A DNA stretch of 64,000 nt from Spirochaetales bacterium. Its GTDB lineage: Bacteria > Spirochaetota > Spirochaetia > UBA9216. The notes under the pieces are model-generated. The model saw only the letters and a list, made by a program, of their open reading frames with translations. It searched no databases and had not been told where the DNA came from. Below, one piece after another: positions 1-64,000 of this stretch. The stretch lies in contig JAEKNX010000018.1 of NCBI GenBank assembly GCA_016839055.1, forward strand, positions 1 to 64,000, written 5' to 3'. Made by a program: the position numbers and the translations under genes. The first letter of the stretch is position 1. Each line of letters starts with the position of its first letter.

Positions 1-390
1 TGCCCTGGTAACCGCCGCCCTGGCCCTGGTATCCGCCGGAAGGTCTGTCGCCCTGAGGTCTATTGCCCTGGTAACCGGTACCTGCAGGTCTGTCGCCCTG
101 AGGTCTATTGCCCTGGTATCCGCCGCCCTGGCCCTGGTAACCACCGGAAGGTCTGTCGCCCTGAGGTCTATTGCCCTGGTAACCGCCGCCCTGGCCCTGG
201 TATCCGCCGGAAGGTCTGTCGCCCTGAGGTCTATTGCCCTGGTAACCGGTACCTGCAGGTCTGTCGCCCTGAGGTCTATTGCCCTGGTATCCGCCGCCCT
301 GTCCCTGGTAACCACCGGAAGGTCTGTCGCCCTGAGGTCTATTACCCTGGTATCCGCCGCCCTGGCCTTGATAACCACCGGAAGGTCGAT
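1..390 (-). repeat. In-frame tandem array inside infB with 171-bp higher-order period
   Basis: A conserved 30-bp block, beginning GGTCTGTCGCCCTGAGG on the plus strand, starts at 42, 87, 150, 213, 258 and 321; a divergent copy is at 384. Spacings run 45, 63, 63, 45, 63, 63 bp, so a 171-bp (57-codon) super-unit repeats. The 63-bp unit encodes a 21-residue motif DRPSGGYQG...NRPQG; the 45-bp unit encodes DRPAGTGYQGNRPQG. All spacings are multiples of three. The array continues off the left edge. Confidence 0.9.
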
Positions 391-919
391 TATCATCTCC
401 ACTCCGCGGCACATCGGCCACAGGTTTGGGAGCTGGTCTGGATGGAGCTGGTCTGGATGGAGCTGGTCTGGATGGAGCTGGTCTGGACGGAGCTGGTCTA
501 TCTATCTTTGCAGCAGTTTCCGGCTTTGCCGGCACAACTGCCTGTGTAGTATTTTTAATTTCGCTTGAAGGGGGAGCCTTTGGTGCTTCAGCAGGCTTTG
601 AAAGCTGCTCAGCTGCGGCTGCTTCGGCAGCTGCGAAGATATTATCCTGAGAGCGTCCTTTTCGGGAGCCGCCGAGGGGTCTTTCGCCTTTTACTGCTTT
701 TGCCTTATTGATATCAGAAGTAACCTTTACAGACGGTATGGATCCTGTGCCCTGCTGATTGTCATTAGAAGTAACAGCTTTAGCTACTGGTTTCTTCTTT
801 TTCTTTACAACAACAACCTTTTTCTTTTCGGTTAGTGTCGTATCCGCTTCTACAACGGGTTTTTTGTGTTTAATTAGTGTCGCTTTGGGCATATTTTTCT
901 TCTCAAGTTCTTCTGACAT
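1..919 (-). CDS. infB: Translation initiation factor IF-2, N-terminal part (3' end outside window)
   Basis: Only about 306 codons of the N-terminal extension are present; the GTPase core lies beyond the left edge. The frame opens at an ATG (917-919) with a GAAGGGAA ribosome site, 21 bp after the nusA stop. It reads MSEELEKKNMPKATLIKHKK, then a Lys/Val-rich basic stretch, an Ala-rich helix-like stretch, a run of RPAPS units and a long Gly/Tyr/Gln/Arg repeat. IF-2 places initiator fMet-tRNA on the 30S subunit; its N-terminal region is naturally variable. Assignment rests on the position after nusA and on the typical low-complexity basic IF-2 N-terminus, because no G-domain motif is visible here. 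The length and regularity of the Gly-rich array are unusual. Confidence 0.85.
   Translation of the reverse strand, partial: MSEELEKKNMPKATLIKHKKPVVEADTTLTEKKKVVVVKKKKKPVAKAVTSNDNQQGTGSIPSVKVTSDINKAKAVKGERPLGGSRKGRSQDNIFAAAEAAAAEQLSKPAEAPKAPPSSEIKNTTQAVVPAKPETAAKIDRPAPSRPAPSRPAPSRPAPSRPAPKPVADVPRSGDDNRPSGGYQGQGGGYQGNRPQGDRPSGGYQGQGGGYQGNRPQGDRPAGTGYQGNRPQGDRPSGGYQGQGGGYQGNRPQGDRPSGGYQGQGGGYQGNRPQGDRPAGTGYQGNRPQGDRPSGGYQGQGGGYQG
429..503 (-). repeat. 15-bp tandem repeat (RPAPS) in infB
   Basis: About five copies of GGAGCTGGTCTGGAT lie end to end and encode repeated Arg-Pro-Ala-Pro-Ser on the minus strand, between the Ala-rich stretch and the Gly-rich array of IF-2. One copy has GAC for GAT and the last is degenerate. 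Confidence 0.85.
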
Positions 920-940
920 ATATTCCCTTCAAATTAATAT

Positions 941-2605
941 TTATTCTTCATCATCTTCTATTTCAAAGCTGATCCCTACTCCGCAGTTTGGACAGGCTGT
1001 CATGTCTAGGGTGATGGGTGTTCCGCATTCGGGACACTCATAGCCGTCTTCATCATCCTCATCGGATTCATCTTCATCGGATTCATCTTCATCAGATTCA
1101 TCCTCATCAGATTCATCCTCATCAGATTCATCCTCATCGGATTCATCTTCATCTTCATCTTCATCGGATTCATCTTCATCGGATTCATCTTCGACAGCCT
1201 GATCAGCAGCTTCGTCATCCTGCTCCGATCCCTCAGTATATACTTCGCTTTCTTCAAAGTTTTCTTCTTCAGCATATTCGAAGCCTTCTTCGTTATAATC
1301 TTCTTCTTCTTCAATAATGTCAACATTCTCGGCAATAATTGACTTTATAAGTTTGATATCATCAGGAGATAAATCAGAAAAGTTCTGAAGTTCATCGTCT
1401 GTCAATGCTACCAGGTCTTCAATGAGTTCAATGTTATGAGCACCAAGAACATTGATTATTTTATCTGTAATACCGGGAAGTTCGGATATTGATGTAATTT
1501 CTTGTGAGTCGTCGATATCTCCGAACAGCTGTGATACTGCTCGTCTTTTATCGATTGAAATGTCCATTTCATCAAACTGTTCCTCAGTTTTAACATCGAT
1601 ATTCCAGTCTGCCAGGCGGTTCGCCAGTCTTACGTTTAATCCCTGCTTACCGATGGCCAGAGACAGCTGACTTTCCCCCACAATAGCGAGTGCTTGACGC
1701 TTTGCCTCATCAACAACGACAATGTCGTTAACCTCGGCAGGTGAAAGAGCATTCTTGATAAAGACTCTTGGGTCTACATCATATTTCAAAATATCTATCT
1801 TTTCGCCTTCGAGTTCACGGACAATAGCCTGGATTCTTACTCCCTTCATACCGACACATGCGCCAACAGGGTCAACATCATCTCTGTTGGAATAGACTGC
1901 AATCTTTGTTCTGTATCCGGGTTCGCGAACAATCTTAAAGATCTCTACGGTTTTGTCATAAATCTCAGGAACCTCGAGTTCGAAAATTCTCTTCACGAAG
2001 TCAGTGTGAGTTCGTGAAAGTACAATCTGAAGGCCTGAAGGTGTTTTATTGATCTCATAAATAAGGGCTTTGATACGATCATTAGGTCTGTAAATCTCTC
2101 TCGGAGACTGAAATCTCTTAGGGAGGATTCCTTCAGTTTTACCTAGGTCAACATAGATATTTCCATTTTTCTCACGCTGGTAATATCCAATTATCATTTC
2201 ACCTAATTTTTCATTGAACTCGGAAAATAACGTATCTTTCTGGATTTCACGGAGAGTCTGTTTTGCCTTTTGTTTTGCGCTCTGAACTGCTACTCTATCA
2301 AATTCCATTGGATCGATGGGAATAAGAAGTTCATCACCCACCTCACAGTCTTCATTAAGTATCAGTGCGTCTTCAAGTTCAATTTCAGCTACAGGATCAT
2401 AGACACCATCTACAATAGTTTTCCGAGCCAGGAGTTCTACTTCACTTCCGTCATCGCTGAATTGTACTACAGCGTTATCAACCGTACCGAATGTACGTTT
2501 GTAGGCGGCTAAAAGAAAGTCTTCTATAGTTTTAATGACAAGATCTTCGGATATACCTTTTTCCTGCACAAGTTGTTTAATAGCCTCAGCTAGACCTGAT
2601 GACAT
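941..2605 (-). CDS. nusA: Transcription elongation/termination factor NusA with acidic tail and zinc ribbon
   Basis: 554 residues. NusA binds RNA polymerase and nascent RNA and modulates pausing, termination and antitermination. The N-terminal polymerase-binding domain (about 1-125) is followed by an S1 domain (about 130-205, GYYQREKNGNIYVDLGKTEG) and two KH domains (GACVGMKGVRIQ near 250 and SLAIGKQGLNVRLANRLADW near 320). A helix-hairpin-helix segment (ISELPGITDKIINVLG) lies near 375. The C-terminus is odd: about 80 residues of Glu/Asp/Ser repeats, then a four-cysteine ribbon CPECGT...CPNCG and a final DDEE. It sits between rimP and infB, the conserved bacterial order. Confidence 0.95.
   Translation of the reverse strand: MSSGLAEAIKQLVQEKGISEDLVIKTIEDFLLAAYKRTFGTVDNAVVQFSDDGSEVELLARKTIVDGVYDPVAEIELEDALILNEDCEVGDELLIPIDPMEFDRVAVQSAKQKAKQTLREIQKDTLFSEFNEKLGEMIIGYYQREKNGNIYVDLGKTEGILPKRFQSPREIYRPNDRIKALIYEINKTPSGLQIVLSRTHTDFVKRIFELEVPEIYDKTVEIFKIVREPGYRTKIAVYSNRDDVDPVGACVGMKGVRIQAIVRELEGEKIDILKYDVDPRVFIKNALSPAEVNDIVVVDEAKRQALAIVGESQLSLAIGKQGLNVRLANRLADWNIDVKTEEQFDEMDISIDKRRAVSQLFGDIDDSQEITSISELPGITDKIINVLGAHNIELIEDLVALTDDELQNFSDLSPDDIKLIKSIIAENVDIIEEEEDYNEEGFEYAEEENFEESEVYTEGSEQDDEAADQAVEDESDEDESDEDEDEDESDEDESDEDESDEDESDEDESDEDESDEDDEDGYECPECGTPITLDMTACPNCGVGISFEIEDDEE
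1040..1195 (-). repeat. Acidic DESDE-coding repeat in nusA
   Basis: Imperfect 15-bp units of the type TCATCGGATTCATCT repeat in frame and encode Asp/Glu/Ser runs just before the zinc ribbon. The opposite strand has open frames rich in His, Pro and Arg that are by-products of the repeat. Confidence 0.85.
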
Positions 2606-2623
2606 TCTCTTTCCCTCCGTAAT

Positions 2624-3061
2624 TTAATATAGTTTCGCCTTCTGGATGGTTTCGTATTCAAAATTCAATTGCTCATCATCGGCCTTGATGGAAACGGAGC
2701 TTTCATCAGCATCGATAATTATTCCGTCTATCCATTCTTCTATCAATAAAAGCCGGATTTTTTCGCCTTTAAATACCATGAATTCGTAAGCATCTTTTAA
2801 AGTTCTGCCGACCCCCGGAGAAGAAACCTCAAGGTTTACATCACGCTCATTTGCCCACACTTCCACACGCGGAAGCACGGCCCGGGAAATCTCACTACAG
2901 GCGTCAATATTAATTCCGCCTTTTTTATATAGTACAATCCTTATCTGGAGAGTATTCTTAACCATGGCAGTACTTAAATGCACTACAGCAGATGAAAAAC
3001 CTCTGCAAATCGGATCGATAATTGCAAACAATTCATTCTGGTTGTAATCAGAAAATTTCAA
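2624..3061 (-). CDS. rimP: Ribosome maturation factor RimP
   Basis: RimP helps mature the 30S subunit. The family signature NLEVSSPGVGRTLKDAYEF is present, followed by a C-terminal SH3-like part. I place the start at a TTG (3059-3061, reading LKFSDYNQNE as fMet-KFS...) because GAAGGG lies 7 nt upstream. This gives 145 residues, close to family size. A longer frame from an ATG at 3124 has no good ribosome site and would translate through a terminator-like hairpin (3091-3116). First gene of rimP-nusA-infB; the nusA start follows 18 bp after its stop. Confidence 0.88.
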   Translation of the reverse strand: MKFSDYNQNELFAIIDPICRGFSSAVVHLSTAMVKNTLQIRIVLYKKGGINIDACSEISRAVLPRVEVWANERDVNLEVSSPGVGRTLKDAYEFMVFKGEKIRLLLIEEWIDGIIIDADESSVSIKADDEQLNFEYETIQKAKLY

Positions 3062-3090
3062 TATTCTACCCTTCAAAATTATCAGCCTAC

Positions 3091-3116
3091 AAAAAAAGAA
3101 GTCGTAATCGACTTCT
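3091..3116 (-). terminator. Terminator-like hairpin in the rimP leader (possible attenuator)
   Basis: On the minus strand AGAAGTCG-ATTA-CGACTTCT is a perfect 8-bp stem with a 4-nt loop and runs straight into at least six T residues, the form of an intrinsic terminator. It lies downstream of the promoter at 3147-3175 and 30 nt before the rimP TTG. It could end comF transcripts, attenuate the operon, or both. Confidence 0.7.
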
Positions 3117-3146
3117 CCAAGCATGTTTTCTTAAGCTGTCATTAAT

Positions 3147-3175
3147 ATATTATCTTCTTATAGGGGAAGTGTCAA
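3147..3175 (-). promoter_or_regulatory. Near-consensus sigma-70 promoter for rimP-nusA-infB
   Basis: TTGACA (3175-3170), a 17-bp spacer and TAATAT (3152-3147), reading leftwards. The predicted start is near 3140, giving a leader of about 80 nt to the rimP TTG. It lies just after the comF stop codon. Confidence 0.7.
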
Positions 3176-3181
3176 TATAGC

Positions 3182-3925
3182 TTAGAGGTCAAGAGCAATC
3201 GCCAGACAGTAAATTTCGACTGTTCCGGCCTCCTTCAATACCCCTGCACAGTAATCGAGAGTGGCTCCGGTAGTGAATACATCGTCAAGCAGCAGAGCTT
3301 TCAGCGGCGGCCGTAATTTACTGTTAAAGTGAATTCTGTCATTGAGGTTAAGGAGCCTTTTGTTGTAATTCATTGTCTTTTGGGCAGGGCCATTGTCACG
3401 TCTCAGACAGGGGGATATTTCTACGGTCTTATTTTTTTTTAGTAATGAAGTTATCTCTTCGATATGATCCCAGCCCCTCTTCCTTTTTGAGGCGGGACGG
3501 AACGGAACCGGGATAATAACAGCATCAGAATGGTTGATCTGATGATATCTTAAGATGAGATCCGCGAAATATGAGGCCAGACCTCTTCGGTTCTCAAACT
3601 TGTAGGAACAGATTAAGTCCCTGCCTATTCCATTATATAGAAATAGACTTAACGAAGACTGAAAATTCCAATCTTTGTCTCTGCATGAAAGGCAATCAGA
3701 GTTTTCTGATGTAAGCGGATAACCACAGCTGCGACAGCGGCGAAGACTGCTATAGCTGTTTATATATAGGGCCTCATCGGCGGCAATCCGGCAGGCATTA
3801 CAAAGTGGAACATCCCTGCCTGCTGAGTTTTCAAGGCATAAAGAGGCTCCGCAGAGTGCGCACGAATTCGGCAGAATTAAATCAGCAGCCTTTTCCACGA
3901 AGTCTGTAAAGGAACTCACTTTCAT
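3182..3925 (-). CDS. comF: ComF-family phosphoribosyltransferase-like protein
   Basis: 247 residues from the ATG at 3925; a TTG two codons upstream is possible. The N-terminal part has paired cysteines (SCALCG near 22-26, LCNAC, RRCRSCGYP, DCLSC), the ComF zinc-binding pattern. The C-terminal part is a type I phosphoribosyltransferase fold with the PRPP loop LLLDDVFTTGATL near 208-220. In Bacillus and Haemophilus ComF takes part in DNA uptake, but many bacteria keep it with no known competence system and no substrate is established. It lies 50 bp after mutS on the same strand. Confidence 0.85.
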   Translation of the reverse strand: MKVSSFTDFVEKAADLILPNSCALCGASLCLENSAGRDVPLCNACRIAADEALYINSYSSLRRCRSCGYPLTSENSDCLSCRDKDWNFQSSLSLFLYNGIGRDLICSYKFENRRGLASYFADLILRYHQINHSDAVIIPVPFRPASKRKRGWDHIEEITSLLKKNKTVEISPCLRRDNGPAQKTMNYNKRLLNLNDRIHFNSKLRPPLKALLLDDVFTTGATLDYCAGVLKEAGTVEIYCLAIALDL

Positions 3926-3975
3926 TATCAATATTTAACAGAATAATTTCTCTATGATTCAATATCAAATGAAAA

Positions 3976-6570
3976 TTATTTTTTATTTAACAGTTTCTCC
4001 TGCCAACGGGTAAGCATGTTAAGAGCCTGTAGCGGGGTGCTGTTGTTAAGGTCAACAGAGAGAATCTCGCCCTTAATCATCTCTTCATCTGAAAAAAGTT
4101 CGACAGCATGCTGTTGTATCTTCTTATTCTTAATTGGAACCGCACTATGCCGGGATTCTCCGCTCTCGAGCTGTTCCTGAATATCAACAGCCCGGCGGAT
4201 TACCACTGCAGGCAGGCCTGCGAGTCCGGCAACATGAATACCGTAGGAAGCATCGGCTGGACCTTCCTTTATTCTTTTGAGAAAGATAATCCCATCTTCG
4301 TTCTCAATAACGTCGAGGGAGAGGTTTGTCAGTTTAGTATGCTCAAGCTTTGTCAGTTCATGATAATGGGTTGCAAAGAGTGTTTTTGAACAGATTTTAT
4401 CAAGCAGGTATTCAGAAACAGCCCATGCTATCGCAAGCCCGTCGTTAGTGCCGGTTCCGCGTCCGACTTCATCCATGATAACAAGGCTCCGGGACGTTGC
4501 CGAGTTAAGAATGTAAGCTGTCTCATTCATCTCAACGAGGAAGGTTGACTCTCCTCGTGCAAGATTGTCGGAAGCTCCTACCCTGCAGAATATCTTGTCT
4601 ACTATACCTATATCAGCCGAATCCGCCGGAATGAATGAGCCTGTCTGTGCCATAAGGATAATAAGCGCATTCTGTCGGAGGTAGGTTGATTTACCAGCCA
4701 TATTGGGCCCTGTAATAAGAGCAAAATTATACTCTTTTGTGTCGAGTTTAAGGCTGTTCGGGATGAATTCGCCCGAAGGGATATTTGCCTCGACAACGGG
4801 ATGTCGGCCGTTATGTATATTTATCACGTCACTGTCTGAGATTACCGGCTTGATATAGCCATATTTTGTCGCGGCTAATGCGAAGGATGAGAAACAGTCT
4901 ACTACTGAAACCCATTCTGAGACAGATAGAAGGGTCTGAATTTTCTCTTTTACAGAATTCCTTATCTCAAGAAAGAGACTCTTCTCAAGTTCAACCGCAT
5001 TTTCAGAGGCTGAATTAAGATCACTTTCAAGTTCTATCAGCCTGTCGGTTGTGTACCTCTCAGAAGAAACCAGCGACTGACGCCTGATAAAATGATCGGG
5101 AACAAGACTGAGGTTCGTTTTTGTTACGTCAAGAAAGTATCCAATTATCTTGTTATATCTTATCTTAAGCGACGATATTCCTGATTCCTCTCTTTCTTTT
5201 TCGAGGTATTCCGAGAGTATTTTCTTGCTATGCTGTTTAAGGCCTCGAAGTCTGTCCAGTTCCGCGTTATAGTCCTTCTTTATAAGCCGGCCTTCTGTAA
5301 GTAGTACGGACGGATCTTCATCAATTGCTTCCTGAAGCAGGCTGAATACAAGTTCGGCCTCATCCAGTGTTTCAGCATCAGGGATTCCATGTCCGGCAGA
5401 TGTTTTCCACTCGCTAAGCAGTGAACAGAGTTCAAAACATGATTTAAGAGAATTCCTTACGGATAGAAGGTCTTTCGCGTGGGCCTTGTCCATCGCAATC
5501 CTTGATGAAAGACGTTCAAGATCAAGGATTCCTGAAAGGTTCCCGGTGAGTTCCGACAGGAGAATCTGATTGTGATAGAGAAACTCGACCTTATCCTGTC
5601 TGGATTGTATTTCATCGATTTTCAATAGTGGACGCAGCAGCCAACTCTTTAGTTTCCTGGCACCCATTGCCGTCCGGGTATTATCCAGAACTTCAAGCAG
5701 AGAGTATCTCCTGCTGCCGTCCTGGAGATTTCCCGTGATCTCAAGATTACGGAGGCTTGATTCATCTATACTCAGATAATCATTGTCATTTATTACTCTG
5801 AGATTTCTAATGTGTGGAAGACGACTCCTGGCAGTATCAGAAAGGTATTCAAGGATTATTCCGCACGAAAATACTGCCGGATCATCATCCTCTATTCCAA
5901 AACCTTTTAGTGAATGAAGTTTAAACTGATCTTTAAGCAGCCTTGCAGAATTATCGATGTCAAAATTCCAGTCCGGAAACCTATTCACCGGCAGCCGATC
6001 CTGTTCGCCGAATAACCTGGCAATCGCATCATTGTCTTCAAGCATAGACTGCTGAATAAGAACCTCCCCTGGAGAGAGACGCAGAAGTTCTCTTTTCAAT
6101 ATCTCAAGACACTGAGAGGAAGGAAATTTTGAGGCAAAGAACTCCCCGGTGGACAGATCAGTATAGGCTATCGACAGATGTTTCTTATAAATACCTGCGG
6201 ATAGCAGATAGTTATTTTTGTCTTTCTCAAGAAAGTCCTCGTCTACAACAGTTCCTGGAGTTATTACCTCAACAACCTCCCGCTCAGCAATTCCCTTGCC
6301 GCCTTCGGGAAGCTTTATCTGTTCACAAAGAGCAATCTTTTTCCCTGCCTTCAAGAGGCGCGCAATATACCCGTGTGCGGCATGATAAGGAATGCCGCAC
6401 ATCGGGATATTATGTCTTTTTGTGAGTGTAATGTTAAGAATCGAAGATGCTTCTTTTGCATCAGTCAGAAACATCTCATAAAAATCACCGAGCCGGAAGA
6501 ATAGAATGGAATCAGTATGAGATTGTTTGATGCGCTTATACTGGCGCATCATTGGTGTATCTGACGACAT
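3976..6570 (-). CDS. mutS: DNA mismatch repair protein MutS
   Basis: 864 residues, normal for MutS. The mismatch-reading Phe-X-Glu is FYEMF (residues 30-34). The connector, lever and clamp regions follow. The ATPase has Walker A GPNMAGKST, Walker B DEVGRGT and the dimer-contact segment FATHYHELT. MutS recognises mispairs and small loops and recruits MutL; no mutL lies in the window. The start is ATG 6570, 5 bp after the skp stop, so it is probably cotranscribed with bamA and skp. Confidence 0.97.
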   Translation of the reverse strand: MSSDTPMMRQYKRIKQSHTDSILFFRLGDFYEMFLTDAKEASSILNITLTKRHNIPMCGIPYHAAHGYIARLLKAGKKIALCEQIKLPEGGKGIAEREVVEVITPGTVVDEDFLEKDKNNYLLSAGIYKKHLSIAYTDLSTGEFFASKFPSSQCLEILKRELLRLSPGEVLIQQSMLEDNDAIARLFGEQDRLPVNRFPDWNFDIDNSARLLKDQFKLHSLKGFGIEDDDPAVFSCGIILEYLSDTARSRLPHIRNLRVINDNDYLSIDESSLRNLEITGNLQDGSRRYSLLEVLDNTRTAMGARKLKSWLLRPLLKIDEIQSRQDKVEFLYHNQILLSELTGNLSGILDLERLSSRIAMDKAHAKDLLSVRNSLKSCFELCSLLSEWKTSAGHGIPDAETLDEAELVFSLLQEAIDEDPSVLLTEGRLIKKDYNAELDRLRGLKQHSKKILSEYLEKEREESGISSLKIRYNKIIGYFLDVTKTNLSLVPDHFIRRQSLVSSERYTTDRLIELESDLNSASENAVELEKSLFLEIRNSVKEKIQTLLSVSEWVSVVDCFSSFALAATKYGYIKPVISDSDVINIHNGRHPVVEANIPSGEFIPNSLKLDTKEYNFALITGPNMAGKSTYLRQNALIILMAQTGSFIPADSADIGIVDKIFCRVGASDNLARGESTFLVEMNETAYILNSATSRSLVIMDEVGRGTGTNDGLAIAWAVSEYLLDKICSKTLFATHYHELTKLEHTKLTNLSLDVIENEDGIIFLKRIKEGPADASYGIHVAGLAGLPAVVIRRAVDIQEQLESGESRHSAVPIKNKKIQQHAVELFSDEEMIKGEILSVDLNNSTPLQALNMLTRWQEKLLNKK

Positions 6571-6575
6571 CTATT

Positions 6576-7112
6576 CTAATTACTTTCCCTGGCAGCCTGC
6601 CATCTAAGTCGTTCGAGGACAGCATCCGTAACATCTATTTCCTGATTATACCAGAGAATATCCGGATCCTGGGTTCTCATAATAAGGGAATACCCCTCGT
6701 TCTCCGCGATATAATCAATCGCATCGAGAATTTCAGCCGTGAAGGTCGAGGATTGGTATACTCCCTGGAGCTTGTTATTAATTCTATTCTGCCAAATTGA
6801 GTGAAATTCTTTCAGGTATTCCTGCTTATTATAAATTTCATCATCAATTTTAAGAATCTTTAACCTGTCGTCGTTATTCTCCGCTTCTAGTTTTTTCATC
6901 TTAAGTTCATTTATCTCATCAAGAATAACGTCCTTGCCCTTGTTGTATTTTTCACGCATCGCGTCAATTTCACGCCAGGCAGAAGATTCTGCAAAATAGT
7001 CCTCTACAATTCGGGAAAAATTCACGATCCCGATCTTTGAAAGCTGCTCTGCTGAAAGTCCGAAAACAGAAACGGAAATTAATATAAGTACTAATAAAGT
7101 CTTTTTAAACAA
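6576..7112 (-). CDS. skp: Skp/OmpH-type periplasmic chaperone
   Basis: 178 residues from a TTG at 7112 with AAGGAG just upstream. The longer frame from 7142 would overlap bamA and has no ribosome site. The N-terminus MFKKTLLVLILISVSVFGLSA is a signal peptide. The mature part (GIVNFSRIVEDYFAES, then a long charged helical region) has the OmpH layout, in which a trimer with coiled-coil arms carries unfolded outer-membrane proteins to the Bam complex. Family divergence is high, so assignment relies partly on the 10-bp spacing after bamA. Confidence 0.8.
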   Translation of the reverse strand: MFKKTLLVLILISVSVFGLSAEQLSKIGIVNFSRIVEDYFAESSAWREIDAMREKYNKGKDVILDEINELKMKKLEAENNDDRLKILKIDDEIYNKQEYLKEFHSIWQNRINNKLQGVYQSSTFTAEILDAIDYIAENEGYSLIMRTQDPDILWYNQEIDVTDAVLERLRWQAARESN

Positions 7113-7122
7113 GATAAACTCC

Positions 7123-9741
7123 TTAAAAATAATCAAGATCAAAGGTTATTACAAAATCAATACCGCCTGTCAGAGTGGTATCAGTTAAATCAGTAAAATA
7201 ATCTCCCTGCTGGAGAGTGAAGACGCCGTCTACAAATTTAGCTCTCTTAACAAGAAAGAATGAGATCGGGAAACTCGGAATATCAATCTGAATTCCTGTG
7301 CCCAGACTGAAGTAGAAATCATCAATCGACATGGAAACAATATCTTCCGGGTCTTTCCAAACTGCCGTACCGCTCAGGAATGTATTCCATGACAGCATTC
7401 CCGGCATAATCGGGGTTGTGAAATCAATTGCTGAATCCCAGAGGACCTTATTGTCATAATTGGTTCCCCAGCCCCTTGCTATGAACATTCCGTCATAATA
7501 TAGAAGCTGATCACGCGAGGCAGCAGTATCCCATCCCCAGACGCCGTCAATATAGCCGAATTGAGGCAGAATCATCGAAAACTGAGTATGAAGACCTAGT
7601 ACTGTCGAGAAATTCCAGTCTTCAAATACCGGAAAATCAAAGAGTTCGAAATACGCGTCTCCGTCAGTAGTTGTTTTAATGTAATGAGAGCTTCCAAACA
7701 GCAAACCGCCGGTATAGGTCAGAGTTTCCTTAAGCAGAAATCCTTCAGTCGGCGAGTAAATAAGGTCTCTTGTGTCCCAACTGGCGGTTAACCAGAATTT
7801 ATTGGTAAAATTCCAATTTTCAAGAGCATCACGGATGTCCTTATCATATGGCCGGTATACTGTCGAATCATAATAGGCGTATGATAACGTGCTGCCCAGT
7901 CCTGTGCCGAGCCCAATCTTGCCCACCGGAGTAAAAAAAGTATAGCCTCCGCTTCCGGACAGGGAAAAATCAATGGATTCATAATTCATCAGGTACTGGC
8001 TGCCTATCGATTTACCCTTGGAAATAGCATAATCATAATCAGTCAGAACACTGCCATTGTCAATTTCAGCTTGTGTCGGCTCACCGTCCCAGTCTTCTCC
8101 GGTTGACGCATTCACCCAGTGGCCGTCATATGGGTCGGGCACTACGAGGGTGTTGTCGCCATCATCCTCGTTAAAAATGGGGTACATTATGTCCTGAGGA
8201 ACACTGGTATAGAGATTATGACTGAATGAAAATTTTATACCGCCTGAAAAACGTTCATCGAACAGCCAGTTGTCAAGCCAACTGAAGCTTATTTCCTGCG
8301 AAGATGAAGATACTTCGGCTCCGATGCTTATGTCTTTTCCTTCACCGAGGAAGTTTAAGTCGCTCCATTTAATAAAACCTATTATAGGAATTGTGCCGGC
8401 GTCTGCTGTAAAGGTAAGACCAAACTGGATATCGGTTGTATTCTGTTCCTCGACATTGAGCACGAGGTCCATAAGTCCCATCTCACTTCCGTACGGCATC
8501 TCGGGGATGATAGACGAGAAATATTTAGTATTATAAAGACTGTTAAGACCTTGCATGATTGCAGACTTACTGAAAATATCACCTACTTCAAGGGGGACCT
8601 CTCTGAGAATCACATAATCGGCAGTCTTATCGTTGCCTTTGATCATGATATTTTCGATGTGGGCGCGGCTCTTTTCTTCAATAACAATACTGAATGATAT
8701 CTCGTTTGTTTGTTCATTTCTGAATTCTTTTCTTGAAATATTGTTATATATATAGCCTTCATTGTAGTAGGTATCGCTGATTATCATAAAATCAGTCTCA
8801 AGACGAGACTTATTCAGGACTGCGCCTTTTTTTGAACTTGTCTTCTTAAGCAGCTCTTCGTCGGTGAAAAGAGAATTTCCATCGATTGTAAAGCCGCCAA
8901 AATGCCACTGCTGTCCTTCTTCAAGGAAGTAAGTCACCTTGATATAATTCCGGCCTTCTTCATCCTCATCTTCAAGCTTATCTGTTGTGACATCAAGGAC
9001 TTTTATGTCAATATATCCTGAGTCATAATAAAACTTACTAATTGCCGCCTTGTCCTGTTCAAGCATTCCCTCTTTGAAAATTCCTTTAGAGAAAAAAGAC
9101 TGTTCTTTTGATTGAAGCTGCTGTTTAAGCGTATTATCGGAGGCGAATGAGTTTCCCGAGAACAGAATTGTCTTTATCCTTGTCTGACTGCCTTCGGTGA
9201 CAGAAAAAACAAGGTCAATAAATCCTTCCTCTGAGGAATCTTTGGTACTGCTTTCAATTACAATATCTGGATACCCCTCCTCGATGTACAAATTCTGTAT
9301 TGCCTGCTCATCCATTCTTATCTTTGCATTGTTTAGAATGTCATCGACCTTGAGGGTTATAGATTCAAGAATCTGGTTCTTGCTTATGCTCTTGTTGCCT
9401 TTAATAATTATGGATTTAACAAGAGGTCTTTCGATAACGGTAAATTCTATTATAACACTGTTGCGGCTGTCATCCTTGGGAACTGCATTCGCAACAATAC
9501 TCTCAAAATAATTCAACGAATACAGTTTGCTCTGAAGATCCCAGAAAAGCGTATCAGTGAAACTCTGTCCTTTAAATTGTTCTGTTATACCGGTAAGTTC
9601 CGTTTCATTTATATTATTCAAGCCGATGAAGCGTATTTCTTCTATGGGCTTGTTTACATACCATTCTGTTGCCTGACTATATATATTTACCGTAGAAACG
9701 AGTAAAAACAAAAGTACTACTGTTGTAATGGTTTTACGCAT
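7123..9741 (-). CDS. bamA: Outer membrane assembly factor BamA (Omp85)
   Basis: 872 residues with a signal peptide (MRKTITTVVLLFLLVSTVNIYSQ). Repeated POTRA-like units fill about 30-430 (IEEIRFIGLNNINETEL, VKSIIIKGNKSISKNQIL, IKTILFSGNSFASDNTL, WHFGGFTIDGNSLFTDEEL, IENIMIKGNDKTADYV). A C-terminal beta-barrel ends in Phe. BamA inserts beta-barrel proteins into the outer membrane. Neighbours tamB upstream and skp downstream act in the same route. TP0326 is the Treponema pallidum counterpart. Confidence 0.95.
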   Translation of the reverse strand: MRKTITTVVLLFLLVSTVNIYSQATEWYVNKPIEEIRFIGLNNINETELTGITEQFKGQSFTDTLFWDLQSKLYSLNYFESIVANAVPKDDSRNSVIIEFTVIERPLVKSIIIKGNKSISKNQILESITLKVDDILNNAKIRMDEQAIQNLYIEEGYPDIVIESSTKDSSEEGFIDLVFSVTEGSQTRIKTILFSGNSFASDNTLKQQLQSKEQSFFSKGIFKEGMLEQDKAAISKFYYDSGYIDIKVLDVTTDKLEDEDEEGRNYIKVTYFLEEGQQWHFGGFTIDGNSLFTDEELLKKTSSKKGAVLNKSRLETDFMIISDTYYNEGYIYNNISRKEFRNEQTNEISFSIVIEEKSRAHIENIMIKGNDKTADYVILREVPLEVGDIFSKSAIMQGLNSLYNTKYFSSIIPEMPYGSEMGLMDLVLNVEEQNTTDIQFGLTFTADAGTIPIIGFIKWSDLNFLGEGKDISIGAEVSSSSQEISFSWLDNWLFDERFSGGIKFSFSHNLYTSVPQDIMYPIFNEDDGDNTLVVPDPYDGHWVNASTGEDWDGEPTQAEIDNGSVLTDYDYAISKGKSIGSQYLMNYESIDFSLSGSGGYTFFTPVGKIGLGTGLGSTLSYAYYDSTVYRPYDKDIRDALENWNFTNKFWLTASWDTRDLIYSPTEGFLLKETLTYTGGLLFGSSHYIKTTTDGDAYFELFDFPVFEDWNFSTVLGLHTQFSMILPQFGYIDGVWGWDTAASRDQLLYYDGMFIARGWGTNYDNKVLWDSAIDFTTPIMPGMLSWNTFLSGTAVWKDPEDIVSMSIDDFYFSLGTGIQIDIPSFPISFFLVKRAKFVDGVFTLQQGDYFTDLTDTTLTGGIDFVITFDLDYF

Positions 9742-9757
9742 GATTGCTCCTTATTTA

Positions 9758-12700
9758 TCAGTACGAAAAGCGCCAGGATATTCCGACACTAGTTCTATTC
9801 AAACTTCCAACCGGATCATAAAAATCCGGGAAAAAACTCAGCTCTATATTGGTAACCGGACCTTCCCATTCAAGTTTAACCTCGCTGTCGATATTTAGTC
9901 CCTCAGAATAACCTGTATTGTTATAAAGATCAAACTGAAAGAGTCCTTGTATGAATATATCATCTGTAAAGTACTTTCCCAGGAATAAGGTAGTATTGTC
10001 AAGATATTTTGCAAAATTGGTTACACTTGAATTACCTGACAGACTAATAAACTTGTCTTCGACAATGTTTGCAAGAAATGACGACCTTATTGACAGCAAA
10101 TCAAGCCCTAATGTACTTTTTAGGGTGTTTTCAACCCCCTGAAATATCGCGAACTGGGTGAATAGATCTACCGAGGTAAGCAGAGCATCACCTATGTCAA
10201 ATGAACCACTGCTGCTGATACTGTCCATAAAGTTTCCGCCGAGAAGGGAAATTATCTCTACCGTAGATAATGAGGGATCGGACTCGAAACGCGGCGCGAA
10301 GTTGCTAAGCGGAGATTCATCAACAATGAGATAGATCCTCGTTAATTCTCCCTGTGAGTTGATGTCACGAATCTCGGCTTTTGTGCTCAGCAGCGGATCA
10401 ATTGAAACTAGGGAAGTATTACTGAACTTCAGATGTCCTTCTTTCACATAGAAGTTTCTTTCAAAATAAAAGATCTCTCCGCCTTTCAGGTTCAGATCCC
10501 CTTCGAGCCAGAATTCGGACAAACTATTGTTATAATGCATAGTTATTTTATTATCTGCGCTTAAAAAGCCGTTTACAATAGGAATTTCGCGGCTCGGCCA
10601 GTAGAGCTGATTGTTTTCTCCTGTTGTAAGACGCAAATCCGCCGCAACATACTCGGTCGCGCTCTCCAGTTTCTTTGCATCGAGATTGTTATTCAGGATC
10701 ATGATACCATTAATGATCTTCAGGTCACCGTCAATTCTCATGGTTGTTAAGTCGCCGAATATCCTTAGGCCGCCTTCAGCGAAACCGAAGACATAGAAGG
10801 GTGAATAATAATACTTCGCCGATATTGATTTGTTTTCGGGGATCTTGAGATTAAGATCATAGGTGTACGGCAGCCATTTCTGAATAACCGCATTCATGGT
10901 GATGAAAACCAGACCATTGTTTGTCGGAACTCTGGTTGCAGGCATTGTCAGGGCTTTTTCTCTGAAAAAGATTGATGTGCTGAATTTTTCGGTAATATCC
11001 TCGACTACTGGCGGTTTAAAAACCATATTGTTAAGATTGATCTGCCCGAAAAGATCCGGATCATTGACGCCTCCCCGAACTCGCACTCCGCCGGTAATGC
11101 TGCCCTCATAGATATAGAAGTAAGGAATTTCGAGATTATCAAAAATATAATTTATATCGGTTATATTTGCATTTATTATGCCTGATTCCAATGTTCCAGA
11201 GGCCGCAAAGGTTAACGGAAAAGGAGCCGAGGCATTCAAAATGAAAAAACCATCAGCGTACATGCTTCCGTTTATAGAATAATCAGGTCCTCCCGACAGA
11301 CTAAGTACTTCATCTTCGTTGATCAGACGAATACTCCAGAGGTCTTTGTTCTCCTGGTTTACAAGAAGTTTAGTAATATCAAGCCTGGCGGAAAAATCCC
11401 GTGACATTATGCTGCTGATGTCGCGAAATGAAGAAATTGCTATTGTTTCTGCTTTTATGCTGTATTCAGATGCCAGATTAAAGAATCTGCTGTCCAGATT
11501 AAGGGAGCCACTAATTAAATGACTGCCGCTTTTCAGATCTATCTGTCCTGTAATATTATCAAAAACGAGATCTCCCGAGGAGCCTGAAATCTCTTCAATG
11601 GCTATTGACAGATCACTATAATTCAATTCGGCTTTGAGCTCGACAGATTCATTATTAAATTTTAATCTGGCAGTATTAAGAGAAAGTGCCAGTTCAGGAT
11701 CCTCGACAGTGCCTTTTACTGATAGCTGTCCGTTAATAAAGCCGTCGAAAGGAAGACTATCCGATAATCGAGAGACCGGGAGATTATTAAATCTCAGCCC
11801 CCCATCCAGGATGTCGTTCTTTAGAATAAGCTTCACGTCATAGTTCTCGTTTAAGTCTTGATTATATGCCGACAGCTGCAGGCGGCCTGCGGGGCTTCTA
11901 CCGAATGAATCAAACAGCAGGCTGCCCTGCCCGTTTAATTTAGAGAATGAGTCACTGTAGGAAAGATGATAGAGGCTTCCGCCGTCCCGGCTCAGAAGCA
12001 GAGATGCTCCGATTCTTCCTTCGCCGGACGGAACCGGCAGCTGTTCGATACTGATGTCATTTACAAGGAGGTTCCACTCTTCTCTGGAATTATAAAGCCC
12101 CATGGCGTTAACACTTGCATAGGAAGGCTTTTCTGGAATTATCAGAAACGGGAATCTGTCGATTTTCAGACTGATATTATAACCCTTGCCGAAGTTTTTA
12201 ATTAGATTAAATTTCAAACCGTAGTCCCCAATTAATGAGAGATTACCCTCATTATCAAAGACGCCGGACGATTCGAAACTTATGTTATTATAGAGAAACT
12301 GTGATCTCAGGATAAGATCATTATTTTCGGTCAGATCCGTCGATATTTTCCCAGTAAGACTGTTGCCAAGCCAGTTCAACTTGATGCTGTTTATTCTGAA
12401 TCCGCTGTTATTGCCTGAGAGGGCGAAACTCAGAGATTTCTCCTGACTGCCGGTATCTTTGAGACTAATCAGGGGTGACGCGAACGCCAGTTCTTCGAGT
12501 GTACCGGAAAGAAAGATCGAAGTCGTCAGCCTAAGATCACGGATGGCGCCGGGAAGACTTAAATCGCCCGGCAGGAGCTCGAGAATAGGTTCTACCGGCA
12601 GATTATCTGTATTTATAGCCGCCTGAATGAAGTAATCATCACCAATCTGGATATTGCCTTCCGAATTGATAAAATTGATTCTGCCATCGGAATCCAATAT

Positions 12701-14035
12701 CCCGGTAGTCAACCTGAAATCAAGGCTGTCCCCGTAAGGAAGGACGTCGGCCGAAATCTGTCGGAGAATGAGATTGTTTATTTCCGCAGATTCAGCCTCT
12801 ACATGATAATTCCCGCCCTTATCGGTTTTTATAGAGAATAATGAGCCTATCGTATAATCTTTAAATGTAAAATTCGATATTCGGAGCATTCCATTTAAAA
12901 GCGGAAGATTATCGGTGAGTTTTATTGTCCCTTCATAGCCTAGAGTACCTAGTCTGCTTGTCAGTAGAGAATCGGCGATTATTATATTTCTGTTCTCTCC
13001 GTTAAAATCAGCGGCTATATTAAGGGGAAAATCGGTGATGCCCTGAATGTTTTCAACAAGAAGATCTCCGCTGTAAATAAAATCTCCACTATTAAAACGG
13101 AATTCGGCAGAGCTATTACCGCTTACAACAGAACCGAGTACGAGATGATAACCTACAAGCGCTTCGGCTTCCTCAAAATATTCTGTAAAGATGAAATTCT
13201 GCGCATGAATTTCTATCTTGAGAGAATTATCGTAGACATCTGTAGTTAAAGCGAGGTCGACCGGGATATTATCACCTGTTTTAGTTAAAGACAGGTGACC
13301 TGGACTGTTATACTTTAAATTCCACTTAATCCTGTCAATTGAGAATATATTCGATCTGAAATTTTTTGAATTTATATCTATATCCGCCCACTCAAGGTCT
13401 GGGGACAGTCTTCCGGTGAAGGTCATGCGCGTATTAATATTAAGTTCGGCGACAGGCAGAGGCGCTGACAGGCCGTAGAGATTTAACGCTGTTTCTGTTT
13501 TAGCCGTTACTGTTAGATCTCCCCCTTGTGAACTTCCGATGGTGAAAAACAAACTTGATAAGATGATATCAAGTTTGCCGGTAATCAGTTTCAGTGAAAG
13601 GTTTTTACCTTTTATCGTAAAATTATCAGGAAGTCTATAGCCTGTTGATGTCTGCTTTCGGCTTCCATCGACGATGGAAGTAAGGATTCTGTTTATTGAA
13701 TCACTTTTATTCATATCGTATATAAAATCCGAATTAACTATTGTCAGACCGATAAAAGCATTAAGCGGATTCGACAGAGAAAATTTGAAAATATTAAATC
13801 TGAGTCTGACTCTCTCAATCTCGAAAATTGAAACTTCGGGATTGTCATGAGATGATATTTTAAGCCCCCTGATCTCGAAGGCATGGAGAATTGATGGAGA
13901 TATATTTTCATAGCTTATATTAAGGTTAGTCTCATTCTCAAGAAGTTCTATTGCCTGTTTTTTCTGAATAATGATCTGCTCAATAACGATTTTTCGCAGA
14001 GGGAACAAAACTGCTAAAGTAAGTACTGTAAACAA
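9758..14035 (-). CDS. tamB: TamB-like translocation/assembly protein (DUF490)
   Basis: At least 1425 residues. One N-terminal transmembrane helix is followed by more than 1000 residues of repeating beta-rich sequence and the DUF490-type C-terminus (EIISLLGGNFMD, NIELSFFPDFYDPVGSLNRT). TamB-like proteins span the periplasm and help with outer-membrane protein assembly or lipid transport. The coordinates use a TTG at 14035, but that codon has no ribosome site and cuts into the anchor. The frame is open back to a TAA, and a CTG at 14086 preceded by AAGAGG gives a basic N-terminus before the helix (about 1442 residues). The gene is 16 bp from bamA. Confidence 0.88.
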   Translation of the reverse strand: MFTVLTLAVLFPLRKIVIEQIIIQKKQAIELLENETNLNISYENISPSILHAFEIRGLKISSHDNPEVSIFEIERVRLRFNIFKFSLSNPLNAFIGLTIVNSDFIYDMNKSDSINRILTSIVDGSRKQTSTGYRLPDNFTIKGKNLSLKLITGKLDIILSSLFFTIGSSQGGDLTVTAKTETALNLYGLSAPLPVAELNINTRMTFTGRLSPDLEWADIDINSKNFRSNIFSIDRIKWNLKYNSPGHLSLTKTGDNIPVDLALTTDVYDNSLKIEIHAQNFIFTEYFEEAEALVGYHLVLGSVVSGNSSAEFRFNSGDFIYSGDLLVENIQGITDFPLNIAADFNGENRNIIIADSLLTSRLGTLGYEGTIKLTDNLPLLNGMLRISNFTFKDYTIGSLFSIKTDKGGNYHVEAESAEINNLILRQISADVLPYGDSLDFRLTTGILDSDGRINFINSEGNIQIGDDYFIQAAINTDNLPVEPILELLPGDLSLPGAIRDLRLTTSIFLSGTLEELAFASPLISLKDTGSQEKSLSFALSGNNSGFRINSIKLNWLGNSLTGKISTDLTENNDLILRSQFLYNNISFESSGVFDNEGNLSLIGDYGLKFNLIKNFGKGYNISLKIDRFPFLIIPEKPSYASVNAMGLYNSREEWNLLVNDISIEQLPVPSGEGRIGASLLLSRDGGSLYHLSYSDSFSKLNGQGSLLFDSFGRSPAGRLQLSAYNQDLNENYDVKLILKNDILDGGLRFNNLPVSRLSDSLPFDGFINGQLSVKGTVEDPELALSLNTARLKFNNESVELKAELNYSDLSIAIEEISGSSGDLVFDNITGQIDLKSGSHLISGSLNLDSRFFNLASEYSIKAETIAISSFRDISSIMSRDFSARLDITKLLVNQENKDLWSIRLINEDEVLSLSGGPDYSINGSMYADGFFILNASAPFPLTFAASGTLESGIINANITDINYIFDNLEIPYFYIYEGSITGGVRVRGGVNDPDLFGQINLNNMVFKPPVVEDITEKFSTSIFFREKALTMPATRVPTNNGLVFITMNAVIQKWLPYTYDLNLKIPENKSISAKYYYSPFYVFGFAEGGLRIFGDLTTMRIDGDLKIINGIMILNNNLDAKKLESATEYVAADLRLTTGENNQLYWPSREIPIVNGFLSADNKITMHYNNSLSEFWLEGDLNLKGGEIFYFERNFYVKEGHLKFSNTSLVSIDPLLSTKAEIRDINSQGELTRIYLIVDESPLSNFAPRFESDPSLSTVEIISLLGGNFMDSISSSGSFDIGDALLTSVDLFTQFAIFQGVENTLKSTLGLDLLSIRSSFLANIVEDKFISLSGNSSVTNFAKYLDNTTLFLGKYFTDDIFIQGLFQFDLYNNTGYSEGLNIDSEVKLEWEGPVTNIELSFFPDFYDPVGSLNRTSVGISWRFSY

Positions 14036-14086
14036 TGAAATAAATATTATCTGTATATGAAAAGGTACTTTACTTGCGGATTTCAG

Positions 14087-14260
14087 TTTAAACCTCTTTT
14101 ATCGTTACTATACATCTAAATTTACACTAAAAAACGATTAAAGTGTATATAAGCCCAATCGAAAGTTATTTATTTTATCGGCAGAGGGCATGACGGCGTC
14201 ACAATACTTAAACCAAATGGATTGCGGAAAAGGACACAATATTTTATTATTGCTATCATT
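14087..14260. promoter_or_regulatory. Divergent tamB / tmk intergenic region
   Basis: It contains a 6-bp inverted repeat TACACT...AGTGTA (about 14122-14148) and a palindrome TGACG-G-CGTCA (14191-14201). I could not assign convincing -35/-10 pairs. Either element could be an operator, but no cognate regulator is adjacent. Confidence 0.3.
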
Positions 14261-14878
14261 ATGAATGAAAAAACTGAATTGCTAAAGAATTTTATAGTTC
14301 TCGAAGGACTTGACGGCAGCGGAACAACAACCCAATTGAAAATGATGGAGAACTACCTGAAAAGAAAGGATATTCCTGTTTATACAACCTGTGAGCCGAG
14401 TCCTCTTCCAACCGGACGTCTGATCCGGAGGATTCTCCGGAAAGAAGTGACGGTTGAGCCGGAAACTCTTGCCCGCCTTTTTTCTGCGGATCGGTATGAG
14501 CACTTATTCGGCAGTGTTGACGGTATTCTTACCCATCTATCTGCCGGTGAGGTGGTCATCACCGACCGATATCTTTTCTCGTCATTCGCATATCAGTCGC
14601 TTGACTGCGGATTCGATCTTGTCAGAGATCTTAACAAATATCCCCTTCCTGAGTATTTGATTTATCTGAAGCTCAGCCCTGAAATCTGCCGGCAGAGAAT
14701 GAAAAATCGTGACATGGAAGAACTCTTTGATGCAGACAGAATTCAGAAGCGGATAATCGAAAATTATGAACGTGGAATGGATATTTACAGTAAAAGCGGT
14801 ATGAAGACAGTGGTAATCGACGGAACTAGACGCCCCGGAGAAATATGCAGTGAAATAATGAAGGCCATCGGCCGATAA
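14261..14878 (+). CDS. tmk: Thymidylate kinase
   Basis: 205 residues from ATG 14261. It phosphorylates dTMP to dTDP with ATP. The P-loop is GLDGSGTTT (16-24), the DR(Y/F) substrate motif is TDRYLFSSFAYQS, and a lid-like stretch with Arg residues (ICRQRMKNRDMEE) follows. An upstream TTG at 14222 in frame would add 13 residues; neither start has a clear Shine-Dalgarno sequence. The next gene starts 8 bp after its stop. Confidence 0.92.
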   Translation: MNEKTELLKNFIVLEGLDGSGTTTQLKMMENYLKRKDIPVYTTCEPSPLPTGRLIRRILRKEVTVEPETLARLFSADRYEHLFGSVDGILTHLSAGEVVITDRYLFSSFAYQSLDCGFDLVRDLNKYPLPEYLIYLKLSPEICRQRMKNRDMEELFDADRIQKRIIENYERGMDIYSKSGMKTVVIDGTRRPGEICSEIMKAIGR

Positions 14879-14885
14879 TGTTCAT

Positions 14886-15491
14886 GTGAAGAAAATAATA
14901 TTAATCCTAACAGTACTGCTTTTTGCGTGCCCGGCAACAGGAGCCTTTGCCTATAAGATCCTCTACGCTGAACAGTTTTACAAACTGTATCATTCGCACT
15001 ATATTCAGTATCCCGAAGACAGCGCCGAAAATATCTATTATCTTGAAAATGCCCTGAAACGTCCCTTTGTAAATCCTCTAAACGCTATTGGTCTTATAAA
15101 GAATGAGAAGCAGTGGGAGCGCTACAGAAGGCTGTTTTATCTTCATGTGAATTTAAAACTTATAGAGCAGTACCGCCTGCTTGCAGTGAAATACGATAAA
15201 TTTGATGCTTACTTTTTCAACTATCCCTGGAAACAGGAAAACCTCAGAAGTCTACAGATGGCAGAGCTTTATTACAAGGACGCCCTTTATTACTGGGATC
15301 GCGTTCTCGAGCAGGTTGAAGCTATGGCAGAGCTTCCTTACCTCTACATCGAAGGCATTGAGTATTGGGAAGATGAGCTAATGAGGATAAAATCCGGTCA
15401 ACTGGACTATGAAGAGTTCATCGGAGACGATCTTAAAAGACTGTACGAAGTGCGTGACAAGTTTGAAAAAATGACTCCTGAAACCTATTGA
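14886..15491 (+). CDS. Secreted protein of unknown function
   Basis: 201 residues from a GTG. A clear signal peptide (MKKIILILTVLLFACPATGAFA) is followed by a Tyr- and Lys-rich, mostly helical sequence (YAEQFYKLYHSHYIQYPED, AELYYKDALYYWDRVLEQ). The Cys in the signal is not in a good lipobox position. I do not recognise the family. It is probably cotranscribed with tmk (8 bp) and its stop lies 3 bp from the convergent RND gene, so the two 3' ends nearly touch. Confidence 0.75.
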   Translation: MKKIILILTVLLFACPATGAFAYKILYAEQFYKLYHSHYIQYPEDSAENIYYLENALKRPFVNPLNAIGLIKNEKQWERYRRLFYLHVNLKLIEQYRLLAVKYDKFDAYFFNYPWKQENLRSLQMAELYYKDALYYWDRVLEQVEAMAELPYLYIEGIEYWEDELMRIKSGQLDYEEFIGDDLKRLYEVRDKFEKMTPETY

Positions 15492-15494
15492 TAA

Positions 15495-18400
15495 TCAAAT
15501 AGGCTGTTTCAGCCTTGTCTGTGACGGGTGGCGTTTTTCTACCAGGGTAAAAATGGCAGGCACCAGAAAAAGCGTGAGACAGGTTGAGGTGATGAGTCCT
15601 CCTGCTATTGCCTGCCCAAGCGGCGCGTATATTTCCGAACCGTTTCCGGAGGTGAAAGCCATCGGCAGCACTCCGAAGAATGTCGTCAGAGTAGTCATAA
15701 GAATCGGCTTCAACCTTGAGATGCATCCGTCAAGAACAGCCTTCTCAAGACTAATTCCACCGCGCCTTACAAGCAGATTTATGTAATCAATCATGACAAT
15801 AGCATTATTAACTACAATTCCCGCCAGAGAAATAATGCCGAGCATAGGGATTATTGAGATAATCGAGCCGAACAGCATGAGTCCGAGAATAACTCCTATC
15901 AGACAGAACGGTACCGAGATCAGAATTATTACAGGCTGAATAAAGCGCTCAAACTGAATAACCATGACCATGTAGACCAGGAAGACTGCAATCCCGAGGA
16001 TCAGAAACAGGGATTTAAACGAATCACTTATCAGGCTCGATGTACCGCCGACACTCCAGGAGGTACCGTATGGCAGCTCACTGCTGTTCATGTATTCAGT
16101 CACCCGCTGGGTTATGCTGAGCTGATCAGTAGTGTTCAGATAGGCTGTCAGCGTCAGAGAGATATTCTGATCCTGTTTGTTGATAACCGAAACTGTCGGC
16201 CGAGTCTCGAGTTCAGTGAAACTCGACATGCTTACAATCTTATTCGAAGATGTTCTCAGGTTAATAAGATTAATAGTATCCTCATCAATTTTCTCACCCG
16301 CGACATCTGAAAGTAGAACTATGTTGAAGTTCTCTCCATTGCTGCGGTACTTACCGGCATCTACCCCCCCGAAGAAGATGAGTGATGTAATTGCAGCCTC
16401 ATAGGGAGTTATCCCGAGGCTGCCCATGTAGTCAAGGATCAGATTCGAGACAATTTCTTCCCTGCCGTATTTCATGCTTGCGTCGGTCTTAAGTACCTCA
16501 GGATCATCACGCAGATAGTTCTCGGCCTTTTCGGCTACAAGCATTACCTCATCAAGACTGCTGCCGAAGATTCTGAGTTTGAATCCCTGTCCGCCTGTAG
16601 CCAGTCCAACCAGGGCATCAAAACCGCCGTTCACTACAAAGATTTCGGCATCGGTGATGCCCTCACCCAGATCAGCCTGAAGGAATGTAATTATATCTTG
16701 TACTGAGCGATCCCGCTCTTCCGTCCCTATGAGGCGTATTCGTCCCGTTGAGGCATTCTGCGTAGTTGTGGAGGCCATTGTGCTTTCAGCGCCGACATAA
16801 TAGATTGCGGATTCGATCTCCGGAACCAGTTCGCGTATCCTGCGGTCTATCTCATCTGTCTTTACAAGGGTCTCTTCGAGACTGTAGAACTCGGGGGTCG
16901 TTATATGAATCTCGAGCTCTCCGGTATCAGTCGGAGGCAGAAAGCTTACTCCAAGATTAGTGACCAGAAATACCGTGAGGGCGAGAATTACAATGGCTAT
17001 GATGATAATCACAAAAGGTTTATTGATGGCTTTTGAAAGAAGTCTGCGGTAACCTCTAATCAGGGCCTGAATTCCCTTTTCTATCGTCCCGTGGAAAATC
17101 TCAAGAAATTTTATTTGTTTTTGTTCTCTTTTTAGAAACAGGGCGGACATATAAGGTACTATGATAACCGAAACAATGGCTGATGAACCGAGGGCCAGGA
17201 CTATAGTCAGCGACAGGCCTTTCATTACAATTCCAATGATTCCGGTTAGAAAAACCATGGGCAGAAAAACACAGATAGATGTGGTAGCCGATGCCAGAAC
17301 TGCCCCGCCGACCTCACCGGCACCGAGTGACGCGGCCTCAATTGAGGACTTTCCGGCTGAAAAGTGAGAATTGGTATTCTCGAGAACTACAATTGAGCTG
17401 TCGACTATCATTCCAATTGCAACTGTGATTCCTGAAAGACTCAGCATGTTAAGCGATGTTTTTGTCAGATACATCCCTATAAATGTTATCAGAATTGAAA
17501 TTGGAAGCGACAACCCTATTATTAGAGTACTTCTGATGTTGTGAAGGAAGATGTAGATAATCAGTATGGCTAGAATAATACCTGTGAGGCCTGACCTGGC
17601 TACCGTATTTATGGTCAGGTTTGTCTGATCTTTCTGGTCCGTAATAGTGAAAAACTCGAAACTGCCTGGGTATTTCTCAATTGTCTCAGCCTGAAGGCCA
17701 TGAATACCGTTTACTATGTCTATAGCGTTGCCTTCTTCACGCTTCATGACATCGACGGCTATTACATTCTCCCCGGCTGATCTGATGAAAAAGTCAGGGT
17801 CTGAAGTCCGGAAAGAAATATCGGCAACATCCTTAAGATAGATGAAGGAAGAATCAACGAATCCGACAACCAGATTCTCTATTTCTGATATCGAGGAAAA
17901 CTCTCCGGAAGTCCGGAGATCAAGCTCCTTTCCCTGGTAGTTTACTTTACCTCCGGGAAAAGACAGATTAGAATGCTTCAGCAGTGAGAATATATCCAGT
18001 ACCGATATTTCGCGGGGCTCAAGCTCATCGAGATGCAGTTTAATCTGAAGCTCTTTTTCAATACCGCCCTTCACCTGAACCTTTGATACTCCAGGCAATC
18101 TCGATATTTGAGGAATGAAATCTCCGTTCACAAAGTTGGAGAACACTTCTCTGTCAAGATTGCTCTTTATCATTACCGAATATACCGGCAGGACTGAACC
18201 TGAATCATGGATGAAGATTTCTGGTTCTCCGGATATGCCCTCGGGAAGTTCATCACGTACAGAGTTAATTTTCTCCCTTATCTCGGGGAGTTTTGCAAAT
18301 GCATCCTCCCCGTCTCTGAGACTTACCGAGACTACCGAGGCTGAATCACGTGAGGAGGACTCGAGTTTGGACAATCCGGAAAGACTCGAGAGAGCGTCTT

Positions 18401-18602
18401 CTATCTGACTTGTAATTTCGGTTTCGATGTATTCGGCGCCGACGCCCGGATATACGGTTATAATAGACGCTCCGGCAAGCCCCATCGGCGGAAAGGCTTC
18501 CTGATTGGAACCCTGAACCGCAATCAGCCCGAATACAACGATAGCTACAAGAATAATAGTAATCACCGCCGGGTGTTTAATGGAATAGTCCGCTAATTTC
18601 AT
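15495..18602 (-). CDS. RND efflux transporter (AcrB/HAE1-like)
   Basis: 1035 residues with two six-helix repeats, each with a large periplasmic loop (first helix near 12-30; the block GIILAILIIYIFLHNIR to IVVLEN near 335-410). The proton-relay motif in helix 4 reads GMIVDSSIVVLEN, so the usual Asp-Asp is Asp-Ser; such variants occur in the superfamily. The helix-10 region reads GIVVNNAIVMIDYI. It works as a trimeric inner-membrane pump with the adaptor encoded 10 bp upstream (18613-19674) and an outer-membrane TolC channel; substrate unknown. The operon is probably repressed by the divergent TetR protein. Confidence 0.93.
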   Translation of the reverse strand: MKLADYSIKHPAVITIILVAIVVFGLIAVQGSNQEAFPPMGLAGASIITVYPGVGAEYIETEITSQIEDALSSLSGLSKLESSSRDSASVVSVSLRDGEDAFAKLPEIREKINSVRDELPEGISGEPEIFIHDSGSVLPVYSVMIKSNLDREVFSNFVNGDFIPQISRLPGVSKVQVKGGIEKELQIKLHLDELEPREISVLDIFSLLKHSNLSFPGGKVNYQGKELDLRTSGEFSSISEIENLVVGFVDSSFIYLKDVADISFRTSDPDFFIRSAGENVIAVDVMKREEGNAIDIVNGIHGLQAETIEKYPGSFEFFTITDQKDQTNLTINTVARSGLTGIILAILIIYIFLHNIRSTLIIGLSLPISILITFIGMYLTKTSLNMLSLSGITVAIGMIVDSSIVVLENTNSHFSAGKSSIEAASLGAGEVGGAVLASATTSICVFLPMVFLTGIIGIVMKGLSLTIVLALGSSAIVSVIIVPYMSALFLKREQKQIKFLEIFHGTIEKGIQALIRGYRRLLSKAINKPFVIIIIAIVILALTVFLVTNLGVSFLPPTDTGELEIHITTPEFYSLEETLVKTDEIDRRIRELVPEIESAIYYVGAESTMASTTTQNASTGRIRLIGTEERDRSVQDIITFLQADLGEGITDAEIFVVNGGFDALVGLATGGQGFKLRIFGSSLDEVMLVAEKAENYLRDDPEVLKTDASMKYGREEIVSNLILDYMGSLGITPYEAAITSLIFFGGVDAGKYRSNGENFNIVLLSDVAGEKIDEDTINLINLRTSSNKIVSMSSFTELETRPTVSVINKQDQNISLTLTAYLNTTDQLSITQRVTEYMNSSELPYGTSWSVGGTSSLISDSFKSLFLILGIAVFLVYMVMVIQFERFIQPVIILISVPFCLIGVILGLMLFGSIISIIPMLGIISLAGIVVNNAIVMIDYINLLVRRGGISLEKAVLDGCISRLKPILMTTLTTFFGVLPMAFTSGNGSEIYAPLGQAIAGGLITSTCLTLFLVPAIFTLVEKRHPSQTRLKQPI

Positions 18603-18612
18603 ATTCTAATTT

Positions 18613-19674
18613 TTACCTTATTTGGACCTTCTGCCCGGGCTGAAGAAAACTCTGACCTTCCATTATAAAATCATAATCAGCCATTTTCTCAGGAATAGTA
18701 AAATATTCCGTATTCATGAAGGAGTCTGTAATTTCAATTTTTTCACCAGTTGATGTCGATGAGTTTACATACCAGAGAGAGTTGCCATGCCCTAGTATTT
18801 CCAGAGGAAGATAATAGACGTCTTCCCGCCGGTCAACTTCGAAAATGCAATAGACAAACATTCCCGGCCTGAGACTTGAGATATCCCCGTCTATACGGCA
18901 GCTTATCTCGAAGTTCTTTGATTCGGCATTGATGATGGGTGAAACACTCGAGATATGCGCATCGATGGGCTCACTCTCATAACGCGGACGAATTATTTTC
19001 ACTTTCATTTCCTGTGAGCTTCTGAACAATTCATAATATTTATCGGGTATGTTCAGCTTCACAATCAGATTTGACAGATCACCAATCGTCAGAATCGGTA
19101 TCTCCGGAGCGGCCATGGAGCCCTGATTGGAATGAATAAGTAATACAGTTCCGTCTATGGGCGCGAGGATATTGGTATAGCTGACCTGAAGTTGCGCCAG
19201 TTCATACTGTGATTTATAGGCATCATATTGAGATTTACTCTGTTCGTAATTCTGCCTCGTTGCGGCGTTCGAGTTAAAAAGCTGTTCAAGACGCTCATAG
19301 GCGGATTTTGACCCGAGATATGCCGCCTCAGCTTGTTTGAGCTGCAGATCATAGAACCTTGAATCTATTTTTGCTAAGGGTTGATCTTTTTTTACAGAAT
19401 CGCCCAATTCTACCGTGATCTTCTCGAGGGTTCCCGATACAAAGGGAATAACAGTTATGATGTTATCCGACTGAATATACCCATTCATCCTGAGGGTCTT
19501 TGTCAGGCTTCCTTTTTCGGCATTGATAATTTTCACGGGGGTACTGTGAACCTTCTTATCATCAATTGGAACACTTTTCGAACTCAATGAGCCAAGTAAT
19601 ACAAGGATCAGCGCCACCGCAACTACGCCGAATATGAGTGTCATAATAGTTTTCTTTTTAAAAGGAACGTTCAT
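18613..19674 (-). CDS. RND periplasmic adaptor (membrane fusion protein)
   Basis: 353 residues. A basic N-terminus and one membrane helix (about 10-30) precede the HlyD/AcrA layout: a first lipoyl half-motif (GSLTKTLRMNGYIQ), an alpha-helical hairpin (SRFYDLQLKQAEAAY... to ...YKSQYELAQLQVSY), a second half-motif (ILAPIDGTVLLIHSNQGSMA) and beta-barrel segments. It bridges the RND pump and a TolC channel. The ATG (19672-19674) lies inside the operator-like sequence and about where the mRNA should start, so the message may be leaderless. Confidence 0.92.
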   Translation of the reverse strand: MNVPFKKKTIMTLIFGVVAVALILVLLGSLSSKSVPIDDKKVHSTPVKIINAEKGSLTKTLRMNGYIQSDNIITVIPFVSGTLEKITVELGDSVKKDQPLAKIDSRFYDLQLKQAEAAYLGSKSAYERLEQLFNSNAATRQNYEQSKSQYDAYKSQYELAQLQVSYTNILAPIDGTVLLIHSNQGSMAAPEIPILTIGDLSNLIVKLNIPDKYYELFRSSQEMKVKIIRPRYESEPIDAHISSVSPIINAESKNFEISCRIDGDISSLRPGMFVYCIFEVDRREDVYYLPLEILGHGNSLWYVNSSTSTGEKIEITDSFMNTEYFTIPEKMADYDFIMEGQSFLQPGQKVQIR

Positions 19675-19681
19675 TCTTTAA
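19665..19681 (-). promoter_or_regulatory. TetR-type operator candidate at the adaptor-RND promoter
   Basis: GAACGTTCATTCTTTAA (plus strand) contains the perfect 8-bp palindrome GAACGTTC and near-symmetric AAAGAA/TTC arms. It covers the predicted transcription start and the adaptor start codon. An identical 17-mer lies in the opposite orientation at 20471-20487. Confidence 0.7.
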
Positions 19682-19724
19682 ATATAGTTTTTTTATTGAA
19701 TAATTTCAAGATCTTTGTGATAAT
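19681..19724. promoter_or_regulatory. Overlapping divergent promoters for adaptor-RND and tetR
   Basis: Leftward: TTGAAA (19709-19704), 17 bp, TATATT (19686-19681), with the start expected around the adaptor ATG. Rightward: TTGAAT (19696-19701), 17 bp, GATAAT (19719-19724), with the start expected around 19731, the A of the tetR ATG. The two promoters interlock, so RNA polymerase cannot occupy both at once. Both mRNAs look leaderless, which fits the lack of Shine-Dalgarno sequences. Confidence 0.6.
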
Positions 19725-19730
19725 AATTTT

Positions 19731-20348
19731 ATGGCAAGACAAAGAGACGAACTGAAAAAAGAATTAATCATGTCCTCGGCAACGAAACTCTTTGCTGAAA
19801 AAGGATTTCATGCTACATCCATACAGGACATAGTCAGCGAGTCGGGACTCTCAGTTGGTACTATCTACTTGTATTTCCATAATAAGGAAGAAATCTTTAT
19901 CACCCTCCTCGATAGCGGCGTAGGTGCATTTATTGACGAATTGTTCAACAAGATCACTCCTGGAGTATCAAACGTCGATCTTGCCAGCCAGTTTGGGGAT
20001 ACAATCCTTGAGGCCATTCAGAGTAATCTCAGTGTTGTTACAGTTTTAACGAATGAGCTTAGTTTTCAGGAGCAGCTTCATGGATTCTACTCCATGATAT
20101 CAAAAGCTATTGCCGACAGGTTTATGGGGAATAATGATGAAGAAAGCCTCTATAAGCTTCTAAACATGTCCAAGAAAGAATTTTTCGCACTAGTTACAAT
20201 ATTACTATCCGGTCTGACAAATGCAATAAGGCTAGCAACAGTTCCAAAGCCTATCATTAAGATGAAGGATATTAACTTTGTAATTCAGGAACTTGTTCTA
20301 AAGAGCCTTCTTATGCGAATAGACCTAGAACAATCCATTTCTGATTGA
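19731..20348 (+). CDS. TetR/AcrR-family repressor of the efflux locus
   Basis: 205 residues. The N-terminal helix-turn-helix is typical (ATKLFAEKGFHATSIQDIVS then SGLSVGTIYLYFHNKEEIF); the C-terminal half is a variable ligand-binding domain. It is divergent from the adaptor-RND operon and upstream of the lipoprotein-TolC genes. The shared 17-bp element at both target promoters makes it the obvious regulator. Inference: a substrate of the pump is the inducer. Its own promoter lies beside but not under the operator at 19665-19681, so autoregulation is uncertain. Confidence 0.88.
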   Translation: MARQRDELKKELIMSSATKLFAEKGFHATSIQDIVSESGLSVGTIYLYFHNKEEIFITLLDSGVGAFIDELFNKITPGVSNVDLASQFGDTILEAIQSNLSVVTVLTNELSFQEQLHGFYSMISKAIADRFMGNNDEESLYKLLNMSKKEFFALVTILLSGLTNAIRLATVPKPIIKMKDINFVIQELVLKSLLMRIDLEQSISD

Positions 20349-20354
20349 TATAAC

Positions 20355-20395
20355 TGAGGGAATTTCAAAAATCGGTTATTTTTGAAATTCCCTCA
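20355..20395 (+). terminator. 18-bp perfect hairpin after tetR
   Basis: TGAGGGAATTTCAAAAAT pairs exactly with ATTTTTGAAATTCCCTCA across a 5-nt loop (CGGTT), 6 bp after the tetR stop. No clear U-tract follows on either strand, so it may be a factor-assisted terminator or an mRNA 3'-end stabiliser rather than a classic intrinsic terminator. Confidence 0.55.
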
Positions 20396-20437
20396 ACTTA
20401 CTAAAATAAAAAAATTTAACTATATTTATCTTTTTAC

Positions 20438-20490
20438 TTGAAAATATAGCCGGGATGAAGTAGATTTTAATTAAAGAATGAACGTTCTTT
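20438..20490 (+). promoter_or_regulatory. Promoter and TetR-type operator for lipoprotein-TolC genes
   Basis: TTGAAA (20438-20443), 17 bp, TAGATT (20461-20466). The operator-like sequence TTAAAGAATGAACGTTC (20471-20487) follows and extends to TTCTTT at 20490, giving arms AAAGAA and TTCTTT six bp apart. It covers the predicted start site. The 17-mer is the exact reverse complement of 19665-19681. Confidence 0.65.
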
Positions 20491-20523
20491 TTATTATGAC
20501 TATATGATATTGAAGGGATTTTT

Positions 20524-22302
20524 ATGAAATTATACAGACTTCTGTTAGCTGCTATTATAACGGCAGTTGTTTTATCCGGATGCTCGGTGGTTTTTACATC
20601 TTCGATAACCGGATCAATTGTTGATGAAGAACAATATGACAACGGGACAACCGGCAGCGGAATAGCCGATGCCGAGGTTTACCTTTATACCGAAACGGCA
20701 ATGTGCAGCGCCGATCTCACGGCCTGGACGGCAGACAACTCCGTACTGCCTGATGAGCCTGCGGCCGGAGAGCCGACCTACTTCCTTAAGACCATCACTG
20801 ATGAACAGGGCGCGTACACCTTCAACGGTCTAATCTGGAATGAACTCTTCCCTGAATACGGAAAATCAGGAGACCGTAAAGAGGTTTTCATGCTCTTTCA
20901 TCATGAACGCTATGGCCTTCAAGAAGCTCCCTACCCTGTATATGTTGTATCGGATGTGACTAACAGAATTCCACTGTTCAAGCTCCCGAGAATTCTAAAC
21001 ACCGCGAGGATAGCGGGAACCGTTAGAGACGGCAAGACTGATCAGGTTCTGCCTAATGCCAATGTTCTGATCTGGGTGCCAAAATCATGGGAATACACCG
21101 CAGTCGGCAATATAGATACAAGTGAATCAAAGTTTACCTGGGAGACTGACCCCTCCTATACGGCGCTCTCTGATGTCAACGGCGAATGGGAACAGGAGAT
21201 TTCTTATAAAATGCTGCCGTCGAGCACCGATAACAACGAGACAACTATCATCCGGCTAACCTATCTCGCCAACGGTTATATTGCCGAAAATGCAACAGAT
21301 TCGAAGATTATCGACGGCGGCTGGGACCGTGACGGAAACGGAAGCATTGATCCTGATGAGGACGACGGCTACTATCAGTCCGGGGAAATAACCGATGACA
21401 CCTATGCCGATCTTGGAGAAATAGCCCTTGCCGATGAATATAATGCGGCAACTCTTACCGGGACGGTGCTTAATTCAAGCAGCAGTACAGGTGAACAGAA
21501 CGTAAGGGTCGATATCTATGTAGCCGAAGACTGGAGCTATAACAGCTCCGATCCGGATGATATCCAGGCCGCAACAGCCGTTGACTGGCCCGAGAATCCG
21601 TCTTATTCGACCACGACCGATGCAGATGGTGAATACACACAGACAATAAGGTTCGAACGAAAACCTTCCCAGAATGACAATAGGGGGACAACCAGAGTAA
21701 GAGTTGTCTTTACCAAGGATACTTTTAAAATTGATAGTACTACTGATGTCAAATTAACCGACGGCGGCTGGGATCGTGACGAAAACGGAACGATTGACGT
21801 CGATGAGGATGACGCTTTCTATGACCCCTCATCTGTTATAACAAAAGACCGCACGAATGACCTGGGCAGTATCAAAATAAAGCAGACTAAGTTTAATGAA
21901 ACGCTGTCGGGTGAAGTCGTGAATGTCGGCGGCACGGGAATAGACGGTGTAGTGGTTTGGCTCTTTTTTACACCGGATCATGATGGCAATCCTGCTACAC
22001 CGCATCAGGATACGCTAATACCGGTTGTCGGAACGACTATACCGACGAAGAAAACCAGTACACAACTTCAGATAATTACTCAGGATCAGGTAAAACTCGG
22101 TCGGTTCAACTTTCCTGGTCTTGAATGGGAAGATACTACCTATACCAGTGATCAGAGTGATATAGGTTATTATATATATCTCCCGGATGATGATGAAATT
22201 GTAGCCGGTGTTTATAGTGGAACTGGAACGCCTCTTCATGCCAACCTGAAAATGAAGCAATTAATCGCCGGTTCAAATAACTTCATTAGTATTACAAAGT
22301 AG
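20524..22302 (+). CDS. Modular lipoprotein linked to the efflux locus
   Basis: 592 residues with a lipoprotein signal (MKLYRLLLAAIITAVVLSGC, lipobox Cys at 20). The mature part begins with a carboxypeptidase-regulatory or Ig-like segment (TGSIVDEEQ...DEQGAYTFNGL). Two tandem modules about 149 residues apart follow. Each has a DADGEY-type turn and ends in an acidic loop, DRDGNGSIDPDED (near 270) and DRDENGTIDVDED (near 420), which matches a calcium-binding EF-hand/dockerin loop pattern. A further degenerate module closes the protein. The gene has a TGAAGGG ribosome site and lies 4 bp before the TolC-like gene under an operator shared with the pump. The function is not known; a surface or periplasmic accessory of the pump is my inference. 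Confidence 0.8.
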   Translation: MKLYRLLLAAIITAVVLSGCSVVFTSSITGSIVDEEQYDNGTTGSGIADAEVYLYTETAMCSADLTAWTADNSVLPDEPAAGEPTYFLKTITDEQGAYTFNGLIWNELFPEYGKSGDRKEVFMLFHHERYGLQEAPYPVYVVSDVTNRIPLFKLPRILNTARIAGTVRDGKTDQVLPNANVLIWVPKSWEYTAVGNIDTSESKFTWETDPSYTALSDVNGEWEQEISYKMLPSSTDNNETTIIRLTYLANGYIAENATDSKIIDGGWDRDGNGSIDPDEDDGYYQSGEITDDTYADLGEIALADEYNAATLTGTVLNSSSSTGEQNVRVDIYVAEDWSYNSSDPDDIQAATAVDWPENPSYSTTTDADGEYTQTIRFERKPSQNDNRGTTRVRVVFTKDTFKIDSTTDVKLTDGGWDRDENGTIDVDEDDAFYDPSSVITKDRTNDLGSIKIKQTKFNETLSGEVVNVGGTGIDGVVVWLFFTPDHDGNPATPHQDTLIPVVGTTIPTKKTSTQLQIITQDQVKLGRFNFPGLEWEDTTYTSDQSDIGYYIYLPDDDEIVAGVYSGTGTPLHANLKMKQLIAGSNNFISITK

Positions 22303-22306
22303 CAGG

Positions 22307-23734
22307 ATGAGCATGAAGAAAATATTATTAATTTCAATACTGCTTACAGCAGTTTCCATTTTTTCAATATTCTCAGTAGATATTCCTTCGGTTTTTACCG
22401 GAACCGAGATTACGCCGGATATGCTATATAGAAGCGCGCTTGATAAGAACATTGATCTGCAGAAACTCGACATCGAGAGGAAACAGGCTGATATAGACAG
22501 GAAGAATGCCGAAGCTTCGGCATTTCCTACCGTTGAATTTCAGACTAGTCTGACTTATCAGACAACACCCATGATAGAGCCAATAAAGCTTACTGCGGGT
22601 CAGCTCGGCGCTTACGACATAGGCGGAAGCAGTATTCTCCTTCCATCCGAAGACATGACAATTTATGAGGGGATGGAAAATACCCATTATGAGTTCAAGC
22701 TGATAGTCGATCAGCCGGTCTTCACCTGGGGCAAGATAACTAATTCAGTTCTTTTGTATCAGGATATTGCGCAGATATCAGGACTGAAAACCGAGAGCAG
22801 CCGCAACGGAATTCGGACAAGAATATATATTTACGCCTACACTCTCAATTTCATTGAAAAGATAGAGGAACGTCTGGCCAATCAGGCTAAAGACGCAGAA
22901 CGATTTATTTCAATAGCTGATGAATCTTACCAAAACGGCTTCATTCTTTATACCGATCTGCTCAAGGCCAGGATTCAGGCAAAAGAACTTCAGATTGCCC
23001 AGGCTGAGATTACCAAACAGAAAGAAGCAGCTATTCTTTCGCTGTCACAGCTCTCAGGTATCCGGAATATTGACATCGATAATCTGGATTTCAGTTTTAT
23101 CCGAAAAATTGAGGATATCAGTCTTCAGACTGCCGGGTGGTATCTCGACAGCGCCCTGAAAAACAGTCCGGAAATTCAGATGCTGAATATTATAAGAAAT
23201 ATAAATGAGCTTAAGGTGAAGATTAGCGAAGGCGCCGGCTATTTCAAGCCTGACATAGGTCTTCATTTTGAATTAGGATATACAGGGCCAAGGTTTCCCT
23301 TCATCGAAGCCGACTGGTTTGGAAAGGATAGCCTGGGGCTTAATTCAACTATCGCGCTTCAGACAATTCTCTATGACGGCGGCAAGATAGCTTATCAGAT
23401 AGAACGGGATACACAGGAGCTGAACAAGGCCTTTCATGAATATGAGCTCGGAGTGGATCAGATCTACTATTTTATAAATGAAACTCTTCTGACACTGGAG
23501 CTGAACCGTCAGAATATCGAGTATTACCGGCTTCTACAGGAGAATGATCAGCAGCAGATTGAGCTGAGACGCACCCAATTTGAAGCGGGTTCAGGAGATG
23601 AAACTGCGATGCTTGCAGAACAGATTCAACTTAATACTAATATGATAAAAGAGCATAGGGAAATGATAGATTTCTATAAAAACTACTTCGCGCTTATAGG
23701 GGCAGCTTCCGCATTTGATGATTCGCTTAAATAA
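22307..23734 (+). CDS. TolC-like outer membrane efflux protein
   Basis: 475 residues. A signal peptide (KKILLISILLTAVSIFSIFS) precedes two repeated halves of long amphipathic helices with short strand segments, the TolC layout (MLYRSALDKNIDLQKLDIERKQADID; LRRTQFEAGSGDETAMLAEQIQL near the end). It forms the outer-membrane channel of the RND system. ATG 22307 and ATG 22313 are both possible; an AGGA sequence fits the second better. It is 4 bp after the lipoprotein gene and so probably cotranscribed. The pump and the channel are in separate, co-controlled transcripts. Confidence 0.88.
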   Translation: MSMKKILLISILLTAVSIFSIFSVDIPSVFTGTEITPDMLYRSALDKNIDLQKLDIERKQADIDRKNAEASAFPTVEFQTSLTYQTTPMIEPIKLTAGQLGAYDIGGSSILLPSEDMTIYEGMENTHYEFKLIVDQPVFTWGKITNSVLLYQDIAQISGLKTESSRNGIRTRIYIYAYTLNFIEKIEERLANQAKDAERFISIADESYQNGFILYTDLLKARIQAKELQIAQAEITKQKEAAILSLSQLSGIRNIDIDNLDFSFIRKIEDISLQTAGWYLDSALKNSPEIQMLNIIRNINELKVKISEGAGYFKPDIGLHFELGYTGPRFPFIEADWFGKDSLGLNSTIALQTILYDGGKIAYQIERDTQELNKAFHEYELGVDQIYYFINETLLTLELNRQNIEYYRLLQENDQQQIELRRTQFEAGSGDETAMLAEQIQLNTNMIKEHREMIDFYKNYFALIGAASAFDDSLK

Positions 23735-23796
23735 GCCCGTCCGCCCGGATTTATTATCAGATTTTAGTATGAAAGGAGTCGACCTTGCGGTTTTTA

Positions 23797-23835
23797 AAAT
23801 GAGTTCCTTCTGGCACCTTAAGAAGAAACTCATTT
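23797..23835. terminator. Bidirectional terminator-like hairpin between convergent genes
   Basis: AAATGAGTTCCTTCT (23797-23811) and AGAAGAAACTCATTT (23821-23835) form a 15-bp stem with one mismatch. Short T/A tracts flank both sides. It lies between the convergent TolC-like and HD-GYP genes. I see nothing else in 23735-24002. Confidence 0.5.
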
Positions 23836-24002
23836 AAAAGTTCCGATGTATTTTAAAAATTTCCGAAGAAGATAGATGAATAATCTAACCGCGGCTGTGA
23901 TTAGATATCCATAATAAATGAGGATGACCGATACTCTATATTCAATCTTTTTAGCCTCGGGTGATATATAACAGGCTTAGCATAAAAACGCCTATGTTTT
24001 AT

Positions 24003-25139
24003 TTATCCGACTATATTCTTGTCACCTAATCTTATGTTTATGTTCCAGAATGAATCGAAATGCTCCAGCATAATATCGATTAAACTAGGATCAAAGTGTT
24101 TTCCTCTCTCTTCCTGAAAAAGTTTTAGAATCCTCTCTTTCTCCCATGCTTTCTTATAAACACGGGTATTTGCCAGCGCATCGAAAACATCAGCCATAGC
24201 GGTAATTCTGCCATACAAACTGATTTCTTCACTCCTGAGTCCCGCCGGATAGCCGCTGCCGTCCCATTTCTCATGATGATGTATTGCAATATCGGCGGCC
24301 GCCTTGAATATAATTCGGTCTGAATGTTTGAGCATCTCCCAACCGAGGGTAGTATGACTATTCATTATGATTTTTTCTTCATCAGTGAGAGGACCATTTT
24401 TCAGTAAAATAGAGTCTGGTATAGCTATTTTTCCAATGTCATGAAGAGGTGACGCTGTCTTAAGCACGAGAGCATCATTCTGATTCATCCCCAGAAAGCC
24501 TGCAAGAACTCTTGAAAACTCGGCAACCCGCTTAACATGATTTCCGGTTTCTTTTGATCTCATCTCACATGTTTCCGCGAGGGTGAAGATAATCTCTCTC
24601 TGGGTATTGTCCATCTCTTCCTGAAGCAATACTGCTTCAAGCTGGTTACCTGCGTAGCTAGCCGCAAGCACAAGATGCTGTTGATCCTTATTCGTAAATT
24701 TCTTGAGCGGTGTCCGGCTGTTCAGTACCTGAACAACACCTATCATCTTACCCTTACTGTCGCTTATTGGAAGCGCGATTATTCCGTAGGTTCTGTAGCC
24801 GGTTTTTTTATCGACTTCCTTGTCAAACCGGGGATCAGAATATGGGTCATTGATAATCAGGGGTTCTCCGCTTTCGGCTACAACCCCGGCAATTCCCTTG
24901 TTACGCGGAATCTCAATTCGATCAACCCCGTGAGCTACGCGGGTCCAGAGGATATTTTTACGCTCATCGATTAACCAGACTGTACAGCGATCAGCCGCAA
25001 CCACATCTCGGCCCAAATCTGCTATGAGCTCGAGTATTGTATCAACATTTCTCTCTTTTGCAATTCTGCTGAGGTAATCAAAGATAATTCTAAGCAGTTT
25101 TACGGCACTGGGTCTCACGACGCTAATTACATCTTTCAC
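24003..25139 (-). CDS. GAF / HD-GYP domain protein (probable c-di-GMP phosphodiesterase)
   Basis: 378 residues. The GAF domain (about 30-175; CTVWLIDERKNILWTRVAHG, GVVQVLNSRTP) would bind a small ligand. The HD-GYP domain (about 190-370) keeps the metal motifs: HVKRVAEFS, PLHDIGKIAIPD, HTTLGWEML, IAIHHHEKWDGSGYPAGL. It should hydrolyse cyclic di-GMP in the cytoplasm. There is no receiver or membrane segment, so input comes through GAF. It is a single gene with its own transcription; the next gene is divergent. Confidence 0.9.
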   Translation of the reverse strand: MKDVISVVRPSAVKLLRIIFDYLSRIAKERNVDTILELIADLGRDVVAADRCTVWLIDERKNILWTRVAHGVDRIEIPRNKGIAGVVAESGEPLIINDPYSDPRFDKEVDKKTGYRTYGIIALPISDSKGKMIGVVQVLNSRTPLKKFTNKDQQHLVLAASYAGNQLEAVLLQEEMDNTQREIIFTLAETCEMRSKETGNHVKRVAEFSRVLAGFLGMNQNDALVLKTASPLHDIGKIAIPDSILLKNGPLTDEEKIIMNSHTTLGWEMLKHSDRIIFKAAADIAIHHHEKWDGSGYPAGLRSEEISLYGRITAMADVFDALANTRVYKKAWEKERILKLFQEERGKHFDPSLIDIMLEHFDSFWNINIRLGDKNIVG

Positions 25140-25220
25140 AATATATAGGATACTAAATTAATATTGAAACTTAAAGCCTTTTTTGTAAAATAAAATGTAC
25201 TTTATTGTCCACCATAGTCC

Positions 25221-25279
25221 TTGTTAATACATCAAAGTACTTGTTAATTATTGACAAAAACCGTTAACTTTCATAATCT
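25221..25279 (+). promoter_or_regulatory. Promoter for the PTS-IIA/CBS and transporter genes
   Basis: TTGACA (25251-25256), 17 bp, TAATCT (25274-25279), with AAGGAG before the ATG at 25298. Two direct repeats TTGTTAAT (25221-25228 and 25241-25248), 20 bp apart, lie just upstream of the -35 box and could bind an activator. Confidence 0.6.
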
Positions 25280-25297
25280 TGCCTTAAGGAGCTGAAA

Positions 25298-26191
25298 ATG
25301 AAACTTTCGTCGCTTATTGAAAAGGATTTTATCCTCGTTAATCAAAATGTAACAACGAGAGAAGAAGCAATTGAAGTATCGCTCAACGCGCTTTTTGATA
25401 AAAAAAGACTTTCGATAGATAAAAAACGGCTTATTTCTGAAATTAATCAGAGAGATGAACTTGGCGGAACTGTTTTTCCTACTGGGCTTGCAATACCGCA
25501 CGCAAGGGTTAAAGATTATGGAGATCTTTCTATAATGATCTGTATTCCCGAGAAACCTATAGTTATCAATGACATTGAAGTCAGATGCTTTGTTATAATG
25601 CTAACCTCGACAGCAGTATCAAATTTATATCTGCAGGTTCTTGCAAGCTTTACCAAGCTGTCGATGGACGAAGAGTATTTCAGCCGGCTCATTGCGGCAA
25701 AAAATGCGGAGCTGATATCCAAACAACTTGCAGAGATCTATGTTAAAAAAGATCTCACCGTAGAAGACCTCATGAGTACTGATTTCGGTACCGTTAGCCC
25801 CGAGTCCAACCTCAAGGAACTAACAGATCTCTTTTATCTGAAAAAAACCAGTTATCTTCCGGTAATTGATTCTGATAACCGCTTTATCGGCGAGGTTAGA
25901 ATAAATGATCTCATATCAATCGGTATACCTAATTACGCGGTAATGATTGGCAACTTAAGTTTTCTCAACAGTTTTGAGCCCTTTGAGAAGCTGATGCTGG
26001 AAGAAGAGAATATTCTCGTCAGTGATATCATGAAAAAATCGCAGGTCAGCCTTAGACCGGAGGCTTCAGTTGTTGAAGCCGCACTGGAACTGACTCAGGG
26101 TAATTACCGGCATCTTCCGGTGGTAAAAGACGGTAACCTCGTCGGTATTCTAAATATCATGGATATTCTCGTAAAAGTACTTCGGAGGTAA
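25298..26191 (+). CDS. PTS EIIA (Ntr-type) domain fused to a CBS pair
   Basis: 297 residues. The first about 150 form an EIIA domain of the fructose/nitrogen type with the phospho-acceptor site GLAIPHARV (His68). Two CBS motifs follow (about 155-205, VEDLMSTDFGTVSPESNL; 240-297, VSDIMKKSQVSLRPEASV), which bind adenine nucleotides. No sugar-specific IIB or IIC is attached, so it looks regulatory. The transporter gene starts 6 bp after its stop, so the natural inference is that phosphorylation and nucleotide level set the activity of that transporter. Confidence 0.85.
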   Translation: MKLSSLIEKDFILVNQNVTTREEAIEVSLNALFDKKRLSIDKKRLISEINQRDELGGTVFPTGLAIPHARVKDYGDLSIMICIPEKPIVINDIEVRCFVIMLTSTAVSNLYLQVLASFTKLSMDEEYFSRLIAAKNAELISKQLAEIYVKKDLTVEDLMSTDFGTVSPESNLKELTDLFYLKKTSYLPVIDSDNRFIGEVRINDLISIGIPNYAVMIGNLSFLNSFEPFEKLMLEEENILVSDIMKKSQVSLRPEASVVEAALELTQGNYRHLPVVKDGNLVGILNIMDILVKVLRR

Positions 26192-26196
26192 CTGAT

Positions 26197-27471
26197 TTGA
26201 ACGTTTTAATGATTGCGGGTATAGGTATCTTTATCACATGTTTTATCCTGATTACACTTGAAAAAATAAACAAGACAATTATCGCGCTGCTGGGGGCCGT
26301 CCTTTTCATAATTCTGGGAATCATCGACCAGGACACAGCCTTCGCGGAAATCGACTGGAATGTAATCTTCCTTCTCATTGGAATGATGGTTATTGTCGGT
26401 ATTACAAAGAATACGGGTATTTTTCAGTACGCTGCAATTAAAACAGCAAAGGCTGTAAAAGGCGAACCCATAAAAATACTGCTGCTGTTTGCTGTTTTAA
26501 GCGCCGTGTTCTCAGCAATTCTCGATAATGTTACTACCGTCATGATCCTGACCCCCGTCATCATCCTTGTTGCAGTTGAGCTGGGGCTCTCACCAATACC
26601 CTTCGTAATAAGCAGCGCTATAGCTTCCAATATTGGCGGTACGGCAACTCTGATAGGAGACCCGCCGAATATAATGATTGGAAGCGCTGCCGGTCTGGGA
26701 TTCATGGATTTCATAATATATCTCGGACCCATTGTTCTTATAAACTTCATAATTGTCTGTTTTATTATCTACCTGTTGTTTCGAAAGAAACTGAAGGTCA
26801 GTATTGAGCGCCGGGCACGAATAATGGAGTTTGATGAGAAACTTTCAATAAAAGACCCCGCCCTGCTTGTGAAATGTCTTATAGTTTTGGCACTGGTAAT
26901 CATCGGTTTTCTGATCCATGACAAGATTGGGCTGAAACCCGCGACAATAGCGCTCTTCGGAGCGGCACTACTGATGCTTCTCTCAGGCGGCGAAGAAGTT
27001 GACAAGTTCTTTCATGAGGTTGAATGGGGTACAATCTTCTTTTTCATCGGACTATTCATCCTTGTAGGAGGCCTCGTTGAGCTGGGAGTAATAGAGTTCC
27101 TGTCAATCTCCCTGCTTAATCTGACAAAGGGAGATATTGCGCTGTCCTCACAGCTGATCATCTGGCTCTCCGGAGTAATGTCGGCAATTGTTGATAACAT
27201 TCCCTATGTCGCCACAATGATTCCCATGGTGGAACATATGGGTGAAACCCTCGGCAGCGAGGCAATTCAACCTATATGGTGGTCTCTTGCCCTGGGATCA
27301 TGTTTCGGAGGAAACGGTACCCTCATTGGCGCGTCGGCAAATGTAGTCGGAGCCGGAATTGCCGGAAAGAACGGTTATAAGATATCCTTTCTTGAGTTCA
27401 CAAAATACAGTGCGTTTATTACGGTAATAACTCTCATAGTATCGAGTATTTACGTTTATTTTCGCTTTTGA
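26197..27471 (+). CDS. SLC13/ArsB-superfamily ion transporter
   Basis: 424 residues with about 11 membrane helices. The repeated signatures are TLIGDPPNIMIGSAAGLGF (near 152) and GNGTLIGASANVVGAGIA (near 372), typical of the ArsB/NhaD/CitM superfamily of anion or cation/proton transporters. The start is a TTG with GGAGG 8 nt upstream. The substrate cannot be read from the sequence; the loop after helix 5 (RKKLKVSIERRARIMEFDEK) resembles putative Na+/H+ or dicarboxylate members. It is cotranscribed with the PTS-IIA/CBS gene. Its last 16 bp overlap the convergent flavoprotein gene. Confidence 0.82.
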   Translation: MNVLMIAGIGIFITCFILITLEKINKTIIALLGAVLFIILGIIDQDTAFAEIDWNVIFLLIGMMVIVGITKNTGIFQYAAIKTAKAVKGEPIKILLLFAVLSAVFSAILDNVTTVMILTPVIILVAVELGLSPIPFVISSAIASNIGGTATLIGDPPNIMIGSAAGLGFMDFIIYLGPIVLINFIIVCFIIYLLFRKKLKVSIERRARIMEFDEKLSIKDPALLVKCLIVLALVIIGFLIHDKIGLKPATIALFGAALLMLLSGGEEVDKFFHEVEWGTIFFFIGLFILVGGLVELGVIEFLSISLLNLTKGDIALSSQLIIWLSGVMSAIVDNIPYVATMIPMVEHMGETLGSEAIQPIWWSLALGSCFGGNGTLIGASANVVGAGIAGKNGYKISFLEFTKYSAFITVITLIVSSIYVYFRF

Positions 27472-28691
27472 TGGGCGGTGATCGATTCGGAGGCGGCAAA
27501 GGCGGATGAGAACGCAAACTGTAGGTTGTATCCGCCGCTGTCGCCGTCAACATCTATAACTTCCCCGGCGAAGTAGAGTCCGGAAATCAGCCTTGATTCC
27601 ATTGTCGATGGGTTTATCTCGGCAGTATCCACCCCGCCGGATGTACACATCGCCTTATTCTTCCCGTCCAGGCGTTCTATTGTAAAAGTCAGCCCTTCTA
27701 TACTGCGAAGAAGTGAGTTCCGCTCCTTCTTCGTAATCTCGGCGGCCGTCTTGCCGGGATCAAGTCCAGCTCTCTCGAAAACGGCGGCCGCAAGCCGCTC
27801 CGGAAGTGACAATTTGGTTAAGAAACTCTTTAGACGACTGCGACCATGTACTGCGCAGAAGGATAGAACCGCGGCAGACAACTCAGCTTCCCTGTAATCC
27901 GGCAGAAGACTGACTTCAAGGCTGTCGCCGGGGCGCATCTCCCGACTATTGTCGATTATCAGCGGCCCGGAGAGTCCTGTATGAGTAAACAGCAGGGCGC
28001 CCCTCCTTCTGCTGATTTTTTTATTGTCCCTGAACAGAACCGAAGCGGCATCAATACTGATTCCTGCACAGCAGGTAAAATCCTTTTGAGTAGTGCTTAC
28101 TGCCGACAGTGCCGGCCTGGGGGTAATGATATTGTGGCCGAGAGAGGCTGCAAGTTTAAAACCGTCTCCCCTGGATCCTGTGGACGGAAAGGTGTAACCG
28201 CCCGCGGCAATTAGAAGTCTTGGCGCGGAAGCACTTATTCCGTTTTCGGAGGCGAGGGTGAAAACGCCGTCATTATATTCAATACTCGCAACCCTACTTC
28301 CAAAATTAAAATCGATGTATGATTTTCTGCACACTCTTAGAAGACACTTCAGGACATCCGAGGCTCGCTCGGACGTCGGAAAAACTTTTCCGTCATCACG
28401 GCTTACCAGCTCCAGGCCGGCAACGGAGAGATACTGAGTGAGTTCTTCTCCGCCAAAAGAATATAGACATTTTCTTACGAAACGCTCTTTATTTCCGTAA
28501 CGGGTAATAAATTCAGGCAGCCGGGCGGAATTAGTGATATTGCATCTTCCCTGGCCTGTGAGTAGAAGCTTTCGTCCCGGGCTGTTCATTGAGTCAAAAA
28601 CCGCTGTTTTTATTTCGCCGGAGCTGCATTTTCCGGCAGCAAAGAGCCCAGCCGCGCCGGCTCCGATTATTATCAGATCAAAACTATTCAT
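27456..28691 (-). CDS. HI0933-family flavoprotein (NAD(P)/FAD-dependent oxidoreductase)
   Basis: 411 residues. The FAD-binding Rossmann motif is LIIGAGAAGLFAAGKC (near 5-20), followed by the family segments PGRKLLLTGQGRCNITNS, AAGGYTFPSTGSRGDGFKLA and GLYFAGEVIDVDGDSGGYNLQFAFSSA. The reaction of this family is not known. It is convergent with, and overlaps, the transporter gene. Confidence 0.88.
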   Translation of the reverse strand: MNSFDLIIIGAGAAGLFAAGKCSSGEIKTAVFDSMNSPGRKLLLTGQGRCNITNSARLPEFITRYGNKERFVRKCLYSFGGEELTQYLSVAGLELVSRDDGKVFPTSERASDVLKCLLRVCRKSYIDFNFGSRVASIEYNDGVFTLASENGISASAPRLLIAAGGYTFPSTGSRGDGFKLAASLGHNIITPRPALSAVSTTQKDFTCCAGISIDAASVLFRDNKKISRRRGALLFTHTGLSGPLIIDNSREMRPGDSLEVSLLPDYREAELSAAVLSFCAVHGRSRLKSFLTKLSLPERLAAAVFERAGLDPGKTAAEITKKERNSLLRSIEGLTFTIERLDGKNKAMCTSGGVDTAEINPSTMESRLISGLYFAGEVIDVDGDSGGYNLQFAFSSAFAASESITAHQKRK

Positions 28692-28787
28692 AAGTAGTGA
28701 TCATATTGGTATTAATTAAAATAATCAATCACGGTCGGCAGGATGATATTATTGACATATAGAGGATTAAATGTAATTCTGAAATGC

Positions 28788-29531
28788 ATGAAACCAGACA
28801 ATATTGCTGCTTTTTTTGACATTGACGGTACGCTCTACCGTGACTCACTGATGATCGAGCATTTTAAAAAACTTCTTAAATACGATGTTCTCGATGAAGC
28901 CTTGTGGCATCTGAATGTAAAACACACTTATAAGAACTGGAAAAAAAGACGTGGAAACTATGACGATTACCTGATGGAACTCGCGAAGATCTATACTGAA
29001 TCCCTGAAGGGTCTCGAGAAATCGAAGATGGATTTTGTCACTGATCAGGTTATAAAGCTCAAAGGTGACAAGGTTTACATGTATACCCGTGATAAAATAG
29101 AATTTCATAAGAAGTCAGGACACCTAGTATTCTTTGTGTCAGGAAGTCCGGATTATCTAGTCAGTAAAATGGCAGAACTTTACAAAATCACGGACAGCGT
29201 CGGTACCAAGTATTATCTCGACAAGGACGGCCGCTATACCGGTGAGGTGGGCGCCATGTGGGATGCAGGCAGTAAGGCAAAGGCCATCAAATGTTTCGCG
29301 AAGAACTACGGCATCGATCTGGACAAGAGCTTTTCCTACGGAGATACAAACGGTGATATATCCATGTTCAAGATGACGGGTCATCCTGTTGCCATCAACC
29401 CTACTCGGGAACTCATTAATCATCTGAAAAACGATCCTGAACTCAGATGTAAGGTTAAAATAAGAGTAGAACGAAAGGATGTAGTATACAAACTTGACTC
29501 TGCCGTAGATATTACTTATCCCGAGATATAA
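28788..29531 (+). CDS. HAD-IB family phosphatase
   Basis: 247 residues from ATG 28788, a start that puts FFDIDGTLYRDS near residue 8 as usual; an in-frame ATG at 28743 adds 15 residues. The HAD motifs are DIDGT, SGSPDYLV, Lys in SKAKAIKCF and SYGDTNGDISMF, with a helical cap as in SerB-like HAD-IB enzymes. It probably hydrolyses a small phosphorylated metabolite or lipid head group. TTGACA at 28752-28757 with a weak -10 could start an almost leaderless mRNA. The fructokinase gene follows after 26 bp. Confidence 0.82.
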   Translation: MKPDNIAAFFDIDGTLYRDSLMIEHFKKLLKYDVLDEALWHLNVKHTYKNWKKRRGNYDDYLMELAKIYTESLKGLEKSKMDFVTDQVIKLKGDKVYMYTRDKIEFHKKSGHLVFFVSGSPDYLVSKMAELYKITDSVGTKYYLDKDGRYTGEVGAMWDAGSKAKAIKCFAKNYGIDLDKSFSYGDTNGDISMFKMTGHPVAINPTRELINHLKNDPELRCKVKIRVERKDVVYKLDSAVDITYPEI

Positions 29532-29557
29532 ATTTTTAGATCTAAGGAGAGAACCTG

Positions 29558-30511
29558 ATGAACAATGTGAGCTGCATAGGTGAGATACTGATAGATTTCA
29601 TCTGCACAGATATTGATACCAATCTCGCGCAGGGTGAGAATTTCAGAAAACACGCAGGCGGGGCGCCGGCAAATGTCACCGCCGCTATTGCCAGACTCGG
29701 AGGCAGCGCTTCCTTTATAGGAACCGTAGGCGCCGATCCTTTCGGCAATTTCCTTAAAGAGTCAGTTGAAAAAACTGGTGTAGATACCTCCATGATGCTT
29801 CGATCTGATACTAAGCCCACAACCCTTGCATTCGTCTCTCTGAAGGCCGACGGCGAGCGAGATTTTGTTTTTAACAGGGGCGCGGACGCCGAACTCGGAT
29901 TTGAGGATCTTGATTTTGAGAAAATTCGGGCTTCAAAGATTGTTCATTTTGGTTCAGCTACGGCGCTGCTTGAAGGACGGCTGCAAAAAACCTACATCAA
30001 ACTCATGGAACTATGCAGAAATGAGAAAATATTCTCATCCTTCGATCCGAATTACCGCGGAAATTTATGGAAGAATAACGATGAGGAGTTTATTAGACTG
30101 TCCCTCGATTGCATAAGGAAGTCAGATTTCATTAAGTTGAGCGAAGAAGAGCTCTTCCTGTTAACAGGAGAATCTGAACTCAATGCGGCAGTCGACCGAA
30201 TAGAGAGGCCGGATAGCTCAATACTAACAATAACCCTCGGCAGCCGGGGAACTCTCGTCTCCGCAAAGGGCGAGAGCAGGATTATAGAAAGTGTTAAAAT
30301 TAAATCCGTTGATTCAACCGGGGCCGGAGACGCGTTTACCGGAGCATTTCTATTAAAGACCGCGGAACTCGAAGATCCCTTCAGTCTGTATTCCGATTCA
30401 GAAAAACTTTGGGAAATAATCTCCTTCTCAAATAAGGTCGGAGCAATTGTCTGTACAAAACTTGGAGCCATTGCCGCCCTGCCATCATTAGAGGAAGTTG
30501 AGGTATTTTAG
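29558..30511 (+). CDS. PfkB-family fructokinase
   Basis: 317 residues with a good AAGGAGAG ribosome site. The two PfkB signatures are present: GGAPANVTAAIARLGGSASFIGTVGAD (residues about 34-60) and DSTGAGDAFTGAFL with the catalytic Asp (near 257). Sequence around the substrate lid (CIGEILIDFI, NYRGNLWKN) is of the fructokinase type, making fructose 6-phosphate from fructose and ATP. Other ketose or adenosine-type substrates cannot be excluded. Confidence 0.85.
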   Translation: MNNVSCIGEILIDFICTDIDTNLAQGENFRKHAGGAPANVTAAIARLGGSASFIGTVGADPFGNFLKESVEKTGVDTSMMLRSDTKPTTLAFVSLKADGERDFVFNRGADAELGFEDLDFEKIRASKIVHFGSATALLEGRLQKTYIKLMELCRNEKIFSSFDPNYRGNLWKNNDEEFIRLSLDCIRKSDFIKLSEEELFLLTGESELNAAVDRIERPDSSILTITLGSRGTLVSAKGESRIIESVKIKSVDSTGAGDAFTGAFLLKTAELEDPFSLYSDSEKLWEIISFSNKVGAIVCTKLGAIAALPSLEEVEVF

Positions 30512-30535
30512 CTATAATTTGCCGGAACTAAGAAG

Positions 30536-31405
30536 CTAAATGCCGTCGAAGACATGACTTCCAAATCTCTTGTCATCTAAGGCTGGAGACTCAAAACTCA
30601 CAGGTCCAAGTTTACCATCTCTTATCTCTCTGAGTATAATGTGGCAGGCCCTCTCAAAATCGACAACTCCGCCCTTCATTAGAAGTCCGCGGTTCCGTCC
30701 TATGAGCTCGATTGTCTCTTCAGTCTGAAGCGGAAGACTTTCCAGTTTGAACCGCTCAATAAGTCTCTCTGGATATGCGGCCGAAAAGATCTTCACTGCT
30801 GCAAAAGCAATATCATAGATATCGAGAATAGAATCCTTGATTGAACCTAGAATGGCCAGCTTGTATCCTATTGCAGGCTCAAATTTATGCCAGAGGATTC
30901 CCGGAGTATCTATCAGCGTGAGCTCATTGGAAAGAATAATCCGCTGGAAATCTTTAGTATGTCCAGGTTTGTTCTGAACCGAAGCCTTTTTCTCTTTTCT
31001 AAGAGTGTTAATAATTGTGGATTTTCCGACATTCGGAATTCCGGCAATAAGAATATTTATTTTACCGGTTTTACCGCCCTTCTCTTCTTCAACGATTTTT
31101 CTGCAGAGCTTGAGAATACCGGAAACCGTTTTGGGTTCGGTTGAGTTAACAGATGTAGCGAAAAAACCCTCATTCGAAAACCGGGTCATCCATTTTGAGG
31201 TGAGATCCTTGTCCGCAAGATCTGATTTATTCAGTACCAGAAGCTGAGGTTTCCCGGCGGTTATCTCTTCAAGGAGAGGATTCCTGCTTGACTGCGGGAT
31301 GCGCGCATCAAGGATCTCGATTACTATGTCGACTTTGGGAAGATGCTCTGTTATAAGGCGCTTTGTCTTGGCCATGTGGCCCGGGAACCACTGTATCTGT
31401 TTCAT
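30536..31405 (-). CDS. rbgA: Ribosome biogenesis GTPase RbgA (YlqF)
   Basis: 289 residues. It is a circularly permuted GTPase with motif order G4 (LNKSD, 58-62), G1 (GIPNVGKST, near 122-130), G3 (DTPG, near 163). The N-terminus IQWFPGHMAKTKRLI is the RbgA signature. It helps late assembly of the 50S subunit. Convergent with the fructokinase gene. Confidence 0.93.
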   Translation of the reverse strand: MKQIQWFPGHMAKTKRLITEHLPKVDIVIEILDARIPQSSRNPLLEEITAGKPQLLVLNKSDLADKDLTSKWMTRFSNEGFFATSVNSTEPKTVSGILKLCRKIVEEEKGGKTGKINILIAGIPNVGKSTIINTLRKEKKASVQNKPGHTKDFQRIILSNELTLIDTPGILWHKFEPAIGYKLAILGSIKDSILDIYDIAFAAVKIFSAAYPERLIERFKLESLPLQTEETIELIGRNRGLLMKGGVVDFERACHIILREIRDGKLGPVSFESPALDDKRFGSHVFDGI

Positions 31406-31520
31406 TAAAATTCACTCCGATAGCTGAGTATACAGGAATTAAGGCAGAACTGCTATGACCACCGGAGAAATGATTGATGTGAGATTTTAGTGAATCAGTA
31501 ACTATCAGAGATTGTAAGAA

Positions 31521-32097
31521 TCAGACCGATCCCGCCGGCTGGCTGAATTCAATTATGATGACGGTACCGCCATCATCCCGCACTTCAAGAGTTCCTCTCA
31601 ACTGGGAAACAAGGCTGTTGACCAGTGTCAGACCCAGAGTATCAGCATTCTTGAAATCATATTCATGAGGAAAGCCGATGCCGGTGTCGCTCACTTTTAA
31701 AACAATAGTTTCGCCGCGACGGACCGACAGAACGACGGTTATCTTTCCCTGACGCCCGTCGAGAAAAGCATGCTTTAAAGCGTTGGAAACCAGTTCGGTG
31801 ACAATCAGGCGCTGTGGCGGCATAGGAGGTAAAGGCCTCGGCAAGCTCGAGTTCTTCGGGATTGTATGGTTTTTCAAACTGGGAAACACAGACCGCCCAG
31901 AGGGCTTTCGATTCAACTACTATTATGTAGACCGATGCTAAAGTAAATGAATGCTTTATAGGTGTTTCATAGGCAAGTACGGACTCATAGTCTATATCAT
32001 TGGAAGTCTTCTTTACTACCTTCCCGACAGTTTTCCAGCACGATTTCAGTACATCTGAGACTTTATTTACTTTAATTAAAATTGATGTTTTTGTCTT
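31521..32097 (-). pseudogene. Decayed GAF / histidine kinase gene
   Basis: Two fragments lie in different minus frames. The upstream one (about 32097-31815, no start codon) ends in a GAF-like helix (YNPEELELAEAFTSYAATA). The downstream one (31850-31521) is an ATPase domain of the HisKA_2/HWE class (LIVTELVSNALKHAFLDGRQG, DTGIGFP, LGLTLVNSLVSQLRG). At the junction, near 31815, the frame changes and the whole dimerisation/phospho-His segment is absent. No membrane or signal part remains. I conclude that an internal deletion and loss of the 5' end have killed the gene. Confidence 0.75.
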
Positions 32098-32165
32098 TTA
32101 AACCGGCTTGTTTACTTTGAAGGCAATGATACAATAAGCATAATATTTGAAAAGAGGAGAACCCT

Positions 32166-32274
32166 ATGACAAAAGAACGAACCACCCAGAAAGCTGTAAA
32201 AAAAGGAACCGCTCAAAACGGCTAAAGAAAAGTGACAGGAAAAGAAAGAAAAGAAGAAAAACAAAGACTACTAA
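32166..32274 (+). pseudogene. Small Lys-rich ORF broken at an A7 run
   Basis: ATG 32166 has a strong site (GAGGAGA). The first frame gives MTKERTTQKAVKK, then stops at 32223. From an A7 tract (about 32198-32204) the +1 frame continues KEPLKTAKEK, a TGA (32233), then QEKKEKKKNKDY and TAA at 32272. One extra A plus a C-to-T change in CGA would turn an intact protein of about 35 residues into this. I do not recognise the family. Expression by slippage at the A7 run is possible but the TGA would still block it. Confidence 0.5.
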
Positions 32275-32323
32275 GAAAGAGTTCCGTCATAATAAAATCA
32301 ATCCGTGATAATATTGTTTTCCC

Positions 32324-32827
32324 CTACCACTTTTCCATGTGGATTCTATTCTCACGGTAATTGTTGTTTGCGGGTTTTGACTCTGCCGGATGCCCTAGTG
32401 CAATTAATGAATGAGGAATGATCTGTTCAGGCAGGGAGAATAATTTTTTCAGTCCTTCTACACGGGGCTCTCGCGGATATACTCCAATCCAGCAGGTGCC
32501 GAGTTTTAGTTCATGTGCAGCAAGCAGGATGTTCTGAACAGCGGCGGCACAGTCAATTACAAAATAATCATCTGTATCATTCAGGTCACCGAGTACAAGT
32601 ATAGCTGTATCTGCTCCCTTCATAAGGGAGCCGTTCGGGCAAATCTCAATAATGCTGTTAATTGTTTCACGGTTTCTGATGATCATTAAATGCCATGGCT
32701 GGGTATTCCGTGCTGAGGGTGCATTCATTCCTGCAGCTATCAGGGTTGTTATTTCTTCTTCAGAGATTGCAACTTCTGTGAATTTGCGTATTGAGCGTCT
32801 TGCCGCTATCGTTTCGATTGTATTCAT
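32324..32827 (-). CDS. Nitroreductase-family flavoprotein
   Basis: 167 residues. The FMN-binding start RRSIRKFTEVAISEEEI and APSARNTQPWHLMII are typical, as is LGTCWIGVYPREPRVEGL near 115-130. These are NAD(P)H-dependent FMN enzymes reducing nitro, quinone or similar groups; the physiological substrate is not known. It lies 15 bp downstream of the LuxR-type regulator gene on the same strand, so the two are probably cotranscribed. Confidence 0.9.
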   Translation of the reverse strand: MNTIETIAARRSIRKFTEVAISEEEITTLIAAGMNAPSARNTQPWHLMIIRNRETINSIIEICPNGSLMKGADTAILVLGDLNDTDDYFVIDCAAAVQNILLAAHELKLGTCWIGVYPREPRVEGLKKLFSLPEQIIPHSLIALGHPAESKPANNNYRENRIHMEKW

Positions 32828-32842
32828 AGTTCATTATACCAT

Positions 32843-33760
32843 TTATTTACGGAATTTTGCAAAGACCTCAGCCCTACTGCTGATTCCCAATTTACGATAA
32901 ATTGCATGAAATCTATGTTTGACCGTCGATAGCGTCAATTTTTTATCAAAGGCGATTTCCTTATTACTCATTCCTTCGAGTAGAGAGGTTACAAGCTCTA
33001 TGTCTTCATCGTTGAGTCTGTATTTTTCTGCAAAAGATGTAATCTCTGTTTGCAATGTTTTTCCGCTGCCGGTTTTTCTCCTCCTATACAATATTCGCGG
33101 CAGTATAATCATGTAAGCAGCTCCTGGTAGAATAAAATATAAAGGCAGTGAAAGTATCTGGCTGCCCGGGAGAAATCGAACCATCCCATCGGCTGCCTGA
33201 ATGAGAATGAAAAGTCCGAGCAGGATTGTTTCAAGGATGATTTCCTTACTTACTTTTCTGCTGAAAATCAGGACTATGACTGATAACAGGAATACAATTT
33301 TCCCAGCCAGGAACGGAAGGGTTGTCATTATTGTGCAGTTGAATAATCCAGGGAAGGGGGTATATGAAGGAAATCCTCCGAATATCATATACAGATACAA
33401 AGACATCGAAAACGCATAATATAACCAGAAAATGATACTTAACCATAATGGTGTTTTGTGTTCAAACAACATGAATACTGCGGCTATCAGAAAATATATC
33501 GAGAGTGAAATCATCAGTATATATAGAAAGCCCGCTGGCAGACTTTGTTCAAACCTGAACGATATAAAGCCGGCACTGCTTGCATTGGAATAGTTGCTCA
33601 GGCTGAATATTACAGTTCTATCGAATGTGAAGACAATCGACAGCAGAAACATTATCAAATAGCTGTTGCGGCTCATTTTATACTGGTATATGAGAACAAT
33701 TACGCTGCCGAAGCTGACTAGCATCCCCAGCATCTGCCAGAGAAAGAGGTAATGTAGCAT
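32843..33760 (-). CDS. Membrane-anchored LuxR-family regulator
   Basis: About 305 residues from ATG 33760; a TTG at 33781 is in frame. The first about 235 residues hold about seven hydrophobic helices (MLHYLFLWQMLGMLVSFGSVIVLIY onward). A single C-terminal LuxR helix-turn-helix follows (DEDIELVTSLLEGMSNKEIA then LTLSTVKHRFHAIYRKLGISSRAEV). A membrane domain fused directly to a LuxR output suggests a one-component sensor. Divergent from the DUF885 lipoprotein gene, upstream of the nitroreductase gene; either could be its target. Confidence 0.8.
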   Translation of the reverse strand: MLHYLFLWQMLGMLVSFGSVIVLIYQYKMSRNSYLIMFLLSIVFTFDRTVIFSLSNYSNASSAGFISFRFEQSLPAGFLYILMISLSIYFLIAAVFMLFEHKTPLWLSIIFWLYYAFSMSLYLYMIFGGFPSYTPFPGLFNCTIMTTLPFLAGKIVFLLSVIVLIFSRKVSKEIILETILLGLFILIQAADGMVRFLPGSQILSLPLYFILPGAAYMIILPRILYRRRKTGSGKTLQTEITSFAEKYRLNDEDIELVTSLLEGMSNKEIAFDKKLTLSTVKHRFHAIYRKLGISSRAEVFAKFRK

Positions 33761-33834
33761 GAATAAGACTAACCGAACCAAAGTTCAATTGTCAATTACA
33801 AATCAGTATTATAAGATTTTTTACGGAGGCAGTC

Positions 33835-35610
33835 ATGAAAAAGATAATGTGGGGGTTGATTGCGATTTGTTTGATATTATGTTCCTGCGGGAGCGACAAG
33901 CGGAAAGAAGAATCGAATAGAGGCTCGAAAGAAATCATAGTTGGTCTGCAAGGTTTGAGTTTTAACGATTTTGTTGAGATTTCATACAGAGAATTGATAT
34001 CCCGCAGCCCTGAGCTTGTTACGGAGATGGGTCTTGATGATACCTGGGGACTGCCCGGAAATATGCTTAATAATATGTCGGAAGAATATCTTGAAGAAAC
34101 CGAAAACCTCCAGCGAGGTATTCTGTCAATGCTGGATGGGTATTCCGGTACTCAACTGATTGCTGATCAGCTTGAAAGCAGGGCAGTAATGGAATGGTAT
34201 CTGAAGGATGTAATTGCCGGTGGAGAGTACAGGCTCAACAGCTTTCAGGTTAATCATTTTATTATTGGCGAGCCCGGGGCAACGGAATTGTTTTTTTCTG
34301 ATATTCAGCCGGTAAGAAATATATCGGAGGCAGAAAACTATATTGAGAGGCTTGAACAGGTTGGTACTAAATTTACTCAACTTGCTAATGGATTATTGCT
34401 GAGGGAAGAAGCGGGTGTTATTCTACCTGAAACAAGCATAAGCTGGACTCTTCAGAATCTTCTTAAAACATCTGTATCGGAACCGGAAAAGACTGTTTAC
34501 TATCAAAGCTTAAAAATAAAACTCGAAAAACTTGAAATCGATGATGAATCAACCAAAAAGCTGCTGGAACTGGCTATTTCTGCGTGTGAATCATCGGTTA
34601 TTCCCGGTTACAGAATTCTTGAAGAACGACTGAAGGCGCAGCGCAAAATAGCTCAGGGGAATAATGGTTCGTGGTCTCTGCCGAAGGGTGAAGACTACTA
34701 TAAATACAGTCTGTCTCACCATACAACTGCTGATTACTCGCCGGAACAGATTCATCAGATGGGAAAAAATGAGCTTGATAGAATTCATGCCGAGATGAAG
34801 ATGCTTTTTACTTCTCTCGGTATTGATTCACAGCAGTCTATTGAGAAAATGTACAGAACTCTCGACGGCAGAGCAGAGATCATATCTGCTGATAAAATGA
34901 CAGAAACATATGCTTCAATAATTACCGAGGCTGAAGAGTATTTACCGGAATTATTTAATACTGTACCTGAGGCTGAGGTTATCGTCAAAGCAGCGGATTC
35001 AGGAGGGTACTACCTGCCTGCGGCTCTGGACGGGAGCAGACCGGGTATGTTTTTTGCTACAAAGTCTTCCGGTCCGTTTTACAGGATGCCGACACTCACC
35101 TTCCATGAGACGATACCGGGGCATCACCTTCAATTAGGGCTTGCCAATGAGCTTCCTGTATCTATGTTTCAGAAGGGGAGCAGTTTTCTCGGCTATATTG
35201 AAGGATGGGCACTATATGCAGAAGAACTGATGGCCGAATCAGGTTATTATGATAATAACCCTGAAGGAAGACTTGGAATGCTACAGGCGGAAGCTCATCG
35301 TGCGGCTCGAATGGTTATGGACACTGGACTTCATTATTATAAATGGGATCTTAACAAGGCGGTTGATTTTTTCATTGATAATACCGGATACAGCAGGGGC
35401 TACGGTCAATGGGAAGTCATGAGATATTTGATCTGGCCCGGGCAGGCAACGGCTTATATGACGGGAAAGTTGAAAATTCTGGAACTGCGAGAGATTTATA
35501 GATCCACCAGGGGTGATGATTTTAATATCAGGGATTTTCATACTCTGATTCTTGAAGAAGGGGCTTCACCTCTGAACCTTCTTGATAAAAAAGTACGGGC
35601 AGCTATATGA
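33835..35610 (+). CDS. DUF885 family lipoprotein (putative peptidase)
   Basis: 591 residues with a lipoprotein signal (MKKIMWGLIAICLILCSC). The DUF885 core carries FHETIPGHHLQLGLA near 425, a candidate zinc site in a metallopeptidase-like fold, followed by EGWALYAEELMAE and AARMVMDTGLHYYKWDLNKAVDFF. Substrate not known. The stop overlaps the next start (ATGA), so it is translationally coupled to the isochorismatase-like gene. Confidence 0.85.
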   Translation: MKKIMWGLIAICLILCSCGSDKRKEESNRGSKEIIVGLQGLSFNDFVEISYRELISRSPELVTEMGLDDTWGLPGNMLNNMSEEYLEETENLQRGILSMLDGYSGTQLIADQLESRAVMEWYLKDVIAGGEYRLNSFQVNHFIIGEPGATELFFSDIQPVRNISEAENYIERLEQVGTKFTQLANGLLLREEAGVILPETSISWTLQNLLKTSVSEPEKTVYYQSLKIKLEKLEIDDESTKKLLELAISACESSVIPGYRILEERLKAQRKIAQGNNGSWSLPKGEDYYKYSLSHHTTADYSPEQIHQMGKNELDRIHAEMKMLFTSLGIDSQQSIEKMYRTLDGRAEIISADKMTETYASIITEAEEYLPELFNTVPEAEVIVKAADSGGYYLPAALDGSRPGMFFATKSSGPFYRMPTLTFHETIPGHHLQLGLANELPVSMFQKGSSFLGYIEGWALYAEELMAESGYYDNNPEGRLGMLQAEAHRAARMVMDTGLHYYKWDLNKAVDFFIDNTGYSRGYGQWEVMRYLIWPGQATAYMTGKLKILELREIYRSTRGDDFNIRDFHTLILEEGASPLNLLDKKVRAAI

Positions 35611-36218
35611 GGTTTTTAAAACGGATTCTTCCGGCATTGTTTATTTTTCTTTTAGCTGCAGGCAGCATGGAAACCGATTTGCAGAAACTTAAAATGAAGG
35701 ATTTTAGGAAAACTTCCTGGGCCTTGCTGATAATTGACCTTCAGAAAGCATATATGCCCTTCTATCTTCAGGGGCATGTAATAGGGGCTGTACTTTCCCT
35801 TCGGGAGGCAGCTGATGAGGCTGGCGTTCCTGTGATCTATATAAGAGATAATAACGAGACAGTAAAGGAGGGGCGTCCTGGCTGGGATTTTTATCAGGCT
35901 CTTGCGCCGCGGGATAATGAAATAGTTATCGATAAGCACACATCAAGTGGTTTTATTGATACGGATCTTGAAGACATTCTCTCAGGTTTTAGTGTGGAAA
36001 CCCTTGTTCTGACCGGAATCAGCACTACCCATTGTTATGCCGCAACACTTTATGATGGATTATCACGAGGTTATAATATTATTGTGGTTGCGGACGGGCA
36101 TTCGAACCATTACCCGAATGCCCCGGTGTTGATCAATTCCTTCAATGAACGATTAACAGTCATGGATAAAGTTGCTGTACTTGATTCGGAAGAGATTATT
36201 TTCCCGAGACAGAGATAA
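35607..36218 (+). CDS. Secreted isochorismatase-like cysteine hydrolase
   Basis: 203 residues. An N-terminal hydrophobic signal (RFLKRILPALFIFLLAAGS) is unusual for this mostly cytoplasmic family. The catalytic set is visible: Asp in LLIIDLQKAYMP, Lys in VIDKHTSSGF and Cys in GISTTHCYAATLYDG. Members hydrolyse amide or vinyl-ether bonds (nicotinamidase, isochorismatase and others). Coupled to the DUF885 lipoprotein, so both may act together in the periplasm on one imported compound. Confidence 0.85.
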   Translation: MRFLKRILPALFIFLLAAGSMETDLQKLKMKDFRKTSWALLIIDLQKAYMPFYLQGHVIGAVLSLREAADEAGVPVIYIRDNNETVKEGRPGWDFYQALAPRDNEIVIDKHTSSGFIDTDLEDILSGFSVETLVLTGISTTHCYAATLYDGLSRGYNIIVVADGHSNHYPNAPVLINSFNERLTVMDKVAVLDSEEIIFPRQR

Positions 36219-36297
36219 CAGATATTTTTTCTCTTTTCTGAAGCCTCTTCTTATTGATAGCTTATAAAAATAGTAATGTATAATCCGGAGGTGTATT

Positions 36298-36433
36298 ATG
36301 CTGGATTATAAAGGATTCGAGACGGTTGCAATTCACTCCGGTTTCGCTGGAGACCCACATACAGGCGCAAGAGCTGTGCCTGTTTCAAGAACAGCCGCTT
36401 AACTTTTTCGTGATATTAAAGCAGGGCTCTGGT
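36298..36433 (+). pseudogene. 5' remnant of a metY-like (O-acetylhomoserine sulfhydrylase) gene
   Basis: GGAGG and an ATG begin MLDYKGFETVAIHSGF, then GDPHTGARAVPVSRTAA and a TAA. The same frame continues LFRDIKAGLWF. This matches the start of PLP-dependent MetY/cystathionine synthase-type enzymes (ETLAIHAG, TGARAVPIYQTTSY). The stop replaces the conserved Tyr, and the rest of the gene is missing where the convergent DUF2721 gene ends. Confidence 0.7.
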
Positions 36434-36826
36434 TTACTCCTTGTCGCAGCTGTCGAGGAGTATATTCAAGGCTCCTATTGAGATTGTAATCTCATAAATG
36501 GACAGACCTAGTGACAGAAGCAGCAAGGACAGGCTTATTCCGAATGTAATCTCTCCGGCGACAATCTGTCCGAGAAATAACAGCATCATGGTGAGTACGC
36601 AGCAGAAGAAGCTGAGCACACCGAGAATCTGCATATTCTTGATAATCTGAATACGGAGCCTGAGATTGGCTATCTGGTCAGTAAACAGCCGGTTCTTACT
36701 CTCCTGGTTTCGAGAATAGAGATCACGTATAAGGCTTGCGAGAGTCAGATATCGGTTAGTATACGCAAGAAGCAGCAGTGATATTGCCGGAAATAACAGT
36801 GCCGGTGTTGTAAGGTTAAAGTTCAT
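36434..36826 (-). CDS. DUF2721 family membrane protein
   Basis: 130 residues with three hydrophobic helices. The start TPALLFPAISLLLLAYTNRYL and the segment LYSRNQESKNRLF fit DUF2721. No function is established. Its 3' end coincides with the broken metY-like fragment. Confidence 0.8.
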   Translation of the reverse strand: MNFNLTTPALLFPAISLLLLAYTNRYLTLASLIRDLYSRNQESKNRLFTDQIANLRLRIQIIKNMQILGVLSFFCCVLTMMLLFLGQIVAGEITFGISLSLLLLSLGLSIYEITISIGALNILLDSCDKE

Positions 36827-36953
36827 GTAATAAATATAGTTTAGATTGGTAGTATAATCAAATATAAGTTGTCAACCGGGCCGATAGATGAATGTTTTTA
36901 TTGACAACCTGATATTGTAAAATTATATTAATATTGTAGAATGGGGGCCAAAA

Positions 36954-38117
36954 ATGTTTATTTTTGTTTTCCTTTCCGATTTCAGTAGATTGTATTCGAT
37001 TTTGATTTTATTCCTCGGTATTTATGTTTTATTCCTGTCGACAACTAATATTCTCTATTTGATGATTGCATCAAAAAAACCATCTATCATTGACGGCCCA
37101 CTCGTCTCCGTTCTGGTGCCGGCCAGAAATGAGGAAGATAATATAGGTCCATGCATAGATTCTCTTTTAAACCAGACTTATCAAAACTATGAGATCATAG
37201 TACTCGATGATAAATCAGATGATGCGACCCTGCAGATACTGGAAGCATATAAGAAGAAGACACCAAACCTGAAAGTGATAAAGGGAAAATCCCTGCCGGA
37301 TGACTGGAACGGAAAACCACACGCAATGCATCAGCTCGCGGCTGAAGCATCCGGAGAATATTTCCTATTTGTCGACGCCGATACCAGGCATGAGAAGGAC
37401 AGCATCTCCTGGGCGGTTACGAATGCCGAAAAGCATCACTTTGACCTGCTATCAGGATATCCGCTGCATATTAATCATACATTTGGAGAGAAGCTTGTAG
37501 TTCCCAATATGTATCTGAATACGGCCCTTTTCCTGCCGCTCTGGGGGCTGCCCTTTATCCCTCTTCCTATTATATCAATGGCAATAGGACAATTTTTGTT
37601 GTTCAAGGCAGACAGTTACCGGGAGTCAGGCGGATATGAAACTGTTAAAAAAGAGATCACCGAAGATGTGTACATAAGTCGTGAAATGAAGAGGCAGGGT
37701 TACAAGATAGGACTGCTTGATGCCAAGAAGCACCTGAGATGTCGTATGTATGATGATTTCAGCGGAGCCGTGGACGGAATAGGAAAGAATATCTTTGATT
37801 TTTTTGAAAAAAAGCTTGCTCCCATGATTTTTCTTATCGCCTTCTTCATCATTTTCCTGATTGCACCGCCGTTTTGGACGGTGATTTTATATCGAACCGG
37901 AAGTCCATTATTTAACATCGTTTATCCAGGAATTCTTTTTTTTCTCGCTGGATGGGGATTATTTCTACGTCACAGAAAGCAGGACTTGTTTCTGCCTTTA
38001 ATTTATCCATTAATGTTCTCGATGATAATTATTGTCGCTGTAAAATCGATAAGAGATTTCAGCTCCGGGAGGGGGTACATATGGAAGGGAAGAATTCTCA
38101 GAGAAATAAAACACTGA
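36954..38117 (+). CDS. Family 2 glycosyltransferase, membrane-bound
   Basis: 387 residues. One N-terminal helix (about 8-32) precedes a GT-A fold: VLVPARNEEDNIGPCIDSLLNQTY (near 50), IIVLDDKSDD, LPDDWNGKPHAMHQLA and the DxD motif FVDADTRH (near 140). Three C-terminal helices follow. This layout is seen in carotenoid and hopanoid glucosyltransferases (CruC-like) and in other lipid glycosyltransferases. It overlaps the downstream acyltransferase gene by 37 bp. The acceptor lipid is unknown. Confidence 0.82.
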   Translation: MFIFVFLSDFSRLYSILILFLGIYVLFLSTTNILYLMIASKKPSIIDGPLVSVLVPARNEEDNIGPCIDSLLNQTYQNYEIIVLDDKSDDATLQILEAYKKKTPNLKVIKGKSLPDDWNGKPHAMHQLAAEASGEYFLFVDADTRHEKDSISWAVTNAEKHHFDLLSGYPLHINHTFGEKLVVPNMYLNTALFLPLWGLPFIPLPIISMAIGQFLLFKADSYRESGGYETVKKEITEDVYISREMKRQGYKIGLLDAKKHLRCRMYDDFSGAVDGIGKNIFDFFEKKLAPMIFLIAFFIIFLIAPPFWTVILYRTGSPLFNIVYPGILFFLAGWGLFLRHRKQDLFLPLIYPLMFSMIIIVAVKSIRDFSSGRGYIWKGRILREIKH

Positions 38118-38809
38118 TATATACTTCAATCAGATTCAGAATACTTTCTGCCGGTGTCTATACTCTCATGATTATGGCTATGAAACTGGTATTCCCCTAC
38201 CTCTTCGGCCACGAGGTTATAGGGCGTGAGAATCTCAAGAGCATGGACGGGGGAATCGCAGTAAGTAATCACTGCACTTATCTTGATCCGGGCTTTATCG
38301 CAAAGGCACTCTACCGTGAGAAGATCTATTTTTCTATTCAGAAGCAAACCGTCGACATTAGAGGTTTCGGTTTTTTTCTACGGTGTCTCCATGGGTTCCC
38401 CCTTCCGGAAGACAGACCTATGGATATAGCAGCCGCGGTAAAAATCCTGCTTGAAAAGCAGGCACTCATTCATTTTTTTCCGGAGGGAGTCCTGTATGAT
38501 TATAATCAGGAAATAACTGAATTTCATGCAGGTCCCTTTTATTTTGCATTGAAAAACAATGTCCCGGTAATTCCGGTAACAAACGTACTGAAAGAGCGAA
38601 TTATACTGGGAAAGACCCTGAAGCCGCCCTGGGTAAAGATTATTACAGTAATAGGTCCGGCAATATATCCTCCAGAGGAAACAGGGGTTGACAGCCGGGA
38701 CCTTGCCGCAGATTATGCCGAGTCAGTCAGAAACATAATGCAGGAAATTATTGACAATCAAGGCGGCGATAAAGAACTGTTCAATGGCAAGATTGAGCAT
38801 CGTATTTGA
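38081..38809 (+). CDS. PlsC-type acyltransferase
   Basis: 242 residues from ATG 38081, preceded by GGGAGGGGG. The longer frame from 37952 would lie inside the glycosyltransferase gene. The acyltransferase motifs are NHCTYLD (NHX4D), FFPEG and PVIPVTN. It transfers acyl groups to a glycerolipid or, given the coupled glycosyltransferase, perhaps to a glycosylated lipid. Confidence 0.82.
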   Translation: MEGKNSQRNKTLIYTSIRFRILSAGVYTLMIMAMKLVFPYLFGHEVIGRENLKSMDGGIAVSNHCTYLDPGFIAKALYREKIYFSIQKQTVDIRGFGFFLRCLHGFPLPEDRPMDIAAAVKILLEKQALIHFFPEGVLYDYNQEITEFHAGPFYFALKNNVPVIPVTNVLKERIILGKTLKPPWVKIITVIGPAIYPPEETGVDSRDLAADYAESVRNIMQEIIDNQGGDKELFNGKIEHRI

Positions 38810-38868
38810 TGTTTCAAGGGGAATAATGACTTTTATTATTACACCTCATTTGGTGGTTTAAATTCGGC

Positions 38869-39372
38869 TCACATGCCAAGTGACGCCAAGGCTCCATCGA
38901 AATCAGGATCCTGGGCAATCTCGGGAACCTGTTCTGTGTAAATAACCTTGCCGCCTTCATCAACAACAACTACCGCTCTGGATAGAACACCCGCCAGGGG
39001 GCCGTCAGTAATAAGAACACCATAGTTTTTTCCAAACTCTGGATTCCTGAAAACCGAAGCATTTTTGACATTTTCAAGGCCTTCACTGCTGCAGAAACGG
39101 CCGTGCGCGAAGGGCAGGTCAGCTGAAACGCATAGCACTTCGGTATTTACAAGCTCACTTAGTTCTTTATTAAATCTTCTGACTGAAGTGGCGCAGACCG
39201 AGGTATCAAGACTGGGAAAGATATTCAGAATCAATTTTTTACCTTTAAACTCTGAAAGCCTGGTCTCTGATAAATCTGTTTTAACCAGTGAAAAATCAGG
39301 TGCCTGGGTTCCGACTATCGGAAGACTGCCTACTGTATGAATTTTATTACCATGTAAAGTAATTTCTGCCAT
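38869..39372 (-). CDS. tpx: Thiol peroxidase Tpx
   Basis: 167 residues, normal length. The peroxidatic Cys60 is in FPSLDTSVCATSVR and the resolving Cys94 in HGRFCSSEG, matching the atypical 2-Cys Tpx pattern; Cys81 is an extra. It reduces hydrogen and alkyl peroxides using thioredoxin. Single gene with its own GGAGAAAG ribosome site and a palindrome upstream. Confidence 0.95.
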   Translation of the reverse strand: MAEITLHGNKIHTVGSLPIVGTQAPDFSLVKTDLSETRLSEFKGKKLILNIFPSLDTSVCATSVRRFNKELSELVNTEVLCVSADLPFAHGRFCSSEGLENVKNASVFRNPEFGKNYGVLITDGPLAGVLSRAVVVVDEGGKVIYTEQVPEIAQDPDFDGALASLGM

Positions 39373-39405
39373 AACTTTCTCCTTTGGCTCTGCATAAAAT
39401 AATTA

Positions 39406-39418
39406 AATTACTGTAATT
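39406..39418. promoter_or_regulatory. Palindrome upstream of tpx
   Basis: AATTAC-T-GTAATT is a perfect 6-bp inverted repeat, 34 bp upstream of the tpx start in AT-rich DNA where its promoter should be. It could be an operator for a peroxide- or metal-sensing repressor, but it does not match the PerR/Fur consensus well. Confidence 0.35.
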
Positions 39419-39583
39419 AATAATAATATAAGGCTGAAGCTAAGTAAACAAATTAAAAGTGGACAGATTGAGAAATCTTCATTATCATACAATCAGATTA
39501 GAAAACGGACTGAACAGAAGCGGTGACGCTTAGATAGTCAATTTAATCTGTAAAACGAAACAACTCATTTTATGGAATAAGCG

Positions 39584-40783
39584 ATGAGTGACTATAGGCG
39601 TAATATAAATAGAAACTATTTTTTCATATTTTTTTCAAATATCAATTTCACCACAGGCCTCTGGATGATTTATCTGTCACAGAAAGGCTTCTCTCTTATT
39701 GAGCTTGGAATTCTTGAGAGTGTCTTTCATATCAGTTCGATGATCTTCGAAATTCCCTCCGGAGCCTTTGCAGATCTCATAGGCCGAAAGTTCTGCCGTC
39801 TCGGGGGCAGGCTTGCCCTGATTCTAAGCCTCGTTGTTATGTATCTGGCCGATAACTTTATCTTTCAAGCCGCGGGTTTTATGATCTGTGCCTTCGGGTA
39901 TAATCTTGAATCCGGAGCCGGTGAGGCCTTCGTCTACGATTCGCTCAAGGCCATGGGCCGGGAAGATAAATACCTGAAAATTGCGGGTTTTATCGAGCTT
40001 GCGTTTCAGGCTGCAACTATTATATCGTTTGCTGTCGGAGGACTACTTGCGTCCGAATGTGGATACTTTTATGTATTTCTCTTTTCGACGGCTGCTGCCC
40101 TGACATCCTTTATGACAGGACTCGCCTTCGTCGAAGTCAAAAACGGAGGACTCCCCGAGAATGACGGTGAGCATGAAGTACCTCATATAAGGAATTTTAG
40201 AGCTTTCGGTAAAATCTTGAGCGACAGTTTTAACTTAATCAGAAGTAAGCCGCGGATAATGTTTTTAATAATATTTTCGGAGGTAATTTTCGCATTCACG
40301 ACGAGCCTGTTCTTCTATCTTCAAAATTATTTCAAGATTTCAGGCTGGAATGAGTCAAAAATAGGAATAGTTTATGCCATGTCAGCAGGACTCTCTGCCC
40401 TTTCTTCAATATTTGCGGTAAAAATAGAGAAAAAGGCTGAAGAACGCAGGCTGCTCATCCTTCTTCCGGTTCTGCTGACAGTCTGTCTCTGGGGTGTCGG
40501 TCTTACTCCTTTTAAGGCTGTATTCTTCATCGCCACCGGCTTAATCGAAGGCATACTTATTGTAGTAATCTCAGATTATCTGAACAGGCTCATCCCCTCT
40601 GATATCAGGGCGACGGTTCTCTCGTTTCAGAGCATGACTTTCAGCCTTATAATGATAATCCTTTTTCCTCTAATCGGCGCTGTAGGAGAGTTTCTGTCGC
40701 TTGAAACAGCTTTCAGAATGATGGCAGGAACCGCGACTATATTTGCCGTTTTTTATGCTGTCAGGTTTAGACGGCAGCCCTGA
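39584..40783 (+). CDS. Major facilitator superfamily transporter
   Basis: 399 residues with about 12 membrane helices. The MFS loop 2-3 motif appears as GAFADLIGRKFCRLGG (near 58-74), and a basic-acidic cytoplasmic loop (NGGLPENDGEHEVPH) separates the halves. The substrate cannot be read. It is a single gene, convergent with the dehydrogenase of the sugar locus. Confidence 0.85.
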   Translation: MSDYRRNINRNYFFIFFSNINFTTGLWMIYLSQKGFSLIELGILESVFHISSMIFEIPSGAFADLIGRKFCRLGGRLALILSLVVMYLADNFIFQAAGFMICAFGYNLESGAGEAFVYDSLKAMGREDKYLKIAGFIELAFQAATIISFAVGGLLASECGYFYVFLFSTAAALTSFMTGLAFVEVKNGGLPENDGEHEVPHIRNFRAFGKILSDSFNLIRSKPRIMFLIIFSEVIFAFTTSLFFYLQNYFKISGWNESKIGIVYAMSAGLSALSSIFAVKIEKKAEERRLLILLPVLLTVCLWGVGLTPFKAVFFIATGLIEGILIVVISDYLNRLIPSDIRATVLSFQSMTFSLIMIILFPLIGAVGEFLSLETAFRMMAGTATIFAVFYAVRFRRQP

Positions 40784-40828
40784 CAAGGCTAGAGCAGCTG
40801 TTAACAACAAACAACTTTCAAGCCCCAT

Positions 40829-40864
40829 CTCAGCCGAGATTAACGCATCTCTCAGGCTTGAGCC
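40829..40864. terminator. Nested inverted repeats between convergent genes
   Basis: TCAAGCC (about 40829) pairs with GGCTTGA (ending about 40861), and inside it ATCTC-AGCC-GAGAT forms a second hairpin. It lies between the convergent MFS and dehydrogenase genes and is a possible bidirectional terminator; no clear T-tract. Confidence 0.35.
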
Positions 40865-40873
40865 CATATCGAT

Positions 40874-41902
40874 TTAAAATTCGACTACAACCTTGATAAC
40901 CGGTTTATCTATTGCCTGTGCCTCCGAAAAAGCCTCGTCAATTTTCTCAAACGGGTAACGCCCGGTTACAAGGTCAGGTGCTGAGATGTCACCTCTCTTC
41001 AGCATATCGAGGGCAATCGGAAACCCCCAGTTAGGGATTGCGTGTGAGGTTATAAGATTCTTCTTCTGGAAATGAAGATCGTTAGCGCTGAAGCTGACGG
41101 AATCATTTGAGAAGCTGATTCCGTTATATATGATATCAGCTCCGAAGCCGGCAAGTTCTATTCCGTCCGGGATTGTAACAGGAGGCGCGGTTATTATAAC
41201 CCTGTCAAAGCCGCCTGGGAACTGCTTTTTTAGCTCTGCCTTCCAGCCTTTTTCTGATGTATCTAATGTGAAGTCAGCACCGAGTGACTCTGCGGCCTTT
41301 TTTCTGGCAGCACCACGCTCCGTGTCAAAACCGCGTCCGGCTATAATAATATTCCGCGCGCCGCGCTTCTGCGCTATCTTTATACTGCACAGGCCGATAA
41401 TCCCCGGACCAAGAATAAGAACTTCGCTGTTAAGCCGAATATCCGCGTTCTCGCAGAGATCGAGGGCAACCGTCAGAGGTTCGGCCACGGTCGCCTCCCA
41501 GGCTTCCAGGCCGTCATACTTGATTACCATGGACTCTGGTACAGTAAGATATTCGCCCATTCCAGCCTGATCATTCATATAGGTCATTATTCCGGTACAT
41601 GCCTCAGGCCTCCGGTTGAGACAGGCGTTACATCGCCCACAGGTAATATGGTTCTGCACAACAACCCTGTCGCCTTTTTCAAGACCGCTCGTTTCAGATC
41701 CTATCTCCTCTATAACACCTACTGCTTCATGGCCGAGGGGGGTCGGTTTCCCATCAGGATATTCCCGGAAGAAGTGGATGTCGGTACCGCAGATTCCGCA
41801 GGCTTTCACCCTGACCCTTACATCACGGCTGGACAGAGGCGGAAAGTCTTTTTCTATAATGCTAATCTGTTTTGGGGATGTAACCCAAGCTGATTTAAAC
41901 AT
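40874..41902 (-). CDS. Zinc-dependent MDR dehydrogenase (polyol/threonine type)
   Basis: 342 residues. The catalytic zinc site is CGICGTDIHF with GHE (58-60 region). The structural zinc site is the four-Cys loop CGRCNACLNRRPEAC. The Rossmann motif is ILGPGIIGLCS. It belongs with sorbitol, xylitol and threonine dehydrogenases, NAD(P)+-linked oxidation of a secondary alcohol. Last gene of the sugar operon; its start overlaps the aldo/keto reductase end by 8 bp. The likely role is to oxidise the imported polyol or an intermediate. Confidence 0.88.
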   Translation of the reverse strand: MFKSAWVTSPKQISIIEKDFPPLSSRDVRVRVKACGICGTDIHFFREYPDGKPTPLGHEAVGVIEEIGSETSGLEKGDRVVVQNHITCGRCNACLNRRPEACTGIMTYMNDQAGMGEYLTVPESMVIKYDGLEAWEATVAEPLTVALDLCENADIRLNSEVLILGPGIIGLCSIKIAQKRGARNIIIAGRGFDTERGAARKKAAESLGADFTLDTSEKGWKAELKKQFPGGFDRVIITAPPVTIPDGIELAGFGADIIYNGISFSNDSVSFSANDLHFQKKNLITSHAIPNWGFPIALDMLKRGDISAPDLVTGRYPFEKIDEAFSEAQAIDKPVIKVVVEF

Positions 41903-42908
41903 CTGTGCGCTCCTTTCTGCTATACCTCTCTATAAAATTGTATGGATAAGGCTCTGACACAGCCGAGGCCTCATCGAGAAGTTTTTCATCATCTGACGAG
42001 AGTACAAAATCATCCGCCCCGAGGTTATCAGTCAGCTGTGCTTCGGTTCTTGCCCCTATCAGCGGAAAAACAGCGGGCTTCTTCTTCATAAGCCAGGCAA
42101 GACTCATCTGTGATATCGTCCGCCTGGTCCGCTGTGAGACTGATTCTAGGACGTCTATGATCTTCCAGGTTGTATCACCTCCGCGTTGTTTTTCATTATC
42201 ATCCCAGCGGTCGCCGACACCGGCCCTGCTGTCTGCGGGAACGGCCTTATCCCGGCGGTATTTGCCGGTTAGCCAGCCTCCCGAAAGTGGCGACCATGCA
42301 AGAATTCCAAGACCGTATTCGCCGCAGACTGAAAGCAGTTCCCATTCGGAAGAACGTACCAGGAGGCTGTACTCCAGCTGGAGGGACGACGGCTGGCAGA
42401 ACCCCTGCTCTCTTGATGTATAGTAAGTTTTAACAATTGATGATGCTGTATAGTTTGAAAGCCCGTAATGACGGATTTTCCCGTCTCTAATCAGGATATC
42501 CATGGTCATGTTTATCTCTTCAATAGGAGTCATCCGATCGAAGCAGTGAAGCTGGTAGAGATCAATATAATCGGTATTCAGGCGCCTGAGGCTTCTTTCA
42601 ACCGAGTCTATTATATGTTTTCTGCTGAGCCCTGAGTCATTCGGTCCGTCACCTGTAGGGAAAAAAACCTTTGTTCCAATGAGAAGCGAGTCACGGTCTC
42701 CCCTTTCTTTAAGCCAGTTTCCTGTAATGATCTCGGATTTTCCGTCATTGTAGGAATCTGCTACATCAATATAATTCCCTCCCGAGCCGGTATAGATATC
42801 CAAAAGCCGAAATGCGTCTTTTTCTTCTACACTCCAGCCGAAAGTCTGCACGCCAAAGGCAATGCGGCTCATTCTGAGACCGGTTGAGCCGAAGAAACTG
42901 TAATTCAT
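41895..42908 (-). CDS. Aldo/keto reductase
   Basis: 337 residues. The AKR tetrad is visible: Asp and Tyr in IDVADSYNDGKSE, Lys in IGTKVFF, His in LYQLHCFD. The C-terminal part has the NADPH-binding SQMSLAWLMKKKPAVFPLIGART. It reduces an aldehyde or ketone, or runs in reverse. It follows the small unknown gene by 4 bp in the operon. Confidence 0.9.
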   Translation of the reverse strand: MNYSFFGSTGLRMSRIAFGVQTFGWSVEEKDAFRLLDIYTGSGGNYIDVADSYNDGKSEIITGNWLKERGDRDSLLIGTKVFFPTGDGPNDSGLSRKHIIDSVERSLRRLNTDYIDLYQLHCFDRMTPIEEINMTMDILIRDGKIRHYGLSNYTASSIVKTYYTSREQGFCQPSSLQLEYSLLVRSSEWELLSVCGEYGLGILAWSPLSGGWLTGKYRRDKAVPADSRAGVGDRWDDNEKQRGGDTTWKIIDVLESVSQRTRRTISQMSLAWLMKKKPAVFPLIGARTEAQLTDNLGADDFVLSSDDEKLLDEASAVSEPYPYNFIERYSRKERTDV

Positions 42909-42912
42909 TGAT

Positions 42913-43299
42913 TTATCTCCTGAGAAGCAGTGGTTTCATGTCCGGATCTTCGATGACATACCAGGTTTTTCCGAAGCTTAAGGCCGGATGGATATCATCT
43001 TTAGCCGGGCAAACGAAGACCTCATCATACTTGGCAGGCTTATACAGACTTAGAATATGGTGATGAACTTCATCATCTTTAACATACCATTCTTCCCAGA
43101 AAAGCCTATCCTGTTTGTCAGCATCGGGAATGGCATTAACCACGGTGAATCCGCCGGCTTTTCGCAGTTCCCAGTTATGTTCCCTGTATGGATTAATCTC
43201 TATAGAATCACTGAGGAATAGTTCATTGATTGACAGTTTCATCTCATCGAAGTAGTTGTCGGCGCCAAGCGACGCCAGATACTGGGTAAGTTTTATCAT
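42913..43299 (-). CDS. Small conserved-looking protein of the sugar operon, unknown function
   Basis: 128 residues from ATG 43299. GGAGG lies 8 nt upstream, inside the last codons of the kinase gene, and the stop/start arrangement is TGAAATG. It is soluble, with many aromatic and acidic residues (FWEEWYVKDDEVHHHILSLY, FGKTWYVIEDPD). I do not recognise the family. The double His-His-His stretch and the ATG coupling suggest a small enzyme or isomerase in the pathway, but this is a guess from context. Confidence 0.75.
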   Translation of the reverse strand: MIKLTQYLASLGADNYFDEMKLSINELFLSDSIEINPYREHNWELRKAGGFTVVNAIPDADKQDRLFWEEWYVKDDEVHHHILSLYKPAKYDEVFVCPAKDDIHPALSFGKTWYVIEDPDMKPLLLRR

Positions 43300-43300
43300 T

Positions 43301-44839
43301 TCAAATACCTCCACCTAAATTACTGAGTTTTTTTAATGTATCTTTAAGGTTTTCGTAACCTTCGCTGAAAATCGGAAGCATCCTGTTATAAAGTTCTACA
43401 CGTTCCTCATCCGGTTCTACCGGATCTATCCGGCGGATGATTCTTCGGGTATCCTCGAGTCCCTTATAGAGACCGGTTCCTATTCCCGCAATAAGGGCGG
43501 CCCCGAATGATTTAGAATCACGGGTATGATTATTATTTACAACCCTGATTCCGAGGATATCGGATAATATCTGTTTTTTTACCGGACTTAAGCCCAGGGC
43601 GCCGATAAGGACGAGCTCATCAGCGGTTATCCTGCTGCCAAGTGAATCCCAGATGAGTCTGAGGTTGAAAGCAACACCCTCCACTGCCGCACGGAAAAAG
43701 TCTTCTCTTCTATGTTCCATTTTGATGCCCAGTAAAACTCCCGCTGCATCAGGGTTCCAATGCGGACTGCGCTCTCCGAGAAGATAGGGCAGAAAAAGAA
43801 GGTTATTAGCCCCCGGAGGACTGTTCTTTACAGCAAGATCGATTAGCTCATTAACATGAATCTCCTGCTGCCGGGCCTGCATACTCTCGATGCCCGCGAT
43901 CTGCCTGCTGAGCCAGTCTATTGTCCCGCCCGCGGCCTGCATAGTGCCGCAGTTCGATATTCTGCCTCTGTCAATATGAGCCCAGTTGAAGGTATTCATG
44001 TTTGCGTCATGATAAGGCTTGTCTTTAGTCAGTCCTATCCAGGCAGATGAGCCGAAATAGAGATAGGCGTCATTTTCGGCAACACAACCGGCACCCAGGC
44101 AGGCGCAGATGCCGTCTCCGGCCCCAAGGACTACCGGAGTGCCGGGCAATAGACCAGTTTCGGCGGCAGCTTCGAGGCTGACCTTTCCGGCAATATCGGT
44201 AGAGGCTGCCGTATCCGGCAGTATATCCCGGTTGATTCCGGTTATCGAGAGGATGGTATCCGACCAGTCGAAGCTCGATAGATCAAACATATTTGTTCCC
44301 GATGCATCGGAATAATCGGTAAGAATGTTTCCGGTCAGCTTGTAGACAATGTAATCCTTTGCCTGAATAACCTTGTTAGTCCGGCGGTAGATTTCAGGAC
44401 TGTGGTTTTTAATCCAAAGAAGCTTTGACAGGGTATAGGAAGGGCTTATTCTATGACCTGTTATTTCATAGAACCTCTCCTCATCGATGTCGGAGTGTAC
44501 AGCCTCTGCCTCGATTTCCGCCCTCATGTCGGCCCATATAATTGAGTTGGCAAGAGGCAGTCCGTCCTTGTCTATGCAGAGACAACCCATCATCTGGCCG
44601 CTGAACGAGACCGAGGCTATGGATTTTTCATTTACTCCCATAAGAATTCCCCTGGTTGAGAGACAGACGGCCTTCCACCAGTCATTCGCATCCTGTTCTA
44701 CCCTGTTTCCATGCATGTACTTCGTGGGATAGGCGGTAAAGAATGATTTGATGATATCCCCTGAATCATCATAGAGAACCGCCATATTACCCGTGGTGCC
44801 GAGGTTGTGAGAAAGCAGGTAGTCGGGGAAAACTTCCAT
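43301..44839 (-). CDS. FGGY-family carbohydrate kinase, variant paralogue
   Basis: 512 residues from ATG 44839, which overlaps the upstream stop as TGATG with AGGAG before it. The fold is that of xylulokinase-like FGGY enzymes (SFSGQMMGCLCID, QAKDYIVYKLTGNILTDYSDASGTN, catalytic-base loop VVLGAGDGICACLGAG, LPYLLGERSPHWNPDA). The first phosphate motif reads LSHNLGTTGNM: the usual Asp is Asn12 and the following basic residue is Met. Its tandem partner has AHDLGTSGNK. Activity may be altered, reduced or dependent on the partner. Confidence 0.88.
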   Translation of the reverse strand: MEVFPDYLLSHNLGTTGNMAVLYDDSGDIIKSFFTAYPTKYMHGNRVEQDANDWWKAVCLSTRGILMGVNEKSIASVSFSGQMMGCLCIDKDGLPLANSIIWADMRAEIEAEAVHSDIDEERFYEITGHRISPSYTLSKLLWIKNHSPEIYRRTNKVIQAKDYIVYKLTGNILTDYSDASGTNMFDLSSFDWSDTILSITGINRDILPDTAASTDIAGKVSLEAAAETGLLPGTPVVLGAGDGICACLGAGCVAENDAYLYFGSSAWIGLTKDKPYHDANMNTFNWAHIDRGRISNCGTMQAAGGTIDWLSRQIAGIESMQARQQEIHVNELIDLAVKNSPPGANNLLFLPYLLGERSPHWNPDAAGVLLGIKMEHRREDFFRAAVEGVAFNLRLIWDSLGSRITADELVLIGALGLSPVKKQILSDILGIRVVNNNHTRDSKSFGAALIAGIGTGLYKGLEDTRRIIRRIDPVEPDEERVELYNRMLPIFSEGYENLKDTLKKLSNLGGGI

Positions 44840-46347
44840 CAACTAATCTCCTGTTCCGATTTGATTTTCGAAAACGAACTCTTTAAATTATAATATATGT
44901 CAGTAAAAATTGCCTCATGTTTTGAATAAAAATCTTTCAGGGATTCATCATTCTCTACGGTTGATACAAGGGGATTCATCTTTTCTACCATATCGAAACC
45001 GCTGTATATTCCAGAACCTACCCCGCCGATGAGCGCTGCGCCCATGCTTGTAGCCTCCGACAGCAGTTTAGGTATCTCAACCTTCATTCCGATGACGTCA
45101 GCGAAAATCTGACGCAGAACGCCGCCGTTTGCCCCGCCTCCGATGAACATGATCGAATCAAAGGCTGTCTGCCTTTTCATTATTTTCAGCGATTCATTTA
45201 AGTTCATCGCTATACCCTCAATTACAGCCCTCGCCGCCTCATTGCGTCCGGTGTTCAGATCTAGTCCGATGAAGCAGCCCTTGGCATCAGGGTTCCACCA
45301 TGGCGAGCGTTCTCCGAGCAGGTACGGCAGGAAAAACAGCCCGCCGGCACCGGGAGCTGCCGCTGCCGCATGGTTGTTGAGTTGTTCAAGAGATGTAGAA
45401 TCGGTGTTTCCAAGTAAAAAGCTGCTCAGCCAGTTAAAGCATGCTCCCGCGGTCTGCATGGTTCCACAGGGCTGGTATAGTCCTTCAATAGGGTGTGCCC
45501 AGGTGAAAGTCTTCATATCAGGATCCTCGAGAGGAGTTTTGGATGTAACTGAGACCCAGGAGGAGGAACCCATGTAGCAATAGGCCCTTCCTTCTTTATA
45601 AGAACCGGCGCCTATTGTGGCGCAGCCTCCATCTCCGGCTCCCGCCGCGACTGGAGTACCGGCGGGAATTCCGGTCTCCTTTGATGCGCTCTTTGTGACC
45701 TCGCCTATCATAGTGCTCGAGGCAACTGCATCAGGAAACAGACTGCGTTTTACTCCCGATGCCTCAATAATCTCTTCTGACCAGCTGAGGGTGCTTATAT
45801 CAAAAGCATTAGTACCTGAGGCATCATTGAAGTCAGTGAAAAACTCCCCGGTAAGCCTGAAATTCATATAATCCTTGGCCTGAAGAATTTTATGCGTTAC
45901 TGCGTAAACATCCGGTTCATTTTCTTTTATCCACATCAGTTTTGAAAGGCTGTAGGAGGAGCTGGGCCGGTGTCCGGTAATCTTATAGATCTTCGCAAAA
46001 CCGACACGCCCAATGAGTTCGTCCGCCTGTTTTTCAGAGCGCTGATCACAATAGATTAGAGCATCCCGAAGAGGTCTGCCAATCTTATCTACACAGAGAC
46101 AGGCCATCATCTGGCCGCTGAAAGAAACCGCGGCCAAATCCGAAGGATTTATATTTTCAAGTACTTTTTTTGTGGAGATACATACCGCCCTCCACCAGTC
46201 TGAGGGGTCCTGTTCGGCCCAGTTGGAATTAAATATATTTGTTCCGTATTCTTCGGTAACCGCAGCTGTCATCCTGCCTTCACCATCGAAGAGGGTCGCT
46301 TTGTTTCCGGATGTTCCAAGATCATGTGCAAGTATGTATTTACTCAT
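44839..46347 (-). CDS. FGGY-family carbohydrate kinase (xylulokinase-like)
   Basis: 502 residues. Motifs are intact: LAHDLGTSGNKATLFD (Asp9), SFSGQMMACLCVD, VAAGAGDGGCATIGAG with the catalytic Asp, LPYLLGERSPWWNPDA and IGGGANGGVLRQIFADV. It should phosphorylate a ketose or polyol brought in by the ABC transporter encoded just upstream (15 bp after the permease gene). The exact sugar (xylulose, ribulose, erythritol-type polyol or other) cannot be read. It is a paralogue of the next gene. Confidence 0.9.
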   Translation of the reverse strand: MSKYILAHDLGTSGNKATLFDGEGRMTAAVTEEYGTNIFNSNWAEQDPSDWWRAVCISTKKVLENINPSDLAAVSFSGQMMACLCVDKIGRPLRDALIYCDQRSEKQADELIGRVGFAKIYKITGHRPSSSYSLSKLMWIKENEPDVYAVTHKILQAKDYMNFRLTGEFFTDFNDASGTNAFDISTLSWSEEIIEASGVKRSLFPDAVASSTMIGEVTKSASKETGIPAGTPVAAGAGDGGCATIGAGSYKEGRAYCYMGSSSWVSVTSKTPLEDPDMKTFTWAHPIEGLYQPCGTMQTAGACFNWLSSFLLGNTDSTSLEQLNNHAAAAAPGAGGLFFLPYLLGERSPWWNPDAKGCFIGLDLNTGRNEAARAVIEGIAMNLNESLKIMKRQTAFDSIMFIGGGANGGVLRQIFADVIGMKVEIPKLLSEATSMGAALIGGVGSGIYSGFDMVEKMNPLVSTVENDESLKDFYSKHEAIFTDIYYNLKSSFSKIKSEQEIS

Positions 46348-46361
46348 CCTTCAATTTCCTT

Positions 46362-47315
46362 TTATTTTGATGATGCTTTTCGTCTCTGGTCAATCATGAC
46401 TGACGCGACAATCAGGACACCTACTGATATCTGGAGGATAAACGGATTTATTCCAAGCAGGTTCCCGCCATTTCTGATTATTGCTATCAGAAGAGCACCG
46501 AGTACCGTTCCGACTATAGTCCCCGCGCCGCCGCTGAGTGACGCGCCGCCGACAACGGCCGCCGCTATTGCGTCCAGTTCATAACCGCTTCCGGCTGTAG
46601 GAATACCATTTGACAGTCGAGAGGTCATCAGAATTCCCGCTATAGCGCAGGTGAAACCAGAAGCGCCGTATATGAAATAAGTCAGCATTCGAATGTTGAT
46701 TCCTGACAGTCTGGCTGCTTCAGGATTACTTCCGAAGGCAAAAAGATTACGACCGATTACCGTCTGAGTGGTAATTATATAGGCGACAATAATAACGAGA
46801 AGCCATACAAAAAACAAGGACGGCAAGCCGATAATGGTCTTCTGAGCAAAGTTCGTAAAGCTTTTCGGCAGTCCTGCTATCATCCTCGCATCAGATACCA
46901 GCATTACAATACCACGGGCGGCGGTCATCATACCAAGGGTCGCTATAAAAGGCGGAACCTTTCCATCAAAGACAATTATTCCGTTTACAACACCCAGAAT
47001 GGTACTGATCACTAAAGTAATTAGCAGCGCGAGGCCAATGTTCATTCCGCCGGCCATAAGCATTGATGAGACGATGCTCGCTACTCCGAGAATTGACCCT
47101 ACCGAAAGATCTATTCCACCAGAGATAATTACAAATGTCATTCCAATTGCAACCACACCGATAATAGATGTCTGTCTTACAAGATTTCTAATATTATTAG
47201 CAGTTAGAAATTTCGGCGAAAAGATTGCTAGTATGATTATAAGCGCTATAAGGATAAGAATTAGGTTGCCCTCGGCAAGCTTTCCTTCCTTAATTTTATT
47301 TATCAGCTTTTTCAC
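46362..47315 (-). CDS. Ribose-type sugar ABC transporter permease
   Basis: 317 residues from a GTG with AAGGGG upstream. About 8-10 hydrophobic helices and the RbsC-class landmarks: GMTFVIISGGIDLSVGSILG, IVFDGKVPPFIATLGMMTAARGI, GRNLFAFGSNPEAARLSGIN and DAIAAAVVGGASLSGGAGTIVGT. Forms the membrane channel of the sugar importer with the ATPase encoded 14 bp upstream. Confidence 0.93.
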   Translation of the reverse strand: MKKLINKIKEGKLAEGNLILILIALIIILAIFSPKFLTANNIRNLVRQTSIIGVVAIGMTFVIISGGIDLSVGSILGVASIVSSMLMAGGMNIGLALLITLVISTILGVVNGIIVFDGKVPPFIATLGMMTAARGIVMLVSDARMIAGLPKSFTNFAQKTIIGLPSLFFVWLLVIIVAYIITTQTVIGRNLFAFGSNPEAARLSGINIRMLTYFIYGASGFTCAIAGILMTSRLSNGIPTAGSGYELDAIAAAVVGGASLSGGAGTIVGTVLGALLIAIIRNGGNLLGINPFILQISVGVLIVASVMIDQRRKASSK

Positions 47316-47329
47316 TGGAGTCCCCTTAA

Positions 47330-48823
47330 TTATTTAATACCGGAAGCATGCTTGAGTATCAGTTCTTCCGAAAAATCTTTTTTATCGACTATGGCCATCA
47401 TGTTTCCTTCATAGATAACCGCGATCTTGTCGGCAATACCCATAACTTCGGGCAGATAGGAAGAGATTAGAATTACAGCCTTGCCGCTTGCGGCAAGTTC
47501 TTCCATCAATATGTAAATTTCACGTTTGGCTCCAACATCAATTCCGACCGTCGGTTCATCAAAAATGAAAATACTGCTGTCGTTACAAAGCCATTTTCCA
47601 ATGACAACCTTCTGCTGGTTTCCTCCGGATAGGTTTATCACCAGCTGCCGGCTTGAAGGGGTTTTAATAGCCATCTTATCTATATAGGTGTCAGCCCGTT
47701 TGTTCTCTTCCTTCTTGTCGACAAATGAAAACTTGTTTATATCCCTGTATGAAGAGAGATTGATATTGTGTTTTACCGAAAGTGCGAGGGCCAGGCCCTG
47801 TTCTTTTCTATTTTCAGGCAGAAGTCCGATTCCGTTTTTTATTGCTTCAATTGGTGATTTTGGTATATATTTACGGCCCTTCAGCTCCATTTTCCCGCCG
47901 GAGAGCTTATCAGCTCCGAATATGGTCCGGACTATCTCCGTTCTGCCTGAGCCCACCAGACCGAAGAAGCCGAAGATTTCGCCACTGTGAACATTGAAGG
48001 ATATGTTTTTAAAATGGCCAATTCGGCTGAGATTCTTTACGCTGAGAACTTCATCACCGCATTTTTGATGCCCTATATTATACATTTCTGTAATGTTTCG
48101 ACCGACCATCTTGTTGATCAAGTCATCTTCGCTGGTTTCTTTCACATCGAGAGAATCGACGAACTCACCGTCCTTGAAGATAGTGACCCTATCGCATACA
48201 CGGAATATTTCCTCAAGCCTGTGTGATATATAGATTATAGAAACCCCTCTCTTTTTCAGAGTCGCAATTATGTTAAAGAGAATCTCGACTTCTTCATTTG
48301 TCAGGAGTGCCGTTGGTTCATCAAAGATGATCAGTTTAGCGTTCCGGTGTACCGTCTTGGCAATTGCCACCATTTCCTGCATTGCAGCAGAAAGTTCGCT
48401 TATTTTTTTTTTCGGATCAACTTTGATATTTAAATCATTCAGGGTTTTTTCAGTTTCTTCATAGATATATTTCCAGTTTACAAAACCGTTCTTTTTCCTA
48501 GGTAGACTGCCTATGAAGAAATTCTCACCAATGCTCAGATCCATCGCAAGATTAAGATCCTGGTAGACAGCCGCGAGTCCAAGGCGTCCTGCCTGGATTA
48601 CGTTTTCAATGATAACTTCTTTTCCTTCAAGCTTTATAGAACCACTGTCTTTTTGGTGAACACCCATCAATATTTTAATTATCGTTGATTTACCCGCTCC
48701 GTTTTCTCCTACAAGTCCGTGAACTTCGCCTGAAGTTACAGAAAAGCCCACTCCTTTGAGGGCTTTTACTCCAGGAAAAGATTTTACTATCTGGTTAAGT
48801 TCCAGTAATGCTGAACTGCTCAA
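47330..48823 (-). CDS. Sugar ABC transporter ATPase, duplicated (RbsA/MglA type)
   Basis: 497 residues from a TTG (48823) preceded by AAGGAGG. A longer frame to 48865 would have to start inside the stable stem-loop. There are two ABC domains: the first has Walker A GENGAGKST and Walker B LIIFDEPTA. The second has a degenerate Walker A, GLVGSGRTE, an intact signature LSGGNQQKV and IFIFDEPTVGID. Asymmetric sites of this sort are normal for sugar CUT2 ATPases. It powers the importer. Confidence 0.93.
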   Translation of the reverse strand: MSSSALLELNQIVKSFPGVKALKGVGFSVTSGEVHGLVGENGAGKSTIIKILMGVHQKDSGSIKLEGKEVIIENVIQAGRLGLAAVYQDLNLAMDLSIGENFFIGSLPRKKNGFVNWKYIYEETEKTLNDLNIKVDPKKKISELSAAMQEMVAIAKTVHRNAKLIIFDEPTALLTNEEVEILFNIIATLKKRGVSIIYISHRLEEIFRVCDRVTIFKDGEFVDSLDVKETSEDDLINKMVGRNITEMYNIGHQKCGDEVLSVKNLSRIGHFKNISFNVHSGEIFGFFGLVGSGRTEIVRTIFGADKLSGGKMELKGRKYIPKSPIEAIKNGIGLLPENRKEQGLALALSVKHNINLSSYRDINKFSFVDKKEENKRADTYIDKMAIKTPSSRQLVINLSGGNQQKVVIGKWLCNDSSIFIFDEPTVGIDVGAKREIYILMEELAASGKAVILISSYLPEVMGIADKIAVIYEGNMMAIVDKKDFSEELILKHASGIK

Positions 48824-48841
48824 TTCCGTCCTCCTTAAAGT

Positions 48842-48863
48842 GGCCCGCCCCGAAGGGGCAGGC
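48842..48863 (-). other. UUCG-capped intercistronic stem-loop
   Basis: On the minus-strand RNA GCCUGCCC pairs with GGGCGGGC (one G-U) around a C(UUCG)G tetraloop, 8 nt after the binding-protein stop and just before the ATPase ribosome site. There is no U-tract, so it is more likely a 3'-end stabiliser that keeps binding-protein mRNA abundant than a full terminator. Confidence 0.7.
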
Positions 48864-48870
48864 ATTGCAT

Positions 48871-49887
48871 TTAATATTTCTTCATTGAGAAAGGATCGAG
48901 AACACCCTGTACGTCAGCATCATTAACATTCTTTTTGGTTACTGATACAACTCCAGTATTTACGAATGCAGGAAGTTTCCCGCCTTCGATGATTGTTACT
49001 GCTGAATCAACTCCCTTATAACCCATTCCGTAAGGATCCTGAACCATTATTGCCTTGAGTACGCCTGATTTAATTGCGGAAACTTCTTCAGGGTCTGAAT
49101 CATAACCTGTTAAGATTACTTTATCCTGAATTTTCTGCTCGCCGATTGCACGGGCCGCACCATCTGCTGAATGATTATTGTCAGCAAAGATTCCGATGAG
49201 ATCATCGCCATAGGTAGTAATGAGGTCTTCAGTTGCGCTGAGAGCCTTTACAATATCGTTGTCAATATATCTTGCGTCCAGTACTTCAATTCCGGGAGCA
49301 AGTTCATTAAGTTTTTTCTTGAATCCGTCGTCTCTGTCGGTAAGAACCTGAACACCGGCCATAGCGCTGATGATTCCTACTTTTCCTTTGAGAGCAATTC
49401 CGCCGGCCTTCATAAACTCGACCATCTTTTCAGCCGCCATTGCTCCGCCGACGAGGTTGTCTGTCGCGAGGAAGGTATGTACCTTATCAGTATTAACCTT
49501 GTTATCTACTGTAATAATTGCGATTCCCTTGTCGTAGGCCATCTCAAGAGCTGGAACAGTGGCGTCTGAACTTGTAGAAGCCATTACAATTCCGTCCGGA
49601 TTTGTTGAAATAACATCTTCAAGGATAGCTACCTGCTGTGCGATGTCCGCTTCTGACGGTGGACCATAGGTTGTGATCTTTACGAGATCTGGATGTTCAA
49701 ATTCGTAGTTTTTTGCACCTACGAGAAGATACTGCCAGAAGTCAGAGTCGGTTGCCTTGATAATTACAGCAATCTGATAAGGTTTTTCGCCCGCGGGACC
49801 TGATGCTTCCTGCTGTCCGCCAGCGAAAAGCATTAGAGTCATGCATAACATAACCACAACCAATCCGAGTTTTTTAATAAAAGTCAT
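48871..49887 (-). CDS. Sugar ABC transporter periplasmic binding protein
   Basis: 338 residues with GGAGG at the start. The signal MTFIKKLGLVVVMLCMTLMLFAGGQQEAS is the spirochaete type without a lipobox Cys. The mature part is a periplasmic binding protein fold of the ribose family (IAVIIKATDSDFWQYLLVGAKNY, DGIVMASTSSDATVPALEMAYDKGIAIITVDNKV, LIGIFADNNHSADGAARAIGE, MVQDPYGMGYKGVD). It is the first gene of the operon, behind a sigma-54 promoter. Confidence 0.93.
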   Translation of the reverse strand: MTFIKKLGLVVVMLCMTLMLFAGGQQEASGPAGEKPYQIAVIIKATDSDFWQYLLVGAKNYEFEHPDLVKITTYGPPSEADIAQQVAILEDVISTNPDGIVMASTSSDATVPALEMAYDKGIAIITVDNKVNTDKVHTFLATDNLVGGAMAAEKMVEFMKAGGIALKGKVGIISAMAGVQVLTDRDDGFKKKLNELAPGIEVLDARYIDNDIVKALSATEDLITTYGDDLIGIFADNNHSADGAARAIGEQKIQDKVILTGYDSDPEEVSAIKSGVLKAIMVQDPYGMGYKGVDSAVTIIEGGKLPAFVNTGVVSVTKKNVNDADVQGVLDPFSMKKY

Positions 49888-49937
49888 TTGCTTTTTCCTC
49901 CTGATTTTTTACTTCATAATGAAGCAATAACTTCTAT

Positions 49938-49954
49938 TGCAAAATCCATGCCAA
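49938..49954 (-). promoter_or_regulatory. Sigma-54 promoter of the sugar operon
   Basis: TTGGCATGGATTTTGCA matches the -24/-12 consensus YTGGCACGNNNNTTGCW at every fixed position but one (T for C), with GG and GC in correct spacing. Transcription would start near 49927, about 40 nt before the binding-protein ATG. Confidence 0.8.
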
Positions 49955-50025
49955 ATGTTAAATGTGAGTTAAATCGCCATTAAACACTTATCAGACACCC
50001 CTTTCTAAGCTTATTCGGCCGCAGC

Positions 50026-50065
50026 CATGTAGCGAAATGCTACATGTTGCGCTACATGTAGTGCT
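50026..50065. promoter_or_regulatory. Palindromic upstream activator sites
   Basis: CATGTAGC-GAAAT-GCTACATG (50026-50046) is a perfect inverted repeat. A second unit, GCGCTACATGTAGTGCT (50049-50065), repeats GCTACATG 12 bp further on and contains the palindrome CTACATGTAG. They lie about 75-125 bp upstream of the sigma-54 promoter, the usual distance for enhancer-binding activators, and reach into the last codons of the activator gene. Confidence 0.65.
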
Positions 50066-52031
50066 ATCTGAAGTCATCAATACCTATTTCATACTTCTTT
50101 ATTTTGTTATACAGCGTACTCCTGGCAACCCCCATGGCGGCCGAGGCTGCCCTGAGATTCCCACGGTGTTCTCTCAGAAGTGTCTTGATATAGGCCATTT
50201 CAACCTCATTAAGGTTACGGCCGACCTCCCTAGTAGAACTATCAGGGGTTTCCATGCAGGCAAAATTGTCTGATGCATCGAAGTCTTTAATTGAATCAGG
50301 CAGATCTGATGGGAGAATCCTGCTGCCCTCGCTGATTGCGACCGCCCTCTCTATAGCGTTTTCAAGTTCCCTGATATTACCGGGCCAGCTGTAGTCCTTC
50401 AGCATATCAAGGGTGAGTGAGTCGAAGCCGTTGACCTCGCTCACCATTTCCCGGACAAATCTGGCAAGGAAGTACTCGGCCAAGGTTTCAATATCATTTT
50501 TCCTTTCTCTCAGCGGCGGCAGCTTAATCTGAAGAACATTGAGGCGGTAATAAAGATCATGCCTGAAATTCTTTCTGCCTATTTCCCATTCAAGGTTCTT
50601 GTTCGTTGCAGTAATTATGCGCACATCGACGGTATTCGGGTGCATGGCGCCTATCCTGAGGACTCTGCCGGTCTGAAGGATCCGCAGGAGGTTTGTCTGA
50701 GCATCGAGCGGCATCTCCCCTATTTCATCAAGAAAAAGGGTTCCGCTGTCCGCGAGCTCAAACTTGCCCGGATTACCATTCTTGTTAGCCCCTGTGAAGG
50801 CTCCGCCGACATATCCGAAGAGTTCCGATTGAATTAGTTCACGTGACAGGGCTCCACAGTTTATTGCCACGAAGGGTTTGTTCTTCCGGCTGCTTCCGTT
50901 GTGTATTGCCTGAGCTATGAGCTCCTTTCCCGTTCCGCTCTCCCCTGTTATCAGTACGTTTGTATTGTTTTTAGTAGCAAGCTGGGCTATCTTGAGGGTC
51001 TCCAGCAGCTTGTCGGACGTTCCAATTATGTCATCAAAGCTGTAAATTGCCGTCGAGCCTCCGGCAATGTTCGCGAATTTTCTTATCGATTCGGGTTCCC
51101 TTATCCGAATAACCATGGCTTCAACTTCTCCGGTATTTTCGATAAATGCTGTCGAAAATCCAATATATGAATGTTTTCGCCCAATTTTAACCGCAATTTC
51201 AAAGTTATCCAGCTCAATTCGGCTGTGAAGAAGCCTCTCAAAATCATAGCTGCAGTCAAATAGTTCATCAAGACTGCGTCCGACCCAGTCCCCGCGGGTA
51301 TTGAGAATCTGGAGGGTCTTGTTATTATACTGGGAAATCCTGCCGTCATTTCCTATGACTATGATGCCGGTGTCCAGAAGTTCAATTATCGCCTCCTGGG
51401 TCGATGAGAGCTTCTTCTTCTCTTTCAGTATTAAGTTAAGTTCCATCTCGCGTTCTATGGCATTTGCAGTCGCTACTACCAGACCGAGTGAGTGTTCATG
51501 GCCCTTATCCACCGGGCAGGACAGGTTGAGACATCCGGTTATAAGTCTTTGTCTCAATATTGGTGTAGAATTGCAGTACCAGTCATGGTTATCGCGAAGC
51601 CAGTGTTCATGAGCCACAAGCTGCAGCGGTATTCCTGCTGAAAGGGCAGTTCCTATACCGCTGGTCCCTATTGTAGATTCATGATGAATAGTTCCTGGAG
51701 ACGGAAAATTCCGCATCTGGAGCGTCTCGGTATCAGCAAAACTATCGAGTATGATCCCGTCTTCATCAGTTATCGCAATTACAGAGCCGGTGTTCTTTAT
51801 TATCTTGTAAAGCTTATGAAGATGAGGCATGGCGGCGGCAAGCAGTTCGGTCTTATTTTGTTTTCGTCGGATTAGATCTTCGCTGCCTATAGATACGGTT
51901 CCCGAATAATAGGGATCGATACCCCACTGCCTGCATCTCTTCCATGATTCCATAACAAGCGGACGAATGAGAGATTCATCAATATCTTTACCGTCAACAG
52001 CATAATCTTCCCAGAGCCTAAGAATATCCAT
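50064..52031 (-). CDS. Sigma-54-dependent activator, AcoR-like (GAF-PAS-AAA+-Fis)
   Basis: 655 residues. A GAF-type sensor (about 50-195; HHESTIGTSGIGTALSAGIP as in AcoR proteins) is followed by a PAS segment (about 205-310; LLDTGIIVIGNDGRISQYNN). The AAA+ domain (about 335-565) has Walker A GESGTGKE, the sigma-54 contact loop GAFTGA and Walker B GTLFLDEIGE. A Fis-type helix-turn-helix ends the protein (NLRAASAAMGVARSTLYNKIKKY). It should activate the sugar operon from the sites just past its own stop codon. The likely inducer is the sugar or a metabolite bound by GAF. Confidence 0.93.
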   Translation of the reverse strand: MDILRLWEDYAVDGKDIDESLIRPLVMESWKRCRQWGIDPYYSGTVSIGSEDLIRRKQNKTELLAAAMPHLHKLYKIIKNTGSVIAITDEDGIILDSFADTETLQMRNFPSPGTIHHESTIGTSGIGTALSAGIPLQLVAHEHWLRDNHDWYCNSTPILRQRLITGCLNLSCPVDKGHEHSLGLVVATANAIEREMELNLILKEKKKLSSTQEAIIELLDTGIIVIGNDGRISQYNNKTLQILNTRGDWVGRSLDELFDCSYDFERLLHSRIELDNFEIAVKIGRKHSYIGFSTAFIENTGEVEAMVIRIREPESIRKFANIAGGSTAIYSFDDIIGTSDKLLETLKIAQLATKNNTNVLITGESGTGKELIAQAIHNGSSRKNKPFVAINCGALSRELIQSELFGYVGGAFTGANKNGNPGKFELADSGTLFLDEIGEMPLDAQTNLLRILQTGRVLRIGAMHPNTVDVRIITATNKNLEWEIGRKNFRHDLYYRLNVLQIKLPPLRERKNDIETLAEYFLARFVREMVSEVNGFDSLTLDMLKDYSWPGNIRELENAIERAVAISEGSRILPSDLPDSIKDFDASDNFACMETPDSSTREVGRNLNEVEMAYIKTLLREHRGNLRAASAAMGVARSTLYNKIKKYEIGIDDFR

Positions 52032-52119
52032 ATAACATTCTATGTCTTATATTGAAACATTGACAAGAGTATGTTCAGTAAAAAAAAAGCATAATCTTGA
52101 AATCAGGCCTTCAGCCTGC

Positions 52120-52148
52120 TTGACAAAGGCTATTCATGGGAATACGAC
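52120..52148 (+). promoter_or_regulatory. Candidate promoter for deoC
   Basis: TTGACA (52120-52125), 17 bp, weak TACGAC (52143-52148), then GAGGAG before ATG 52167; the start to -10 distance is short. An inverted repeat CAGGC-N5-GCCTG (52104-52118) lies just upstream. Another TTGACA at about 52060 lacks a matching -10. Confidence 0.4.
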
Positions 52149-52166
52149 TTTTACGAGGAGAAATGT

Positions 52167-52847
52167 ATGGACATTATTACAAAACAAAAATTCGCGAAAA
52201 TGACTGATCTGGCCTGCGTTAAGGCGGACAGCAGCATAGATGATATCAAGAATATGGCCGAAGCCGCGAATAAATGGGGTTTCGCCGGCGTATACGCCCT
52301 TAGCGCCCACAATGATATGCTAACCGAGCTTCTGAAAAACAACGACAGGACCTTCATCGGCGGAGCCGTAGGTTTTCCTTCCGGCGGAGTAGCAACTTCG
52401 ACAAAAGTTTATGAGACAAGGGATCTGATAGAACATGGCTGTGGTGAGATTGACATGGTTATAAATATCGCCTGGCTGAAGGCAGGCAAGACCGACCTTT
52501 TAGAAAAAGATATAAAAGAGGTTATAGCGGCCGCGGGAGGAAAGATTGTAAAAGCAATCATCGAGGTCCACTACCTGAGCGATGATGAGATAATGAGCGC
52601 AAGCCGGTTAGCGGCCGGCTGCGGCGTATCATTTATTAAAACCGCAACCGGATGGGCTGAAAGCGGAGCCACGCTCGATAGAATCCGGCTTATAAAAAAG
52701 GCCATAAGCGGAACAGGCTGTCAGATAAAGGCTGCCGGAGGAATTAGAGACCTTGAAACGGTTAATTCGATGATAGCTCTCGGGGTAACCCGTTTCGGCT
52801 TCGGTACCGAAACAGCGCTTAAAATTATTGAAGAGATAAAGGCCTGA
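52167..52847 (+). CDS. deoC: DeoC-family aldolase
   Basis: 226 residues. Schiff-base Lys158 is in SFIKTATGW and the second Lys188 in QIKAAGGIR; Asp96 is in GEIDMVINI. These match deoxyribose-phosphate aldolase, which splits 2-deoxyribose 5-phosphate to glyceraldehyde 3-phosphate and acetaldehyde. The usual KTSTGF and KASGG are KTATGW and KAAGG, so a related aldol substrate from the adjacent sugar pathway is quite possible. Divergent from the sigma-54 activator gene. Confidence 0.85.
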   Translation: MDIITKQKFAKMTDLACVKADSSIDDIKNMAEAANKWGFAGVYALSAHNDMLTELLKNNDRTFIGGAVGFPSGGVATSTKVYETRDLIEHGCGEIDMVINIAWLKAGKTDLLEKDIKEVIAAAGGKIVKAIIEVHYLSDDEIMSASRLAAGCGVSFIKTATGWAESGATLDRIRLIKKAISGTGCQIKAAGGIRDLETVNSMIALGVTRFGFGTETALKIIEEIKA

Positions 52848-52898
52848 TAATACGATTTTCATTGACGGCCGGGTCAGGCAGGTATTAAGCTTTTAATC

Positions 52899-53096
52899 AT
52901 GAAGCCCGGAAAACTGATATTCTTATGGGCCGTGGTCTTTGTTGTTACTGCGGTTATTTTCTCGCTCATCCTATTCCCGTCCGAATCTTCGGCTATTCCG
53001 GAGAGCCTGTTTATTCCCGGAATAGTTTTTATATTTGTTTTTCTCAATTTTCTCATTTCTTCAAAACCCGAAACAGCACGGATAATACTCAGCTAG
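52899..53096 (+). CDS. Possible small membrane protein
   Basis: 65 residues with two hydrophobic helices (LIFLWAVVFVVTAVIFSLILF and SLFIPGIVFIFVFLNFLI) and a basic start MKPGK. There is no clear Shine-Dalgarno sequence. It could be real or a remnant, since the next 300 bp look like decayed coding sequence. No family recognised. Confidence 0.4.
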   Translation: MKPGKLIFLWAVVFVVTAVIFSLILFPSESSAIPESLFIPGIVFIFVFLNFLISSKPETARIILS

Positions 53097-53499
53097 GGGT
53101 ATACCGGTCAGTATAAAACTTGACGAATGTTAAAAGTTTGCATCTGAGGCCGGGCATTTCAACCTCTCGGGACTGAGCCTGACCGGGCTTGCATCCAGGA
53201 TGGATTAGCTTACTCTCGGCGAGGTTTTCAGAGAATCAGACTTGCCCGAGATCTTCGCCCTCATATCAGAGGCAGCCTCCCCTTTCGAAGACGGACTATC
53301 GACGGCGGTGAACAAGACAGCAGATGCCGCGGCACAAGGATGGAGCTCTGCGACGGAGACCGGTGAGCGCGGCAGCGGCTCTACCTGGACTTAAGTACTG
53401 CGTTCTCCTGTTTTTCTGTTTAAATGGCTGGCCTCTATATTTAAAAAAAAAGCGGACTAAATAGAAAGTTTTCCTGATATTCTATTCCATTCCTTACTG
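53097..53499 (+). pseudogene. Gene-free stretch with degenerate coding-like sequence
   Basis: From about 53137 to the TAA at 53392 one plus frame reads FASEAGHFNLSGLSLTGLAS, a TAG at 53206, then LTLGEVFRESDLPEIFALIS and an Ala/Thr-rich helical tail. Base composition is higher in G+C than the flanks, like a gene. No start codon with a ribosome site and no family is recognised. The last 100 bp are AT-rich promoter DNA for nrdJ. Confidence 0.35.
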
Positions 53500-53576
53500 A
53501 TATAGATTATAGTGCTAAAAATCGAATAATATAAATATATGGCGCTATATGTAGTGCTGGAGGCAGAAAGCCTCCA
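53488..53576 (+). promoter_or_regulatory. nrdJ promoter region with NrdR-like box and leader hairpin
   Basis: A possible promoter is TTCCAT, 17 bp, TATAGT (ending about 53514). GCGCTATATGTAGTGCT (53542-53558) resembles the NrdR box (ACACTATATATAGTGT type). A half match ending TAGTGCT (53510-53516) lies exactly 42 bp, four turns, upstream. TGGAGGC-AGAAA-GCCTCCA (53558-53576) is a hairpin just before the ribosome site AAGGAG. No cobalamin riboswitch is seen. Confidence 0.5.
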
Positions 53577-53587
53577 AGGAGACTTTT

Positions 53588-55822
53588 ATGTCAAACTGGG
53601 AATGGAAGCAGAAAATAAGTCAGGAGATCTTTGAAGCAAAATACTGTCTTCATGGTGAAAAATCACCTGAAGAAGTTTTTAAAGGAATAGCAGCTGAGGC
53701 CTCTTCGGTCGAGAAAGACGCGAATAAATGGGCTGAGAGCTTCTATCAGGAACTCTCATCTGCCAGACTTATTCCGGCAGGGCGGATCCTCGCGAATGCG
53801 AGGCCGGACAGTGGCATGAAGAATTATAATAACTGCTTTACTATCGACATCGAGGACTCGATGGAAGGAATATATGAATCTCTTAAAGAGGATGCTACCA
53901 TCAGCAAGATGGGTGGAGGCGTAGGTTTCGACATCTCGAAGCTAAGGCCGAAGGGCGCTCCGCTTTCGAGCGGAAGCGAATCCTCGGGAGTAATATCTTT
54001 TCTTCGTATTTTTGATCAGTCGGCAAAGACAATAATGACAGGCGGAATGAGGCGATCGGCCCATATAGCGCTTCTCGATATTTCTCACCCGGAGATAGAG
54101 GATTTTATTACCGTAAAGAAGGGTGATAAAAACAAGGAGCTGACTCAGTTCAACATCTCGGTAAAGGTTACCGATGACTTTGTCAGGGCGGTTAAGAACG
54201 ACGCTGATTGGGACCTCGTTTTCGGCGGGAAAGTCTACAAAACCATAAAAGCCCGGTATCTTTATGAACTTCTCGCGAAGAATGCATATAATCACAATGA
54301 GCCGGGTATCTTCTACACCGATACGGTCGAACGCTACAACAACGGTTACTGGGCGTTCAAGATGGACAGGGTTAACCCCTGCGGAGAACTGGTAATGCCT
54401 CCCTACTCGCTTTGCTGTCTGTCGGCCGTCAACCTGACTAAGTTCGTCATTGAGCCGTTCTCGACCTCGGCGGTCTTTGATTTTGCCGCCTTCGCCGAAA
54501 CTGTAAAGGTCGGAATCCGCTTTCTGGACAACATTCTCGATGTTACCGACTATCCCCTGGATAAAATCAGGGCCTTCTCAAGGCGCTGGCGCCGGATTGG
54601 ACTCGGTATAACCGGTCTCGGAGATCTTTTCACTATGATGGGGATGTGTTACGGCTCAAAAGAATCCGAAGAGCTCTCCCTCGCTATTGCAAAGGCGCTT
54701 CGCGACGAGTCATACCGAACTTCAGCCTTGCTTGCTTCTGAAAAGGGCGCATTCGATGAGTTTGATGCGGACAAATACCTGAATGCCGAATTCATAAAAC
54801 TGCTGCCGGATGATATCCGCGCCCTTATCAGGGTAAACGGCATCCGAAATGTGCAGATGAATACAATTGCCCCGACCGGCACAACATCGCTGTCGGTTGG
54901 TCAGAACTGCTCATCTGGAATAGAACCCATCTTCGCCCTGAATTACAAGAGGACCGTCCGTACCGGTAAGGGAGATGATACCTACACCGAGGAAATCTCC
55001 GACTATGCCTACGATATTTATCGGGAGATTACCGGAAAAAATGATGTTCCAGACTATTTTGTCACGACTCTCAACATCGACCCATACCGGGCAATCGACA
55101 TTCAGGCTGCCTTTCAGAAATACATCGATCACTCTATTTCAAAGACGCTGAATCTGCCTGGTGGAACGAGTTTTGATGAATATAAAAATCTTTTCATGTA
55201 TGCCTATGACAAGGGGCTCAAGGGGTTTACGACCTTTAATCCTAATGGAAGTATGAAGGGAATTCTGGAGTACACCGATACCGCCGAACCACTTCGAAGC
55301 CGGCTGGCGCCTGCCCGTCCCAAGGAGCTTCCATGTGATATCCATAGGGTTAAAGCCGGGAGGAACAGCATTCTGGTTATAGTCGGAAAGTTGAAGGAGA
55401 GTCTCTATGAGCTCTTTGTTATCGATGATCCAGAGTCGAATATTGAACTCGAGACCAACCATCGAACCGTAGTCAGAAAGGCCGGTAAGGGCCGCTATGA
55501 TCTGGTCTTCAAGAACGGCAGCGAGGAGGTGCGCCTCAAGGATTTCACCAAGACCTATGACTCACCCGATTCCTCGCTAGCCCGTTTTGTCTCGATGGCG
55601 CTTCGCCACGGAACCCCGCTTCAGTTTGTGATAAGCCAACTGCAGAAAGATACAAACTTCACCGACTTCGAACGAAGCGTCGCGAGAGTTTTAAAAAAAT
55701 ATGTTAAAGACGGGGAAGAGATAATAACCAGTGAAGGCGAATGCCCCGAGTGCACCGAGCGCCTGAGCTTCACCGACGGCTGCGTCAGCTGTCACTCCTG
55801 CGGATACAGCCGCTGCGGGTAA
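53588..55822 (+). CDS. nrdJ: Class II (adenosylcobalamin-dependent) ribonucleotide reductase
   Basis: 744 residues with AAGGAG before the ATG. It reduces ribonucleotides to deoxyribonucleotides through a cobalamin-generated thiyl radical, with no oxygen need. Seen: NNCFT (redox Cys), KMGGGVGFDISKLRP, NPCGE with CCLSAVNL (active-site Cys), MNTIAPTGTTSLSVGQNCSSGIEP, and a C-terminal Cys-rich tail (CPECTERLSF...CVSCHSCGYSRCG) that holds a ribbon and the redox pair. No small subunit or activase gene follows. Its 3' end overlaps mrfB by 38 bp on the opposite strand. Confidence 0.93.
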   Translation: MSNWEWKQKISQEIFEAKYCLHGEKSPEEVFKGIAAEASSVEKDANKWAESFYQELSSARLIPAGRILANARPDSGMKNYNNCFTIDIEDSMEGIYESLKEDATISKMGGGVGFDISKLRPKGAPLSSGSESSGVISFLRIFDQSAKTIMTGGMRRSAHIALLDISHPEIEDFITVKKGDKNKELTQFNISVKVTDDFVRAVKNDADWDLVFGGKVYKTIKARYLYELLAKNAYNHNEPGIFYTDTVERYNNGYWAFKMDRVNPCGELVMPPYSLCCLSAVNLTKFVIEPFSTSAVFDFAAFAETVKVGIRFLDNILDVTDYPLDKIRAFSRRWRRIGLGITGLGDLFTMMGMCYGSKESEELSLAIAKALRDESYRTSALLASEKGAFDEFDADKYLNAEFIKLLPDDIRALIRVNGIRNVQMNTIAPTGTTSLSVGQNCSSGIEPIFALNYKRTVRTGKGDDTYTEEISDYAYDIYREITGKNDVPDYFVTTLNIDPYRAIDIQAAFQKYIDHSISKTLNLPGGTSFDEYKNLFMYAYDKGLKGFTTFNPNGSMKGILEYTDTAEPLRSRLAPARPKELPCDIHRVKAGRNSILVIVGKLKESLYELFVIDDPESNIELETNHRTVVRKAGKGRYDLVFKNGSEEVRLKDFTKTYDSPDSSLARFVSMALRHGTPLQFVISQLQKDTNFTDFERSVARVLKKYVKDGEEIITSEGECPECTERLSFTDGCVSCHSCGYSRCG

Positions 55823-56963
55823 CCATGCGCAGGAGCTTCAGCTCGAGCCGGACGCGGCGCCTCTCAAGCTCGGGAATTACTAATTTAATTCTGATACGGT
55901 CTAAACTTAAAAGCTCACAGGTAAGACTGTGGGCTTTTTCTATGTCCTTTTCACGATGCTCAAGCTGTTTAGCAAGCTCAATTCCGGCGAAGATACTCCG
56001 CCTGGACTCCCAGAGATTTTCCCAGATCCCGCGCGCGGCATCGTAGTCGCCCCTTCGTTTACGGAGAAGCCCGAGCTCCTTGGCGGCCTTGAAGCTTCCG
56101 GCCTTAAACCCCGCCTCGAGGACAGCCTCCGCGGTCTCCGGGTGCCGGGGAGTCAGCTGAGAGGCAAGCCCCGTCCTGTCGACCTTGGTCAGCCTCACGG
56201 GATCTTCTGCAATCTTCTCAAAAACCGAGAGGAGCTCGGCGAGGCTCTTGATATCCTCGAGATGGTGGGCCGCGACTCCCTCTATGGCCGCGTAATCGCC
56301 GCTTCTCATGAAGTCAAAGTAAAGATCCGGCACCATAGCCCCCGGCACGTCGAGCTCTCTCTCCTTCTTCAGGATTTTTTCCTCAATGTCGCCGAGAGAG
56401 CAGCTGCCGATTACGTTCCTCCAGAGTCGTCTCGACGGATAAAGAAGATCAAGCTGATAGCCGAAGTTCAACCTCATACCGTTTAAAGCGTAGCGGCTTT
56501 TTAGAATATTAGCATCGAAGGCTCGACCGTTATAGGACACGTAGATTCGCTCAGGGCTTATGTAAGGCTTCATTGCCTCGAGAAAGGCTGGTTCGCCGGG
56601 AAAGTCGGTTAGCATTATCTGGACTGTCTTGAAGGCGTCCCCCTCTGTAAAGCCGAAACCCGTTAGAAAAACAATATTTCCTGCCCCGCCAAGGCCTGTT
56701 GTCTCGGTATCATAGAAAAAAAGGCCAGCAGTATCGGCCTGCTCCGGCATCAGGAAATCGGATATTACCGGCTGCAGCGGATTCTCGCTCAAGGTTACCT
56801 TCTCGTAGACCATATCCGCCAGCCTCCGCCAGCCGTTTAACAGCAGAGCCGCCTCAGGAGGCGGAATCTCGCGGGGCCCGGTGTCCAGGCCCGCGGGGAC
56901 GGCAGCAGGCCTGTCCTGTTTCTTTATAGTATCTATCCGGCTGCGAAGATTTTTCAAATCCAT
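55785..56963 (-). CDS. mrfB: MrfB-like (YprB) exonuclease
   Basis: 392 residues. It has a DEDD-type RNase H-like exonuclease domain: FFYDTETTGLGG (near 88), YVSYNGRAFDANILKSRY, QLDLLYPSRR and HHLEDIKSLAELL. TPR-like helices follow (about 265-370). In Bacillus subtilis MrfA (YprA) and MrfB (YprB) act together on mitomycin C adducts, independent of UvrABC; the same pair lies side by side here (mrfA 81 bp upstream). The last 12 codons are antisense to the nrdJ Cys-rich tail. Confidence 0.85.
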   Translation of the reverse strand: MDLKNLRSRIDTIKKQDRPAAVPAGLDTGPREIPPPEAALLLNGWRRLADMVYEKVTLSENPLQPVISDFLMPEQADTAGLFFYDTETTGLGGAGNIVFLTGFGFTEGDAFKTVQIMLTDFPGEPAFLEAMKPYISPERIYVSYNGRAFDANILKSRYALNGMRLNFGYQLDLLYPSRRLWRNVIGSCSLGDIEEKILKKERELDVPGAMVPDLYFDFMRSGDYAAIEGVAAHHLEDIKSLAELLSVFEKIAEDPVRLTKVDRTGLASQLTPRHPETAEAVLEAGFKAGSFKAAKELGLLRKRRGDYDAARGIWENLWESRRSIFAGIELAKQLEHREKDIEKAHSLTCELLSLDRIRIKLVIPELERRRVRLELKLLRMVTRSGCIRRSDS

Positions 56964-57044
56964 CTTATCCTTGGTTTCCTTCCTGATAACAAAATTTCAA
57001 ATTGTCTGAAAAATAATACACCCTAAAGTAATTTCTACGACACT

Positions 57045-59360
57045 TCAAGGGAGCCGTGCATGCGAAGCCTTAGCCTCTCCGAGCCACTCCCTGAAAAAAG
57101 TAATAATCTGCTCTTTTTTATTGCCGGTATCAGACTCTTCCTCATCGGGGCCTATGCAGGACGGACAGCCGTATTCACATGGGCAGCTTGAAATCCGCTC
57201 GAAGGCGGCCGCGAGCACCTCATCGGTAATCCGCGAGAGCCCCTCGGCAAGACCGGTACCGCCGGGATAATTATCATAGATGTAGATGCAGGCCCTGCCG
57301 AAGTGCGGATCCTTGAGACGCTCTGCAACTCCTATGTCCCGGCCCTCGCAGAGCAGGAATACCGGCGCAACGTTCTTAACAAGGCTTCCTATCCGCCCTA
57401 TGACATGTTCCTTAAGCTCATCGGGTATATTCTCAAAGGAACTGCAGGAGGCCGTATTCTCCTCGAAAATAAAGACGACGGCCCTTGTGTGCATCTCCTC
57501 CTCTGGCAAAAAGATCTCACCGAAACCGACATTCTCATGAGTCCTGTATTTTATCTTCTTGAACTTTGTCACCTGCTTACGGACAAGCACGTCACCCTCG
57601 GCAATTCGCACACCGGATTTTACAATGCTCCTGTCTTCTTCGAGTAGCTTGATGTCGGTCTTGACGACAGCGTCGGTGTAATAATTCAGGTTTGAGCTTT
57701 CAACAAAACATTTTTTGTTATCAATATCGAGTTTTTTCACCTGGTACTGCTCTCCCCGGTGTATGTAGACCGCCTTATTAAACAGCATTTCCTTTGCCGA
57801 CGGCCTGTCCATCTCGCCAATAACAGCGTTCCGGCCCTTTGTCTCATCAATTATCACGACGTTTTCACTGGTAGCGCTTCGGAGAGACACCGTCTCGGCC
57901 GGGTATGATCTGTCGGCCCAATAGTACTTGCCGCCCGTATTCCTGAGAACTCCCTCCTCCTCCAGATAGACGAGAAGCTCAGGGGTCTGGGATCCGAAAC
58001 CCTTGTCATCCTCGCTGAAAGGAAGCTCGAAGGCGGCACACTTCAGGTGATCGAGCTGGATGTAGATGTTGTCCGGATCAATCCAGGCCGACTCGGGGTT
58101 CCGGCCGAAAAAGTAGTCGGGGTGCTCTATGACGTACTGGTCCACCGGCGCGGCTGAGGCTATAAGGATGGACACGGACGAGGTTGCCCTGCGTCCTGCG
58201 CGTCCGGCCTGCTGCCAGGATGAGGATATGCTTCCGGGAAAGCCTGCCATAATTGACGCATCGAGCCCGCCTATATCTATTCCGAGCTCGAGGGCGTTTG
58301 TCGATACTACACCCTGAATCTCGCCGCTTCGAAGGCCCTTCTCTATTTCGCGTCTCTCACTCGGAAGGTAACCTCCCCGGTATGCCTCTACTCGTATACG
58401 GTGGTTATCATTAAAAACATTTGCTAGCCTGTCGTTTATATAACTTGCTATCAGCTCAGTTCTGATTCTCGAGCGGCAGAAGACTATGGTCTTGACTCCC
58501 CGCTTTAGAAACTTCAGTGCCAGCCGCTGTGACTCGAGCACGACTCCCCGTCTTATTCCCTGAACAGCGTCGACGAGCGGCGGGTTGTAGAGAATGAAGT
58601 GCTTCTCGCCCGACGGGGATCCGTTATCGTCCACAAGAACTGCATTTGTCTCGATTATCTTCTCGGTGAGCTCGAGAGGGTTGCCTATTGTCGCGCTGCA
58701 GCAGATGAATACCGGATCAGAACCGTAGAACCTGCATATCCGCTTTAGTCTCCTTATGACGTTTGTAACATGTGAACCGAAGACTCCCCGGTAGATGTGC
58801 ACCTCGTCAATTACTATATACTTCACGTTAGAGAGAAACTTAATCCATTTCGGGTGGTTAGGCATAATGCCCGCGTGCAGCATATCCGGGTTTGTAATTA
58901 TTATCCGGCCTCCGTCACGCGCTGACACCCTGACAGATGATGGAGTATCGCCGTCGTAGGTTACAGTCTTTATAGGCAAATTCTCGGATAGCAGCACCTC
59001 GTTCAGCTCCGACTGCTGATCCTGTGAAAGTGCCTTTGTAGGAAACAAATAGAGAGCCCTGGCCTCAGGGTTTTTCAGCAGATAGTCTATGACCGGCAGA
59101 TTGTAGCAGAGGGTCTTCCCCGATGCAGTCGGAGTGACCACCACCACGTTCCTGTCCTCGCGAATCAAATCAAAGCAAAGCTTCTGATGAGTATACAGGC
59201 GATCTATCCCGCGGTCCGCGTAGATCTTCAGGATTATCGGGTCCACATCATCCGGGAAGTCGGAATATTTCCCTTCGCGGGCCTTTATTATTTCCCAGTG
59301 GGTGATGTTGCGTTTGAAATCATAGTCGTCTTTTATCGTTTTAATCAGCTCATCGAACAT
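57045..59360 (-). CDS. mrfA: MrfA-like (YprA) superfamily 2 helicase
   Basis: 771 residues. Helicase motifs: Q-like YTHQKLCFDL, Walker A TPTASGKT (near 80), DEVH (IDEVHIYRG), CCSATIGNP, FCRSRIRTE, STNALELGIDIGGLD and QQAGRAGRR. The C-terminal domain has the four-Cys cluster CPCEYGCPSCIG, which is typical of MrfA/DUF1998 proteins. It is a 3'-5' DNA helicase in B. subtilis. It forms the repair pair with the next gene. Confidence 0.92.
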   Translation of the reverse strand: MFDELIKTIKDDYDFKRNITHWEIIKAREGKYSDFPDDVDPIILKIYADRGIDRLYTHQKLCFDLIREDRNVVVVTPTASGKTLCYNLPVIDYLLKNPEARALYLFPTKALSQDQQSELNEVLLSENLPIKTVTYDGDTPSSVRVSARDGGRIIITNPDMLHAGIMPNHPKWIKFLSNVKYIVIDEVHIYRGVFGSHVTNVIRRLKRICRFYGSDPVFICCSATIGNPLELTEKIIETNAVLVDDNGSPSGEKHFILYNPPLVDAVQGIRRGVVLESQRLALKFLKRGVKTIVFCRSRIRTELIASYINDRLANVFNDNHRIRVEAYRGGYLPSERREIEKGLRSGEIQGVVSTNALELGIDIGGLDASIMAGFPGSISSSWQQAGRAGRRATSSVSILIASAAPVDQYVIEHPDYFFGRNPESAWIDPDNIYIQLDHLKCAAFELPFSEDDKGFGSQTPELLVYLEEEGVLRNTGGKYYWADRSYPAETVSLRSATSENVVIIDETKGRNAVIGEMDRPSAKEMLFNKAVYIHRGEQYQVKKLDIDNKKCFVESSNLNYYTDAVVKTDIKLLEEDRSIVKSGVRIAEGDVLVRKQVTKFKKIKYRTHENVGFGEIFLPEEEMHTRAVVFIFEENTASCSSFENIPDELKEHVIGRIGSLVKNVAPVFLLCEGRDIGVAERLKDPHFGRACIYIYDNYPGGTGLAEGLSRITDEVLAAAFERISSCPCEYGCPSCIGPDEEESDTGNKKEQIITFFREWLGEAKASHARLP

Positions 59361-59427
59361 GGCGATATGTTAGCATAGATAGGCTCTGATGTCCTCTATA
59401 CATTGTATAAGAATGACAACAATAAAG

Positions 59428-59451
59428 CCGCGCCTAAATCAGAAGGCGCGG
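59428..59451 (-). terminator. Intrinsic terminator of the secreted-protein gene
   Basis: CCGCGCCT and AGGCGCGG form an 8-bp GC stem with an 8-nt loop, followed on the minus strand by CTTTATTGTTG. It lies 31 bp after the stop of 59482-60057 and ahead of mrfA. Confidence 0.75.
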
Positions 59452-59481
59452 TATAATTAATTGTTATTTTCAAATACGGAT

Positions 59482-60057
59482 TTATCTTTTGACTGCATCC
59501 AGTCCGCCCATCACTGTCAGAATATCTCCATTGAGTTCTGCTTTAAGAGAACCCATCCAGTAAAACATTGATGTTGGATCAGGCTCATCATTTTTTGAAA
59601 CACCATCTTTCGCTACCAGGAAGGTCCCACTGGTAAGGCTCAGCATCCCCTGTCTGTCTGTTACAATTTTATAATCTGAGCCTCTATGGCTGTACTCAAC
59701 TGTGATTACTCCGTTTGAAGCCTTGGAAGCTTTAAGTTTATCACTTTTTGCAAGATCTGCACCGGCTACACCATAGAGGAAGAGTCCTCGAAGTCCGTCA
59801 GGCATTACTTTTTTGCCGAGTACATCATTGCGGTATGGTTGAAATATATGAGTTGAACCTAAGAGCGAGGCTCCGGTTACTCCGTCAAAGTGATCCTGTT
59901 CGAGAGCCATGTACCTGATAGGTCCGGTAAAAGTAAAATAACTTACTCTCGTCTTTCCTGAAATATCGACTTTAAAATCAATCGTCAGATCTTCTGCAAA
60001 AGCAGCAACTCCGACAATACTTAAAATCGCCAGAACTAAAATAATCTTTTTGATCAT
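59482..60057 (-). CDS. Secreted protein of unknown function
   Basis: 191 residues with a signal peptide (MIKKIILVLAILSIVGVAAFAE), GGAGG upstream and a promoter at about 60090-60115. The mature part is beta-rich (TIDFKVDISGKTRVSYFTFTG, VITVEYSHRGSDYKIVTDRQG) and ends with LNGDILTVMGGLDAVKR. I do not recognise the family. It is a monocistronic unit with its own terminator. Confidence 0.8.
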   Translation of the reverse strand: MIKKIILVLAILSIVGVAAFAEDLTIDFKVDISGKTRVSYFTFTGPIRYMALEQDHFDGVTGASLLGSTHIFQPYRNDVLGKKVMPDGLRGLFLYGVAGADLAKSDKLKASKASNGVITVEYSHRGSDYKIVTDRQGMLSLTSGTFLVAKDGVSKNDEPDPTSMFYWMGSLKAELNGDILTVMGGLDAVKR

Positions 60058-60294
60058 AACTAAACCTCCAAATCGTATAAGTTATTATCATATTCAACTG
60101 GTAAATAAGTCAACATAAATTAAGCATGCTTAAACAGATATAAATCAATAAAAACTATCGGAAATTCTTGATCAGAGAAAGAAATAGTATACAGCAGGCA
60201 ACTAATCTGATGAAATTTAAATTAAATTATTGTTATATGCTCAATCCGGGCTTAAAATAAATATTACGAAAAAAATTTTAAAAAGGAGAAACTT
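60058..60294. promoter_or_regulatory. Divergent promoter region
   Basis: Leftward: TTGACT near 60114, 17-18 bp, GATAAT/TGATAA. Rightward: TTGTTA (60230-60235), 17 bp, TAAAAT (60253-60258), then AAAAGGAG before ATG 60295. A perfect 14-bp palindrome TTAAGCATGCTTAA (60120-60133) lies just upstream of the leftward -35 box. Confidence 0.55.
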
Positions 60295-61935
60295 ATGAAA
60301 AAACTGCTGATTGCGGCACTCGTGCTTCTGATCTGTTTTTCCGGCCTCGTATTTGCCGGTGGAGATCAGGAAGAGCCAGCCGTAAAGGAAAAAGCCCAGG
60401 AAAAAGCCCAGGAAAAAGTAACGCCTGCTGCCGACGACAAAAATGGCGGCGTTCTGGTTTTCGCCCGAGGTGGTGATTCGGTAGGTTTGGATCCAGGAAG
60501 AGAAACCGATGGGGAATCCTTCTATGGATGTACCCAGGTCTTCGACAATATTGTTGAGTTCAAGCCTGGAACAACTGAAATCCAGCCGGCCCTGGCGGAA
60601 AGTTGGGATACATCATCTGATGGTCTTGAATTCACCTTTCATCTGAGAAAGGGTGTTAAATTCCATGACGGCACTGTTTTCAATGCTGATGCTGTAGTCT
60701 TTTCACTAGGCCGGCAGCTCTGGGAAGATCATCCTTACTATAATCATGGTCCCTGGAAATACTGGGGCGGCATGGACATGAGTAATATCGTAAAAGATAT
60801 TATAGCTGTTGACAATTACACAGTAAAGTTCGTTCTACATAAACGTGAAGCTCCTTTTATTGCAAACCTTGCTATGGATTTTGCAGGAATAGTATCTCCG
60901 ACCGCGGTTAAAAAATATGGAACTGATTTCCCTAATAATCCGGTAGGAACAGGACCTTTCAAGTTCGTTTCCTGGAAGAAGGAAGATTCAATAGTCTTTG
61001 AGAAGAATAAAGATTACTGGCGCCGCCCGGCCTACCTCGATCGGGTGATTCTCAAAGTAATACCCGATGCAACCGCGCGCTACCTTGCTCTTCAGAAGGG
61101 AGAGGTTGATATTATAGATTTCCCGTCACCCGAGGATCTCGAAGAGATGAAGGCTGATCCAGATATTAAGGTTATTCAGCAGGCAGGACTCAACGTAGGT
61201 TATCTGGCGTTTAACATGGACAGAAAACCCTTCGGCGATAAGCGAGTCCGACAGGCTCTCAACTATGCAATAAACAAGGACGAGATAATCGCAGGTGTAT
61301 ACGGCTCGGCCGGAACAAAAGCGAAGAATCCTCTTCCCCCGACGATGTGGTCCTATAATAACGATATCGTAGATTATAAATATGATCCGGCGATGGCAAA
61401 AAAGCTTCTCTCTGAGGCAGGATATCCGGACGGATTCTCAACAACCCTCTGGGCAATGCCTGTTTCAAGACCCTACAACCCGAACGGAAGAAAGGTTGCC
61501 GAGATAATGCAGGCTCAGTTTAAGAAAGTAGGCGTACTAACCGAGATTGTCTCCTATGACTGGGGAACCTACCTCGAGAAGACCGACCATGGTGAACATG
61601 ACATGGCTCTCCTCGGATGGACAGGTGATAATGGTGATCCCGACAACTTCCTCTTCGTTCTCCTGTCAGCGGCGGCTGCCGAAATTCCGGCACAGAACAT
61701 CTCTTTCTGGAGAGACAAGAAATTTAACGATCTTATTATCGAGGCAAAAGAGACGATGGATGTCGCCAAGAGAACTGAGCTGTATAAAAAAGCCCAGGTT
61801 ATCTTCAAGGAAGAAGCACCCTGGCTTCCGATAGCACATTCTGTTGTTTCAGAACCAATGATGAATTACGTAATGGATTTCAAGCTTTCCCCCGTGGGTA
61901 AGCGCCAGTTCTACGACGTATGGCTTGATAATTAG
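60295..61935 (+). CDS. Peptide-type ABC transporter binding protein (DppA/OppA family)
   Basis: 546 residues. The signal ends in LVFAGGDQEEP, then a Lys/Glu/Ala linker with a KAQE repeat. The SBP_bac_5 family core follows: ETDGESFYGCTQVFDNIVEFKPGTTEIQPALAESW, FHLRKGVKFHDGTVFNADAVVFS, VGTGPFKFVSWKKEDSIVFEKNKDYW, KRVRQALNYAINKDEII. It binds di- or oligopeptides, or nickel or other small solutes. Heads the transporter operon. Confidence 0.92.
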   Translation: MKKLLIAALVLLICFSGLVFAGGDQEEPAVKEKAQEKAQEKVTPAADDKNGGVLVFARGGDSVGLDPGRETDGESFYGCTQVFDNIVEFKPGTTEIQPALAESWDTSSDGLEFTFHLRKGVKFHDGTVFNADAVVFSLGRQLWEDHPYYNHGPWKYWGGMDMSNIVKDIIAVDNYTVKFVLHKREAPFIANLAMDFAGIVSPTAVKKYGTDFPNNPVGTGPFKFVSWKKEDSIVFEKNKDYWRRPAYLDRVILKVIPDATARYLALQKGEVDIIDFPSPEDLEEMKADPDIKVIQQAGLNVGYLAFNMDRKPFGDKRVRQALNYAINKDEIIAGVYGSAGTKAKNPLPPTMWSYNNDIVDYKYDPAMAKKLLSEAGYPDGFSTTLWAMPVSRPYNPNGRKVAEIMQAQFKKVGVLTEIVSYDWGTYLEKTDHGEHDMALLGWTGDNGDPDNFLFVLLSAAAAEIPAQNISFWRDKKFNDLIIEAKETMDVAKRTELYKKAQVIFKEEAPWLPIAHSVVSEPMMNYVMDFKLSPVGKRQFYDVWLDN

Positions 61936-61956
61936 TTAATAAATTTTTTATAAACT

Positions 61957-61974
61957 GGGCGGCTTAGGCCGCCC
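61957..61974 (+). terminator. Hairpin with T-rich tail between binding protein and permease
   Basis: GGGCGGC-TTAG-GCCGCCC followed by TGCTATTTTTATT, 22 bp after the binding-protein stop. It is probably a partial terminator that makes binding protein more abundant than the permeases. Confidence 0.65.
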
Positions 61975-62000
61975 TGCTATTTTTATTAAAAGAGAGTACT

Positions 62001-63017
62001 ATGGTACGATTTTTAATCAAGAGACTTTCACTTCTTATACCGACCTTATTAGGTGTTGTCACCCTCGTATTTTTTATGATTGCCCTGTCTCCGGGTGATC
62101 CCGCAAGGGTCATGCTTGGAGAGAGGGCAAACAAACAGCAGCTGGAAACGCTCCGGGCCGAACTAGGACTCGATCAGCCGCTTGGAACCCAGTACGGGCT
62201 TTATCTAAAGAGAATGGTTAGATTCGATTTTGGAAAATCAATAAAGACAGGCCGTCCGGTTATGGAGGAAATCAGTAATCTCTACCCTGCTACAATTGAA
62301 CTGGCCTTTTTTGCTATGATCTTCGCGGCCACGATAGGCATCATCATAGGAGTACTGTCGGCAACCAGGAAAAATACCTGGATTGATTTCACATCAATGG
62401 TTGGCGCTCTCTTCGGTGTGTCAATGCCGGTCTTCTGGCTGGCTCTCGTGCTTATAATGATTTTTTCAGTCGGACTCGATCTGCTGCCGACGGGCAGCCG
62501 GATGAATGTCCGCTATTATTTTGAATCCATCACTAATTTCTATGTCATAGATGCAATCATCCTTCTCATACGGGAAGGTGATCCCAAATACCTCAGCTCG
62601 GCTGTAAAGCACCTGATACTCCCCTCTGTTGCTCTTGGAACCATTCCACTTGCGATTATTGCCAGGGTTACAAGGAGCAGCATGCTGGAAGTGCTTACAC
62701 AGGACTACATAAAGACCGCGCGTTCTGCGGGGATAAAGGAGAGCAGGGTTGTCTACCGCTATGCGCTGAAGAACGCCCTACTGCCGGTTATAACGATTAT
62801 CGGACTCCAGTTCGGCCTGCTCCTGTCGGGCGCCATCCTCACCGAGACAATCTTCGCCTGGCCGGGGCTGGGAAAGTGGCTCTATCATGCCATTGAGGCC
62901 CGGGACTATCCCGCGGTTCAGGGCGGAGTTATTATCATCTCCACGACCTTTGTTCTTATTAACCTGGTAGTGGATATTCTATACACCCTCGTAAATCCTA
63001 AGATTAGGTTGCAGTAG
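62001..63017 (+). CDS. Peptide-type ABC transporter permease 1 (DppB-like)
   Basis: 338 residues with six membrane helices. The start FLIKRLSLLIPTLLGVVTLVFFMI and SPGDPARVMLG are typical of the DppB/OppB class; the EAA loop is DYIKTARSAGIKESRVVYRYALKNALLPVI (near 235-265). The central loop (about 165-200) is longer than in E. coli DppB. The next gene starts 2 bp after its stop. Confidence 0.92.
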   Translation: MVRFLIKRLSLLIPTLLGVVTLVFFMIALSPGDPARVMLGERANKQQLETLRAELGLDQPLGTQYGLYLKRMVRFDFGKSIKTGRPVMEEISNLYPATIELAFFAMIFAATIGIIIGVLSATRKNTWIDFTSMVGALFGVSMPVFWLALVLIMIFSVGLDLLPTGSRMNVRYYFESITNFYVIDAIILLIREGDPKYLSSAVKHLILPSVALGTIPLAIIARVTRSSMLEVLTQDYIKTARSAGIKESRVVYRYALKNALLPVITIIGLQFGLLLSGAILTETIFAWPGLGKWLYHAIEARDYPAVQGGVIIISTTFVLINLVVDILYTLVNPKIRLQ

Positions 63018-63019
63018 GT

Positions 63020-63919
63020 ATGGCTATGAGTGAACAATTATTAGATACAGAAAGCATAGAACCTATTGAAAAAGAACCCGGACGTTTCAGGGAGGCGCTG
63101 CATCAGCTTAAAAAAAATAAGGGAGCTATAGCCGGACTTATTATTATAGCAATATTTTTATTTATAGCCGTTTTCGCTCCAGTTATTGCTCCTCATGATC
63201 CTTTGTCCCAGAATATTGAGCTTCGAAAGTCAGCCCCTTTCACGGAAGGCTTCCTCCTGGGATCAGATGATCTGGGGCGTGACCTGCTCAGCCGGATAAT
63301 CTACGGCGGACGGATATCTATGATAATCGGAGTTGTCAGTGTCGGCATTGCCCTTGTTTTCGGGATACTCATTGGAGTTATCTCCGGTTATTACGGCGGA
63401 TGGCTCGATAAGATCATAATGAGGCTGATTGACATCATGCTGGCCTTCCCCTATGTACTTCTGACCATTGTAATAGTAGCCATGCTCGGACCATCGCTGA
63501 CGAACGCGATGATAGCAATTGGTATCAGCCAGATTCCTCGCTACGTGAGGATGGTCAGGGCAAGTGTTCTGGCGGAAAAAGAAGCCGATTATGTCGTGGC
63601 TGAGAGATCTCTTGGAGCCTCGAATTTCGAACTGATGTTTAGATCAATTCTTCCAAACTGCCTGGCGCCCATCTCTGTCCAGGCGTCTCTCGGCGTAGGA
63701 GAGGCCATCCTCAGCTCAGCCGCCCTGTCCTTTCTTGGACTAGGCGCCCAGCCGCCTACGCCCGAATGGGGACTTATGATAGCCAGCTCAAGAGAGTTTA
63801 TAACCAGCGCCTGGTGGATAGTCACCTTTCCGGGAATCGCTACCCTTCTTGCCGTCCTCGGTTTCAACCTCTTCGGTGACGGACTGCGGGACATGCTCGA
63901 TCCGAAACTCAGAGACTAG
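63020..63919 (+). CDS. Peptide-type ABC transporter permease 2 (DppC-like)
   Basis: 299 residues. A cytoplasmic N-terminus and a first helix (GAIAGLIIIAIFLFIAVFAPVIAPHDP) precede LLGSDDLGRDLLSRIIYGGRIS and the EAA loop DYVVAERSLGASNFELMFRSILPN. It pairs with the DppB-like permease. An ATPase gene begins 8 bp later. Confidence 0.93.
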   Translation: MAMSEQLLDTESIEPIEKEPGRFREALHQLKKNKGAIAGLIIIAIFLFIAVFAPVIAPHDPLSQNIELRKSAPFTEGFLLGSDDLGRDLLSRIIYGGRISMIIGVVSVGIALVFGILIGVISGYYGGWLDKIIMRLIDIMLAFPYVLLTIVIVAMLGPSLTNAMIAIGISQIPRYVRMVRASVLAEKEADYVVAERSLGASNFELMFRSILPNCLAPISVQASLGVGEAILSSAALSFLGLGAQPPTPEWGLMIASSREFITSAWWIVTFPGIATLLAVLGFNLFGDGLRDMLDPKLRD

Positions 63920-63927
63920 GAGGAAAT

Positions 63928-64000
63928 ATGACTGAAGAATTGAAAAACAACAATGAAATCCTCCTGTCTATCCGGGGGCTGGAAGTAAACTTCCACACTT
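63928..64000 (+). CDS. Peptide-type ABC transporter ATPase, start only
   Basis: ATG 63928 with AGGAGG upstream begins MTEELKNNNEILLSIRGLEV, then NFHT and the window ends. LLSIRGLEVNFHT is the usual opening of DppD/OppD ATPases (as in LLEVKNLKVSFHT). The P-loop lies outside. Confidence 0.8.
   Translation, partial: MTEELKNNNEILLSIRGLEVNFHT

Follow-up and report, generated by a model that had tools for sequence, protein, structure and literature searches.

RND pumps are described as three-part machines. The HAE/RND systems AcrAB-TolC and MexAB-OprM, each with a local TetR, resemble the locus studied here in combining a pump, a hairpin adaptor, a TolC-type channel, an adjacent tetR gene, and palindromic operators. 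A further likeness is BesABC of Borrelia burgdorferi, a spirochaete RND-TolC system with the operon order besCAB, whose adaptor BesA lacks an alpha-hairpin and has a lipidation site of its own at Cys26 (PMC3807786). In the YbjP-TolC-AcrABZ / MacAB systems of E. coli (eLife 2026), the DUF3828 lipoprotein YbjP binds TolC 3:3 at the equatorial domain while anchored by its lipid in the outer membrane (PMC13082787, PMC13095208).

The window analyzed here, a stretch of 64,000 nucleotides from a Spirochaetales contig, encodes a pump, a periplasmic adaptor, and a TolC-type channel together, and so qualifies as a tripartite RND system (ACR_tran, RND_mfp above cut-off, OEP; Table 1). Loci of this kind differ from AcrAB-TolC and MexAB-OprM in that an extra conserved lipoprotein gene (hereafter LIP) lies between pump and channel, and in that neither adaptor nor channel is lipidated. 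The open reading frames agree with the layout given in the initial annotation, with RND and adaptor on one side, tetR in the middle, and lipoprotein and TolC on the other; the RND gene itself falls outside the interval covered at that time (18613-23734). By our hairpin check, the window adaptor has an alpha-hairpin, with 67 residues between the lipoyl halves and a hairpin-tip-like RLEQL...R motif. The window opens (positions 1-387 and 429-499) with tandemly repeated units of 63/108/171 bp and 15 bp, probably a repetitive coding region. A link of the locus to defence systems was also considered, and PADLOC gave no match.

Table 1. Features of the lipoprotein-RND locus, in positions of the window.
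Feature	Position	Strand	Evidence or remark
RND pump (ACR_tran), 1035 aa	15495..18602	-	Pfam PF00873 E 4e-213
Periplasmic adaptor (MFP), 353 aa	18613..19674	-	TIGR01730 above cut-off; alpha-hairpin; no lipobox
TetR operator copy 1 (putative), GAACGTTCATTCTTTAA	19665..19681	+	5 nt downstream of adaptor-RND -10
Adaptor-RND promoter, TTGAAA-17-TATATT	19681..19709	-	predicted; followed by operator copy 1
TetR-family repressor, 205 aa	19731..20348	+	PF00440 E 6e-17
Hairpin with 18-bp stem, gap between tetR and lipoprotein gene	20355..20395	+	RNA fold -23.4 kcal/mol, z -8.3
Lipoprotein-TolC promoter, TTGAAA-17-TAGATT	20438..20466	+	predicted; followed by operator copy 2
TetR operator copy 2 (putative), same 17-mer inverted	20471..20487	-	10 nt after lipoprotein -10
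Lipoprotein (LIP), 592 aa, lipobox LSGC, Cys20	20524..22302	+	signal peptide, N-terminal domain ~residues 20-160, further transthyretin-like modules
First calcium-loop-like stretch in LIP, around GGWDRDGNGSIDP	21316..21360 (approximate)	+	sequence, family survey
Second calcium-loop-like stretch in LIP, around GGWDRDENGTIDV	21763..21807 (approximate)	+	149 residues after first
TolC-like outer-membrane channel (OEP), 475 aa, not lipidated	22307..23734	+	PF02321 E 1e-30; no lipobox

The identical inverted 17-mer that the initial annotation had noticed at the two promoters is present as described, as GAACGTTCATTCTTTAA at one and as its reverse complement at the other. Both copies sit 5-10 nt past the -10 box of a good promoter, and copy 1 also overlaps the beginning of the adaptor frame when that frame is called from its first ATG. 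The bare 8-mer core is unremarkable (2 found vs. 0.78 expected). The full 17-mer, in contrast, occurs exactly twice in the 5.0-Mb genome, where ~0.0006 copies of a given 17-mer are expected. Two sites in the genome match with one mismatch, both inside unrelated coding frames. A wider TetR regulon found no support in this genome, with no further exact 17-mers and the one-mismatch sites sitting in genes, and a loose search for TGAATGA-N4-TCATTCA was so permissive that it contributed no targets. In the gap between tetR and the lipoprotein gene, scanning for terminators gave none with a T run; the hairpin there, itself without a T run, is a putative end of the tetR transcript.

The operator recurs with related regulators. 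A genus-mate of the window (L028) has the same divergent layout and retains both sites, one with a single base change. Perfect TGAATGAACGTTCATTCA precedes the tetR-adaptor-RND-LIP-TolC operons of L040, where it lies within a 28-bp perfect palindrome, L041, and L113, and sites matching it at 15-17/18 positions stand at the start of the tetR or adaptor gene in L042, L105, L114, L138, and L140; the best palindrome match at the remaining loci is 10-14/18. The palindrome is thereby found before related tetR-pump operons of distant families. Outside the genus, the nearest kin of the window TetR are the TetRs of other lipoprotein-RND operons, most with the same operator, and the TetRs adjacent to the operators just listed (where present) are among them. 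Because the same palindrome stands at the right place in distant relatives, next to TetRs that are kin of this one, regulator and operator are conserved together, as for a local repressor whose binding is predicted. The window layout is best read as an operon split in two, with each half retaining one operator copy. At L041, a 46-bp perfect palindrome (3445-3490), unusually long for a TetR site, is centered on the operator ~49 bp before tetR.

The best NCBIfam match of the window TetR is the Bacillus FadR-type model (E 1.7e-16), at 60.6 bits vs. a cut-off of 200, and the half-site TGAATGA with its 4-nt spacing resembles the FadR operator. Acyl-CoA sensing, suggested by this resemblance, is an unproven lead; the match covers mostly the DNA-binding end, and nothing found points to an acyl-CoA ligand.

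On the window lipoprotein, every Pfam and NCBIfam model stays below its cut-off, with CarboxypepD_reg at 24.0 bits vs. 32.3. An alignment of 16 members shows invariant Cys20, Gly30, Tyr55, Trp105, and Gly113, and a near-invariant Asp117. A strict lipobox, the mark of a bacterial lipoprotein, is present in 76 of the 89 homologues, and in most of the listed exceptions a Cys follows a hydrophobic stretch or the lipoprotein is joined to RND. The AlphaFold2 model consists of tandem transthyretin-like beta-sandwiches (mean pLDDT 81.7 for the full length, 85.2 for the N-terminal domain). Foldseek pointed to transthyretin-like/CnaB-type folds, with matches to CPD, dioxygenase, DUF3823, and pilin domains at modest TM-scores. 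The model thus suggests a transthyretin-like or carboxypeptidase-regulatory-like beta-sandwich, in a sequence that stays below the Pfam cut-off. A beta-sandwich resembling that of LIP is found in carboxypeptidase D, DUF3823, and TssJ/Lip (4a1r); TssJ-type proteins are outer-membrane lipoproteins of the envelope-spanning type VI secretion machine, and the 4a1r match is weak (E 0.014, TM about 0.3), with no sequence relation found. Homologues range from 143 to 1017 aa, and the shortest are little more than the N-terminal domain, which is the sole universal part; the repeated modules seen in the window protein form an optional extension. A literature search, mostly of sources outside subscription journals, found no published description of this lipoprotein. 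With LIP, a protein family that current libraries miss gains a nameable domain.

To follow the family beyond the window, a profile (A1) built solely from the N-terminal domain was run over genomes blind to gene context. At E<=0.001 it matched 86 of the 395 class genomes, reaching 45 of 133 genera, and 84 of the 86 matched at E ~1e-6 or better; three genomes from other classes of the phylum were matched as well. The named relatives are all Spirochaetes MAGs, and one restrictive peptide pattern used to look for LIP outside the phylum matched Spirochaetes alone. Three weak candidates (L153, L154, and L172; E>1e-4), matched mainly in the signal/lipobox region and with no RND nearby, were rejected and are not counted.

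We read the neighborhoods of 89 LIP loci, which is the comparison with other spirochaetes that the initial annotation had called for, and its expectation was borne out by an RND pump in all 89. The pump gene lies immediately upstream in the same orientation in 84, is in frame with LIP in two (L115 and L123), is divergent in two (the window genus), and in one (L140) the order is RND-MFP-LIP-OEP. TolC is directly downstream of LIP in 84/84 loci whose contig extends that far, and LIP adjoins TolC in both rearranged layouts (the window genus, including L028, and L140). The commonest order is adaptor-RND-lipoprotein-TolC on one strand. RND and LIP share an ATGA overlap in 43/85 loci, adaptor and RND in 44/75, and LIP and TolC in 20/83; such an overlap is the usual sign of translational coupling, here of LIP with the pump. 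Gene neighborhood ties LIP to RND-TolC genes across the whole class and, within the phylum, beyond it.

In L115 (3762-7970) and L123 (3564-7664), RND and LIP form one uninterrupted frame with no stop. Two proteins may still arise, because a Shine-Dalgarno-like GGGGAT and an ATG are kept before the LIP part, along with the lipobox. At L086 (4758-8948), adaptor and RND are one frame of 1396 residues, a possible natural adaptor-pump fusion. At L129 (4828-11511), the adaptor is spread over three frames and TolC over two, with RND and LIP intact, which may reflect a decaying operon or assembly errors.

RND systems of the same clade without LIP also exist (L203-L209), so LIP is not always needed, and some of these sister systems have the same TolC type (L204-L207 and L209). 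Two of them, L206 and L209, belong to the same family as the window and have RND-adaptor and TolC arranged divergently, with no lipoprotein gene. On a tree of 62 pumps, LIP-bearing RNDs fall mainly in two clades, and the distribution of LIP needs five or six gains or losses, vs. ~16 with shuffled labels; so few changes mark LIP as an old component that is sometimes lost.

Lipidation and the adaptor hairpin were compared across loci. A lipobox was found on TolC in 0/84 LIP loci and on the adaptor in 0/76, vs. 7/19 adaptors in the other spirochaete RND loci examined. The idea that LIP accompanies an unlipidated TolC and is missing where TolC is lipidated was not supported, as TolC is also unlipidated in 15/16 of the LIP-less operons examined. 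Unlike BesA, LIP-associated adaptors have the alpha-hairpin in 74 of 76 measurable loci; only the adaptors of L115 and L123 are hairpin-less as BesA is. The notion, taken from BesA, that LIP stands in for a missing hairpin (PMC3807786) is therefore rejected as a general role. A mirror-tree analysis of the possible partners of LIP gave partial correlations near zero and singled out none.

The LIP gene lies beside pump and channel in 89/89 cases, which makes a dedicated fourth part probable for this pump type. The co-regulated fourth component proposed in the initial annotation is strongly supported by this association, together with the operator conserved in distant tetR-pump operons. We consider it probable, on these genomic grounds, that LIP is a dedicated, co-regulated fourth RND subunit, most likely the lipid-anchored partner of the non-lipidated TolC-like channel. 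TetR would bind both operator copies until an inducer releases it, so that all four parts would be made together. Through its N-terminal lipid, LIP would be anchored in the periplasm, with the outer membrane as the most likely site; its conserved N-terminal beta-sandwich may bind the TolC-like channel and hold, orient, or help assemble it for the adaptor and pump. The C-terminal modules, some with calcium-like loops, could serve as variable spacers or stabilizers.

We infer a channel partner because LIP stays by TolC when the operon is rearranged, because YbjP provides a precedent, and because the fold resembles TssJ/Lip, if weakly. Like LIP, YbjP is a separate lipoprotein alongside a TolC channel without a lipid of its own. 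Unlike YbjP, LIP is encoded inside the pump operon; Pfam scans found no DUF3828 (PF12883) match in it, and the YbjP globular domain is described with four consecutive alpha-helices, whereas LIP is a beta-sandwich. LIP thus lies outside the YbjP family and may nevertheless work like YbjP, whose binding to TolC has been shown, while that of LIP is suggested by functional analogy. Some points count against this main reading, namely the LIP-less sister systems, the mirror-tree analysis that singled out no partner, the in-frame RND-LIP of L115 and L123, which could indicate a place near the pump, and the dispensability of E. coli YbjP for efflux under laboratory conditions (PMC13082787, PMC13095208).

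A placement near the pump, in which LIP is a dedicated part that stays at the inner membrane next to the RND protein and the adaptor, perhaps as a scaffold or substrate-collecting subunit, seems unlikely to us. It is favored by the coincidence of the joined RND-LIP frames with the only hairpin-less adaptors among the 76, by an ATGA overlap that is commoner for RND/LIP than for LIP/TolC, and by the fact that elsewhere among spirochaete RND systems the lipoprotein is sometimes the adaptor itself, which is never so here. However, the rearranged orders of the window, L028, and L140 keep LIP with TolC, and the signals retained in the joined frame mean that a separate protein may still form there. 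Spirochaetes have many surface lipoproteins, and the length spread of LIP and its tandem beta-sandwiches, which resemble Gram-positive pilins in the fold search, would also suit a surface or periplasmic ligand-binding protein that is only co-regulated with the pump and makes no contact with it. Such a role is improbable for a family whose universal part is a short N-terminal domain, barely exceeded by the smallest members and, in 89 loci, confined to RND operons.

The initial annotation had also raised calcium sensing. The window lipoprotein does contain the two modules of ~149 residues, with loops DRDGNGSIDPDE and DRDENGTIDVDE, on which it drew, and the loops are near-perfect 12-residue EF-like sequences. 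Across the family, DxDxDG loops exceed chance (44 seen vs. 15.8 expected) and are common in members >430 aa (16/20), but they occur in 33/89 members overall and 1/15 of those <220 aa. EF-like 12-mers are found in 7/89 and are near-absent in the shortest members (143-190 aa), so that a calcium loop is not conserved in the family. The Pfam EF-hand model scores the window protein below cut-off (E 0.07), and the structural model has no helix-loop-helix, only a loop with a 3-residue turn inside a beta-sandwich. With loops in a minority of members and a model without EF-hand helices, calcium is not the core function of LIP. Loops of the DxDxDG type often serve only fold stability, and we regard it as very improbable that LIP uses its EF-hand-like loops to sense calcium and so gate efflux.

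Returning to LIP as a fourth subunit that partners the channel, a broader proposal is possible, which we offer tentatively and with some doubt. The phylum-wide lipoprotein family could supply a spirochaete RND class with an integral fourth subunit and be a convergent, operon-encoded counterpart of YbjP. It would anchor the channel or set how far the pump spans the spirochaete periplasm, with the number of modules tuning its length.

The report of a lipoprotein that partners E. coli TolC dates only from 2026, and the purpose of this partner is debated (PMC13082787, PMC13095208). What is new here is probably a tripartite RND pump with a dedicated lipoprotein encoded in its operon. With an unrelated lipoprotein inside a pump operon of a separate lineage, the question of why channels want a lipid-anchored partner becomes testable by comparison and by single-gene deletion.
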